A stretch of DNA of 64,000 bases from Rhodosporidiobolus odoratus. Its lineage: Eukaryota > Basidiomycota > Microbotryomycetes > Sporidiobolales > Sporidiobolaceae. Numbering within the stretch: position 1 is the first letter of the stretch; each line of letters begins with the position of its first letter. Location: NCBI GenBank assembly GCA_034387635.1, contig JAOANU010000003.1, forward strand, positions 1,302,001 to 1,366,000, in the 5' to 3' direction. The notes beneath the pieces are model-generated. The model searched no databases. It had not been told where the DNA came from and saw nothing but the letters and a program-made list of their open reading frames with translations. This document shows positions 1-64,000 of this stretch, one piece after another. A program made the translations under genes and the position numbers.

Positions 1-3000
1 GCCCCGTCCAGCAAGAAAGGCTCAGCCGGTCTTCCCAGCATCACCGGGTCACCTACACCTTCTGCCGCCTCATCAGCCGTCACTGCTTCGACTCGGGTCC
101 CGCCATCTTCTCGCGCTTCAACTGCTGTTCCGACCATTCCTTCTCCGGTCTGCCTCGAACAATCGAAGGGCACGAGTCGTGCTCGGGTCGAGCTCGACCT
201 CATGCTGGAGACGCCGCTCGTTGTCGAAGGCGGAACGCTGAAGGGCAAGCTGGAATTGAGGGTGCGGAAACCGAAGGACAAGGAAGGCGAGGTGTGGATC
301 GGAAAGCCCAAGGTCAGGGTGATCGGTTTCGAAGGTATGTCTGCCGTTCAACCTCGTCGGTCTCGTAGCTGATCCTTGGGATCGTGTACAGAACTGGCTT
401 CGCACGATGCCCGATACATCTTCTTCCATCACGCCGAATCTATCTCTTCCATCAGCTCGCCTACTGCTCCTTCGCTCAACCTTCCCTGCTTCGACACACA
501 TCCGGACGGCGAGGGCTACTGTCGGGCTAAGCTCGGCCAGCATACCATCCCTGTTCGCATGACTTTGCCGGTTGGCAAGGGAGCCAAAGGCCCATGGAAA
601 GGAAAGCAGGGCGTTGTCCGCTACATCGCCATCGCGTACGTTCATCGCATGATAGACCGCTCGGGCATATTCTAACTTCTCTCTTCATCCAGTTCCGTCA
701 AGCTCAAATCGAAAGCTGGCGCCGATCGTTCCATCGCTCACTTCTACCGACATGTCGAGGTCTTCCCCTACTTCAACCCGGCACTCGCACTCGCCCCGGC
801 CATCAAGCCTCTCGAGGCGGAAGCTGCCAAATCACTGTTCTTGGGTGGAAGCGGGAAAGTCAGCCTCAAGGCTTCGATGCACCGCGAGACATGGGTCGCG
901 GGTCAGCGCTGCTACGTCGACGTCCGCGTCGAGAACGAGTCGAGCAAGAAGGTGCGGCTTTCTCTCTCCCTCGTCGCTTGAGCCAACCTTATTTACCGTC
1001 ATTCTTCTTGCAGATCAAAACACTTACCCTCGCTCTCATTCGTACAACAAGCATCCATCGCCCCGGTACAGACGGTGCTCCTTCTCAAAGCCAGACTACC
1101 CGGAAGAAGATCGCGGAGACTACCCTGGAGATGGGCAAGAAGGGTACGAAAGGCGTAACCGCGAAGGGCAGTTGGGTGGGCGTCGACGCCGGCGAGTCGG
1201 CGGACTTCTCGCATTCACTGCTTGTGCCGGTACGTAGCCTGCGTTTCGTGATCACCTAGACATGAGCCCCTGACCCTTTCGACCATCTGCAGTCCGACGC
1301 CCTATCCATCCCTCGAGGCCGCCACGTCGAGATCAGCTACCTTGTCAAGGTCTCCGTCTCGGGCTCCCTTTCCGCCGATGTCGCCGCCGACATCCCCATT
1401 CGCATCCTCAACTTCGTCTCTCTGGATCCTCCTCCTGGGCACACCGGCGCATCTCCCGTCGTCGAGCAGCAGGCTCAGCCTATGGCCCGGACTTGGAGCT
1501 CGAACACCCTCAAATCGCAAGCCCCAACTGTACAAAAGCGCCAAGGACCTCTGATGAACCGCATGGTCAGCATCGACTCCCTTCGTCTCGAAGACCTCAA
1601 CGGTGGACGGGGTCCTAGCCGCCTTGGAAGGCCTACCCTTTCCCGCGTCGCCTCCGCCGACTCCGTGCGAACCGGAACGATTTCGCCAGCGCTGGGTATC
1701 GAAGAGGATCTCCTCAATCACTCGCCCCTTCTCTCTGGAGACAGGGACAGCTTGCGTCCCACCGACGCTCGTCCGGACGCCCTGGTCGGTCGCGCCCTAC
1801 AGCGCCAGCTTCAACACCAGATGTCAATCGATTGCATATCGTCCGCCATCGCTTCCGCCACGGCTCGTCGTCAAGGTCTCGAACGGCAACCAAGCTTCCT
1901 TCGCTCTGGTACCCGCAGTGCAGACGATCATCGCTGGGAGGAGGAAGAGCACGGCGGTATCGAAGTCGAGTTACAGTCCCCAGAAGACAGCGGGAACCAT
2001 CTGTACTACGGTGGAGGCATGCTTCCGGGGGAGGAGGTCTACGCAGGCGACGGCGTGGGAATCCAGCTCGACGACCTCGACGACATCCCCGACGACCCGG
2101 CCTTCCTCGATCAACACCACTCGCCAGCAGAAGCTCCCGCCGATGCCGAGTCGGACGATGAGCTGGAGACTATCATGCAGTCTCACTTTAGCGAGGACGA
2201 GGGTGCTGAGGCAGAAGAGGAAACCCCTTCTTACGCCCTGAAGCCAGCTCCACCGTCGCCCCGTCAGCGTGCGCAGCAGCCTCCGCCTCCTTCACCGACA
2301 CGAGGCAGCCGCCCTCGCACGTCCTCTTCGCCGATGAAACCTTCGTCGCCCGTCAAGGCATCTCCTTCACAAGACTCGCTGCGGTCGGCGGGAAGGCGTT
2401 CTCCGGACAAGTTCGCTTTTGCCACGCCTGCCTCTCCAATCAAAGCGAATGCCGAGACTCCGAAGATGGCCACCCCCCGCGCAGCAGACTTTCCATCCCC
2501 TCCCGTCCGAACCTCTCGGCCCCTCCCAACCCCGCCTGCCGACTCTGTACCGTTGATCAAGCAGCCTTCCGGATCGTCTCTGCGTCGCAACCCGGGCATC
2601 CTGCGCAAGACACCATCTACTCGTTCCCTTCGCAGCGTCTCTTCATCTGTCGAATTGTCCCGCGTCTACCCTGCCGGCATCGCCCTTCCTCCTTCTCGCA
2701 GTCCTTCCCTTGCTTCACCAAAGGTCTCGCCCATCCTTGCAACAGTCCGAACCCGGTCGACTATGTCGCCGTCCCTGGCCGCACCTTCCTCACCTCGGAA
2801 GGTTTTGACGGCTCCTTCTCCCGCCCTTCGCGCAACTCGCTCGATGGCCGACTTGTCTCACCGCTCGCCTTCCTCGCCGTCTACCGAGATGCGGTCTCCC
2901 GCCTCACACCGCAAGTCTTCCATCCTCCTCTCGGTGAAAACCAAGGTCGCCGCCCTCGAGACTCGCAAAGCCACCCTTTCTACCCTCGCGACCACTTCAG

Positions 3001-3197
3001 GCCGCGCCAAGATCAATACTGCCCAGCTCGGTCGCGCCGACTCTGTCGCTTCGACGGCTTCGACGGTCACCAGCGAGTCGAGCTTCAAGCTGTCCGACCT
3101 GACGAGGGCCAACTCGGTCGCTTCGTTCAAGGCGCCTTTGTTGAAGCGCAACTACTCGGACGCTCCGCCTCTTCCGCCTCTTCCTGCCTCTCAGTAG
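1..3197 (+). CDS. Arrestin-like adaptor protein, 5' end missing
   Basis: The coding sequence is already open at base 1, so the N-terminus lies outside the window. Five exons join at GT...AG introns near 334-391, 639-693, 952-1014, 1230-1292. The spliced protein first shows an arrestin N-like beta-sandwich (ELDLMLETPLVVEGGTLKG, then KVRVIGFEG), then an arrestin C-like domain containing SLKASMHRETWVAGQRCYVD and RGRHVEISYLVKVSVSG. A long Ser/Pro-rich basic tail of about 570 residues follows. Fungal alpha-arrestins of this build are cytosolic adaptors that bring Rsp5-type ubiquitin ligases to plasma-membrane transporters. I did not find a clear PPxY motif in the visible part, so the ligase link is family knowledge only. 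The domain call is good; the exact subfamily is unknown. It ends tail-to-tail with BRF1. Confidence 0.8.
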
Positions 3198-3773
3198 ACA
3201 CTTCGCTCTTCGCATTTTCCCCTTCGCTATGTATAGACGGATCGCAACCTCTTAATCGCCCTTTTTTCCTCTCCTTTTTCTCTTTGTACAGATCAAGCAT
3301 ACCATTTTCGTTATTCGATTTGCATCGCCTCCTATGTTACGCACTACTTGATACGGACCTGAGCACTCGAGTAAGCCTGGCATTTTTCCCTGCGCAGTGA
3401 AGGCAGAAGAATCTGCAGGAAGCAGCGAGACGTCGGGAGCGGTGTCGTCCCCGTTTGAGGGCTTCATCGGTCAGTCCGTAGTCTGAGCTCGGCTTATGCC
3501 GTGAAAAAGTAGCGGCGGAGGACCCGAAGAGCTGGCGGAGGGTGGCTCGACTTCAGAACCGAGTCCTGAAAGAAGACCAGAATCAAAGCAGCACGGCGGA
3601 GAATAAAACAAACCGGTCAGAAACAGGAGCATCCGGGCGGCTTACTGACGGCAGAGGCGAGGAGAAGGCAAGAGGCACGTTCAGTAAGTAAATCGAGTTT
3701 CAGGAAGTGGTAAAGCGAAAAAAAGACTGCCCTTCAAGCACAACCCATCTTCGCCTCCTGCTACTGCGTGTCA
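3198..3773. other. Tail-to-tail spacer, arrestin/BRF1
   Basis: Non-coding gap of 576 bp between two convergent stop codons. It should hold both 3' UTRs. I see no RNA gene or repeat in it. Confidence 0.6.
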
Positions 3774-6437
3774 TCAGACCTCATCCCAGTCGTCGTAAGC
3801 GTCTTCCTCCGCTGGCTGCTGGCTGTACCCAAGCGTCGCACGCCAATTGTCATCACCCTCGCCCTCCTTTTGAGCCGCCTCCTCGTGCTCGTCGCCGTCT
3901 TCATTGATCTGCTCTCCTTCGTCTTCGGCAACGTCGAGCGCAAGATCGAAGTGAAAAGCGTCCTGACTGTTCGCGTCGCCCGGCCGGAACCCGCCCCTCG
4001 AGAGCTCGCCGTCGTCGGTGAAGTTGAAGCCGAAGTCGAAAGCGTTATGGCCATCGTTGTCGCCTTCGCCTTCGCTCCCGCTCCCGCCCTCGGCGAGCAA
4101 CGCCTCGATCTTGGCCTTTGCTTTGTCCGTCATCTTCGTCTTCCGCTTCCTGGGCTGACCGCTGCCCGACCCACCCCTCCCTTCTCTTGCCCCCTCGCGG
4201 TTCGCCCTCTTCTCCTTCTCCCTCGCCTCATCCTCCGGATCCTCGCGCTTCCCGAACAAGGCGTTCCTCTTGCGCCTTGGAGGATTGCGGAAAGGTCGAG
4301 TTCTAGCTTTCGCTTCGACCTCCTTCGCGATACGAAGCATCTCCTGCGTACCGGGCAGCCTCTTGAAGGCCTCTACGTCTGCCGGCGTGCGGACGTACGA
4401 GTCCAGCTCGCCATCGTCGAAGAGATCATCGTCCGAGAGGTCTTCGGCGGCTTTGAACCACAATCGACGATGCAGCTGAGTGGCAGGCTTGTTCAGATCG
4501 TTGGTCGCTTGGGCTTCGACGGAGGCGGTGCCGTGCAGTTGTGCGTAGATGGTCGAAGTCGTGTTGCCGGCGAGAAGAAGTTGGCGGATGCGGACACTGT
4601 CGGGTTCGTGGGCTGATTTGCGGAAGGCGACGCTGATGGGGGAGGCGTAGAAGCGAGAGTAAGGTCGGTCGAGTTCCCTCGAGACGAGAGAGGTTGGCGG
4701 CGGCGATGCGGACAGAGTGGCTGAATCATACGGTGCGGGAGAGACGGAGGTGGAAGCGGAGGGAAGACCAGAGAAGAGGTCTTCTGCGACGGTTTCGATA
4801 ACTCGCTGGCGCTTCGTCTCCTTGTCACCACCTCGAACATATTCGGCGGGCCGCTTCTTTCCGTCCTTCGCTCGCATCCTTCCTTTCTTCGTTGGCGGCG
4901 GTACTGGGGTTACTTCCGCAGTTGACGTCAGGGACGGAGAAAGAGAAGCATCTGCAGGAGGTTGTGTGGGGTTGTTCTGCGGTTCGACGAGAAAGGCATT
5001 GGAGGCTTTGATGCTGGTAAGGGGGTCGTCGAAGTAAGCGCCTTCGTCCTCATCCTCGTAACCTTCGGCGCCGTAGTCGTCGTCCTCTTCGTCCATCTCG
5101 ACCACTTTCCCCTTCCCCTTGCCCATCAGTTCCGCCTCCCTCTCCTCAAACGCCGCTTGCTCCGTTTCCCTCTTGATCTTGTCCCGCTTTGCCTCGATCG
5201 CCTGACGGAACTGCACGATATCCGCCGTGTACTGCACCAGCTCATGCTTAGTCCCCTTGCCTCGCTTTGGCTTGGCACCCTTACCCTTGCCGTCCTTCTG
5301 ACCGGGGACGGTAAACTCGGCCGTGGCAAGCCAAGGTAGCTGTGGAGCGTATTCGGTGAGGAGCTTGTTGTACTCTCGATACCGTTCCTGAATCGTAAAG
5401 GCTTTGACGCCGAATAGCCACGCGAGTTCATCGCAGAACTCTTGCTGGACGGGGGCGGGACGACGAGCGACACCTTCCATAGCGACGAACACGACGGCGC
5501 AGGCCACTTGCTCAGGTGTGCGACCAGTGTGCAGTGCGACGTTTTCGCCGAATGCGAGGAGGCCGGTGGCGAGATGGCGGACTTCGGGAAGGGATAGCGA
5601 GCGGACCCAAGCCAAGTTGGCGGGCGACCACATCTTTTTGCTTTTGGTCGTCGAACCGTGCAGCTCGGGTGAGGGGGAAGAGGCGAAGAGGGTGTTGAGG
5701 TGGGCGAGAATGCGTTCAAGGAAAAGGGCGGGCTCGGTTTCGGCGGGGCAGGTTTGGCAGGCGACCTTGACGAAACGGATGGCGCGAGTGAGAGTGTATA
5801 AGCTGTTCACATTGATGACGGACTGTGTGAGCAAGTGGTGTCAGTTTCACAGAAATTGGGTAGACGAAATGAAACGCACCGCCAACTCAATCAACCACAG
5901 CATCTTGTTTGCCTCCCTCGCCGCAACATACACGCAAGCGGCGGCAAAGATCTCAGCGCTCCGACCCCACTTGAACTCGATCATGGCTCTCGACTTTTCG
6001 AACAGCCAGCGAGCGCGAACTTGTAGCGAGTCGACCAAATTGAAGCGGGCGAGGAGGCGGCGGATGTAGTAGTCGGCGTCGTTCTGCGTAGCTCGTTCGA
6101 TGGCGTCAGTCAGTTAGTGATCGAAAGGGAACAAACGAATGAAGAAACGCACCTTTTTCTTGGCATGGTAAAGCACCTTGGACTCGCCAGTCCCCGCAGC
6201 CCAAGCTGCGGCCTTGCCTCCCATCCTCCCTAGTCCACCCATAGCCTGCTGAGAAGCGCCGACGTAAGTCCTACCATTCTGAAACTCGTCTTCCTCGTTG
6301 ACGCGGGCGAGGAATTCGAAGGAATGCGAGGCGGATTCGCTCGAGACGGTGCCGCAGAGGGTGCAGACCAGAAGTCCAGTTTCGACATCGTTCTCGAGCG
6401 CGTTGCTGGTGTTACAGGCGGTGCAGTATCCGCTCAT
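3774..6437 (-). CDS. BRF1: TFIIIB subunit Brf1 (TFIIB-related factor)
   Basis: Brf1 recruits TBP and RNA polymerase III to tRNA and 5S promoters in the nucleus. The N-terminus is a TFIIB-type zinc ribbon (CTAC at residues 5-8, CTLC about 17 residues later). Two cyclin-like TFIIB repeats follow (NDADYYIRRLLARFNLVD ... EIFAAACVYVAAREANKM, then MWSPANLAWVRSLSLPEV ... ACAVVFVAMEGVARR). The C-terminal half is acidic/basic low complexity and contains the Brf1 homology region that binds TBP (LSDDDLFDDGELDSYV). Two introns interrupt the first 150 codons (near 6087-6152 and 5823-5880), and the rest is one long exon. The ATG at 6437 puts the ribbon at the extreme N-terminus, as in the family. Confident. 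Confidence 0.93.
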
Positions 6438-7100
6438 TGTTTTAGAGGGTCGAGTCGCGAGGCGAGGTGGGTCGGGTGAGGTGAGTTGAGAGGTGGGAGG
6501 ACCCGAGGCTCAAAGGGGATGCCGAGCGGGGTATGTAGGCCAGAGCGGTACCTCCAAACAGCGTTGAAGCAACTGACTGCCCCGAAACAGGGATGCAAAC
6601 GAGTCTAACCGTCGCCGTGGCTTCGTCTTAAGCCTTTTTCTCATCTTGGTCTTCCGCCTGACCAAAGTTCATGCACTAACCTAAAAGACGTGATCAATTA
6701 CAGAGCCGAATCTCGAGAATCAGTGAGGAGGGAAAAAAGAGAGAGCCAAGGTGAGGGAAGAAAGAACGAGCGCGCTCCGGTAGACAAAGGACAATATCCA
6801 ACGTTCGATGGGTGGCGGGGGAGAAAGAGATGGAGGGGAGCGCGCTCGATCGGGGAGGGCGGCGAACGGGCACAAACGGGGAAGGGACAAGAGGTGGAGG
6901 CGCGACGATGCAGGGCGTAGTGAGTCCGAGGGAGAGGGAAGAGTTGAAAAACAACGGCGACACGCGGGAGGCGAACGGAAGAAGACGGGGCGTGTCAAAG
7001 CGAACAAGGTGGGGTAGACCAATCTAACCGAGAACGTGGAGGAGAAAACGGCGACAAGAAAAACAAGTGCAAGAGACGGGTGCGGGCAAAACTAAGGGGT
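6438..7100. other. BRF1 upstream / CDC42 downstream region
   Basis: 663 bp without a gene. It should hold the BRF1 promoter and the CDC42 3' UTR. From about 6690 to 7000 the plus strand is strikingly purine-rich (G and A runs), so a CDC42 transcript reading through it would be pyrimidine-rich. Open frames there are a composition effect. Confidence 0.55.
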
Positions 7101-8083
<983 letters not shown>

Positions 8084-8918
8084 GGCAGGCTAGCTCAGTC
8101 GGTACCGAAAGGTGGGGGACGGGGAGAGAGAGCACTGTTGCCGGAGGTTGGGTCGAACGGGTGCAGGTTGTCGGAGGAGGGGGGCGGACCAAGGCGGAGG
8201 GAGGAGGGGAAGGTCAGCACAGGTCGCTAAACTCGCAGGCCTCGTGGGTGGTAGTGCGACATAGCCCTCGGCGTCGACTCGTTGCTAATGGCTCGACGCT
8301 GGCCGCTGCTGTGGCCCGCTGAGCCAGTTTCGAGAGGAGATCTGGAGCTCGTGTGATGGCAGAGGGGCGTGTGGGAGGCTGCGTGTTCGGCATCGTCTTC
8401 GATCCCAGGGTGGCCCGGAAGAAACGGCGAGGTTCGTATTTTATTGCTGAGTCCCCTCAGTGTGCGCCCAGCTGCGTGCTCGACGGTGTGCGAGTGCTTC
8501 AAGTCGGGCTGTCTCATCGACGAGGGTAATGCGGGCGGGTCGCCGACAAGATTGGCGGAGCGGAAGGAAAGGGTTGTCAGAGTAGGTAGAGTGGCTTACG
8601 TTGTACTGGAAGGGGTCGAGGGGCAGTGTAAAGCAAGCGAAAGGGTTGAACTGAACAAGGTGAGGAGGCGAGTTGAAGGAAGAGGAGACAATCAACAAAC
8701 GGTCAATTCGTTACCCGCTTGGAGAGACAGGACAGACGGAGTAGACTTACTCGGACTGTACCCAGCTGAATCCGGCTGGACAGAGTGCCAAGATAGACGA
8801 GCGATTTGACCCTCCCACTTGCGTTGATTTCCTTGTCGGGCAGGTCCAGACCTCACTCTCACTCTCCCACGGTCCGCTTCACTCTCCTCTGCTCTCCGAG
8901 CATACGCTCTACGCTATC
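8084..8918. promoter_or_regulatory. Divergent promoter region, CDC42/SYF2
   Basis: 835 bp between the ATG of CDC42 (-) and the ATG of SYF2 (+). The size allows two promoters and a long CDC42 5' UTR, possibly with a non-coding exon. I see no RNA gene. Just before SYF2 the plus strand becomes pyrimidine-rich (about 8820-8900), a common core-promoter texture in fungi. Confidence 0.5.
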
Positions 8919-10255
8919 ATGCCCCCGAGAAAGTCCACTCGCGCGAAGAAAGCCCCTCCCCCTGCTCCCGACGAAGTTGAAGCCGCCATCGACACTCAGC
9001 CTACTTCATCACCCTCAGCAGTCGACGCAGAACAGCCGATAGACGACGCAGCAGACGAACAGCAACAACTTGAGCAGATTGCAGAGGAGCAGCGACCGGA
9101 CGAGGCTGCCGACGATGCGATCGATTCTCTAGCAGCTCCACCTTCAGCAGCAGAGGCTAGCGGGAGCGGAGCAAACATGGACGACAGGATGGCAAAGCTC
9201 AAGCAACTCAGGCAACGCATGGTTCGTCACCGCATTCCCACCCTGCGTGTACCTTGCTATCGCTGACTCGACCTTTTTTCCTTTTCAGAACGACTCTGCC
9301 CGCGCAAACCGACAAGACGTCATTGCAGAAGTCAACGCAACCCGCGCAACAGCTCGCACTCTGGCCCGACTCGAACGAAAGCGTGCGCAGGCAGAAGCGA
9401 TGGGCGAGAAGCAGCGGGCGGCCGAGGAAGGAGAGGATTTGGAGAGGAAGACCAACTGGGAGTACAGCATTGAAGACAACGAGAAGTGGGACAAGAAGCA
9501 GGCGAAGAAGAAGAGAAGAGGGCAATTCGAGTTTACCGGTCAGTCAACTTCGTCGTCTCCCTACCGTCATAAACGCGTGTCGACCCTTTTCTTCCACGCC
9601 CGCAGACTACGACGACGTCGCTCGACGAAAGTACAAGAAGGTTCGCTATCCTGGTTCGTGGCTGTGTGGGTACGCGTTCTTACCTGGCTTGGGTTGCAGG
9701 ATCTCGATGACTTCAAGCCCGACCTCGCCGCCTACAACGCCCAACGTACTGCTACTCTGCAATCCGACGCCCTCGTCGCCGCCGCCTCTGGATCTTCCAC
9801 CGACCTCATCACAACAGACAACACTGGACTGTATCGAGATGCGAACAGCTTTGTGTATGCGGACCACAAACCGACAGATGATCAAATTGATCGGGTGATT
9901 GGCAAACTGAACTCCGAGTGCGTCTTCGTGTCCTCCGCTTCCTCGCCTCGCCTCTCGCAATTGTGCGTTGGACTGAATTCAATATCGCTTCACTTGGTAG
10001 TCTGGACAAGCGCCAGAAGCGCTCCCGCAAGCGCGAGAACGAAGACGAAGGCGACATTACCTGGATCAACGAGAAGAACCGCATGTTCAACCGCAAGTTG
10101 GCGAGGTACTACGACGATGTTACCAAGGAAACGAGGGACAATTTCGAACGAGGTGCGCTTGCCCGTCCTTTCCAAGTCACACCCTTTGACTTGCCTTTGC
10201 CGACAACTTGGCTGATCTTCGCATCTGCTTGGGTACCGCAGGGACGGCGTTGTAG
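8919..10255 (+). CDS. SYF2: Pre-mRNA splicing factor Syf2
   Basis: Syf2 is a Prp19-complex (NTC) protein that sits in the active spliceosome in the nucleus. The N-terminus is an acidic, Ala/Gln-rich linker. The family core follows: MDDRMAKLKQLRQRM, then ANRQDVIAEVNATRA, ERKTNWEYSIEDNEKWDKK, YDDVARRKYKK, DDFKPDLAAYNAQ, and the C-terminal DEGDITWINEKNRMFNRKLA with KETRDNFERGTAL at the end. Introns fall near 9222-9290, 9540-9604, 9638-9700, 9918-9998 and 10154-10241. The last exon is only 14 nt (10242-10255) and encodes the end plus the stop. The ATG chosen is the first in frame after the pyrimidine-rich leader. Confidence 0.9.
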
Positions 10256-10549
10256 ATGTATATACGAGTGTGCCTGTCCTGTCCGATGTTATCACTTGCT
10301 TGTCTACCCTGCCTCGCCAACATCGGAGTCGGAGAGAAAAGGAGAAAAGTCGGGACAGGTAGTCGCCTGATCCTCGCCTCCCCCGCCCGTCAATCGCATG
10401 AGGTAGTCCCGATAACTGTCTCTGTGCTGGTCAGTGCCTGCATCGCGCCTGTATTGGGCTTCTTGTCAGCCGACACTGCGGGCGCACGCCTTGGGCCTTT
10501 CTTGCTCATTTCCTCGTTTCCCGCCTCACCACTGCTATTCTTGGCTTAG

Positions 10550-13125
10550 ATGACTACGACACCAGAGTTCCGGCAGCCTATGGGGCAGAAGGTGACGGAC
10601 CGCATTGCCCAGCTGGGTCCCGATCAGCCTTACTACACTTTCGAGGTTCGTCCTGTTCTTTCGACTATGGCGGCCCTCGCATTCCCGAAGCGAGTTACAT
10701 GAGGCTGCAGATGCCTGAGTATAGCTTCGATTTTTTGCCTGTAGGCGGTCGTTAACCCTCACATGCCTGACATCGCTCTCCTCGCCTCTCCTGCACTTCC
10801 CCCCCTCCCCGCCTCCAGGTTTTTCCCCCCAAGACTGCCCCCGGACTCGCCAACCTAGTCGACCGTCTCGACCGCATGACTGCCTTGAACCCGACTTGGC
10901 TGCACGTCACCTGGGGAGCCGGAGGAAGTACCCAGGAGAGGTCGCTGGATTTGGCAGGAGCCGCGGTTGGGATGGGATTGCAGACTTGTTTGCATTTGAC
11001 TTGCACGAATATGGAGGAGGGGGTGTTGGAAAAGACGCTGAAGGTACGTCAAACTTCTTCTCGGCTGACCTCGCGAAGAAGAGAAGAATAATACTTTCTT
11101 TTCGTTTCTCGCTTTGTCTCTACGCAGCGGGCGAAAGAGCTGGGCGTCGTCAACTTGCTTGCCCTACGAGGAGGTACGCCGCTTTGGCGTCAACCGTTTC
11201 GGCGTCAAGCTGGCTGATGAAACTACTCCTGCAGACCCTCCTCGGGGCGAAGAGTACTGGACAGCAACAAGCGACAAGTTCCAGCACGCAACCGACCTCA
11301 TTCGCTACATTCGCCGAGAGTACGGTGATGCATTCTGTATTGGGGTTGCCGGTTCGTGCTCATCGTGCTTCTCTCGCTTAATGCTGCCCTGTTAAGCTCT
11401 TACTTCCTTGCTGCTAGGTTACCCAGAAGGACACACCGACTCGTCCGACAAGCTCGCCGACATCGAGTACCTCTACGAGAAGCAGCAAGCTGGCGCGGAC
11501 TTCGTTGTGACGCAACTTTTCTACGATGTCAAGACGTTCATGGAGTGGTACAATGCTTGCCGGGCACGAGGTACGCCTGTTCCCCTCTGCTTCTCTTGGC
11601 CACTGTTTCTCACAGCTCATACGAAACATAGGCATCACCATTCCGATTCTCCCGGGCATCATGCCTATTCAGAACTACTTGTCCTTCCGCCGCATGACCA
11701 ACCTCTGCGGAACCTTCATTCCGCCCAAGATTGCCGATGACCTCGAGCGAATCCAGGTAAGAAGGTTTCTATGCCTCTCTCTGACGCTGAGACTAAGCAC
11801 CTTTGACGCCCGCAGCACGATGATGCCGCGGTCAAGGAGTACGGCATCAACCTCTCGGTCGATATGATGCGAACCTTGTTCGAGAACGGCTTGCGAGGCT
11901 TCCATCTGTGTACGCTAAACCTCGAGAAGAGCGTCACAAAGGTGCTTGAAAAGTTGCAGTGGGTAGAGACTGGGGCGACCAAGGGTCAGCCTTCCCGACA
12001 GCAGGTGCGTGGTTCTCATAGTCGGCAGCACAGAAACTCCAGTACTCAATCTCCTTCTCTCTTCCTTCTGCAGACCCTCGCACCGAACGGTGCGCCTCTC
12101 CCTAAAGTCATCAACTCTTTGCGCAACTCCGCAACGCGGGAACCGGGTGTAAGCGTGGCGGGACCGGATATCGCTAGGAAGGACAGCCCGACGAGCTGGG
12201 ACGAGTTCCCCAATGGGCGATTCGGTGACGCGCGGAGTCCAGCGTACGGTGAGATGGACGGGTACGGGGTAGGGTTGAAGTTACCGGTGCGCCTGACTTG
12301 CTTTTCTAACGAATGAGCATTTCTCACCATGTTTGCCTGACAGCCTTCCGAAGCTCTCCGCCTCTGGGGTACACCGACCACTCTGTCCGACGTCTCTCGT
12401 ATCTTCTCGTCCTACCTCCGCGGCACCATCTCTTGCAACCCCTGGTCTGAAGAACCCCTTCGCGCCGAAACCGCCACCATCTCTACCCCTCTCTCCGAAA
12501 TGAACGACGCTCGACACTGGTGGACTGTTGGATCGCAACCCGCGGTCGATGGTCTGCCGTCCGCCGATGCTGTGCACGGGTTTGGCCCGAAAGGTGGATA
12601 TGTTTATCAGAAGGCTTTCGTCGAGTTCTTCCTTTCGAAGGAAGAGCTTGATGAGCTCGAACGACGGAGCCATGCGGACGAGACCAAGCGGCGGGAAAGT
12701 GGAGAGGGAGACGATGGGTTGATCAAGTGGATGGCTGGGAACGCTGCGGGCGAGTTCAGGACAAATATGGAGAAGGGGGATGTGAATGCTGTCACTTGGG
12801 GTGTTTTTGGAGGGAAGGAGATTGTCACGACGACGCTGATCGAGGAGATGAGCTTCAAGGCGTGGAATGTGCGTCCTTCCCTATACCTCGCAGCGTGCTC
12901 CCCTCTAACCTTGACGTTGACATGCAGGAGGAGGCTTTCGCTCTCTGGAAGGAATGGTCCCTCCTCTACCCCGCCGCCTCGCCTTCTCGTGCCTTTGTCC
13001 GCTCCCTCCATGAGTCTCGATGGCTCGTCTCGGTAGTCTACCACGACTACAAGGATCGCGACGGTCTCTGGCGATGGCTGCTGGAACTGAAGCGGCCGGC
13101 GGCTGTAGACACAGAGGGACGATGA
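10550..13125 (+). CDS. MET12: Methylenetetrahydrofolate reductase (Met12 type)
   Basis: Reduces 5,10-methylene-THF to 5-methyl-THF in the cytosol, feeding methionine synthesis. The catalytic TIM-barrel shows FEVFPPKTAPGLANLVDRLD, HVTWGAGGSTQERSLDLA, LHLTCTNM, NLLALRGDPPRGEEYW, GVAGYPEGH, GADFVVTQLFYDV, ILPGIMPI and GFHLCTLNLEKS. The C-terminal regulatory half includes LRLWGTPTTLSDV, NPWSEEPLRAET, WWTVGSQPAVDG, GYVYQKAFVEFFLS and NAVTWGVFGGKEI. VTWGAGG with STxERSLxLA resembles yeast Met12 rather than Met13, from memory of the two. About eight introns are spread along the gene; RGD|PPRG is split by one at about 11176-11234. The ATG at 10550 immediately precedes the barrel. Only one MTHFR is in the window, so a second paralog elsewhere is expected. 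Confidence 0.92.
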
Positions 13126-13482
13126 CCCGTGAGACAAACGTGGGACGGTCAGGTGGGCATGAAGAGGGAATAGAGGGCCTTGGCATAAGCTATTTAGACT
13201 GATCACACGATCACACAGCATCGAGAGGGAAGGAAGAAAAGGAAAATCTTGGCTCCCTTATGTTTGGGTGATCGCGGCGCAGACCTCTCTTCACAGCGGT
13301 ACAGTTATGCTGGTAGTTAGTCGGGGGAGGCGTTCAAGTGAGATCGACGGCATGTTGCCGCCGGTCGGGATTCGTCAGCCGTGTTGCGGCTTCCGACTTC
13401 GTCTCTCCTCCTCGCTCATCTCGCTTGCTGTGATCTTGTCCCTAGGACAGCGTATCGAGCACTCGTCCATCTCGTGAACAAG
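13126..13482. other. MTHFR 3' / GLR1 5' region
   Basis: 357 bp between the MTHFR stop and the candidate GLR1 leader. Nothing recognisable except that the frame in phase with GLR1 is open from 13342, just after a TGA at 13339. Confidence 0.5.
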
Positions 13483-13581
13483 CTGGCTTTCTCCGCCTTG
13501 ATTTCGTCGCCGTTCCGTTCGGCCCGAATTCTCATCGCACCTCGCTCTCATCTACGCACAATCGCAACTACGACCCTCAGA
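13483..13581 (+). other. Possible non-AUG mitochondrial leader of GLR1
   Basis: These 33 codons lie directly upstream of and in frame with the GLR1 ATG, with no stop between. The CTG at 13483 has A at -3 and G at +4, a strong context for near-cognate initiation. The encoded stretch has five Arg, one His, many Ser/Ala/Leu and no Asp or Glu (FSALISSPFRSARILIAPR, then LRTIATTTLRM), which reads as a mitochondrial presequence. No ATG is in frame back to the TGA at 13339. Translation of it is inference. Confidence 0.45.
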
Positions 13582-15800
13582 ATGGCACCCGTACCTCCCA
13601 AGGCAACTGCGTCAGGTCGCGACTACCACCTAATCGTTATCGGAGGCGGAAGTGGTGGTCTCGGTGCCGCCAGGAGGGCGGCTCAGTACGGCGCGCGTGT
13701 CGCAATCGTGGAGGAAAGTTGGAGGCTGGGTGAGTCGCTCTCTTCAAGCTACAACATGACGAGCGGAACCGGTGCTGCCTGTCGATTAGATGTCCGAACC
13801 GGAACCCTTTTCTTCACTTTCTTTTCAACACGCGCCCAATTCACCGTATTCATCCCAGGACTGGTCCAGCACCTATCTGCAGGCGCGGTGGACACACCGG
13901 GTCCGTATAGGAAGGAGCAGGGCACCCACGGAGCGGGAGGAATCGATTTACTCGGCCGTCATCGCGGCAACTCCCCCTCTTTGACCTTCTACTGACTCTG
14001 AGACGCCCCGGCACCCCCGGGGACGCTCTCAATCACTCAGGTGGATGTTGTGTGAACGTGGGTTGTGTACCGAAGAAGGTTATGTGGCACGCGGCGGATC
14101 TGGCGTACGTCTCTGGCGAGAAAAAGCCGTTTCCCCGACTTTCGACCTTCTCAGCTCCCTGTACTGACCTTTTCCTCCCCTCCAGTGAGAAGCTACACCA
14201 GGCCAACGCCTACGGCTACAAAGTACCCGAAGGCACCGCTCAGATTGACTGGCCGACTATCAAGGAAAAGCGCGACAAGTACATCGAGCGTTTGAACGGC
14301 ATCTACGAGCGCAGTGAGCTTCCTTCTACTTCTAGACGACCGACCAAGGCGCTAATCAAGTGTTGCGCAGACGTGGAGAAGGACGGAGTCGAGTACATTA
14401 CCGGTCACGCCAAATTCGTCGACAAGAACACCCTTGCTGTCGTCCCTACCTACCCCGAGTCCAAGGCTCATGGTGGCTCCGACCACGAGCGACAGTACAC
14501 TGCCGACCGCTTCATCGTTGCTGTCGGAGGTGCCCCTACCCTGCCGAAGGACATTCCTGGTTACGAGCTTGGTTTCCACTCTGACGGTTTCTTCTATCTC
14601 GAGGAGCTACCCAAGCGGGCTGTCATCGTTGGTGCGGGTTACATCGCCATTGAGCTCGCCGGCATCCTCCACACTCTCGGTATGTCGAGCTTGCCGCTTC
14701 GGGGGATTTCTGCTCGCGCTCATCTTTCGGTCTGCTGCAGGTGCCGAGACCCACGTCCTCATCCGCCACGAGAAGATCCTCAAGGCCTTCGACCCCATGC
14801 TCCAGGACACGCTTCAGCAGCACATGGTCAAGACCGGCATCCACATCCATACCAACACCAACGTAACCAAGGTCACGACCGAGGTTGAGAACCCCGACAT
14901 TCACAAGCCTTTCCCGAAGATTGTTCACACCGACAAGGGCGAAGAGATCGGCGCCGACGTCCTCCTTTGGGCTATCGGCCGTCACTCCGTCACCGACAAC
15001 ATCGGGTGTGAGAAGGTCGGCCTCGAACGCGTGAAGAACGGTGACATCCCGGTCGACAAGTACCAGAACACGAACGTTGACAACATCTACGCCATTGGCG
15101 ACGTCGCGGGCAAGGCTCTGCTCACGCCTGTCGCTATTGCTGCCGGAAGGAGGTTGTCGAACCGTCTCTATGGCGGAATCAAGGACGACCACCTCTCTTA
15201 CGACAACATTCCCACCGTTGTCTTCTCGTACGTGGCGTGCTCTCTGAGCTTGACTGCGAGCGCAATTGACTTGACATGTCATCTTGCAGCCACCCGCCTA
15301 TGGGAACCGTGGGCCTCGTACAGTTTTCTCTTTCTCTGCCCTTTTTTCTTTCTTCCTTCACTGACTTTTTCCTTCTCACAGACCGAGCCTGAAGCACGCG
15401 AGAAGTACGGCGACGACAACGTCAAGGTGTACAAGTCGTCCTTCACCGCCCTCTACTACTCGATGATGGAGCAAGACAAGAAGGAACCGACGGCGATGAA
15501 GCTCATCGTTACTGGCAAGGAGGAGAAGGTTGTTGGCCTCCACCTCATCGGTATGGGCTCGGATGAGATGCTCCAGGGCTTTGCTGTGGCCATCAAGATG
15601 GGAGGTAAGCAGCAATTCTTTTTTCGTTTTGATCCTCCCCCTTCTTTCCCTTCTTTCGCCCTTCTCCCTGCTCGATGGCAGGAACGTCTGCTGACGCTGA
15701 CGTACCTCGGGCTCCCGAATTCGCAGCCACTTATAAAGATTTCACGGATACGGTAGCAATCCACCCGACTTCAGCTGAGGAAGTAGTTACGATGAGGTGA
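13582..15800 (+). CDS. GLR1: Glutathione reductase
   Basis: FAD-dependent NADPH:glutathione disulfide oxidoreductase. Motifs in order: FAD-binding VIGGGSGGLGAARRAA near residue 20, redox-active disulfide CCVNVGCVPKK, NADPH-binding VGAGYIAIELAGIL, second FAD motif NIYAIGDVAGKALLTPVAIA, and the dimer-interface catalytic end DTVAIHPTSAEEVVTM with the active His. The first intron (13730-14040) is about 311 nt, much longer than the others here, and lies just before the CVNVGC motif. The last intron ends at about 15725, so the final exon starts in the codon for Ala of GATYKDF. The ATG at 13582 gives a cytosolic protein; an upstream in-frame basic leader could give a mitochondrial form. Confidence 0.95.
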
Positions 15801-16330
15801 GCGATCCCCACAAGATACTGCAAGGTTTCAGTTCTCGGTCTCTCTATCTGATATATGCTGGTGAGACCATCGGCGAGATCACCAGAGAATGTGCGGACTT
15901 TTGGCCGCGCAGGCCTCTGGAAGAAGAGAAGGAAAAGGCTTATGTTGCTCGACTCTCTTCACTTTCTCATGTCTCTGTTTGGTTCGTGCAGGGTACATGT
16001 GCAACTGTGCTGACTGGGCCGCCCATTCTCTGTCCTGGCGGTCATGATCTCGAGCGCCTGAGCTCGCCGACCTCTCACTCCGTCGTACACAATACACTTC
16101 TTCGTCTTCTGTCATCCCAGGTGGTATGACCGGCACGGGCATACGTCAAAGAGCTGCACATACTTGTAACTAGCGAGCCATCTTAGCCCAGAAGCTCAGG
16201 ACAGCTACTCACAGGCAACAGCTGGCTTAGCTTTCCGCGCTTCCCAAGTATCGTTTTTGTGCTGGCCACACCGATTCCCGGAAAGAGCGGATCTGGCACT
16301 AGAAAACAAGGCTTATCGGGCGTCGGCCAG
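15801..16330. other. Tail-to-tail spacer, GLR1/LIN1
   Basis: 530 bp between convergent stops. I see no gene, tRNA-like box or repeat. Confidence 0.55.
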
Positions 16331-18117
16331 CTATCGTAGCTGCGTCCACGACCTCCAATCGCTTGCGCCGTCTTTCCGCACGGTGATCCTGCCCGCATCG
16401 TCACCAAAGTACCCGCCAGCGATCCACGATTCTGCAAAGGTTCAAATGAGACAAACTCAGCACTGAGCTCGCGGCATTGTGCGCAGACTGCAAGCCGCGA
16501 TAACATGGAAGAGGGGGAAACCGAAAGCTCACCGAATGTCGGCCGGTCGTAAGGTCCGAATTCCTGCTCAGGCGGCTGACCAGGAGGAGGCTCGCGCCAT
16601 TTGTAGAAGTACTGAGGTGCGGCAGGATGGGCAGGTGCACCAGCTCCAGGTCGCGCAATTGTCACCCTCGACCTTCCTGCTCCCCTCGCCGCAGCTTTCT
16701 CCTCCGCCTTGGCCCTCGCTGCCGCATCTTCCTCCTCCTTCTCGATCTGCAGGTCCGGATCTTCCGGCGGCACCCAATCTCGACGAACCGCGCCTTCGGA
16801 TTTGAGCGTCTTGATCACATCTTCGTAGGTTTGCTCGTAGATCTCGAGCTCCCCATGCGAGGAGAGAAGGGTAGATGCGAGATGAGTAAGACGGTCAATC
16901 TTCTTGGCGTAGCGTTGGACGGGAGAGTCGGTGGAGGAAGGAATGGAAGACGTGGTAGCGGCAGGTGCGGCGTCGTCCAGCTCCATCGCGTCGCCCGCAG
17001 CCGCGCTCTTGCCCTTCCCGTACTTGGCTGCTCCACCCTCAGCGGCTTCGGCCCGTTTCTTGGCATTTCCAAGGCGAGTAAGGGCCCTCGCAACGCTCTC
17101 CCCCTGCCGGACGAGACTGAGGAGGCCGATCAGGCAGTCGTCCCTCAACTGCGTGAGCTGCTCATCGTTCTTCGCTTCCTCATCCTCCCGTTGCTTCTGT
17201 CGGGCGTCCATCCGGTCCTTCGCTTCCTTCGCCGCCTTGATCGACTTTTTCGAAACGCCGTCGAGCCAGACGTCGTGGTTGGCGAGAGGGTCGGCTTTGT
17301 TCTCGATGTAGGCGCCATCGGCCGAGAAGCGACCTTCTGAGAGTTCGTCCTTCATGTTGAAAGAGCTGCGTGACAGGCTGGCTTAGCTTTCTTACAGTCG
17401 AGGAAAAGCGGGAAGAGCGAACGCACCTCAGATTGTATCCCATACCCTTTTTACTCCTCCTGCTTCTCGGCGCATTGTCGTCGTTCGCCAAGTCATCCTC
17501 CGGCTCATACTCTTCTTCGTTTTCCTCTTCGTCTTCCTCATCCGCGTCCTGATCTTCATCGTCTCGCCTGCTAAATTCCTGCCCCTCGATATCACCAATC
17601 TCGAGAAAATCCTTCTCCTTCTTCTTTCCCTTGATATCCATTCCGGTGTCCTTCCCCGGTCCTCCACCAAACATGTCGTCCTCGTCGTCGTCCGGTTCCG
17701 CCGCCTGCTCGCCAACCCCTCGACCCGCCCTTCCTCCACCAGCTCCACCAAACCCTCCATCGCTTCCTCCCGACGAGTCCGAGTCGTACCCCTCGGTGAC
17801 GACGTTGCGCTTTTTGCTCCCACCTCCGCCTTGTTCGAGGTCGAGTTCGAGATCGTCGGCGTCTTTGTCTGCGGCGACTTGTTCAGCGTTGTTTGGCGCA
17901 AATTTGACGCGCTTGCCCGCTGAAGCTGCAGCCGCGCGGTCTCTGCAGTATCACGGGACGGTGTGCGGTGGGTCGTTGGCAGGCGGGCGGAGTCAGAGGG
18001 TGTCGAGATGGAGAGAGCAAGTCAGACGTCAGCGATGGAGAACGAGGGTAAGGGCACAGGATGAGCGTACGTTGGCTGGTCTTGGGTGAAGGTGGTGGCG
18101 GGTCGCTTTGGTGGCAT
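16331..18117 (-). CDS. LIN1: Lin1/CD2BP2-like GYF-domain U5 snRNP protein
   Basis: Family members bind the U5 snRNP (Prp8/Snu66 side) and proline-rich partners through a C-terminal GYF domain. The N-terminus starts MPPKRPATT, followed by RAAAASAGKRVKFAPNN and a very acidic region. The family-typical block FSADGAYIENKADPLANHDVW and a helical middle follow. The GYF domain is YFYKWREPPP ... FGPYDRPTF ... SWIAGGYFG ... ITVRKDGASDWRSW. Its second half lies in a separate last exon (16331-16431) after a 101-nt intron (16432-16532); the joined spacing from GPY to W matches human CD2BP2. An earlier intron (near 17362-17426) joins NL to SSFNMKDEL, and the first exon is about 45 nt. It is divergent from SPT3. 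Confidence 0.87.
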
Positions 18118-18357
18118 TCTAGAGCGTGTACAAGTCTGTATCAAGCAGTGATTGATTGTCTGACAAGGGAAATGCGATCTCCCGGAAACGTCTAACCTGT
18201 CTAAAGTTCTCCTCTCCTTAAAAATAGCCTGCAAAGCCGACAGAGAGCTCACATACGATACTACTACCACCCTCGAGGCTGTCAAGCTCTACTTCCGCCT
18301 CGTCGCCGACCTTTACTCGTCCAGCTGAGCCAACTTGAATCTCCCCACTTTTTCATC
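18118..18357. promoter_or_regulatory. Divergent promoter, LIN1/SPT3
   Basis: 240 bp between two divergent ATGs, so both promoters must fit here. No motif stood out. Confidence 0.55.
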
Positions 18358-19794
18358 ATGGCTACTTCACCAACTCGGCAGTATGTCTATCCGACCGAGA
18401 TATCGTCAATGGTTTACGTCTTCACCGGTATCCGAGAAGCAGACGAGGAACTCGTACACTACCTCGAAGACGTCGTTCGGGCACAAATAGTCGAACTCGT
18501 GAGCCTTCTGTCCCTTCCCAGGTCCATGCAGCCCTCTGATAGCATTCTTTCAGGTCACACACGCCCGCGCGCAAGCCTCCCGAAGAGGAGCCCGCACCGT
18601 TTCCGTCGAGGATCTGCTCTTTCTCGTTCGTAACGACCGGGCCAAAGTCAACCGCTTGAGAAGCTACCTCAGCTGGAAGGACGCACGGAAACGAGCCATG
18701 GAACAGCCTGAAGCGGACGACGAGCTGGATGAGATGGAAGAGCCTGTGTCAGGTGCGTCGGGTTCTCCATTCTCTCCTCAAGCGTTCAGCATTTGACGCG
18801 CCTGATTCCCCCCCGTGCAGACAAAGCGCTCAAGGTGGTCAAAGCCAAGGTTCGACTGCCATGGGAGCTTGCCGACCAATGGGCAGACTACCTACGGGGT
18901 GAGGACGAACCGGAAGACGACGAAGCAGAGGCCTACGAAGTAAACAAGCAGCGGCTGAAGGTACGTCTCGAAAGGTATCCTCTCTCCATTCCTGCTCAAG
19001 CTGACTTGAGCTCCTGACCTTTCCCAGGAAGCGGAGGAGATCACCCGAAACATGTCACGAGAAGAATACGAGCAATGGGCACAAGCACGATCAGCTTCCT
19101 TCGTCTACCGGAAAGGTACGCTGTCCACGCTCTCCCTTACATCTCACCACCACTCTTGACATCTTTCACTCTTGTAGGCAAAAAGTTCCGCGACTTTATC
19201 CCCACCCTCGACGCCCTCTCCCCCACCGACGAAGTCCTCGACGTCCTCGGCTTTCTCTCCTACGAATGCATCCGCACACTCTGCGAAGCCGGTCTGACAA
19301 ACAAGCGGAGCGTCACGGCCGCTCAAGCCCGAGTAGAAGAACTGGAGGACAAGCGCGAGGCGAAACGGAAGAGAGAGACGGGCGAAGACGGGGATGGGGA
19401 CGAGGCCATGACTTCGCCAGCGAGGGAAGGGGCGTCGCCATCGAAGGAGCCATTGATCTCGCCAGAGAAGAAGCGGGCGAGGAAGACTGGCGAGGCAACT
19501 TCCGCGGCAGTTGCGGCTGCCGCGGCCGAACGATCTCCACCGAACAAACCACTCGAGGTACCGACTTCGCTCTTCTCCGCGCCCGTAGTCGAGCCTGCAG
19601 TTGGTCCAGCACTGCCAGCGACCGCAACATTCGGCGCGGGCATCGCGAGCGAAACATCCGGAGCCCTCCTTCTACAGCTGCAGGACGTGACACAAGGGTT
19701 CCAAGCGGTCCAGCACTCGCAGCAGGCGCTCAAGACGAACGGAATGCGGAACTGGCGAGGTGGGATCGGCAGACTGTCGAATCGGCTTGTCTAG
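18358..19794 (+). CDS. SPT3: SAGA subunit Spt3
   Basis: Spt3 is the TBP-contacting histone-fold subunit of the SAGA coactivator. The first histone fold reads YPTEISSMVYVFTGIREADE ... VRAQIVEL ... RRGARTVSVEDLLFLVRNDR ... KVNRLRSYLSWKDARK. The second half has RLPWELADQWADYLRGE-like sequence, EAEEITRNMSREEYEQWA, ASFVYRKGKKFRDFI, EVLDVLGFLSYECIRTLCE, and the C-terminal HSQQALKTNGMRNWRGG. Four introns (near 18499-18554, 18751-18819, 18961-19027, 19114-19177) interrupt it. Compared with yeast Spt3 it carries an extra Ala/Pro-rich acidic insert before the last helix. Start is the first ATG and gives the fold at residue ~10, as expected. Confidence 0.93.
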
Positions 19795-19996
19795 CCTGGC
19801 ACTGTGCTGTTCTTGCCCTCCGTCTCTCCTCGCTTGTCCATGTCCGTCCGGTAGTACGTGCGAATTAGGTGTTGTATGCGCTGCGTCTGGGTATATACTG
19901 CTGCTAAGAGGGGCACTGAGGAGAAGGAAGGTACAACAAGATACAGCGATAGGGAGAAGTGCCTGCCTGCGACACTGAGGGAAGAAAAGACAGGAA

Positions 19997-22900
19997 CTAC
20001 CACCAAATAGCCTTATACAGATCATTCTTGAGCCTATCCACGATACTCGTCTGAGCCTTGCTCTCAGCCAGCGAAATGACATCCTTCTCTACCTCCCACC
20101 CCTCTTCAACCGCTCCGACCTTTTCGGCCTCACCTCGGATCTTGCGCACGATCGAAAGGACGAGATCCTTCGCTGTCTTGCCTTCGACATCGTCTGCTTC
20201 TCGAGCGTCGAGGAGCTGAGACGAGCCACCGGAGGAAGAGATTTTGACGGCATCTCGTCGAAGGGCTTTGAAGGCGATATAGTGTCGTTGAGCGCCAGGA
20301 GGCAGAGGAGGACCCGAACTTGCCGATGACATGGAGGCAGAGACTGCACTGGGGAGTTTGAGCGGTTTGAGGGCGGCGGACCCAAGGGATGAGATGGAGG
20401 ACGAGGAGGCCGGTCGGGCCTTTTTAGGGGAGGAGGTTCGGAGTGAGTAGGTGTGAACCTTTTCGGTGGCGTCCGCGTCGTGGTAGTGCAGAACGAAGCC
20501 GTGATTCTCCGTCGGGTCGCGGGTCGAGGCATCGAGTGGGGAGAGGATGTAGGCGCCGTGCTGTACTGAGAGGATGTCGCCAGTAGGGATGCGGGTGTAG
20601 GCAGTGACCTGTTCGAAGAGCGGTGTCAGTGCATTGCGCAGTCGACATGTCAGACGAAATAGGGCCCGACCTTGCCGAGCGCAAATTCGTAGCCCACGAC
20701 ATAAACCGCCTTCGAGCTGAGAATAAGCACTTTCTCCTCATACTTACCACCCTTTGCCGGCCTGACCACATCTAATTCCGACGGACTTAACAATGTCCAT
20801 GCAGCGACCTTTGTCTCTCCCTCTGCGATGACCTCCTTGACCGAAGTCTCTATGGCTTCTTGCCTGATCTTTGCGAGCCGAATGATCTCGCCGGGGTCGC
20901 TGGTTTCGAGCCGTTCGGCGAACTCTTGGAAGGCGAGGGTGTTGACTCCGAGGATGTAGTCGATTGCGGCTTGCTTGAAGAAGTCTGCAGAGTATAGAGT
21001 CAGATTTCCGAGAGGGGAAGAGAACGAGCAGAAAAGACATACCAGAAACAGTCGACTGCAGAAGCCGAGCGACCGAATTGCTCGCGTCCTATTGTAGCGG
21101 ACGATTCAGTACTGACACGACTTGGTACCAGGCAGCGCTGCTGATGCGAGGACCTGAAGATGGCGCGACATACGTTCATCGCTCCCCGCCAATTTCGCTT
21201 GCCAGTGCGAGTGAAGTCGCCCTTCAGCGCAGAAGTCCCAGCGTACTGTGCACACCAAGCGAACAAATCAGTTCTACCTCCTTGCTAACACGGACCACGT
21301 ACCGGCGAAGTCAATCTGGAGCATGAAAGGAAGACGGAAAGAGCGAGAGACGCACCTCTCGACTGATTGCATCACCGTTGTTTGCCCACAGCTCATTGAA
21401 GGCAATATCAAGATCGTCGTGCATGCCCGCCTCTGCACCGCTGGTAATGCCGAGATTTACGAGATGGCGGTTAAGTACCCACCGGGAGATAGCGGACTCG
21501 ACGACGTTGGTGCGCTGCATGTCCAACGAGTCAGTGCTACAGACGGCGAGGGCGTGGAAGCGGAAGGGCTCACGTCGAGAGAGTCAATGCAGTTGACACG
21601 AGGTACCCCGTTCTGAGTCGAGTAAGTCTCCGAGCTTGTCGTCCAAAAGGTCCTGCAGGAAGGAACGACGTCAACGAGGTTTGCCGGGGATGGAACGCGG
21701 CACGCACTGCAATTCTTCGAGGTCATCCTTGAGGATGTTGTCGATCAGGTCCGAGGTGATTTTGTCATAACGCATTCCTCGGGCCTCGTGATGGAAATCC
21801 CACCCGACGTAGCTGCAGAAAAGACGCATGAGCAGGGACATACTGTCGATAAGGCGATCGGTTGAAACGTACCGCAGCTCCGTCTCATCCTTGCCTAGAC
21901 TTTCTACTCCCGCTCGATAAGCCTCAACGACCGACCCCTCTTTCCCTGACTGTTCAGCCAAGTTGACCAATAGCAGTCGACCGTACTTCTCCCTTAAGCC
22001 CTCAACATGAACCTTCATCGCAGCCCTGCTCTCTTCCTTCGTCCGTTCCAGCACCGGCGGAGGTTTCAACGCCCAAGGCGACTGACCCCAGTAAACCGGA
22101 ATACTTCCCCGGACCTGCACGAACGAATCGACGTGGCACGTCCCTTCTCGCGTACAAGCGACAATGAACTCGGTCTCGACAAAGTTGGCGACTCCGCCCG
22201 AGCTGTTGATACCACGGCGTTGGTACCGGAGGCCGGGGCGCTCGATGGATCGGCGGGAGAGGATAGTCAGGTCGAGGTCTAGGGATGTGGGCGAGTTGGC
22301 AGCAGCAGTGTTGAGGGTACGGACGGACTGCAGAGGGAGAGGGACGGTAACGCTTTGTGCGAAACCTTGGACAAGGGCGATGATGTAGGCGTGCAGCTGT
22401 TGATGGTGCGACAACAATGGTCAGCAAGTTCTGTGCTGGAGATGCATTGATAAGATGAAACTCACACCAGCCTGTACGAGGGGCTCCACAAGATGGCGGT
22501 TGAAGAAGAAGCGCTTGTCGGCCAGCCTCCACAGCGGAAGATGGTTGATCGACGATTCTGCCCGTTGCTCGTGTTTGGCCTGAAGAGAGCGCGTAATGTC
22601 TGTGTCGTACGAGAAGAGGAGGCCTCGAAGCATCCTTAGGCATTCGGCGACGAGCTTCTGATCAAGCGCTTGCTGAGAAGCTCGCACTTCGGCGTCATCG
22701 ACCGCGGCCTCGTCCGTAGTTGCGGCAGCTGCAACGTCCGGCAGCGAAGGTGCATCGACCGCGTTTGGTGGCGCCGCTGTATTCGAGTCGGGGGAGGCAG
22801 TGGTGCTGGAGAATGTGGAAGGAGTCGAAGGAGGGACAGCTTGAGCGGTCTCGTTGACTGCGGCAGGAGGAGGCGCGGGTTGCTTGCCGAAGCGTGGGGT

Positions 22901-23563
22901 GAAGGTGCGTTGCCAGAATGGTCGTTTCGGTGTCGAGGTCGCGGTGGGAACCGGGATGGGCGCAGCATCGGCTTCCTCGTCTTCGGAAGAGCTGCCTTCC
23001 TCATCGCTGGTCGCGGTCGGAGTGTCCCTCGCCTCCTCAGTCCCGAGGAACGCTGAGCGACGGCGCGAAGACTGCTTGGCGGCGTGTTTGTCGATTACTG
23101 CTTGTGCGGCGGCGAGGGAACCCAGCGGGATGGCCAGAAGCGAGTCTACGGCTTTTATCTTGCTGGCCTGCGGATCCGGAAGGGTTGCGGCGAGGGTCGA
23201 GTCGGCGATGACGAGAAGATATGACTCTGTGGAAAGTCGATGAGGACTAGCCTGGTAGGAGGAAGTGTAGGAGGACGAACCTTGGAATCCATCGAGCAAT
23301 CCTGCGATTCCATCGACGACGAAACCGTCATCTCTGTCCTCTTGCTGCCAGTGATCGATAGCCTGGGGTTTGTGTGCACCCCATAGGATGCGAACAGCCT
23401 GTCCAGCGTAGGCAGGGCGGTCTGGAGTGTATGGACGGACGATGAGACCAGTCGAGGTTGGATGAAGTGCGAGAGAGCGGTGAAGGTGAGGCATGGGAGG
23501 TGCGATGAGGGCAGGAGGTACGCTTCTACCTATGGCTCGACTGTAGCTACCCGTAGAAGGCAT
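19997..23563 (-). CDS. Sac-domain phosphoinositide phosphatase (Sac2/INPP5F-like)
   Basis: A Sac domain removes phosphates from phosphoinositides on membranes. Recognisable blocks are STESYLLVIADS near the N-terminus, WRLADKRFFFNRHL, GLRYQRRGINSSGGVANFVE, SFVQVRGSIPVYWGQSP, VGWDFHHEARGMRYDKI, and the catalytic CX5R motif RVNCIDSLDRTN. An intron near 21515-21572 falls inside that motif, between D and RTN. Then ALKGDFTRTGKRNWRGAMND and AAIDYILG close the Sac core. A further ~250 residues follow (VLILSSKAVYVVGYEFALGK), resembling the hSac2 homology segment of INPP5F; that subfamily call is less certain. A Ser/acidic insert with poly-Ala/Pro lies between the two halves of the N-terminal Sac region. 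No membrane anchor was seen at the C-terminus, which ends KNDLYKAIWW. ATG at 23563 is the first in frame. Confidence 0.85.
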
Positions 23564-24938
23564 CGAGTGACTGGATCGAGCCAACACCTCTTCCTCATCA
23601 TCAAAGTCGCTCCTTTCCGTCCGCGACTACATTGACCGTCGCAGATCTCGCTAGCCACAGCAAGCCACTGCAGAGACACTCCGGCTACACTGCAGCAACG
23701 CACAACAGCCCTCTCGCGCCGCGCTGCGCTGAATCACCATCGTCATTCTCACCTTGCGTCTATTGCCGTGCTATGCTTGCTATGCTCGTCCAAGATTTCG
23801 TGCGAGACCTCCGTTCCGCCCGTGCAAAGGACAAGCGCCACAACTCTGCCCCGAACCCGCCGCATAGCAAGCGGGGATGGACCCGCGTGTCGTGATCGCC
23901 TACTCGGCTCAGGCTTCCTTTTCACCTCACACTAGCCTAGGCGGCCTTGATGTGTGTTGCGGGCAGTCAGATGCGTCCCTCCTCAAACGTGTGTGGGGTG
24001 TCGATGCTAGCTAAAGCAGAATCCATCGACATGTAGCCCGCAGGCAAACTCGAGGAGTCAGATGAGAAAACACCCTACGCGCTGTAGCTACGTGTCCCAG
24101 GCAACGCTTAGCTCACGACCGGGCAAATGTGTCTCCAGGACTGCCGACGAAGGGTGCAATCCGATGAAGCCGACTTGCTGCGCCGTCGCGAGAGCAGCTG
24201 ACAGTATGACAGGAAAGCAGGGAAACAGGGAAACAGGGGTTGTCGAGAAAGCGCTTGTGAACGCAAGCTGGTGACGGCTTCCTGCGATCCTATACGATGT
24301 CCCAAGGACACGAGCTGCAGCCATCGAGGGATCGTACACAATCGAGCGGAACGTTTTATTGAGAAGGCTGAGGAGGAGGAAAAGGTCGAAAGTCGAAGAT
24401 GAGAATTTTCTGTACGGGAGGCGACCATGGTACTGGTGACCCGGTCCTGTACCGCTTTGGACTCCCCTATACGACCGTTATTGTGAGAAACTGCTGTTGA
24501 CGAGGGGGATCTCGGACGCGAGAGTTTCATCACCTCCCTTTCTCATCTCTTTCTCCATTTTCACTGTCTGCTTAGAGCGCTCGTGGGAGTCAAGGTACAG
24601 TATCTGAGAGTACCACCTACCGAGTACCCCCCTTTTCCACCATCGACTCGACCGCACCGACACTCTCGTTCCCCTCCGACCGCAACACTCTCAACAACTT
24701 TCGTCGATCAGCTTTGCAAAGCGCCAAACTGTTCTTTACCAGTACATATACCACTACTACACTCTCTGGGCAAACTCACGAGCTCTGCGATCGGTGACAA
24801 GGTGAGCCTCGTTTCCCACTTCTCCTGGGAACGCGTCGCGCTTTACTTGGCGTACAACGCGTTATCCCCTGTGCCAACCCGTCGTCGCTTTGTCCAGCTC
24901 TGCTACATTCGCTAGAACCCGCCGCTCCGCCGACAAAC
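23564..24938. promoter_or_regulatory. Long divergent intergenic region, Sac gene/TEA factor
   Basis: 1,375 bp with no gene I can support, the longest gap in the window. It separates two divergent ATGs. A short GGGAAACA-type tandem (about 24219-24238) and one CATTCT at 23744-23749, a possible TEA-domain site, are the only marks noticed. Long fungal promoters like this are common for developmental regulators. Confidence 0.5.
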
Positions 24939-27801
24939 ATGGCAGACCCCCTCCTCGCCTCCCCTTTCATCCCTACTTACGACATGTCAACTACGACCCG
25001 GAAACGCCGCCTCGAGGACGCCGAGCCTTCCTCCCCATTCGTAGAACAGCCTTATTTTGACTACGCTTCCTCTTCGCCCTATGGCGGCCTCTCAAACGAC
25101 TTCTTCGCGCCGACGACCGACCCTCTCTCTTCCCCTTCCACTGTCTACTCTTCGCCCATGGGCCGCTCAGTGTCAGCCCACGCAGCCTTCGACATCTACA
25201 CGCAAGAAATCTCTTCGCCACAGAAGGTTCTCGCGACCCCATCCAGCGCGCGCCCAGCGATCAAGCGTCGGAAAACGGTGGCCGACATCCCAAGCTCGCC
25301 GGATACCCCTCTACGAAAGCCCAAGCAGGAGTCGCCCAGAGGGAATGGGAAGGACGGTGAAAACGTATGGCCGGCCGACGTTGCAGAGGCCTTCATTACT
25401 GGTCCGTCTGTTTTCCCGCTGCCTCATATAGCAGCGAGACTGACCGTTTGTGCATGTGCAGGTCTTCGTCTTCTGCCACGTCTCGGACGTAAGAAGATCA
25501 TCCTCGGAGGCAGAGCCTGTGGTCGCAACGAGCTCATCGCCGACTACATCAAGCGCAACACAGGCGTCGAGCGTACTCGCAAGCAGGTCTCGTCCCATAT
25601 TCAGGTCCTCAAGAACGTGCACAAAGACGACGAAGAGTGTAAGCTGCTTCTTGGCTACAAGTAGTAACGCTGGCTGATGCGCTGTTCATACAGTCATGGA
25701 TCTCCTGACGGATCCGATCGAAGGCGACGACCGCTTTGCGCCCGGCAACGCTCAACTCTTCTTCGGCGACGATACCTTCGCTACCCGTTTTACGTCTACC
25801 TTTCTTCAGCACTCGCTCGCTTCGCAGAACAAGAACTTCCCGCCGGCGATGGATCTTGCTCGCACCTTGCCACTCTCTGTCCCCCATCTGCCGAAACTCG
25901 GCGCGCCCTCCAGCCCCCTCAATGCGCCGGGTGTCACCAGCTCTCTTCGATCCTCTCATGGTACGAAAGTGGCATCTCGCCAGGTCACAGCGCCGCCTAC
26001 TCCGACAATCCTCCCTTTTCTTCCCGCCGGGGTGTGCATGCAGGTCATGCACGGCGATGTACAAGGCAGTGGACATGTCTTCGTCGAGGTCGACAACCAT
26101 GCGGGTCCTACCGGGACCGTCTTTCTCGAAGACTTACCCGAAGGCTTGCAGCGGTACCCACAGCTCCGCGCCATGCACGACAGCTTCCCCTGCCAGTTCT
26201 TTCACCTTCGCCTCAACCTCGACATTCCGAGCATTAAGGACGCTGCCGGCCTCGGCATCGATCTCGACGCATGGACCCAAATGGAGGCGACGCAGGCCTG
26301 GCCCTTGAAGGCGGTGACCACTATCTTCTGTCGCGGTACCCAGACCATCAGCTTCGTGCAGCAGCTCGAACGTCCTACGCCCATGTCCCAGACCCTCGAC
26401 GTATCCTCCATCCCAGCGTCGCCGTCTTCCCCTTACAACCCCTCTGGCCAGACGCCTCAACAGAAGTGGTCCTATCACGTTCCCTTTACGCCGGGTTACT
26501 GGTCCTCGCTCCTTCGCTTTGGCTCCGCTGCCCATCGCGATAGCTTCGGTGTTTCTGCCAAGGAGCGCGTCGAACTCGGAGAAACCCTTACCGACTTCTC
26601 GGTTGTTCAAGAATTCGTCGTCGTCGGCGAGGGTCAGCCCACTTTGAAGAGCGCAGCGGGTTCGGTCAGCGCTGGAAGCGCCCTTGGCGATGTCGTTATG
26701 GTGGTCTGCTACGACCTGGCGGTTTGCGAAGGTCCGGAGAAAGGAGGGGCGGTCTTCTCCACCCTCTCTGTACGAGAGTCGGGCCCGCAGCAGAGGAGCC
26801 CGACAAAGACACTCGATCTCGTGACGCCCTCTTCTCGCCCGGTCGCCCCGGCCATGGTCCGCAGCGCTACTTCTCCCGCCGCAATTGCCCGCGCGTCTAC
26901 CTCCGCGACCATGCCGCCTCCCCCCATCCCCGCTGTCGTTCGCCATCACGGCTCTCCGAACAAGCCCAATTTGTCTCTTCACATTCCTCCTCCCCATCAG
27001 TTCATCCGTCGCTCGTCGGCCAGTAACGCAAACCGCCCGGCACCCTCTCCTGGTCTTAGCCAGCTCAACGGACCTCTTACGCCCTGGGGACAAGTGGTCC
27101 ATACCCCCAATGCCCCACCACCTGTGAACGCTGTTCCCTCGTCGCCAGCTCATCGTCAGCGGCTTGAGCAGGTCTGGAGGCGGACCGCGACAGAGTGGGA
27201 CCTCAACTCGCCGGCGCTGATGGGCCCGGGTCATCCGTCGACGATGGTCTTCGGTCCCGCCGTCCAGATGTGCTCAGACAGCGGTCCCTCGCCCGTCCCC
27301 TTCTCACCCGCCTACAGCAACCACAGCGCTACTTCCTCCACCTTCGCCCCTATGGACGTTTACAACGACCCTTCAGCGTTTTCTCCCGCTTCGACGTCGG
27401 CAGCGTACGACTACAGCAACCCGCCTTCGGCCACCTTCCCTTCGTCCGACGCCTACACTGGCCGAACTATCTACCAGCGTATCGAAGCGCCTTACATCAA
27501 GGAAGAATCGCCCGAGCCGCAGCAGCAGGCGTACTACGCCTCGGTTACAGCGCCTCAGCTCGTCTCGCCGAGTTCCTCCCATCATGGCGCATCCGATTTC
27601 GACGCGGCACCGCTCGGGGCGACCAGCGGCCTGATTGCGCAAGCTTCTGTGCCGACTGTACACAGCCCTGTCATCAAGCGCCAGGTCGAGCAGGACTACT
27701 TTTCAAGTCTACTAGGCTCGTCTACTAGGTGCGTTACCTTCTCTATACTGCCTACCTTCCCGCGTTCCCGCTAACTCTTGCTCCACCGTAGGTATAACTA
27801 A
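24939..27801 (+). CDS. TEA/ATTS-domain transcription factor (Tec1/AbaA class)
   Basis: Nuclear DNA-binding regulator; in fungi this class controls filamentation, conidiation and mating-linked programmes by binding CATTCY. The TEA domain spans about residues 142-215: VWPADVAEAFITGLRLLPRL, GRKKIILGGRACGRNELIAD, YIKRNTGVERTRKQVSSHIQ, VLKNVHKDDEE. It is split by an intron near 25402-25461. A second intron (about 25640-25693) joins DEE to FMDLLTDP. The remaining ~680 residues hold a conserved-looking middle (QVMHGDVQGSGHVFVEVDNH, FHLRLNLDIPS, TTIFCRGTQTISFVQQLERP) resembling the YAP-binding-like beta region of the family, then a Ser/Pro-rich tail. The last exon is only 10 nt (27792-27801). Which orthologue it is I cannot say. 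Confidence 0.9.
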
Positions 27802-28467
27802 TCACCCTCATACCCTGCCTTCTTTGCACCTCCTTTGCACGTATATCCGGTACATACCTCTTTGCATCAGCCCTATCTATCGACTTTGCATCTCCTTCCC
27901 TTCATTCTATCCAGCGTTGCTCTTTATCTCGTTTCTCTTCGTTATCATCCGGCATGAACACAGACATTCGCCCGCTTTCTTACGTTTTTGTTATTGTCTC
28001 CTCTCGAAGTTTCGAGTAGTCGTCGTCGTCGTCGGTGTGCCGTGCATTCTTACGTTTCCTTCGCTGTTTAACCGCTTGGGGAGAGGAGAGCCGAGTTGAC
28101 CTTCTCAAAGCGGTCTTTGAATGCGTTTCCTCACAGCTTGGCGTTGCACAGCTCGAGCTGCGGTTATCAGCTACCTTGGAAGTTTTTCGCAGTCTACATC
28201 TGCGGTGCCGCGAGCAGGCCACGTTCAGACTGCCTGTAGGTTCCGTCTCGCCAAATTACCACGACGGCATCAGTGGCTTGAAGTCGCAAAGCAGGATTGC
28301 AATACAAGAAGCAGGCTGTTCGGATGCGAAGGGCAAGCCCAAAAAAAAAGCAGCAAGTCACGCCCTCTTCCGCGTTTCGTCTCGTCCGCCTCGACTCGAA
28401 AACGGCTTTTCTGCAGGACAAAGATCGTCAGTCCGTCTTCGAGCGAGAGGGAGAGGCAGCGTACCTT
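27802..28467. other. Tail-to-tail spacer, TEA factor/P1
   Basis: 666 bp, the first ~250 T-rich like a 3' UTR, with a short (GTC)n-type run near 28020. No gene seen. Confidence 0.55.
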
Positions 28468-30021
28468 CTACTCCTGAGTTACACGAAGAGCCGCCATGCT
28501 ATCCTTCCTCGTCTTCCAAGCGAGAACGGCGTCGAGAATGGCATTATGCGAAGCCACCTCGGCTTGAACAGCTAAGGTCTGCGCCGATACCACGTCTAGG
28601 TAGGTAAAGAGGACATTCCTCGTACGCTCGACTGTCAACTGCAACGGTTCGACGAGAGTGCAAAAATCGTCGCAGTTCTGGAGAAAGGGACCGAGGATGG
28701 CCTCGACCTCGTCTGGGCTAAGCGCGGTTGGCTCGCTCTTCGTCAAGAAGGGGGGAGTGAAGCGCTTGAAAAGTGACAGGACGGCTTTGCGAGTGACGGG
28801 TTGACGGATATGGCGTAGGCGGTGGAGGGGAAGTATATACATCGAGGCCACGCCGGCGAGCCATCGCGCGCTGCTTATGATCTGGCCCACTGCTTGTTGT
28901 ACCGCCTGCCACTCTTCCGTATCGGGTGCTCGCTGCAAGTAGGCGAGGTAATGCTCCAAATGGCTCGGCAAGGGTGTCAATACCGACCTCGTATACGTGG
29001 TACGACAGTATCGCTTGGCTGATTGCGAGACGAGGAATCGACTGTAGAGTGCAGAGGTTTGCTGCGGCTCTGCTTCGGCGTTCTGACAGAGAACAAGCCA
29101 TGGCGTCCGCAGGTTTGCGAGACGGCGAGCAAGCATCTCGTCAGACTCGAGGGGCAAGTTGAAGCGGTCGAGCGCCTGTAAGGATAACGAGAAACGACTG
29201 TCGGCTTTTTCGAACGAGAGAACGAGGTCGCGTAACCGGCGGGCGTGTAGTTTGGCGCTGTCTTGGGTCGACATACGTCAACGGGGAAACGAGAAGGATG
29301 CGAGGCAGCGCTTACGAGCTCTTCCCAGGCGAGATGAGGTCGCAGCAGATGAACGCCCAGCTGCCAACAAGCAAGAGAAGCGAGTAACTTGCGGCAATGT
29401 AGATGAGGAAGTTTAAGGCGGCGAAGATCCAGAATGCTGGGAACCAGGAAGGTGTCAGTGGTCGACCGAGACACCGTAGAAGGATAGGATTAGGCTCACG
29501 GAGGACGGCATAGAAAGTCCAAATAATGAACACCAGGCAGAAGCCCAGAGGGGCGGAGAAATAAAAAACGGGATAGCGAAAAACGCCTAGGTTTTCCAGG
29601 AAGTGCACGTCGAACACTTCCGGCGCATCTCCATTCAGGGGTAACTGAATAGTACAAGGCAATATCAGCAACGGCCAGAGACGCTATATGGACAGAGACG
29701 GACTATACTCAAGACAAAGACCAGACCGACGACGACGACCGTGACGGCGACGTTTGTGCGCCGCGTCCACGGCAGTGTCCTGGGCATCGAGGTCGACATC
29801 TGCCATATGCAGGACATCCCAAGCACCGGGTTGTACGGGTAAAAGTACCTGTCGAAGACGTGGGAGACGATAATGTCCAACTCGTCGCTGGCCTTGGTCG
29901 GGTAGATGATGGCGAACAGTTGTCGCGCGAGCGGTCTCGTAGCGCCAAACGTGCGCCTGAACCACCACGTCCAGGCGCCATTGTGTATATCGAGGATCCT
30001 TTTGAGGGATTCGCTGCTCAT
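28468..30021 (-). CDS. Unrecognised multi-pass membrane protein P1 (P-family)
   Basis: I do not recognise this gene from any named family. Three exons join. The N-terminal exon (from an ATG at 30021; MSSESLKRILDIHNGAWTWW) ends in a hydrophobic helix (VAVTVVVVGLVFVLSI). The middle exon has at least two membrane segments (YFSAPLGFCLVFIIWTFYAV; FWIFAALNFLIYIAASYSLL). An intron near 29251-29306 with an acag acceptor joins ISPGKS to AKLHARRL. The soluble C-terminal ~260 residues carry LAGVASMYILPLHRLR and end with the signature HNAILDAVLAWKTRK (28504-28548). Both blocks recur in the genes at 60651-62199 and 62609-64000. The donor of the first intron is not certain. Function unknown; no enzyme motif seen. 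Confidence 0.65.
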
Positions 30022-30414
30022 CGAGTTGATCTGTCGAAGGGCGATGAGGATGAGGATGAGGTGGAAGGGCGTGCGCGAGCGTCGACGCGATGCGGGGGGA
30101 TAGATCGAGACGTCTTTGTGCCGTCCACGGGGCAAGGACCGGAGAAGAATCGAGCGAAGAGTGCGAAGAGGAGCAGAGCTGGACCTGACCGGCCTGACCC
30201 TCAGCAGCTCAGCAGCTCAGCAAGGTCAACTGGGTCAGAAATCAAGCGCTCACGGATTTTTTTACCCCCCACTGAGCTAAGCTTTTCCTCCACAAGAGTA
30301 CGATCATGCGCGAGCTGTCCGCGCAGCCGCCTTTAGTTGGCGAGAATTTCTCAGTCTCGCGGCTCCAAGAAAAAAGACGCTATACCTCGTTTTCTACGAC
30401 CTACCCAAAACCAT
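30022..30414. other. P1 upstream / Mcp1-like downstream region
   Basis: 393 bp. The P1 frame stays open upstream of its ATG to about 30135 without another ATG. A direct AGCAGCTC repeat lies near 30203-30219. No gene seen. Confidence 0.5.
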
Positions 30415-31518
30415 CTAGGCCGCCCAGAACCCCTTCTTCAACACGTATTCCATCCTGCTCGCCACAAACTGCGGCAGCTTGACCCTCTCGCCGCCCAAAT
30501 GTCCCGCAATCCTGACAGTTCCGATGCCCACCCCTGCGACCAGCGCAATCCAGCCCACCTGCCATTCCCTCCCCCGCGTCACCTTTTTGCGTAGAGATCC
30601 CTTCTCGCCTGCGCGTTTTCGTCGAGGCTTGAGGGACCGCGGCGCTGTCGGGTCGAGAAGGATCCGCCAACCGACGAGGCCGTGGTACGTCGTCAGCAGC
30701 GTGATGGCTGCATAGCTGAGGGCACTCATCGAACGGAGGAAGCGAGACTCGTGGTTGAGCGCGAGGGCAGAGTAGGAGTAGTTGAAGAAGGAGGGAGAGA
30801 GAGACGAGATGGGAGGGAAAGGGGATGAGGGGAGGATGCGGTGCGTGTAGAGGTGGTTGATGAGGGGGAAGATCAGGAGGTAGCCCGTCGCTTGGTGCAA
30901 GTTGGGTGGCTGGAGAATGGAGGAGGAAGCGGGTGCGTGAATGGCGGGCACGAGGAGTTCTTCGTCGTCCGTCGTAGTCGCGACAAGTTCCGCCTCAGTC
31001 TCCATGACCTCGTCTACGACGAAATCTTTCTCCGCCTCGCTCACCCTCTTCAGTCCTGGTCCAGTGGAAAAGACGCTGGCTTCGCTCGTGGCAGCCTGAC
31101 GAGCGAGTCGTTTAACCTCTTCCTTTCTGATTCTCCTCCGCTCGATGCGCTCGATGACGCCGATCCACCTGACGGCGATTCCGCTGACGATGTGAGTGGC
31201 CAGACTGCCGAAGACGAGAAGGGGTTCGCTCCATCTGCCTTGATAGACCTCTCGGGCGAGGAGTTGAACGCCGCTTGCACGGTTCTCGGGCGAGGAGATG
31301 TACTTTGGTCGACTGGGGAAGAGCGCGCTGAGTGGGCTTGCAAGGTGTAGGATGGTAAAGATGGTGAAGGTGGCACCTGAAGAGTTGCGGATGAAGCGAA
31401 GGAGAGGAAGTGTGGTCGAGGTGAATCGGAGGGTCAGCGTCGACGGGGATCGCTGTGGACTTGCTGAAGACATGCTGTCAGGGTAATAGCGAGGTGGCAA
31501 GCGGCGCGGGCTGCTCAT
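30415..31518 (-). CDS. Mcp1-like (DUF1691) membrane protein
   Basis: Single-exon gene of 367 codons. The pattern matches what I know of DUF1691 proteins such as yeast Mcp1, a mitochondrial outer-membrane protein tied to lipid exchange at vacuole contacts: RFIRNSSGATFTIFTILHLA, LLAREVYQGRWSEPLLVFGS, LATHIVSGIAVRW, then a charged linker, HQATGYLLIFPLINHLYTHR, YAAITLLTTYHGLVGWRILL and a last membrane helix WIALVAGVGIGTVRIAG. About five membrane segments are visible. A second in-frame ATG 15 codons in (near 31473) is a possible alternative start. The ~75-residue acidic linker between halves is longer than I would expect. No targeting presequence is obvious, consistent with an outer-membrane protein. 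Confidence 0.72.
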   Translation of the reverse strand: MSSPRRLPPRYYPDSMSSASPQRSPSTLTLRFTSTTLPLLRFIRNSSGATFTIFTILHLASPLSALFPSRPKYISSPENRASGVQLLAREVYQGRWSEPLLVFGSLATHIVSGIAVRWIGVIERIERRRIRKEEVKRLARQAATSEASVFSTGPGLKRVSEAEKDFVVDEVMETEAELVATTTDDEELLVPAIHAPASSSILQPPNLHQATGYLLIFPLINHLYTHRILPSSPFPPISSLSPSFFNYSYSALALNHESRFLRSMSALSYAAITLLTTYHGLVGWRILLDPTAPRSLKPRRKRAGEKGSLRKKVTRGREWQVGWIALVAGVGIGTVRIAGHLGGERVKLPQFVASRMEYVLKKGFWAA

Positions 31519-31698
31519 CAGCGGTCAACGACGAGGTCGACAGGAGTTGAAGCTGTTCAAACTCCTCTCTCAAACTCCTCTCGTCCCGATTGGCCAACGA
31601 TAGAAGCCAAAACATATGAATTGAACTGCACCAAGTCTACCAGTAGGACTCAAATAGCGCACTATACATACTACGCCCATGCACAAGCTGCTACCCGT

Positions 31699-34606
31699 TC
31701 ACACCGCGACAGAATGTCTTCGTCCTTCTGCAGCCGTGGATACCGTTTTCCCGCTCAACGCCCCATCCTTCTGCGCCATCCTCTGCCTCCGCCGTTCCTC
31801 AAGGTCCTGCCCAGCTTTTGAGCTCGCAGCAGCCGATTGCCTGGAAGACGACGAAGAACCAGGTCGACGAAGGAATTGCTTCTCGCTCCATTCGTCCTCG
31901 GAGCTTGTCTCCTCATTCTGGTGTCGCAGCTGTGACTCTTCTTCCTCCTCATCGCTCGTGATAGGAGAGGATAGTACTGCGCTTCGCCGTGCGCTGGACG
32001 TAGTGGATTGCTGATGTGCGCTGCTCGAAGAAGCGGAGGACGAGGATGAAAGCGGTTTCTTGCCAGCGAGTGAAGCTGGCATTCTTGGCGGCATGGAAGA
32101 GGTCGAGGTTGGCGCGGAGGAAGAGTGTGGGGGGTCTTGAGATGACGAGGAGGAAGAAGGCGCCTTGGTGGATTTGCGAGGTTTGGTCGAGGAAGATGAG
32201 TTAGTCGATGCAACGCTGGTGACCGGGACGTAGCCGGCGGGACGGCGCATCTTCCTGTGATACGGACGAGAGTCAGCGCTAGAGGAGGACAGCTGATTGG
32301 ACAGGACGAACGTGTTAAGCTTTGGCAAAGCATAGTTGACTGATTTTCGCGCCCTTCTTCCTGTCTCCTCCAACGCCGACCCTTGCGAGTCAGTGGGCTC
32401 GTGGTCTATGCGTAGCAGTCGTGCAAGAGTCAGTACCTTGTCTCACTCGGTGATAGTGGTGTAGAGAGGCTTTGAACGACGAACCTTCAGCACCTCCCTC
32501 CTCGCTTAGTACCTCCATCTCCTCCACCCTCCTTCCCTTCCCCCGCGCCGTCTCCCCCGTCAGCGTCTCCTGCGAAATCCTTGCCTTCCCCTTCCTCTCC
32601 CTCGGCAGCTCCTCGGCTCGCTCTTCCTCCTCCTGTTCGACCTCCATCTCACCCTCAAGATCCGTCGCAGGTTCAGCCACGTTTTCGAGCTCGACTTCCG
32701 GTTCGGGTTCGGGTTCCGCACTCGCTGCTCGCCTTGATCGCACTGCGTCCTTCTTCGCTTCGAGTAAAGCCGCTGCAGAAGACCTTGAGGTCGGAATCGT
32801 AGTCGTAATCGAAGTCACCTCTTCAACCTCCACCGTATCGACCTCCACTTCCTCCTCGATCTCGACCTGTGGCTCGGGCTCTGGTAGAGGAAGTACCGTT
32901 GTCCGCCTTCGAGGTCGAGAGGACGAAGATTTCGCCTTTTCCGGCTGGAGGAAGAGGTCGTGGAGTTTCGCCTCAGGCGGTGCTTGGATTTCCCTAAGCG
33001 CCGATCGGGACGGGAACTCTTCCGTCACGTCTTCATGAGCGAGGGCTGAGGCAGCCTTAGTAGTTCGATGCGATCGGGTTGCCGAGCTTGAGAGGTTGGA
33101 GGAAGAGGTGGAGGAACAGGTGGTAGATGCCCGACCCTTGCCCTTTGTTCGACTAGCGACAGTGGGCGGGACATACTCCTCCTCCCCCTCGCTCTCCTCC
33201 CCTCGCCTCTGCTGCTCAACCTCACCAACCTCTTCCTCTTCCGCAGGCGAATCGAGCGCTTCCTGCTCACTCGCACCCGCACCAGAAGCGGACATGAGTG
33301 GTCGAAGCAATCCACTAATCCGTCGCGCAGGTTTGTGCGAGCGAGATGCAGAAGCTGAAGTAGAAGAGGACGAGGCGGAAGTGGATAGTTCCTCGTGAGA
33401 CTTGGCGGAACGGGCTTTCGGGGGTTGTTTGGGGGCGCGCGCAGGGCGGGAGGTGGAAGATGCGACGGAAGTGGGCCGAGGTGCGGGGCCTGGCGGCGGA
33501 GAGGGTGGTGGAGGAGTTGGAGAAGGGGAGCGGCGAGTAGTACGAGAGCTGAAGGTGGAGGAGGACGAGGCGGCGGACGGAAGAGGAAGGGGCAGTTGTT
33601 CCACTCTGTCGAAAACGGGCAAGTTAGATTTGCGAGGGGTCGGGTAAGGATAGCAAGAAGAAATCGTACTGCTGCAGTTCGGGCTCTCTCCAGCCGTCCT
33701 CTGACCCTGGCACCGGCTCCTCAAAGCTCCCGTCGCCTTCGCTGATATTGCTCAAATCTGGCTGAGCTGCCATCGATGGCCTCGTCCCGGCGGCACGAGC
33801 GGCAAGCGACCGTCGATGTGAGAGTGAAATGTTGCTTTCGGTCGGCGCTTGTTCGGACTCAGTTGCAACGGATGAAGGAGGGGCGGGAGAAGGCGCGGGA
33901 GAAACTGCGAGGGAAGTTAATGAGCGGCGAGATCAACGGAGTGGAAGGTGAGAGGCATACCAGTAGTGGAGGTGGACGAAGAGAGGGAAGAGCTGAGCGA
34001 ACTGGATGCGGGCAGCATGAGCCCAAAGGCCTGCAGAGCTGCGACAGCGTTGGTGAGCGCTTGCCGCATGGCCTGCGAATCTTCCTGTTCGTGAGTAGGC
34101 GTCTTCCCGTCGCAGTTCCCGGACGAGAAACACGCACCTCGACCTGCTCCGCGTCCATGCCTCCGCCTCTCCGCCGTATCCGGTCGCGCTCCTCGAGCAA
34201 GCTTCTTTCCCTCACTTCCACCCTATCTAACCGATCCTTTAGCGCGCTGTTTTCGCACTCGAGCTGGAACTGAATGCCTTTTAGAGACAGTCGTTCGGCT
34301 CGCATGAGGGAGATCTGGCGTTGAAGGTCTGCATTGGCCCTGTCCGAAGAAAGTTGAGCGATAGAGGGAAGTAAGGACAGACGAAAGGGGACTCGCTTGT
34401 GGAGTTCGCTGTTCTTGTGGATAATTTCCTTGTTTTGTGCGAGGTGTTTCCGCTTGACTGCAAGGGAACAAAGTGAGGTTTAGTGGTGATTGCACTGGTG
34501 GGGAGATTGGAAACAGAGTTGGCTGACAAGCTTCATACGTTTCCAGCATGAGGGAAGTGGCCTGATGACCTCCCTGGGCAGTAGACTGCCTCCTAGTAGC
34601 AGTCAT
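31699..34606 (-). CDS. SGO1: Shugoshin (Sgo1)
   Basis: Shugoshin protects centromeric cohesin by recruiting PP2A and senses tension. The N-terminus (MTATRRQST, residues 1-9) leads to a coiled coil LETYEAFKRKHLAQNKEII then HKNSELHKRANADLQRQIS, the dimer/PP2A-binding region. A donor GTCAGC at the end of exon 1 is the one that keeps the coiled-coil frame. The middle ~600 residues are Ser/Glu/Pro-rich disorder. The conserved C-terminal SGO motif is GRRARKSVNYALPKLNTKMR, split by an intron near 32257-32315. The C-terminal tail is very Ser-rich and ends RRHSVAV. An in-frame ATG at 34687 would add 27 residues but overlaps the neighbouring gene's start; 34606 gives the family-like MxxxRRQS end and is preferred. 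Confidence 0.87.
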
Positions 34607-34676
34607 CACCCCAGTAATCCAATCAAGCAATATCGAGAGTCGAACAAAGTTGAACAAGCGAGATTCGATTGTTTGG
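34607..34676. promoter_or_regulatory. Minimal divergent promoter, SGO1/Rap1-type gene
   Basis: Only 70 bp separate the preferred ATG of SGO1 (-) from the ATG of the Rap1-type gene (+). Both core promoters and 5' UTRs must overlap here or extend into each other's coding exon. Confidence 0.5.
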
Positions 34677-37600
34677 ATGGGTGACATTCTCCCATCACTC
34701 TCGCTTGCTGCTCAAGACTATACTGCGGTAATGGCAGTGACAGGCAGATCAGGCGGCATTGGGTACGCAGATCTGCTTGTGCCCTTGTCCTTCCGCTGAC
34801 CTCGTCCTCCTCCGCAGCCCGTCCCGCACCGCGTTCACACAACGAGACAAAGACAACCTCGCAGAGTACCTTTCCACCTTCGCAAGAGATGACCGCTCCA
34901 AGCCATCGACCTACAAGGAAGCCGGAGCCGCTGTACGCTCATGCCGTTCTTCGACCTCCAGTTCTCGCTGACCTTTGTTACCTCGCAGCTTCCGGGACAC
35001 CCTTGGGCAGGATGGCACGAGCACTATAAAAAGCAGAAGACCGATATAGACATGCGCATCGCGCGCGTCATCCGGGGAAGGAAGCGTTTGGCGGAAGCGG
35101 GGCAAGACGAAGACGGCTTTGACGAGGTCGACGAGCTCGACTCTAGCTCGGACTCCGACAGCGACCAGCTCCTCATCAAGAAGCGCGCCAAAGGCAAAGG
35201 ACGGGCACGCGATTCGTCTTCACCGGAGGAAGAGGTACGACGGGCGAGAAAACGGACGCGGACCGAATTCCATGACGGGACCGACATTCCGCGGTTGGTT
35301 TCGATGTTTGTCAAGAAGGAAGAGATGGCGGGAGATGGGTGGACGAAGAAGAGATGCTATGACGAGCTGGAAACGAAAGTGCGTCAACCTGATCGCTTGC
35401 CTTTCTGCCTATTCTCCCCGTGGCGCAGCGTCCTGATTGCATCTTTCCTTTTCACAGTATGGAGACCACGCCGCGTCTTCTTGGCAGAGCTACTACAGCA
35501 AGAACAAGGAGCAAGTCGACTCGCTCGTCCTCGCCGAATTCAACCGTCGCAAGCAGAAGAAGTACGGTCGCCAGCGATCCGTCAATGAAATGCTTTTTGC
35601 CGACTCCAAACCAAAATCGAAGACAGAGATGAAGTCTCGCAATTATACCGACGAAGCCAGCGTCGTTGCTCCCAATGAAAGCCCTCAGGCCTCAACATCT
35701 GCCAATGCCGTCGCTTCCACGTCGAAAGCCAAACCTCCCGCCGCCTCGACTAGCAAAGCTTTGAGCAGCAACTCACCTGCGAAATCCCGGATCGAACGCC
35801 GAGCCTCGTCGTCCACTGGAAAAGGAAAAGGAAAGGCGGTGGTCGAGACTGACGAGTCTGAGGAGGAGGCTGAGGCGGTGAACCCATCGCGTAAGAAGAG
35901 GAGCCGCGGTGACGAGGAGTATGACGAGAAGGAGGATGACGAGGCTGGCGATGGGCTCCTTCCGCTTGCGCCTTCTGGCAAGACGAAGGGGAAAGCGCCG
36001 GAGAGGGTTCAGAATACGAGCCAGGGCGAGGGCAAGGGTAAAGGCAGGGGGGTCGTGATCGATTTGCTCGGGAGCGGCTCGTCCGATGACGACGAGGAGG
36101 AGGAGGAGGAGGAAGAAGAGCAGGAGGAGCGGGAGGTGTGGACGACGGAGGATGACGATATGCTAGTCTACTGGTTAGCCAAGGGCGAGATCAACGACTG
36201 GCAGAGGGATAACGTATACAAACACCTGGCACAAAAGGTACGTTCTCCCTTGCATGCGAACCTCACCACGAGCCTTGCGAATGCAAGCTACTCACCCTTT
36301 TCCACCTTGTCTGTAGCATCCCCATCATTCAGCCGAGGCCTGGCGTTCCCGCTATAATTTCGACAAGCGTACATACATACGCCGGGTAGGCGAAAAGGTA
36401 GCGGAGGTGGAGGATAGCAGAGCGAGGAAGCGGGAAGAGGTGAAGAAGCGCAAGGAGCATCAGGATCGAGAGGAAAAGGAGAGGCTTAAGGGGGAGCAAG
36501 CGCGCAGGGCTAGGGAGCAGAGTGAAAGGGAGGAACAGACGCGGCAGGATCGGGCACAGCGGGAAAGAGTGGAGCAGGAAAGGGCAGGGAAGAAGAAGGC
36601 GGAGCAAGCGTACGTACGTATCCTCTCCTTAGGCCGTGGGACATGAAATATTCACGCGCCTTCACCTGTAGTTCAGCCGCCGTCGCCACCGCCGCCGCCG
36701 CTGCAGCAGCTGCGCCATCACCCCACCGCCGCCAACGCTTTCTACCAGGTCTCGAACCTCCCACTCCGCCGCTCCCGTCGGCTGTCCCTACAGGTCTTCC
36801 TCCCACTGCCTCCAGGAAATCATCCGCAGCCCCACCTGTCCTTACTCCCCGCTCCACCCCTCCCCCTTCAACCTCTGCCTCTCGGTCCGTCGTGACAGAA
36901 GAGAGCCAGGCAGGTCCTTTCACGCAGGCTCTTCCGGCAACAGGTCAAGGACAGCAAGTTGTCAATCAGGAGGAGGACGAGGAGACCGAAGAGTACGGCG
37001 GCGGCATGGACGCGGACGACTCGCACTTTTACGACCAGTCCGATTTTGCTCGAGCCGCCGAGGATGAAGCGGAGGAGGAGAGTCAGTCCCTCTATACGCA
37101 GGCGATTCTTCCCCAAGCGGCTCTCACGCACGGTCAACACCATGATCGGGTAGTCGATGCGCCAATGGTACCTTTGCACCCGCCGCCTGCGACGCAGGAC
37201 AGCACTTCTTCCCTTCCTCGTCATTCGCAATACTCGGAGAAACCTTCGCCGTTCCTCAGCGGTGCGTCACAACGGGAGGCAGAACAACAACGAAGAGTAG
37301 GCGCGCAGGAGGAAGACGAAGACGAGCGGGACCAGCGGGAGGACGATCAAGCTAGCCAGGAGACGGACGAAGATGACCGGATGATGGAGATTCAGCTTCG
37401 AGGTGAAGTGGCGAGACCGGCGGTTGGGGGCGAAGCGGCTGTCAAAGCGGAGCCGACGGAGGCACAGTATGCAGTAGCACTGGGCGCCGAGCATGCTATG
37501 ACCCGAAGCGACGAAGACTGGATCAGCAGCGACGAGGAGGAAGACGACGATGACGACGACCCCAATCGGCCTCTCTGGAACCCTCTGACCGACACTCAAG

Positions 37601-38625
37601 CCGAGTTCATCCAGCAGCTGTTCCGCCTCAACGACCGCCTTCGACAGGATGAAGAAGGAGGCCAGAGTGAAGCCGAGATCGTCAAGATCGAGGCTACGCC
37701 CGCGCCTCAGCTTCAGCCCGCTCCGTCTACAGCGCGTACTGCACCTCCGCCTCCACCCCCCGTCGTACCTCAGCGTCGCACGCCGTCTCCGCCGATGCCC
37801 TCGCCTGAGAGGAAGAAGCGGACGCATTCCGAGCGTTGTCAGACGGACAACGATGGTCGGTTCCAAGAGGTGGACGACGCGCAGCAGCAGCAGCCAGCCA
37901 GGAAGAGGCAGCGCCTCATGAGCGTCGAGCGGGACGAGGCGACTCCGGCGCCATCTGTCGCGACGGATCTCGGAAATCATTCAGAGGACGTACTGCAGCC
38001 GGTCGGTCGGAATGCGCCGATAACGAAGTCGAAGGTGGACACGGGCAAGGGAAAAGAGAGGGAGATCGAGCCGTCTCCTTTGCCTACTCCACCCCCTGCA
38101 CAAGGCGCCCCGGTCTCGTCATCCCGCGTTCCTTCCATTCTTCCTACTTCTGCTGCTGGTGCGTCCGCCGCTGGCTCTCCCGCCCGCACCGAAACTGCGT
38201 CTTCCGCCAACGTCGCCCCTCCAAATCAACATTCCAAGGTCAAGCCCCCCGTGCCACTCCACACGCGCATCACCAACCTTGCCGCGCAGTACGACCTCCC
38301 CTTCTCCACCGTCAGAGACCTTCACTTCTGCGCCACCATCATTTCCGACTTTCGCATCTTCGGCAACCTCCTCCTTCTCTTCTCTCCGCACGCCCCAGAG
38401 GAAGGGACGGCAGAGCGAAAACGTCTCGAAAGACTGGCGGAACGGCTGCTGTGGTCGTACGAGGAGGACGTCTGCCTGCTGACGGGATCGGAGGAGGAGA
38501 GGCAGGAGTTGGAGAGGAGGAAAGGGCCTGAGGTGGAGAAGCGCAGGGTTTTCTTCACGAGGGCGCGGTTGACGGGCGTGGAGAGGCTCAAGCGGGGAAT
38601 GTACGAGTGCTTGGTCAGGCGGTAG
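34677..38625 (+). CDS. Rap1-type Myb protein with three Myb-like repeats
   Basis: Start MGDILPSLSLAAQDY; a donor at about 34760 keeps frame into exon 2. Repeat 1 is Rap1-Myb-like: RTAFTQRDKDNLAEYLSTFA ... STYKEAGAALPGHPWAGWHE ... HYKKQKTDIDMRI. Repeat 2: DIPRLVSMFVKKEEM ... TKKRCYDELETKYGDHAASS ... WQSYYSKNKEQVDSLV. Repeat 3 follows an acidic run: WTTEDDDMLVYWLAKGEIND ... NVYKHLAQKHPHHSAEAWRS ... RYNFDKRTYIRRV. A charged coiled coil, a poly-Ala run (about 36680-36715) and a long acidic/Pro region follow. The last ~110 residues are helical (NLAAQYDLPFSTVRDLHF ... RLERLAERLLWSYEED). The Myb type (TxEDDxxLxxxL ... HxxxxWxxRY) is that of Rap1/TERF2IP, which acts at telomeres and promoters. No BRCT domain was seen. 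Orthology to Rap1 is inference. Confidence 0.68.
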
Positions 38626-39162
38626 GAGGATGTCTATTCGTCGTACAAGTTTGTGCCGAATCGTTGTTTGGCGTCTCGAATCTCTGTTGTTTTTCCTCCT
38701 CGTGCTGTTAGGGACCGATCTGCCGCTGCCGAGAGCAAGCAATATGCGAGGCAAGCCCCGCTCTTTGCCGGCGACACGATAAATCTATTGCGCCGTTCTT
38801 CCGTCAGTCTGCGATTCGCCATTTTCACCTCGTCCGCCATCTCCTCCGCCCCTCCCATTCGCTGAAGCCATTGGCAAGCTATCTACCCCTGGTATGGACA
38901 GTACCAAGCAGCCTCCTGTACCATCGCCCGCGCTTCCGGCGCTGCGTCCTCTGGTCTCTTCAACCTCCTCTCCTTCTCGGCTGCATCAGTGACCCGCCGA
39001 CGCAGCTTACAATCCGCTGCTCAGCCGGTCATGCAACTGAGCTGGAAACGCTGAATCCTGCTCGTCTCTTGCAACGAATGGCGTGAAGATGGTCAAGGCC
39101 ACGGCGACATGCGATGGCAAGAAGTCCGGACGCTGAATCAAGCCAGATACGCGACTAACTTT
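38626..39162. other. Spacer, Rap1-type gene/F-box gene
   Basis: 537 bp; the Rap1-type 3' UTR and the F-box promoter. Nothing else recognised. Confidence 0.5.
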
Positions 39163-40441
39163 ATGACGCTGCCCGTGGAGCTCCGGCTGGACGTCAGTGA
39201 CTTGTGCTGTCAGTCCCCTCCGGCTGTAAGTCATCGAGCGATTGGTTTTCCCTCCAGATTCTTTCACTTCTTCGCGCCGTCGACCTTTTCTCGCTGCAGC
39301 GCGTCTCGCGCTCGTTCCGGCAACTCGTCGAATCGCCCGCCATGGAGCCCGCGTGGCGGGCTGAGCTCGATCGCTTCGACATCAAGCGTCCCAAGGCTGC
39401 AGGGATGAGTATCCGCCAAATTCTCTGTCTCCTCCTCTCGCTTTACTGCCAAGTACGCCCTGCCAAATACTCTCTAGCCCTTACTGTGCGAGGTCGTCCT
39501 GATGTATAGTCCCTCGCAGAACTGCTCCCAGATGCAGCGACTTCCAGCCAGATTTCACTCTACGCTGCAAACTCTGTCGGGAGTGTCGCGCTGCCCAGTC
39601 AGTCCTCCCTGCCAAACTATACGATCTGTCCGGCTCCTCTGAGATATTTGGGCGCAGACTTGTACAGATCAGCCTGAAGAAAGACTTGATGCGGCTTGAT
39701 CTGCATGTTCAGGCCGTGTCTGGCGTGCCGCAGACCGTCTGTGCGTGTCGTTGCTCCTGCCAGCTCTTCCTTCGCACATCATGCACCCTGATCATACTAG
39801 TTCTGTGAGCCTGCATAAACAAAACGCTGCTCACGCTCGACAGGAACAAAGTAAACGCTCATGAGTGGGCCTTCAATTTTACTCGCACGAGATCGCTCAC
39901 ATATGCTCGACTTCTATTCAAGGATGGACCTTCAAGGATCACTTGCAGCTCACGAGTGACGAGCTCTTTCGGCTTGCTGCACTGCGCTAAGGCGCAAAGC
40001 TGGCCACTCCTTTCACCCTTGCACCGGTACCCGCTTCTCCCTCCGACTCGCGTACTCCGCTGAAAGCTTTCCTCAAGCGTCGCCGAGGATGGCTGAAGCA
40101 GGTGCTTACAATGCGTTTGGGGTCTCATTCTCGTTGCGCCAGATGCCTTGACGTTTCTTTCCCCTTAGGACGACTTCAAACTCGTTGACAAGCTCAAGCG
40201 ACCATACATGTACTCCGAAGTGGAGGAGTATCTCTGTAAGAAGGGCAGGTAAGACCGGAGCACTAAGCGGGACTCTCCGCCTGTAAGCTTCAACGCTATT
40301 TGTGTAAGAAGCTCGTAACAAGCCGTGGCGACGATCGACCACTACTACTGTAGGTCGCTTTTGGTGTGGCACGGTCGGCGCTGTCTTCTTCCCCAATGCG
40401 TACACATGCAGCATCAAGCAGGTACTCTGCATCACGCTTGA
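39163..40441 (+). pseudogene. F-box protein gene, possibly decayed
   Basis: The N-terminus is a clear F-box: MTLPVELRLD|ILSLLRAVDLFSLQRVSRSF, RQLVESPAMEPAWRAELDRF, split by an intron at about 39193-39256. The next exon reads CSDFQPDFTLRCKLCRECRA, a Cys-pair block seen after the F-box in many basidiomycete F-box proteins. Further downstream coding-like pieces are GWTFKDHLQLTSDELFRL and KAFLKRRRGWLKQDDFKLVD, LKRPYMYSEVEEYL. Between the first two of these an in-frame TAA sits near 39990; only a 39-nt intron (GTGACG...CTAAG) would remove it. The 3' end is ambiguous: one model stops at 40441, another reads WHRHFIVTDSNGSWVWLFRG to about 40589. F-box proteins select substrates for SCF ubiquitin ligases. 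Whether this gene is intact I cannot tell. Confidence 0.5.
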
Positions 40442-40586
40442 CTTGGCACCGTCACTTCATCGTCACGGATTCGAACGGAAGTTGGGTCTGGCTCTTCCGT
40501 GGACTTCCCGGCCCTGAAGAGGGGCTTCCGTCTTCCTCTTTCGCCGCTCGACTGTACTTCACCATAAGGCTGTCTGACGCGCAGCG

Positions 40587-42308
40587 ATGAGCAGTCGCCG
40601 TCGATCATGTGAGTCCGCCCTCCTTGACCGCCGCGGGAGTTCCGCTGACCGTTCCACTTTCTTCACAGCTTCCCTATCCCGCCCCGTCTTTCGCGACGAT
40701 GTCGCCAGCCCTTTCTTCGATATACAGCCTGATAATGGCTTGAGTGCACTCAGCCTAGCTGGACGAGATGGGCCACCACCTAGCATGAGTCGATGTGCGT
40801 TTTCTCCCTCGTCTTTCTCCTCGCAGCTCTGACCTTGACCTCTGCTCTCTCCTCAGCAAATTCGTTCACCATCCCGGATCACCCCGGTGCCGACCCTTCT
40901 CTCCGAATCGAACTTACCCTCAAGCAAGCCTGCGAAATTCAAGTTCAGCAAACCCGTTCTTTCGTGAAAGTCCGCAAGGCTGGCTCGTCCTCCGGCGCTT
41001 CGAACCTCGCGCCCCGGTCTGGTCGACCTGCACCGAGGCGCCAGAACACGCGCATGATCCCTGAGGACCCTTGGAAAACCAACGACAGTCCGTTTGAGCG
41101 ACCGGACTTTCAGCAAGGCCTCAGGTTCGCTGGGTATACCTCCCCTCTGGACACAAGTCGCAAGACTATCAAAGGCAGGTTCGTACATGGGCTGGAAAAG
41201 GAAGAGGTGCGCTTTCGTTCATCATTGGGGATTGCACATTTGGCCTGACCCTTTTTTTCCGTCACTCAGTTCAAAGCGCATCTCGATGCCTTTTTGGACC
41301 AGAAGGGCCTCAAAGCTCGAGGAAGCTACATGGTCCGCTTCCAAGGCTCGACTACGGGTGACTTAGCCTTTCACCCTTGCGGCAGGATTATCCTGGCTTG
41401 ATTCCGGCTGACCTCCTCGCCCGTTCGTAGATTCGCATTCTCCCTTCACCCACCTGTTCGTCACCTCTCTCCCCACCGACACCTCCACCGCGCAAGTTTA
41501 CGCAGACTCGCCTGACGTGAAGAAGCCCGAGGCGGCAACGACCTGGACATTCCTGCCCCAAGACAATGCCGGCGAATCCCACTGGGCGTGCAAAGCCAAA
41601 CGCTTCTGGCCCGTCAGGATCGTGTTTGAGGGACCGAAGTCTACCGACATCATCCCTGGCACTGGACCTGACCCGTCTGCGGCTGTCGACGATGGGGACG
41701 ACCGTCGTGCGAGGAGGCGGAAACGGCGTGATACGTTCCAGCAAGAGCTTGACCTGGACGACGAGGCCAAGAAGCGTGAGGAGGAGGAGCTTAAGGACAA
41801 CACTCGGCAGAACAGTATTCGACCGGGTGACTCGTCGAGTCTCAAGGTCAACACTAGTACGAAGAAATCTTCCTCTTCGAGGCGCAGTCGGCAACAGCAG
41901 CAGCAGCAGCAGCAGCCGGAAGAGCAGCAGCCGGTGTTGCCGATCGATGATGACACTGGTGGACCGGGCTCGCCGACCATTCTCGAGGCGGTCAAGCAAC
42001 TCGGAACGAGCGTCGTTAGTGCCGTTCAGCCTGCTATGCAGACTGGGATCGGCCAGTTGCAGAATTGGTGGCAGCAGCAGAACGCGGCGCCACCTCACGG
42101 AGAAGAGTACTACGACGACGAGGAGGAGAGGGCGAGGCGGGAACGGAGGAGGCGTAAGCGGGAGAAGAAGAAACAGCAGGAGTTGGAGGATGCGAAGGAG
42201 ACGGATGAGGTGGAGAGAATGGCGAGAGAAGAGATGGACCTCGAGAAGGAGGAGCGTAGGCGAAGGAGGGCGGACCGGCGTCGTCGCGAGGCTGAGGAAG
42301 GGTTCTGA
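40587..42308 (+). CDS. Unrecognised protein with polyQ and charged coiled coil
   Basis: I do not recognise this gene. Exon 1 is 22 nt (MSSRRRS). Introns near 40609-40667, 40800-40856, 41206-41269 and 41357-41430 leave one frame: SLSRPVFRDDVASPFFDIQP, NSFTIPDHPGADPSLRIELT, a basic linker, FKAHLDAFLDQKGLKARGSY, FTHLFVTSLPTDTSTAQVYA, TTWTFLPQDNAGESHWACKA, KRFWPVRIVFEGPKSTDIIP. The middle looks like one globular domain of ~150 residues. Then come low complexity with a Gln run (41892-41916), a short conserved-looking segment (TILEAVKQLGTSVVSAVQPA, GIGQLQNWWQQQN), and a long Arg/Lys/Glu coiled coil to the end. No signal peptide in this model; the hydrophobic stretch at about 40793-40855 is an intron. 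Four introns with clean junctions argue that it is a real gene. Confidence 0.6.
41892..41916 (+). repeat. CAG run encoding polyglutamine
   Basis: Eight or so CAG/CAA codons in a row inside the coding sequence, followed by a second short Gln cluster. Likely length-variable. Confidence 0.8.
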
Positions 42309-42799
42309 TGGGCGTAAAGAGGTGATTCTCGGCGTGGACACAGGGAGGGTTTGCATGTACCTATTTCTCTCGTCGCTCTGATACCTTGTTTGTCACTACT
42401 GAGGAGGTGCTGGTAACGCTGTAGTGGGCTGTATAACAACATTGTGCGTGTTCCTGCGAGAGTTGCGAACCTGAGAAGGTTCGAGAAAGGAAAGCAAGGG
42501 AAAGAATCAAAGTTCGCGTCTACCGGTACAGAGCACCCCGTCCTGATTGGGACCTGAAGGCCTGAAGGCTACAAGCGCTCAAAGCAGTGAAGTAAACTCC
42601 TGTCTTGACCGGCTAGAACAAAGAAGCGGCTCCGACTCTCCTCTTTCTTCTTCTTCAACCTGTCGAACTGCTTGCAACCGCTGTACCACTCTGTGAGACG
42701 CTCAGTGCACCCCAAGACACGTTCACCAGCATACTCAGCCCGCCGCTCTGTCTCCCTCCGGTTCTCCAGTTCGATCAACCAACCTCGCCTACGAACGCC
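42309..42799. other. Spacer before the NDPK-like repeat gene
   Basis: 491 bp; 3' UTR of the upstream gene and promoter of the next. No gene or RNA recognised. Confidence 0.5.
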
Positions 42800-45290
42800 A
42801 TGGCCTCGTCCCAACGGACTCTGGCTGTACTCTTCGCACCAGAGAACCACCACTACATCCAGCGCCTACGCCGACTGCTCCTCGACGACGGTTTCACAGT
42901 GCTCAAGGAGGAGGACCTTGACGGCGAGCAGCTCGAGGAGGCCGGAATCGATCTCGGACTGGGGGTGGGCGAGGACCGCTTGCCGGAGGATGCAAAGGAG
43001 GACGTTGTCTGTCACACTGTGCTCGTCGTCGAGCGGCGGGAGGCTGTGGCGCGGGTGAAGGAGCTCAAGACTTCGACGTACGTCCCTTCCGCTTTCCTCC
43101 ACCGAGGTGCAGCAAGGCTCAGCTGTTCCTGGTTGCAGCATCGCCGAATGCTTCCCGTCTCTTCGACTGTTCGTCGCGCCTTCCGCCTCTGCCGCCAACA
43201 TGGCAATCGACAGTCTTTTCCCATCTCTTCCTTCCTCTCCTGCACCTGCTTCGCCCTCGATCCTCGCTTTCCCAAGTTCAGGCTCTTCCACCGACTCGAA
43301 GCCGAAACCTTTCGCCCTCTCGAACCTGGCCTTCGTGGAGACACAGCCTGCCCCGGCCCATGCCTCGACTCGCATGCTTTCTCCGAGTATCGAGCGTGCG
43401 CTGGAAGAGCTCGAGGAGCGGGAAGAGCGTCGCAGGACGGGAAGTACCAGTACTAGGGCGAGCAAGAACAGCTTCTCCGACTCGCGCCTAGCCTCTCGAG
43501 CTAGCGGAATCGCGTCAACAAGGGAGGAAGATGGGTTCACGGCGGACGCTTCCGATATGCAAGAGCGACGGGTCTTTGCGGCACACTCGAGGGGGTCTTC
43601 CGAAGATCTTGCAGAGGCGTGCGAGCAGGACGAAGGGTTCGAGGATGAAGAACCGGGGATAACGGCGGGCTTGTCTGAGCAGGGGCTGGAGGCGGAAGAT
43701 ACACAGGACGATTCTGGAGCAGAAGCAGCTGGAGACAGCGCAGGCGCGTTTGTGGACGAGGAACAAGACGACGCCTTTCCCGGGGTCGAGTCGCCCTCGC
43801 TCCTTTCCGCCCCGACCCTTAGCCGCATGGCGTCTGCTCTCTCTTCAACTTCCGCCACCTCCAGCAACCCTTCTTCCTCTTCCTTCCGCGTCCGTCCTGC
43901 GCCGACGGGCGAACCAACTGTTCAGCCTCGCCTCACGAAAGCGGCCGCCTTACGTCTTGGCATTTCCGTTCCACCGACTACGCCCCGCCGTACCAGCTCA
44001 GAAACGTCCAGCTCGGCTGATGCTGCCACGGTACCTCGAGTGGTCCCTACCCCCAAGTCCCTCGCCGCTCCTTCTATCGCACCTCGCATGACGAAGTCCG
44101 CTTCCCTGCGTACGGGGCAAAGGCAAGAAGCGTCGTCTTCCTCGCAGACGCCTCGCCCAGCCAAGCGTCAGTCGATCAGCACGGCCGAACGAGCAGCTAT
44201 GGACCGCGCCGCTCGTCGGCATAGCATTCAGGTCCCGTCGCTCACCGCTCAACCCGCCATCGAAGTGCGCTTGTCCCGCGCTGCCATGCTCAGGCAAGGA
44301 CTGGAACTCCCTCCCACGACGCCCCGGTTGTCGAGACAGTCCAGCGCTACGAGTGCCGAGGAACCCAAGACGACCATGAGTGCCGCTTCTCGTTGTATCT
44401 CGGTTGATCTAAAAGCACTGCGAGAGCCAACCCTCGCACCTCGCTCGACTCGTTCATCAGCTCTTCGGACCGGGAGTAGCGGGTCCGTCGGGGCACCGGC
44501 AATGACGCGCGGACGCTCTCTTGGCACGCTCGAGGAGCTACTCGGCGCCGAACAGCAGCAGGGCTTACCACAGCGCGTCCGGCAGCCGGTCGATTACGAA
44601 GGCGTCCCCGGGCACAAGCGGAGGGAAAGCATCCAAGTCAAGGCTACTGCGCCGCCAAAGATGGAGGTCCGAATGTCGAGAGCGGCGAGGTTGCGGAACG
44701 GGATCCCAGAAGAGATTGCCGAGATGAAGAGGGCTAGGACGGAACCGGTCTCGTTCGAGGGTGGTGAGCTACCTCGGTTCCCTTGTTCCAAAGCCTTCAT
44801 TCCTGACTGACCTACTGCTGGCAACGTAGTACCCGGTCACCGTCGCCGCGAAACCATCGCCGTCGCTTCCTCCAGACCCCCCTCGATTACACCCCGTCTC
44901 AACCGCGCCGTCCTCCTCCGTCACACCAGCGACGGGCCCTCCCTCCCCTCTCTTGTCGTCCGTCCCGCCTCTTCCCTCGGTCTACCGTCGACCACGAGTA
45001 CGCCTCTCCGTGTCCCATCTCGCAACTCTTCTTCCACGCCGCAACCTTCGATGCCCCAGCCGCCAACCATCGCGCCGAGGTTGAACCGAGCTGCCGAGTT
45101 GAGAGCGGCGAACAAGGCTGGAGACGAGCAGAAGAAGGATCTGCTGCAGACGCAAACGTTGGGAAAGAAGTCGAACTTTGTTCAGCCTTCTTCTGCGAAG
45201 GGCAAAGAAGGGTTGGGCAGTAAACCGGCGACGGCGCTGGGGATGGGCGCAGCATTGCGCGAGACGACCAATTCTCCCGGACCTAAGTGA
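42800..45290 (+). CDS. NDPK-like domain fused to seven PRLxRAAxLR repeats
   Basis: The N-terminal ~130 residues look like a degenerate nucleoside diphosphate kinase fold: TLAVLFAPENHHYIQRLRRL, LLDDGFTVLKEEDLDGEQL, CHTVLVVERREAVARVKEL, then across an intron (43079-43138) TIAECFPSLRLFVAPSASAA. The HGSD catalytic His position is not His, so catalysis is unlikely. A Ser/Glu-rich region follows. The C-terminal half carries seven copies of P-x-I-x-P-R-L-x-R-A-A-x-L-R-x-G (e.g. PTVQPRLTKAAALRLG, PKMEVRMSRAARLRNG, PTIAPRLNRAAELRAA). Several are preceded by a basic RRxS/T motif (RRHSIQV, KRRESIQV, RRRETIAV), a protein kinase A-like site. A late intron (about 44762-44829) lies between repeats 5 and 6. 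Function unknown; nothing points to an enzyme. Confidence 0.68.
43914..45110 (+). repeat. Seven dispersed PRLxRAAxLR protein repeats
   Basis: Copies lie at about 43914-43961, 44069-44118, 44253-44300, 44427-44475, 44654-44702, 44879-44927 and 45063-45110. The DNA has diverged, so the repeat shows at protein level only. Spacing is 40-70 codons apart from introns. Confidence 0.75.
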
Positions 45291-45613
45291 CCGGCGGGAA
45301 GGAATCCTGAAGAGGTATTCATGAAGAAGAGGTTGGGGCGCGGCATGCTGGTCAGGGTTTGCTTCTCTTCCTTCTGTTTGTGTGTTGATTCTACTCGCCT
45401 TGCTTGATTACTTCATTGTTGGATCTGGTTGTATAGCCCAATCTTCTCTTCCTGTTCTTCGGTTGATCAGTGACTGTATCGAAGCGATTCTGTTTTTGTG
45501 GAACTTCCGACAAGAGCCGTACTCTTGCCTGGCCCGCCAGCTCGCAGACAAGAACCGGAAGCAACGCAGCTGTACAACATCCTGCAGAGAGTCCAAAAGG
45601 GAACAGCGTGCAT
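45291..45613. other. Tail-to-tail spacer, NDPK-like gene/PWP1
   Basis: 323 bp between convergent stops; T-rich. Nothing else seen. Confidence 0.55.
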
Positions 45614-47902
45614 CTACTCCTCATCCGTCTCGTCATCCTCCTCATCCTTCGCAACGCCGATGATTCCTCCTCCAGTCTTGTTAAGGTCCTTTCCGAGGGC
45701 CTTGAGACGGTCACCAAAGGTGGCACGGACGCCAGGGTTGCTGCGAGGGTGAGACCGAGGTTAGTGGAAGTAGATTGAGGAGGAAAAGGGGAGAGGAGAC
45801 GCACGTCGCAGTATCCCAGATCTGCATGTTGGCTTTTGAGCCGGCCACGGCGAGGGTGGTAGGGTCGTCAGGGCAGAAGGAAGCAGAGAAGACTTTGCCC
45901 TGTGCGGATCAAAGTCCAAGTCGGAAGGCAACCCGAGTGAGCGACAAAAAGCTGGCGGAAATAAACAAGAAAGCGAAACGCACCACGCCCAAATCCCTCG
46001 AAGTGACCAAACTGATATTCCTCTTCCCATCCTTCTCTTCCACGTTCCAAACCTTGACAATCCCATCCGTTCCACCGGTCGCGACAAATCCTTTCACCAA
46101 CGGGTTAATATCCAAACTCGACACGCTCGAATCATGGGCCGCCAAAGTCCACAAAGCTTTCCCTCGCTTGAGGTTCCCTGCATCCGGCGCACCCGAAAGC
46201 ATCCTCGAATCAAAGGCTTGAACCGTTCCGTTCTCCATACTGACCAAGAAAGAAGCCGGATCCCAAGGATCCCATCGGAGGCATTCCACGTCCGAGTCGA
46301 CTTTGGTCCCGACGCTGGCGGAGACGGCATCGGCTGCTCGGACGTCGGTAACGCGGACGGTCCCGTCCCAGGCTCCCGACAAGAGAACCGCGCCTTCTTG
46401 AGGGTTCCAGCAGACGGACTGGATCTTGTCCCCGTGTAACGAGTCGAAGGATCGAAGAGCTGGGGAGGACGTCGGTCGGGCAAGGTCCCAGAGCTTGATG
46501 GTTTTGTCGGCGGAGGAAGAGGCGAGGTAGTTGCGGTGGTGTCGGTTCCACGAGAGGGACAGGATAGAGTCGACGTGGTATTCGGCGTTGGCGACCACTT
46601 TGGGCTTCTTGGGCTTCTTCTTTTTCTTCTTCTTCTCGCCAGAAGCCTCGGTGGGTGTTGAGTCGGTGATGGAGGAAGAAGTGGGTTCGGGTTCAGGAGC
46701 GTTGGGGTCTTTCGGCGGGGGACCGAGGATCGCATCGGGGTACAGTCCGTCGACGACGTCGAGCGACCAGATTTCGATTTCGGGATCGAGGGTACCAACT
46801 GCGACGAAGTTTCCCTTCGACCCATCGTCGGTTGTTCGGCCGGGGCAGAAATCGAGCCATTCAAGGCAGAGGGGCATGGCGGGAAGGAGGAGATCGTGGT
46901 GGACATAGAGGTTCTCGGACGAGTCGTCGTAGACGTAGACTTCGAGCTGAGAAACGTCGTCTTCTGTCTTGGCGGCGACGATGAGGTTGTCGGTGGGGTA
47001 AATTTCGAGCTCTTCCCGCTCAAGCTCCTCATCTTCCTGCCTCTGTGAACGCCCAAGAAATGGATTAGAGGCGCTTAGGATGAATAGCAAATGAAGGACG
47101 TACCGCTTCCAGGGTAACATAGGGATCCTCCGCGTTGTCACCGTAGAATGTCAACCCCTTGATGTTGCTGAAAGCGCCAAGGGCTGTGCGCGGGCCAAGA
47201 GAGCATTGTCAGACTCGCTGTCTTTCGTTGGCAGAGCAGAGATGGTAGAAAGGCTCAAGACCCGCGACGCACCGGAACTCTTGCTCTCCTCCTCATCATA
47301 AGCATCCAAGTTGTACTTTGCCATCTCATCCTCCTCGCCCTCAGCTCCCATCCGCTCAGCTGCCTTGGCTCCTTGCATGGCAGCCGCTTTAATCTTCTTG
47401 GCAGCCGCTGCTGCTGCTGCAGTTGCAACCTCGCTGTCATCGACGTCCATTCCCTCTGCTTGTGCTGCTTCGCCGTCCGCGTCCGCGGGGTCTGCGCCTT
47501 CTGCTTCGTCGGCGGCGGAGGAGGCAGAATCGTCCTCGCTGCAGATCGATGACAAGGGGGAAGGGAAAAGAAAAGCCAAGAAAGTCAATAAGCGGGTGCT
47601 GGAGACTCGGCACAGTCAGAGGACCGCGCATAGGCTTGGTGTCTACGCCCTGTGCAACTCCTGGAGAAGCAGGAAACAAGCTCAAAGGAGACTCACTCTT
47701 CCCACCCTTCTCCTTCAGCTCCTCCATCCTCATCTCCTTCAACCAACTTGGCCAACTCCAATTCGATCTTTGCCTGATCCAATTGACCCCTTGCGAGACC
47801 TTGGATGCGTTCTAGTTCGGACTCGTCTACTTTGTACTTTGTTGGGTGGGGGTTGGCGACACCGCGAGGAATCCAGGTGAGGGAGGAGATGAGCGAGGTC
47901 AT
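45614..47902 (-). CDS. PWP1: Pwp1, WD40 ribosome-biogenesis factor
   Basis: Pwp1 is a nucleolar WD40 protein needed for 25S rRNA processing. N-terminal hallmark: MTSLISSLTWIPRGVANPHP with KYKVDESELERIQGLA, then an acidic and Ala-rich region. Next is DEEESKSSGALGAFSNIKGL and TFYGDNAEDPYVTLE. WD40 blades include FVAVGTLDPEIEIWSLD, LSLSWNRHHRNYLASSSADK, TIKLWDL, SVCWNPQEGAVLLSGAWDGT, ECLRWDPWDPASFLVSMENG, SSLDINPLVKGFVATGGTDG, VKVWNVEEKDGKRNISLV and, after introns near 45900-45960 and 45745-45804, ANMQIWDT. A Lys run (EKKKKKKKPKKPK) sits between the first two blades, as in other Pwp1 proteins. The acidic C-terminus ends DEEDDETDEE. Four introns in all. Confidence 0.93.
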
Positions 47903-48260
47903 GGCTGGAGAGAGGGAGGCTAGTGCTGGTGCTTGTGCTTGTGTGTGAGCCACTGAAGGACTGGAACGGTTCAAGTGGGGCAATATGGATTCGAGTTGAG
48001 ATGAGGGATGAGGAGGTTACAAGTCGACGACAAAGGCGTTGGGCGAGTGCTCGGTGGGCTCAGTACGCGTCTAGGTAATCTGCAAGTACACCTAGCAGTT
48101 GCTCACAGGCAGCAGTGTGGAACGACGTGAGTGAGAGCGGCTCAAGTCCAGCCCAAAGCTCGAGCTGGCTCACGCCAATACACGATATCTCCCCTTTCTC
48201 CTCCCTATATCCGCTTCCTTATATACCTAGTTGCGACAACATGTACTGAGCGCTGCAAGA
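47903..48260. other. PWP1 promoter / EH-protein 3' region
   Basis: 358 bp. No gene or tRNA box recognised. Confidence 0.5.
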
Positions 48261-49661
48261 CTATCCTACTACTAGACCCCCTTGCCGCCGTCGAAGCTCT
48301 TCGTCGATCAGCCACATCCCCTTCGCAAACTGCCCCCGGTCGAGCGCACTAGCATTTGCAGATGACGCAGCTTCGTTCCTGTACATACGTGATGATCCCG
48401 TTTCTACTCGTCAGTCTACTGCAAAGAGCCGAGAGCTGAAGAGAGAAAGGCCAGCAAGCCCGACGAACCAGATTCCCCTCAGCACTTTTCCCTCCAACCT
48501 ACTCCGCCTCCAAAGCTCCGCAACCACTACTGCCTCAATCCTTTGCTCGTCGCTGGCTCCTCTTCCCGCCGCTGATACTGACGAGCACTGCTCAAACAAC
48601 CTGTCATACCGCCGCCGCGCTCCGGGGTCCAGAGGATGCGATGTGCTTGTTGCCGTTGTCGAAGAGGTGAAGGAGGAAGTCGAGCGACTAGGCTTGGGCG
48701 GCAAAGAAGGCGGCGACGAAACAGAGGCAGATGAAGAAACGCTTGGTGATGTGTTACGCGGACGCCCGAGATGAGAAGACCGAGATCGCGAAGCGAGCGG
48801 ATCTGGCTGAGAAGGTTTCGAGGGCAGAATAGGCCGACTGGCAGATGGTACCGAAGAGTGCGCCGCGAGAGCTGGAGAAGGGAGAGTCGGGGTCCGACGC
48901 GGCAGAGGCGGAGGAGCCGGAGAAGGGGAAGAAGAAGCAGCGAGAGAAGCAAGGGCAGGCGAGGAAGCGGACGGACGAGGAGGAAGGGTTGGGGTCGCTG
49001 ACACCAGAGGAAGCGCGGCTGGGGGCAGCAACGCAGCGGTGGGCACTGTGGCCGCTCTACGAGGCGGGAGTTTCGGTGCAGGGTTAGAAGAGGAGAAAAA
49101 AGGCGAACCTGCCGAGAACGGCGGTGGAGAAACAGACTGCAAGGCAGGTTCTGGCTGGACAAGTACCGGGGCTGGCGAAGCGGTGCGACGAAGAGAGGGT
49201 GGAGGGGTAGGCGCAGGGGAGCGGGAAGAAGCAGGAGACGGGGTGGTGAAAGTCGGCCGAGTAGGTTTTCCTCCTTCAATCGAGGCGGTGCTGCCTGCTC
49301 TCGAGCGGTTGCCTCCTGCCGGACTCAGTTGTGCAGCCAAGGATGCGTGTGCGCCATTCTGGGTGTATGAGGGGGCTCGGGCTGTGCGTATTGAGGTGAG
49401 AGTGGGGCTGATAGGCGGTTCAACGTTGATGACGGCGTTTGTGGTTCCAGCTGTCGCGAGTTGACCCTTCAGGCTGTCGGCTCTGCTTCGGGTAGACGGT
49501 TGTGTGTCTGCGTGATCCCTGTAGAGTGCGGCAAGTGAGGCTTGTGGTTGACGAGGAGTGGAGGAGAGTGGGGAGGAGGCGGAGAGGTGGGTCGAGTGGG
49601 ACGCTTGCTCTAGCTGTTTTATGCGTTCACGTAGTGAGAGTGGCTTGTCCTGAGTGTCCAT
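48261..49661 (-). CDS. EH-domain protein of the Irs4/Tax4 type
   Basis: Starts MDTQDKPLSLRERIKQLEQA, followed by ~330 residues of Ser/Pro/Ala-rich disorder with many PxxP stretches. The C-terminus is an EH domain: RRRYDRLFEQCSSVSAAGRG, EAVVVAELWRRSRLEGKVL, RGI, then across two short introns (48419-48468 and 48349-48388) a 30-nt exon and the last exon DRGQFAKGMWLIDEELRRR. GMWLIDEEL after LWRRSRL is typical of yeast Irs4/Tax4, which regulate PI(4,5)P2 turnover and autophagy. In this splice model the IW of LRGIW is IC; a different splice choice could restore the Trp. Without the two small exons the frame would end early in a hydrophobic run, which I take as intron. Divergent from LEU4. Confidence 0.68.
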
Positions 49662-49842
49662 ACAGGTTGACTATTTAGGTCAGGAGTGAGAGTGGGGGTG
49701 AATCATCGGAGTCAATTCTCATCTCTGTGGATTCAGAATTCTTTTGCCGAGCTGCTGTCCATTCTTACCTACTCACACCTCTAAAGGCTACATACACACC
49801 TCCATCGCACTCTGATCAGCTTACAACACCTTTCTGCCCCTC
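49662..49842. promoter_or_regulatory. Divergent promoter, EH protein/LEU4
   Basis: 181 bp between divergent ATGs. Yeast LEU4 is controlled by Leu3; I did not find a convincing CCGN4CGG site here. Confidence 0.45.
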
Positions 49843-52429
<2,587 letters not shown>

Positions 52430-52451
52430 GTTACTCGAGGTGCTCTCGTCG

Positions 52452-52486
<35 letters not shown>

Positions 52487-52908
52487 TTGACCCCGCCTTG
52501 TCTACTGTCTACTACATCCTTTCGCATCGATCCACTTACTATCTTCAATACTTGTCTACTTCGTCCCATTGGTCCTTCCCATACTTTCCCCATGGTGTAG
52601 CTTTGCCAGCTCTTTCCCCCGCACGCACACACACACACCCGCACACATAGCCCGACAAAACATGCAACTCTTTAAGCGTGAATATTCTCTCTCGTGGCCG
52701 CGTTGCGCATGAAGCGAGTCGGTCGGAGAGAGTTAGCAAGAGCATACGGCTGCGTTCGATTCTCGTACGGCCTCTGTTTCGGAGACCAGCAGTGAGTACA
52801 ACATGTTGACAATGCAGGCTGGAAAGAGCCCATACGGCCGTTTCTTGCTGCCCGAAGCTCGGTCGGTGACCTTCCGAAAGCTACTACACGCGTGAACAGA
52901 ACCTGCCA
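52430..52908. other. Tail-to-tail spacer, LEU4/glutaminyl cyclase
   Basis: 479 bp containing the poly-C tract and a short (CA)n stretch at about 52623-52640. No gene recognised. Confidence 0.55.
52453..52486. repeat. Homopolymer of 34 cytosines
   Basis: An uninterrupted run of C begins 24 bp after the LEU4 stop. The G-rich complement can form a G-quadruplex and the C strand an i-motif. Its length could be inaccurate, as such runs are hard to sequence and assemble. Confidence 0.9.
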
Positions 52909-54309
52909 TCAGTTCGTGCCGCAAGGTCCAGGGTGAAAAAAAAAAGAAAGAGAGAAAGGACTTGCCAAGTCTCCCTGATCCCGCCTCAACCGCCTCGACA
53001 TCTCGTCCACCCCTTCGAGCGCGGGGTCCAGCCCCAAGTACTCGGAAACGGTGAGGCGAACAATCAGAGCCCAGGCTTTGATAGTCGGGAGGTCGAGGGC
53101 GGAGGCGTCGTCCTGCTCAACCGCCACGCATCAGCGGTTTGAAGCGATCGAGTAGGACAGGGAAGCTGGGGTAACGCACCCCGAGAGAATGCCACACTTT
53201 GGGAAAGGGGACCGAAATGAGGTGTACAATCGGTACGCCTGCCTTCAAAAAAGGGACGTGATCGTCCTCGATTTGTCCAGCAAAGCCTTGCATCCCACCA
53301 TGCCTCGGGACGAAAAAGCTCCGTTCCTTGACACCTAGCTTGCCCTTCCTCTCGTCGTAGCTCTGTCCGCTCAGTCCGTTCCAGAGTAGACCGGCTTGAC
53401 CTAACCGTTCTTCGGCATGGAGGAACTCGTCGAACAGCCAACCGGTTTGGGGGTAAAAGTTGCGAATGAGGGGGTTCGGGGCGCCGAGGAGGTCAAGGAG
53501 AATGAGATGCGAGATCCTCCTCAGAGGAGAACGGGGGGTCCCTCTGATAGCCGAAGGCGATTCCGTCGTTTCGCCCCACTTCTTGGCGAGGTGTCTCGCG
53601 CCATAGATGGAATCGGTCGCCGTCCAGTCTTGGAAGGCTTCTTCCCCGTCAAAGAAGACGATTTGGAGCGTCTCGGCTTGCGTCTCTCGACCCTCTTCGC
53701 CGCCCTGGGAGGCTATTCGCCGTTTTCGTGCGTCGAGCCAGGGGGTGAGAGCGACGGCCAAGTCGACGAGCATGGCGCAAGGTGCGGCCGAGTCGGTTGC
53801 GCCGATGAACTGGTCTTCGGGGGAGGTGGGAAAGTATTTCGAGTCGAGGTGGGCGGCTAGGACCAGTCGACGAGGGGCAGAGGGGTCGTGAGTAAAAATC
53901 AGGTTGGAGAAGGTTTTCTCGCCGTAAGGGGTCGTGTCGTCGAACGTATCCTTTTCGACGTGCTGTCCCGGTCACATGGTCAGTATAGCGGTACGGGACA
54001 AGAGGAGCTGAATGCGCTTACCCAGCCCAACCCTCGGAACTGCTGCTCCACCATATTCTGCACCCTGGTCAAGTTCTTACTCCCGACAGCTCTTGGGACA
54101 AGCATCTTGGCCAGCACTGAGCTCGTATGTGACCAATCCAGGGTCGCATCGAGGTCCGAGAGCTGAGTGAGCTGATTGAGAGTCGAGTCGCTCAAGGGAG
54201 AGTAGGTGGGGTTGCGTTTCTTGAGGGCATGCGGGCGTGGTCGAGCAGATATCGAGACTTGTAGGAGAGAGAAGAGAAGCACCCAGCCCAAGACTGGTCG
54301 TGGTAGCAT
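52909..54309 (-). CDS. Secreted glutaminyl-peptide cyclotransferase (M28 fold)
   Basis: Converts N-terminal Gln to pyroglutamate on secretory proteins. The N-terminus MLPRPVLGWVLLFSLLQVSI is a signal peptide. The M28-type fold shows RAVGSKNLTRVQNMVEQQF, then across an intron (about 53964-54024) TFDDTTPYGEKTFSNLIFTH, RRLVLAAHLDSKYFP (zinc ligands in AAHLDSK), IGATDSAAPCAMLVDLAVAL, LQIVFFDGEEAFQDWTATDS (catalytic Glu in DGEEAF), SHLILLDLLGAPNP, GFAGQIEDDHVPFLKAGVPI (zinc and acid residues) and VHLISVPFPKVWHSLG. After a last intron come ALDLPTIKAWALIVRLTVSE and a tail. A T-rich stretch beyond RRDQGDLA could instead be an intron with a GC donor, so the last 15 residues are uncertain. Confidence 0.88.
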
Positions 54310-54618
54310 AGTGCGAGGGGTAGCCAGGAAAAGGTAGCATGAGCAGGAGCAGGAGCGGGCATCAGACGACGCAGACGGGGCTGGATTATCTTGCCCTACT
54401 TTGATTGCGCCGAGTAGTGAAGCCGAGGTTTTGGCCTGATCCGGACTATACCGGGGATCGTGAAGCAAGTACAGCAGAAGGAAAATGAGCCTTCCTTTCT
54501 CTCAGCTCGCCGATTTGCCCTGCCTCACCACCCTCGAACCGGAATGAAGTACGATTCCAGCCTCCGACAACGAGATCCACTCGCTCCCTGTCTCTCCCCT
54601 CCCTGGCACCTGCCCCGC
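54310..54618. other. Spacer, glutaminyl cyclase 5' / uS11m 3'
   Basis: 309 bp, holding the cyclase promoter and the uS11m 3' UTR. Nothing else seen. Confidence 0.5.
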
Positions 54619-55514
54619 TTAGATGCTGCGAACGGAAAGATTCGAAGTGAGGTTCGAGAACCGCGAAGAGCAAGAAGAAACAGCACATACACACGGCGCT
54701 TCTTCGGACGGGTACCACCAATCTTGAGAGGAGTCTGTAGAGTACTTCCGGGTGAGCTGCTGCCTGAAACGCAGGCCCGGCGAGGCAATAGGACATAGGG
54801 AGGACAAGAAACAGATAACAGAAGCAGACGAACCGCATCCGTTACCCTTCGGACCAGTCCCCTCGCCTGGTCTCCCTCGGCTGTCATGAGCGTTCGAAAG
54901 ACGGCGTCCCTGCCCTTGCCAAAGCCCTTGAATACGACCTCGAGTTCCGTCGGCGCCGGGCCGGCGGCCTTCTGCCTCTGACCACCGCTCAACACGGGCG
55001 GGTCGATGAGATGACGAATCTTGGTAAACATCTTGAGACTGACCTCGACCGCGGCGTCGTAGGTTCCCCTCGCGGCGCCCTTGTAGCCGGCGCTGCCCGC
55101 CGAGACCCAAGCGATCGGGTGGTTTGGGTCTCCCGGTTGAGGGTCACCGGGGGTCGGAGGGGTGGAGAGGGTGAGGATGGTGTTGTTGCGGGTCGAGTAA
55201 ACGTGCAGTTTGTAGGGTTGGCTGAGGCGGGATCGGGTGTAGCGGTTTGTAGGAGCCGAGTGAACGACGGGAGAGGAGGCGGCCGAGTCGAGGGAGGGAG
55301 CCCTGAAGGCTTGTGGGAGGACTGCAGAGCCTGGCAGGGGTCGTACAGTCGCGGCAGGGGCGGGCGCGGATTGACTGGAGGCGGCAGGGGAAGTTTCATG
55401 AGTTGAAGTCGAAGCGACGGGGGAAGGCTCAGTCGAGTAGGGCCGGATGGGTGCTCGTGCCCACAATGAAGCAGACCTGAAAAGGGCTCTTGAAGTTGAA
55501 GCGAGTGCAGTCAT
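54619..55514 (-). CDS. MRPS18: Mitochondrial small-subunit ribosomal protein uS11m
   Basis: Component of the mitochondrial ribosome small subunit. The N-terminus MTALASTSRALFRSASLWAR is a mitochondrial presequence. A Ser/Ala/Pro linker follows. The uS11 core is RNNTILTLSTPPTPGD, IAWVSAGSAGYKGAARGTYD, AAVEVSLKMFTKIRHL, ELEVVFKGFGKGRDAVFRTL, RGLVRRVTDA, then after an intron (54740s-54836) STLQTPLKIGGTRPKKRR. The final intron leaves a 7-nt last exon (54619-54625) that encodes the end of Val-Ile and the stop, giving KKRRVI, close to the normal family ending KKRRV. Divergent from the Apc15-like gene. Confidence 0.9.
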
Positions 55515-55706
55515 GGTTGAATCTGAGAAGGAAGAGAATCCGAGATGCTGATCAAGTTCAACACAACACTACACTTTCACTAGGCTGCTGGGGCAGACTT
55601 GCAAGGCGTCATCTCACCCTTGACTATACACTGCATCACGCTCACTCTACTCCAGACTGTTGTTGCCTCGACCCACTTTCCCCACTTCCTCCTCTTTCTG
55701 TCCACG
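55515..55706. promoter_or_regulatory. Divergent promoter, uS11m/Apc15-like
   Basis: 192 bp between divergent ATGs; pyrimidine-rich just before the plus-strand gene. Confidence 0.5.
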
Positions 55707-56469
55707 ATGCCAACTTTTGCTCCCTCTGCCTCAACAAACTCGCAGCCCTACCCAACCTTCCTGCCACCGGCGCTTAAAGCCCTGCGAGATCCAAAACCCC
55801 GTGCCAACCTCGATAGCTTGCCTCCCTCGAAACGCTATTCCGGTACGCTCCAGGACGAGCTGGACGCACTCGAGAATGACGAAGACGATTTCTACGGTCA
55901 CGTGCGCTGTTCAGCTCGAAGAAGGACCAAGAAAGCTTGGGTGTTGACACCCGCTCGCGGCCTTTTTTTTTTTTACCTTTCTCACCTGCAGATGCTTGAC
56001 GTACGGCATTACGGCAACTCGTGGCTGGTTCCTCTGGGTCGGCAGCACACACACGACGAAGATGTCGAGGTAAGCATTGTCCTGGGATCTTGGCAACGCC
56101 CTCACCCGCATGACCTGCGGATACTGATTTTTCTCCTTCCTTCGTTCTTCAATCCAGTCCGCCCTCTCCTCTTCACCCCGCGCCGACCCGAACGGCACAT
56201 TCGATCTGGGACCACCTCTCGACCTCAACGGCGGACCAGGGGCGGGACCTGCAGCAGTCGGAGGGGACGGCGCCCCCGAAGCGCCGATACGAGACCTGGA
56301 CGCTGAGATTGAGGATGCGGATGAGAGCGACAGTGGGAGTGAGAATGCGAGTGGAAGTGAGGGGAACCGGAGTGCGAGTGAGGGCGGAGGTGGAGGGAGA
56401 GGAGGGGTGTCTCCAGCTAGCGGGAGAGGCGGATCAAGCGAGATTGGTGAGGAGAGCATGCAGATGTAA
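55707..56469 (+). CDS. Apc15-like anaphase-promoting complex subunit
   Basis: A small acidic protein of ~190 residues from three exons (introns near 55902-55991 and 56071-56157). The N-terminus is MPTFAPSASTNSQPYPTFLP. The block LDVRHYGNSWLVPLGRQHTH followed by DEDVES resembles the conserved Apc15p/MND2 motif (a YG-SWL-P-G core followed by an acidic tail), as I know the family. The rest is Gly/Ser/Glu-rich. Apc15 proteins help turn over the mitotic checkpoint complex on the APC/C. The domain is short, so the call rests on one motif; an unrelated acidic protein is possible. Confidence 0.58.
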
Positions 56470-56844
56470 GGCGGCGTCTCTTGTCCCGAAGCTGACCGAT
56501 CTCGGCTCTGTGATTGCGTGCGCCAACACGAGACTGATTGAGGCTGGACAGCCTCTACCCTTGCGCACAAAGGTTACTATACTGTTGGAGAAAAGAAAAG
56601 ACGGCAAGCGACATCTCGTCCTACCAGGCTATTTGCAGCCCTCGGGCGCGCGTCGAGTGTCTCTGCCATGGGTCAGCACTCGCTACAAGGGCCTCGCCAC
56701 CGTTGCACGGCTTGATGTACGTGTCGCTGAAAATGACATTCGCGTCGAGACGCCCTTCGCGTTTCTCATCTCCCGCTCGCCGTCCCACCCTTGCTGCTCA
56801 CTTACTACACAAAACCACCCCTACCCCACACTCCCGTACACAGT
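56470..56844. other. Spacer, Apc15-like/RFA2
   Basis: 375 bp with the Apc15-like 3' UTR and the RFA2 promoter. No other feature recognised. Confidence 0.5.
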
Positions 56845-58161
56845 ATGAGTACGCTGAGACCCACCGCTACTGGCCCTTGGTCTACCGCGCTGACTTCCCC
56901 TCCCCTCGTCCTCGTCCTACTCGAAAGGTTTCTCAGGCGGCGGTTTCATGCAAGGTGGTTCTCAGGGCGGCGCAGAGTCTTCTCCAGGAGGTGGAAAGGT
57001 ACGCTCGTCCCTTCTCTCGCTTGCATGCGCCGCTGACCTGTTCCGTCCGTCGCTCCGAACAGCGTTCCGGCACCCAGTCTCTTCGCCCTGTAACCATTCA
57101 CCAGCTTCTCACCGCCTCGCAGGCCTTCTCAGAAGCAGAGTTCTACGTCGACGGCGGGGAGATCAAGGATGCAAGTCGTGAAACAGCACTCGCTTGGTCT
57201 AGCCAGCCTCGCATCTTTTCCCGTCCGCTAACATAGTGGGAGACGCGTACAGGTCAGCCTCGTAGCATGCATTCGCAACGTGACGGTATCAGCGACGCAG
57301 GTCACGATGCTGATTGAGGATGGCACCGGTCCGTTCTTTCTTTTCCTCCTCATCGTTCTCCTCGTGGTTGACAATTCCTTCTTGGTCCGCTGCAGGCCAA
57401 ATGGATGCGCGCTCCTGGCTCGACCCTAGCTCAGAAGACGGCGGTCAACGCGACGAATGGCAGTGCGTCTAGTCCCCCGCGTGCCCCTCCATCGCAGCTC
57501 GCCGACTCGTGTCTTTCCTGCGTCGACCCGATAAAACAGAGTAAACAGCTACGTTCGCATCATCGGAACCCTGAAAACCTTCTCGACCAAACGCCACATC
57601 AACGTCAACCGCTGTCGCAAGGTCGAAGACTACAACGAGATCCTGTTCCACCCCCTCGAGTGCATTTTTGTCCACAAGTTTTACGCCAACCATGGACAGG
57701 TACGTTTTGCTCCCACACCACGCAGCCTGGGCACTGACTCTAGTCTGTCGTCTTCTAGCTACCCGGCCAGTCTGCCAGCGCAATCAACTCGACAACCTAC
57801 GACTCAGGCAACAACCCCTACGCCGGCGATGGCGGCGCCACCTCCAACAACGGCGGCGGCGGCGGAGGGGGGGCCGAACTCTATGCGGATCTACCAAGCG
57901 GTCAACGGCGCATCATGCAGTTCGTGGCGGATCTGGTGGCGAATGGGACGGCCGGCGATGAGGGAGTCAATGTCAACCAGATCGTCCGTGGGGTCGGAGG
58001 GCCGCATGGGAAAATTCAGGAGGAGGTCAAGAATCTGATTAATGATGGGCATCTGTATGAGACGATTGATGATGACCAGTACGTTTCCTTCCCCTCGGTG
58101 GGTTTCTTGCGTCCGACTGACGCCTACTTCTTGGTGCAGTGTCCTTCCCACCGCTTCCTAG
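56845..58161 (+). CDS. RFA2: Replication protein A 32-kDa subunit
   Basis: RPA2 is the middle subunit of the single-strand DNA-binding heterotrimer. The first exon is only ATGA (56845-56848); a 79-nt intron (56849-56927) follows, giving the family-like N-terminus MSFSGGGFMQGGSQGGAE. Then come RSGTQSLRPVTIHQLLTASQ, FYVDGGEIKD, the OB fold VSLVACIRNVTVSATQVTML, IEDGTGQMDARSWLDP, RIIGTLKTFSTKRHINVNRC, RKVEDYNEILFHPLECIFVH and KFYANHGQ. The C-terminal winged helix contains RIMQFVADLVANG, GVNVNQIVRGVGGPHGKIQE and LINDGHLYETIDDDHVLPTA. The last exon is 22 nt. The N-terminal Ser/Gly segment is the usual phospho-target region. Introns near 57002-57061 and 57170-57254 and further downstream are short. 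Confidence 0.9.
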
Positions 58162-58455
58162 TTCGTGCTGTCCTGCAGTCTTCGTCCGCTTGCAACGCTT
58201 GCTCGCCTGTATCAATCCTCTCCGACGTAGACGAGCGAGCAGAAAAGGGTATCGTCTGTTGCGGAAGCCTATAGGGTAACGAGCGTGACAGGATGTGGTA
58301 TGGAAAGGCTTTGAACAAAGCGACAGGACATGGATAGATACGATGTGAGCGGGTGAGCTACAGCAAGGTGCACAACTAGGACTACTGAACTTAGAGCAGG
58401 ACTCCGACGAACCGACATGCGAAACGAACAGACTGACAACCCGGACTATGGAACA

Positions 58456-60114
58456 CTAAGGCGACCCTTCCTTCTCCCTTCCCTCGCCTTTACTCGGTCT
58501 ACAGCAAGCATCGAGGTCCTCCTCGTCCCCTGCCGCAACCAGCCCAACCGGAAGCGGTGGTGGCGGCAGTTCTTCCGTTCTCCCCGACGCAGGCGTGGCG
58601 GCGCCACTCCTCGCACTCCTCCCCGCCGACGATGTCCTCGACCGACTTCTCGGACTCGGAACAGGCGGCTCCCTCGTCGTCCTCCAGCTCTTCCTTCCCC
58701 TCACCTTCGGATGAGGCTGCAACACCCTTCGAACCGTCCCTTTTGGCTCAAGCGGTGGAGCGTGCTTCTGCCCTTGGTCGAAGGAGGGTACGGTAGGAGG
58801 CACGAATTCCCATTCGATACGATCTAGTTCAGACGGGGTTCGACGGTGCAAGGGAAATGAGGGAGGCGTGGAGGACGAGGCAAAGCGCACGGCGGCACTC
58901 GCTCGAGGTGTTATTTCTGAGCTGGATGAGGGGAGGACGAGGGAAGGGTCGGAGAGGGAGATACCGAGGCCCGTAGGCGGGTTGAGGGAACGACCGAGGC
59001 CAGGTGCGATATTAGCGTCTGTGGGAAAAGTGGGCTCAGGTGGACAGCCAAAGAGATCGTCTTCGTCTTCTCCTTCGGCGATGTCAGGTATAGAGGGAGC
59101 AGGCGAGGAGTGCTTGCCCCAGCGAGAAGGATGGAAGAGACGATTCGAGAAGGAGGGAGGCGAAGTCGAGGCGGATTTGCCAGAACCCCTTGTTGGGCCT
59201 CGAGACAGCCGAATCCGATTCGGCTTAGGCGTGACGGAGTCGGGTGCGCCTTCGTTGGAAGTAGAGGGGGTGAAAGGGCGTTGACTCGCAGGAGGGGTTG
59301 CGATCATGCGGAAAGAGGCGGGCGAAGAGTCGGCCGAAGAAGAAGAAGACAGGGGAGGGGTGCGGGATAGATGCTCCTCGTTCGAAGGCAGCGTGTCGCT
59401 GGATCCGTGTGGCGACACTGAACGGCGAAGAGCGAATGAAAAGTGAGTTGCGAAGGCTAAGAAAACGGTTGAAAGGCAGACGCACCGGCAAGCTTGTCCA
59501 TCCAGAGCGTCACGGCGCCTTCCTCAGCTTGCTCTACACACCTTGGGGTCAGTCGACTGGTGGCGCTGACCTGGACGAGGGGCCAACGCACCTAGCTCGC
59601 GAACATTGTCCGTCGTAAAAAGGCTGAAGCGCTTTTGCCTCGCGGGCGTGCCCGATACTCCTTGCTGCGCCTTGAAGAATGCTCTAGGCGGTGTTATGAA
59701 GCGACCTTCGCCCTCGTCGTCCGGCTTCGAGACTATGACCCGAGGACGAACCCCTTGGACGAGTTGACAATGGGTCGCCCCCTTGTCTGTTTCCGCTTCT
59801 CCTATCTGCTTCCCCTGCCCCGCCGACGTCCTCCTACTTGGGCTCGTTGATCTCTCCCCTCTCACTTTCTCGCCTCGCCCATTTCCCGCCAACATCAAAC
59901 TCGCGCTCTGGCTGACGGGCCTCCCTGTCCCGGCCTCGACAACGTGCACCCGCTTAGCCATTGGTCCCGAGATGTTCCTCACATTGACTGCGCCCGTGGA
60001 CGTGCGACGGTTCGAGGAGGAAGAGCGGGCTGAGAGGGAGGAGCGGGTTGACGAGGTGGAAGTTTCCGAAGCGCTGCTAGAGGGTGTGGACCACGGTGAA
60101 CGAAGGAGTGGCAT
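58456..60114 (-). CDS. Unrecognised Ser/Pro-rich, largely disordered protein
   Basis: I do not recognise it. Two introns (near 59420-59480 and 59530-59590) join FSLFTTDNVRELEQAEEGAV, TLWMDKLA and the long downstream exon. Blocks that look less random are NVRNISGPMAKRVHVVEAGT, GRFITPPRAFFKAQQGVSG, EEGAVTLWMDKLAVSPHG, DELDRIEWEFVPPTVPSFD-like sequence and PHPKVRGRKSWRTTREPP. The rest is Ser/Pro/Arg-rich. No membrane segment or signal. The ATG at about 60114 is the conservative start; the frame stays open to an upstream ATG at 60327 that would add 71 residues. The next gene P2 lies upstream on the same strand. Possible regulatory or scaffold protein; no function can be assigned. Confidence 0.55.
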
Positions 60115-60650
60115 AGCTGTATACGGTATAGCTAGTCTGGCATAGGTAGCTACGGGGACAGAGAACAGTGAGTAACTAGAGGGAAGTGAGCCGCCAGGAG
60201 AAAGTTGTTTCAACGGTTGAGAACCAAACTCCTGTCTGACAAAACACGCGACTTCCTCGCCGACTCGCCATGCAATCTGCGGCTGCTTCGCTCGGTCGTC
60301 ATGTTCGTAGTTTCCGGCCGAAGACATCTTCGAGGTACATGTACGCGCGAGAACAGCACACCGAGGCAGGCCGGTAGTTGAATTTCGCCTTGTCCTGCGT
60401 TTGCAGCCTTTCAAGACCCTGCATTGAACGGGACTTCCCGCCTACAATGTGAGACACCGAGCGCCAGGCGGAGAAGGATATGCAATCCGTCACTGTTGCA
60501 TCAAGCGAGAGAGAGAGAGATAGAAAGAAGGGAAAAAAGCTGTCCGCCGTCCTGTCTCGTCTGCGCCCTGCAAGCGGTACGTCCGGTCTGGCGAAAGCAA
60601 GGTAGATGTGAGCAGTGGTAACAAGGGTGTGTGAGAGCTGTACCGCACCT
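60115..60650. other. Spacer, low-complexity gene/P2
   Basis: 536 bp if the short start is right (or 323 bp if the ATG at 60327 is used). Contains a (GA)n stretch near 60505-60525. No other gene seen. Confidence 0.5.
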
Positions 60651-62199
60651 TCAGTCCTGCTTGAAGCGCTGAAGAAGCCGGTCTTTCTTCCGCTCCTTCC
60701 ACGCGAGAACCGCGTCAAGAATGGCATAGTGCGCGGTTTTCTCGGCGGCGACGGCGGCGCTGAGCGCTGCTTGAGCCGGGAGAAGCGCCTCAAGGTACTT
60801 GCAGAGGTCGTCGACGGGGACACCGGCATGAAGGAGAAATAGGGCTGCCGAAACGAGTGGGAAAGGACTTTGCAAGTCGGCCTCGACGACTGACGATAGG
60901 GATGAGGGGTCGAAGGAAGGTGTATGGAGCTGTTTATAAAGGAAGCCGGGGTAAGACAGGAGTAAAGGTAGTAGCGCTGCAAGGCGAAAGGGCCGGCGGG
61001 TGTGCTGCAAGGATAGGTAGGGGAAGATGTAGGCCTCGAGGATGCCGGCAAGCTCGTACACGACGTGCTGGAAGCTCGTAGCTTTCATGTCCGCGGCAGG
61101 AGGCCTTGAGTTCAAGTGATGGGCGATGGAAGTGGCTAAGCTGCCGAAGATACGATGGTACGAAAGCATGTACTCGTCAAGTCGAGCCACTGATGGCAGG
61201 TCAGCACTTGAAAGGTGCAGCAAGGTCTGAAGCTTCGAGAGGTCTGCGTTCGATGCCTGCAAGAGTTGCTGAATTGCCTTCTCGAAGGAGGGTAACCACA
61301 ATGGCGGGGCGAGGAGCGGCTCGATGGCGTTAGAGCGAGCCATGACTAGCAGATGCTCCAGGTGCGTGTACTTCTCGTGGGTCTCGTTCTGTTGTCGAGC
61401 GACTTGACGAAGTGGGCGCCATTCCGAGTCGTTTCTGGACAGCAGCTCGTCCGTAGGTCAGCCCTGCGGTAACAGAAAGCGATGAGATTTCCCCTACCTG
61501 TGTCGAATGCGCCAGCGCGGCCAAAGCGAATCCAGCAGATCGCGGTAGACGATAGCCCACGTGGCCGCGAGGAACGTCAAGAAGGAGACGGCCCACAGAA
61601 GGCACGCGACATATAGTACCGGCTCGGCGACGACAAGGAGGAGAAGAAAGAGGGAGACTGCGGCAAGTAAAGTGAGGCGCTGAAGGTCGGCGAGTGGCGA
61701 AAGGCGCACCGAGGGGGATGACAACCGCTGCAGTGATCGCGAACATTGTCGCAGCGAGATATCCGATCAAAGGACGGACGAGTCTAAAGGAGAATACGAA
61801 CGAGACAGCGGAATGATACAGTGTCAAGGCGCTTGGAGGTACCAAGCGGAGGATCTGGTCGCCCAATAACGCCTCAGCTACTGCACGAGCCGGGACAAAT
61901 GCTGTCAGTAGCCTCACTCTGGACAAAAGGGCAAGGGACAACGAACCGATGGAGCAATCCTGCGCGAGGTGGACAAAGGTGCTGACCCAGAGAGCGCGCG
62001 CAACCCAGCCTTGGCGCAACAGTCGCGCATATTGCTGGTTGCGCGCCCACGAGGGCGAAGTGTGCGCGATGATTTTGAGCATATCAAGGAAGAAGCGGAC
62101 GTGCATGCGGTAGGACGGTGCGACTGTGCTCTCGAACAGCTCTTTGCGGAACATCTGTATCGTTTCCAACCACCACTTGACGGCGACAAAGGCGTGCAT
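60651..62199 (-). CDS. Unrecognised multi-pass membrane protein P2 (P-family)
   Basis: Paralog of P1 and P3; no named family recognised. From the first in-frame ATG (62199; MHAFVAVKWWLETIQMF), exons join at introns near 61880-61944, 61712-61762 and 61451-61500. They give hydrophobic segments (LVRPLIGYLAATMFAITAAV; LFLLLLVVAEPVLYVACLLW; AVSFLTFLAATWAIVYRDLL), then RWRIRHRNDSEWRPLRQVAR and a soluble C-terminal ~270 residues. That part has YELAGILEAYIFPYLSLQ and ends with the signature HYAILDAVLAWKERK (60686-60730). The frame upstream of the ATG stays open without an ATG to 62490, so an upstream exon is likely and the N-terminus is uncertain. P3 lies 410 bp upstream on the same strand. Function unknown. 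Confidence 0.66.
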
Positions 62200-62608
62200 T
62201 GACGATAGCGGAGGACGCGGTGGAAACGGCGAAGACGTTGCGTGCGATTGTGCAGGACGGCTTGGAGATCGCGAAGATCGATACTTGCTCTTTGGTCTAA
62301 TCGGGCAGCCACTGAGCGAGATCGACGACAGCCAGGGTGGAGCGAAGGTCTCGAGGCGGACACTCGGAGAGGAGGAGCTCGAGGAAACCACAACCTGGCC
62401 GCTGACAGCGGAAGAAGCCGCACACGGGCTCGCGAGAGGGCTGATAAGTCGTATAAGCAGCGGCAAGTCGCTGTCGAGCGTTACGGCCACGGCCTACTTT
62501 TTTCCCATGAATCTGTTGCTCTCCTTCGCCTGCAGATAGGTGCCGGAATTCTCGCCTGCCAGCGTGCGTCGCCTCATGATCGTACACAGCAGTCAAAGAA
62601 GGGACCCG
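62200..62608. other. P2 upstream / P3 downstream region
   Basis: 409 bp between the P3 stop and the first P2 ATG. The P2 frame is open for much of it, so a missing first exon of P2 probably starts here; an ATG near 62510 followed by a GTAGG donor-like site is one candidate. Confidence 0.45.
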
Positions 62609-64000
62609 CTACTCCTTCAGATACCGCCTCAGTAGGATCTTCCTCTCTTTCCACCTTAAGACCGCGTCCAGCACTGCCCGATGAGCCTCCGTCTCCGCCT
62701 TGACCGCCCGTTCCAGCGCAAGCACTTGCTGCAAGTACGTCCCAAGTACCTCTGCCGCGTCAATCGATGCGATCCGGGCCTCCTGGGCCGTAAGGAGGAA
62801 AGGCGGCAAGGCATCGAGAAAATCGGAAAAGGCGCTTTGTTGTGGTGGGTCGGGAGAGGGTGCATCTGCAGGGTCATAGAAGCGGTTGGCGGGATTGAGG
62901 AGGTACCGCATCAAGTACGGGGTGAGGAAGAGGTGGCCGAGAAGATGACGGCGAGGCGGGAGGGATAGGTATCGGAGTGGGCGGAAAGGGATGTAGTAGA
63001 TCACTGCTCCAGCGAGTTGGTATGTGACAGACAGGAAAGATGCATCTTGAGTGTACGAAGGTCGGCTGGCGTAGGTCGAGTCTAGGAGGCCTCGTACTCG
63101 GCGGAAGGTTGCGGCGAGCAGTTTTGCATCGATACCCTTTAAGCGAGCGTCTTCGGCAGGGCGGTAGCCTCGGGTAGACGAGTCGATGAAGTCGAGGGAG
63201 CGGCAAACCTGCAGCAGCTCTTCGTCGGACAAGTTCGACAGTCTCAACCATGGCGTGTCGAGGCCCTGAAGATCCGATTCGACATCGAACAAGTCGGCCT
63301 CTTGCCTGGCGGCCTGGAAGTGACGCTTTCGTTCATGTACCGCATAGGCATTGCCGAGCTGGCGGCGTGCTAGGTCGCGGAAGTCAAGTAGGGCTTGAGT
63401 CGAGCTGTGCCAAGCAGCAGTTTCAGCGCCGAGAACATGCAGGGTCGTTGCGGAGGAAGTGGGGCGCACGTCGTCGGGGCAAAGCAGTAGTGTAGCGAGT
63501 TTCGCATCGTCTCGTAGCCCAGCACGCCGACCGTGGCAGCGGTAAAGGCGGTAAGGGAAAGAGGGAGAACGACGACACCAAGCACGGCGGCGGGAATGGC
63601 TATAGGAGACTTCACGTAGTTACGGCGGTCGTCGCAAAATGATACAAAGCTGTGTACGTACCTAGAGGTGCCATTGGTGCCAGCGCCGGAAGGGCTCGAA
63701 GAAGCGTGACATAGACAATGGCTTGCCAAAGGCTGCGCACTACGACATAGCGAGCACCTTTCGGGTCTTGTCCGAAGCCAGGTAGCCGGAATAGATGTGC
63801 GGGAAGGATAACGTCGGCGAGAGCATCGATTCCTGTACGGCAACTCGCGATTATCAGCAGAAAGTGGGGAAAGGAAGATCATGAGGCGTACCAGGCAGGA
63901 CGCAGCCAGCTCTGACAACCAGCACTCCGAGCACGACCCACGTCGACCTGCTCCAGCGCTGTGCCCTCCATCTCCTCCAAAACAACCTCGCACCGACCCA
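62609..64000 (-). CDS. Unrecognised membrane protein P3 (P-family), N-terminus outside window
   Basis: Third member of the P-family; the coding frame is open to base 64000, so its start is beyond the window. Exons join at introns near 63841-63888, 63602-63662 and 63408-63472. They give WSRSTWVVLGVLVVRAGCVL, GIDALADVILPAHLFRLPGF, VVVRSLWQAIVYVTLLRALP and AAVLGVVVLPLSLTAFTAAT (membrane segments). Then STQALLDFRDLARRQLGNAY opens a ~280-residue soluble region with YQLAGAVIYYIPFRPLRYLS and the C-terminal signature HRAVLDAVLRWKERK (62639-62683), ending LLRRYLKE. The layout equals that of P2, 410 bp downstream on the same strand, so the pair looks like an old tandem duplication. Function unknown. 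Confidence 0.66.

What the first reader, a model, noticed from the sequence alone, without database searches (positions are those of the whole stretch)
28468..30021. P1: an isolated copy of an unnamed membrane-protein family with a C-terminal LDAVLxWKxRK signature
P1, P2 and P3 share two blocks in the same order: LAGxxxxYI plus a Pro/Arg-rich segment, then HxAxLDAVLxWKxRK about 15 residues before the stop. The rest is widely diverged. Each has several hydrophobic helices before a soluble, helical C-terminal region. I know no family with this signature. Conservation of a short C-terminal helix amid divergence suggests a binding or assembly surface. P1 lies 30 kb from the other two.
Basis: partly seen in the sequence, partly recalled or inferred. 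Interest (0 to 1): 0.75.

Follow-up and report, generated by a model that had tools for sequence, protein, structure and literature searches.

The report
Unnamed fast-evolving red-yeast membrane protein family
The gene is real and belongs to a small, fast-changing family of yeast proteins, several of them clearly membrane proteins, that matched no named protein family in the libraries searched; what the family does is still unknown.

Summary
P1 is a four-exon, 457-aa gene (window 30021-28468, minus strand), 440/457 identical without gaps to a deposited Rhodosporidiobolus odoratus 'hypothetical protein'; the window comes from that red yeast or a near relative. P1, P2 and P3 are homologous: their C-terminal exons find each other genome-wide at E 6.5e-10 to 2.6e-8. 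I found five members: P5, P1, P2, P3, all minus strand, within 79 kb of one contig, and P4 on another. All five models, two of them backed by deposited proteins, have a phase-2 intron where the hydrophobic half meets the soluble half. P3's R. nylandii relative shares 213 of 448 residues, under the 65-88% average between species of one genus (PMC12093110): the family evolves fast. No Pfam or PDB match is significant. AlphaFold gave no usable fold (pLDDT 43 and 38). A link to FUSC/BRE4 exporters was tested and not supported. Most likely these are membrane-anchored helical proteins whose last helix packs in the domain or between copies; that mechanism is inferred. Whether the family reaches beyond Rhodosporidiobolus is open: the protein search demonstrably loses paralogues.

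The parts
28468..30021 (-). P1 gene, 457 aa; exons 30021-29704, 29644-29500, 29436-29316, 29257-28468 (stop included)
   Evidence: model; 440/457 identical, ungapped, to P0001
28834..28860 (-). P1 LAGxxxxYI block
   Evidence: aligned with P2 and P3
28504..28548 (-). P1 C-terminal block HNAILDAVLAWKTRK
29258..29315 (-). P1 phase-2 intron at the hydrophobic/soluble junction; all five models have a phase-2 intron there
60651..62199 (-). P2 gene, 455 aa; exons 62199-61947, 61880-61780, 61727-61498, 61434-60651; model by eye
   Evidence: E 3.6e-9 to P1 and 6.5e-10 to P3
61026..61052 (-). P2 LAGxxxxYI block
60687..60731 (-). P2 C-terminal block HYAILDAVLAWKERK
62609..64000 (-). P3 gene, 448 aa, first exon runs past the window end to 64141; exons 64141-63892, 63832-63662, 63599-63470, 63404-62609
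   Evidence: model; 437/448 identical to P0002 of R. odoratus and 213/448 to P0003 of R. nylandii
62990..63016 (-). P3 LAGxxxxYI block
62639..62683 (-). P3 C-terminal block HRAVLDAVLRWKERK

Best explanation
P1 is a member of a small, rapidly diverging protein family of Rhodosporidiobolus red yeasts, spread by old duplication (four genes on one strand within 79 kb, one on another contig). SHOWN by sequence: homology of five members; a common two-part gene structure; complete open models for P1-P4; P1 and P3 kept at full length in the R. odoratus record, and a P3 relative of 445 aa in R. nylandii. INFERRED: the N-terminal half holds hydrophobic helices that anchor the protein in a membrane (clear in P1-P3, weak in P4); the C-terminal ~260 residues form a helical soluble domain; its last helix, with E, L-D, L and W invariant in 6 of 6 sequences and alanines gathered on one side, packs inside the domain or against a partner copy, so that the protein acts as a membrane-anchored scaffold or adaptor.
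For: Genome-wide mutual hits of P1, P2, P3. A profile of four C-terminal sequences finds P4 at E 5.3e-10 and the two P5 exons at 2.1e-7 and 0.0032 among 2656 six-frame ORFs of chosen stretches; P4 and a hand-spliced P5 score 36.8 bits each, against at most 6.6 bits in 1000 shuffles. Phase-2 intron at the hydrophobic/soluble junction in 5 of 5 models. Hydrophobic segments and the residue pattern of the last helix. Helical secondary structure in both low-confidence models. Named relatives in R. odoratus and R. nylandii.
Against: Nothing shows localisation, partner or activity. Both structure models are unusable. P4 has little hydrophobic character. Between P3 and its R. nylandii relative the C-terminal helix is not the most conserved part. 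Near-identity with the R. odoratus record may be within one species, so it says little about selection. Invariant polar residues (E, D) in the last helix are also compatible with an active or ligand site, which was not tested. No R. odoratus relative of P2, P4 or P5 was seen.
Confidence: 0.4

Rival explanations
1. The family is a known, widely spread fungal family that has diverged so far here that sequence searches with few members miss it.
For: Fast divergence (213 of 448 identical within the genus). Pfam was scanned with single proteins, and the PDB profile had six rows, some of them near duplicates. The P2-region protein search missed P0001, which would score E 1.7e-4 at that database size; only the 7996 candidates sharing most words were scored.
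Against: Lowest Pfam E-value for any member scanned is 0.041, under its cut-off (the N-terminal half of P4 and part of P5 were not scanned); no PDB hit at E<=1 with the larger profile.
Confidence: 0.3
2. The proteins are half-length, highly diverged relatives of the FUSC/ArAE-BRE4 (or plant ALMT-like) transporters: a hydrophobic bundle followed by a helical soluble domain.
For: General layout; a non-significant Pfam FUSC_2 hit to the R. nylandii protein, residues 142-219, E 4, 8 bits; a loose visual resemblance between the LAG/PPRR block and the PLPPYLPPAAEAR block of a BRE4-like gene of the same genome.
Against: FUSC_2 far under its cut-off of 25.6 bits; own-genome searches with the FUSC_2 and BRE4 profiles list other genes and none of the five; profile-profile comparison gave probabilities of 0.4% and 0.2% and 0.8% for a longer hand-joined sequence, with 0.1% for an unrelated membrane-protein control.
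Confidence: 0.1
3. The genes are decaying or dispensable copies under relaxed selection, with the shared blocks as residue.
For: Low identity among paralogues and between P3 and its R. nylandii relative; the 5' end of P5 is unresolved, with an in-frame stop in its first candidate exon.
Against: P1-P4 give complete models without internal stops; P1 and P3 keep full length without gaps in the R. odoratus record, with 17 and 11 substitutions; the P3 relative of R. nylandii has 445 aa.
Confidence: 0.07

Closest known systems
Rhodosporidiobolus odoratus hypothetical proteins JCM11641_000308 (P0001) and JCM11641_000293 (P0002); R. nylandii hypothetical protein JCM10213_005591 (P0003)
   Same: Relatives of P1 (440/457 identical) and P3 (437/448 and 213/448 identical), nearly the same length, same blocks; probably orthologues
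   Different: Annotated only as hypothetical; no function or family name
FUSC_2 / BRE4 (PF13515, PF10334) aromatic-acid-exporter-like proteins
   Same: Hydrophobic block followed by a soluble domain (resemblance only)
   Different: No significant sequence or profile similarity
Plant ALMT channels (recalled; not tested by structure)
   Same: Layout: N-terminal transmembrane bundle, C-terminal helical domain
   Different: No ALMT chain among the PDB sequence matches; folds could not be compared because the models are poor

Membership tests
The P family (defined here) | Two ordered blocks: LAG(x4)YI-like plus Pro/Arg segment, then [IV]LD[AE]xLxWxxR-like near the C-terminus | tested here: met
   P1-P3 have both; R. 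nylandii protein has LAGAILCYL and ILDETLRWKNR; P5 has IAGMVIKYL and ILDAMLRWQEK; P4 clearly has only the second block
The P family (defined here) | Phase-2 intron at the hydrophobic/soluble boundary | tested here: met
   5 of 5 models; models made by eye, only those of P1 and P3 agree with deposited proteins, and P5 is partial
The P family (defined here) | Several hydrophobic helices before the soluble half | tested here: inconclusive
   Clear in P1, P2, P3; weak in P4; N-terminus of P5 unresolved
FUSC_2 / BRE4 exporter-like proteins | Pfam profile match over the cut-off | tested here: not met
   Best FUSC_2 8 bits against 25.6; no BRE4 hit in hmmscan; none of the five loci in own-genome searches
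FUSC_2 / BRE4 exporter-like proteins | Profile-profile similarity to BRE4-like genes of the same genome | tested here: not met
   hhalign probabilities 0.2-0.8%; a weak test, because the BRE4-like sequences were few and joined by hand
FUSC/ALMT fold | Six-helix membrane bundle fold | tested here: inconclusive
   Two AlphaFold jobs, mean pLDDT 43.1 and 38.3; no fold search was made on them
Any Pfam-A family | Match over the curated cut-off | tested here: not met
   Searches (4 exons; 6 members; 5 proteins): none over a cut-off; the N-terminal half of P4 and part of P5 were not scanned

The most novel reading that the evidence does not exclude
A protein family born within the Sporidiobolales, with a fold of its own, that multiplied in a loose 79-kb cluster and evolves fast, perhaps as membrane scaffolds for a trait special to these yeasts.
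Probability: 0.3. Interest if true: 0.55.

Novelty: new member of a known kind. Interest (0 to 1): 0.35.

Why it matters
It turns three anonymous reading frames into a defined family with gene models, a signature, five members in one genome and a common intron, and ties together records now called 'hypothetical protein' in R. odoratus and R. nylandii. Fast-diverging, possibly lineage-restricted membrane proteins are common in fungi and seldom studied (general knowledge); this one offers a test handle, a short C-terminal helix with five invariant residues.

Tried and rejected
Known families: Pfam scans of exons, relatives and parts of P4/P5 gave nothing over a cut-off. PDB sequence search: best E 0.24, a bacterial photoreceptor kinase, judged chance; none at E<=1 with the larger profile.

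FUSC/BRE4 idea: raised by a FUSC_2 hit at E 4; tested and not supported.

Mating-type linkage: the STE3 receptor match lies on contig C17, not C3, so no link is seen at contig level; the homeodomain locus was not searched.

More copies: of 8 genome matches to the DNA signature (1 for the reversed control), 5 are the family members; the other three (C5:786668, C6:69885, C23:234446) were judged chance after reading their frames. C6:811699 (E 0.0024 with the R. nylandii protein) lies in a gene that I read, from memory of the motif, as a Zn2Cys6 regulator and scores 0.5 bits at best with the profile: rejected, and a warning about single-query E-values of that size. C5:1277159 (E 0.29): no ORF of that locus scores above 4.5 bits, and that one lies elsewhere in the locus: rejected. 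Results that weaken P4 and P5: the P1 exon finds neither at E<=10; P3 and the R. nylandii protein find P4 but not P5; the P5 exon that carries the signature, used alone, finds only itself.

Origins elsewhere: no relative confirmed in the GTDB genome collection (one pattern, 41 matches, none confirmed by tblastn) or in IMG/VR (two patterns, 75 matches, none confirmed). Both scans need an exact match to the pattern first.

Protein searches: profile of P1-P3; 1 hit; only the 7996 candidates sharing most words were scored; P2 region; 4620 candidates, none at E<=10; P3 region; 1632 candidates, 2 hits. One search also missed P0001, which scores E 1.7e-4 at that database size, so its silence is weak.

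Structure: both AlphaFold jobs unusable; no fold search was run, because low-confidence models give meaningless matches.

Literature: searches (4 papers, all listed; 21 papers, 15 listed; 1,059 papers, 15 listed) showed nothing that I recognised as describing this family; one search returned none. I saw titles and starts of abstracts; of PMC12093110 also passages found by search terms. No paper was read whole.

Full report
WHERE THE WINDOW LIES. The window is C3:1302001-1366000 of a 24.8-Mb, 45-contig genome. P1's closest protein is 'hypothetical protein JCM11641_000308 [Rhodosporidiobolus odoratus]' (P0001), identical at 440 of 457 positions without gaps. P3's closest is JCM11641_000293 of the same species (P0002), identical at 437 of 448. 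A genome study of the order gives average amino-acid identities of about 88-100% within species and 65-88% between species of one genus (PMC12093110, passages seen). Judged from two proteins, the organism is R. odoratus or something very close to it.

GENE MODELS. P1 has four exons (30021-29704, 29644-29500, 29436-29316, 29257-28468) and 457 aa; P2 has four exons and 455 aa; P3 has four exons and 448 aa and reaches past the window end to 64141. My first P1 model (478 aa) lacked one intron; the R. odoratus protein and good splice signals show it. The P1 and P3 models agree with deposited proteins; those of P2, P4 and P5 are by eye, and P5 is partial.

THE BLOCKS ARE REAL AND NOT CHANCE. A regex scan of six frames finds LDAVLxWK three times and LAGxxxxYI three times in the window, all in these genes and in the same order. 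With one C-terminal exon as query against the whole genome: P1 finds P2 at 3.0e-9 and P3 at 2.6e-8; P2 finds P3 at 6.5e-10 and P1 at 3.6e-9; P3 finds P2 at 2.2e-9 and P1 at 2.2e-8.

MORE MEMBERS. P2 and P3 both point weakly to C32:77.9 kb (E 0.15 and 0.020), which points back to P3 and P2 (0.012 and 0.079); the R. nylandii protein finds it at 3.3e-4. P2 points to C3:1287.3 kb (0.065), which points back to P2 (0.018). A degenerate DNA pattern for the C-terminal signature matches 8 places in the genome (1 for the reversed control), among them these two genes and P1-P3; the other three were judged chance. A profile of P1, P2, P3 and the R. nylandii protein gives C32 (P4) 5.3e-10 and the two exons at C3:1287 kb (P5) 2.1e-7 and 0.0032 among 2656 ORFs of the window and chosen loci; P4 and a hand-spliced P5 score 36.8 bits each, against at most 6.6 bits in 500 shuffles of each. 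The stretches were chosen partly because they had been hit, so these E-values hold for that set only. Against: the P1 exon finds neither P4 nor P5 at E<=10, P3 and the R. nylandii protein do not find P5, and P5's signature exon alone finds only itself. Single-query E-values near 0.002 are not safe here: C6:811699 reached 0.0024 and the profile does not support it.

COMMON GENE STRUCTURE. All five models have a phase-2 intron where the hydrophobic half meets the soluble half: after aa 194.67 (P1), 194.67 (P2), 183.67 (P3), 200.67 (P4) and 23.67 of the partial P5 model. P1 and P2 also share a phase-0 intron, and P1/P3 and P2/P3 each a phase-1 intron, at roughly matching places; these are less certain because the N-terminal halves align poorly.

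ARRANGEMENT. P5 (C3:1286988-1288012, partial), P1, P2 and P3 (to C3:1366141) lie on the minus strand within 79 kb; in C3:1285001-1376000 the profile finds no other ORF of 25 aa or more above its inclusion threshold. In R. odoratus the relatives of P3 and P1 carry locus tags 15 apart, and both report the same longest contig length of 283,643 bases, so the spacing is probably kept there. P4 is on contig C32.

RATE. P3 and its R. nylandii relative share 213 of 448 residues: 74 of 183 in the hydrophobic half, 39 of 56 in the LAG-to-NPANRF block, 19 of 35 in the C-terminal helix. That is under the range of 65-88% between species of one genus, though that range is an average over recognised orthologues and over several genera. 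In six sequences aligned by eye (P1-P5 and the R. nylandii protein), E, L, D, L and W of the last helix are invariant, and its commonest alanines fall within 220-300 degrees of a helical wheel.

WHAT IT IS NOT. No Pfam family over its cut-off in what was scanned; no significant PDB relative; no relative confirmed in the prokaryote genome collection or in IMG/VR. A transporter reading (FUSC/BRE4) was tested by profile scan, by family search of the genome and by profile-profile comparison and is not supported. AlphaFold with six sequences failed (mean pLDDT 43.1 for the P3 relative, 38.3 for the P1 relative); both models are helical throughout and end in a long helix, at this confidence only a hint.

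HOW IT MAY WORK. From sequence alone: P1-P3 have strongly hydrophobic segments in the first ~190 residues and a soluble remainder that is probably helical. The simplest reading is a membrane-anchored helical scaffold or adaptor whose last helix packs inside the domain or between copies. My odds: one family, about 0.97; membrane anchoring of P1-P3, about 0.85; scaffold or adaptor with an assembly helix, about 0.4. The invariant E and D of the helix would also fit a ligand or active site, which I could not test.

LIMITS. The one with the P2 region returned nothing, yet missed P0001, which would score 1.7e-4 there. The known distribution is therefore a lower bound: this genome and two named Rhodosporidiobolus species. 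I cannot say whether the family is restricted to the genus.

Noticed in passing
window 30415-31518 (-): ORF beside P1 with a Pfam MCP1_TM match (E 2.5e-7), so probably an MCP1-like membrane protein.
   Followed up: no
window 31702-32373 (-): ORF with a borderline Shugoshin C-terminus match (23.8 bits, cut-off 23.3).
   Followed up: no
L005:824-1268 (-), C3:1366.6-1367.1 kb: Exons just upstream of P3 that look like ribosomal protein uL13/RPL13A; named from memory, and a Pfam scan of one exon gave no hit.
   Followed up: partly
C3:1429.2-1430.3 kb (L040): A FUSC_2/BRE4-like gene about 63 kb beyond the window on the same contig and strand (FUSC_2 over its cut-off, BRE4 not).
   Followed up: partly
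C17:385349-386339 (-): STE3-type pheromone receptor match; the longer stretch contains three stop codons, probably introns.
   Followed up: no
window 29645-29703 (P1 intron 1) and 61728-61779 (P2 intron 2), both (-): Both introns appear to use the unusual donor GTCCGT at a phase-0 site; for P1 the deposited R. odoratus protein agrees with the junction.
   Followed up: partly
L028:3130-3216 (-): The candidate first exon of P5 ends in an in-frame stop right before a good donor (GTGCGT); another frame would fit, so the 5' end is unresolved.
   Followed up: partly
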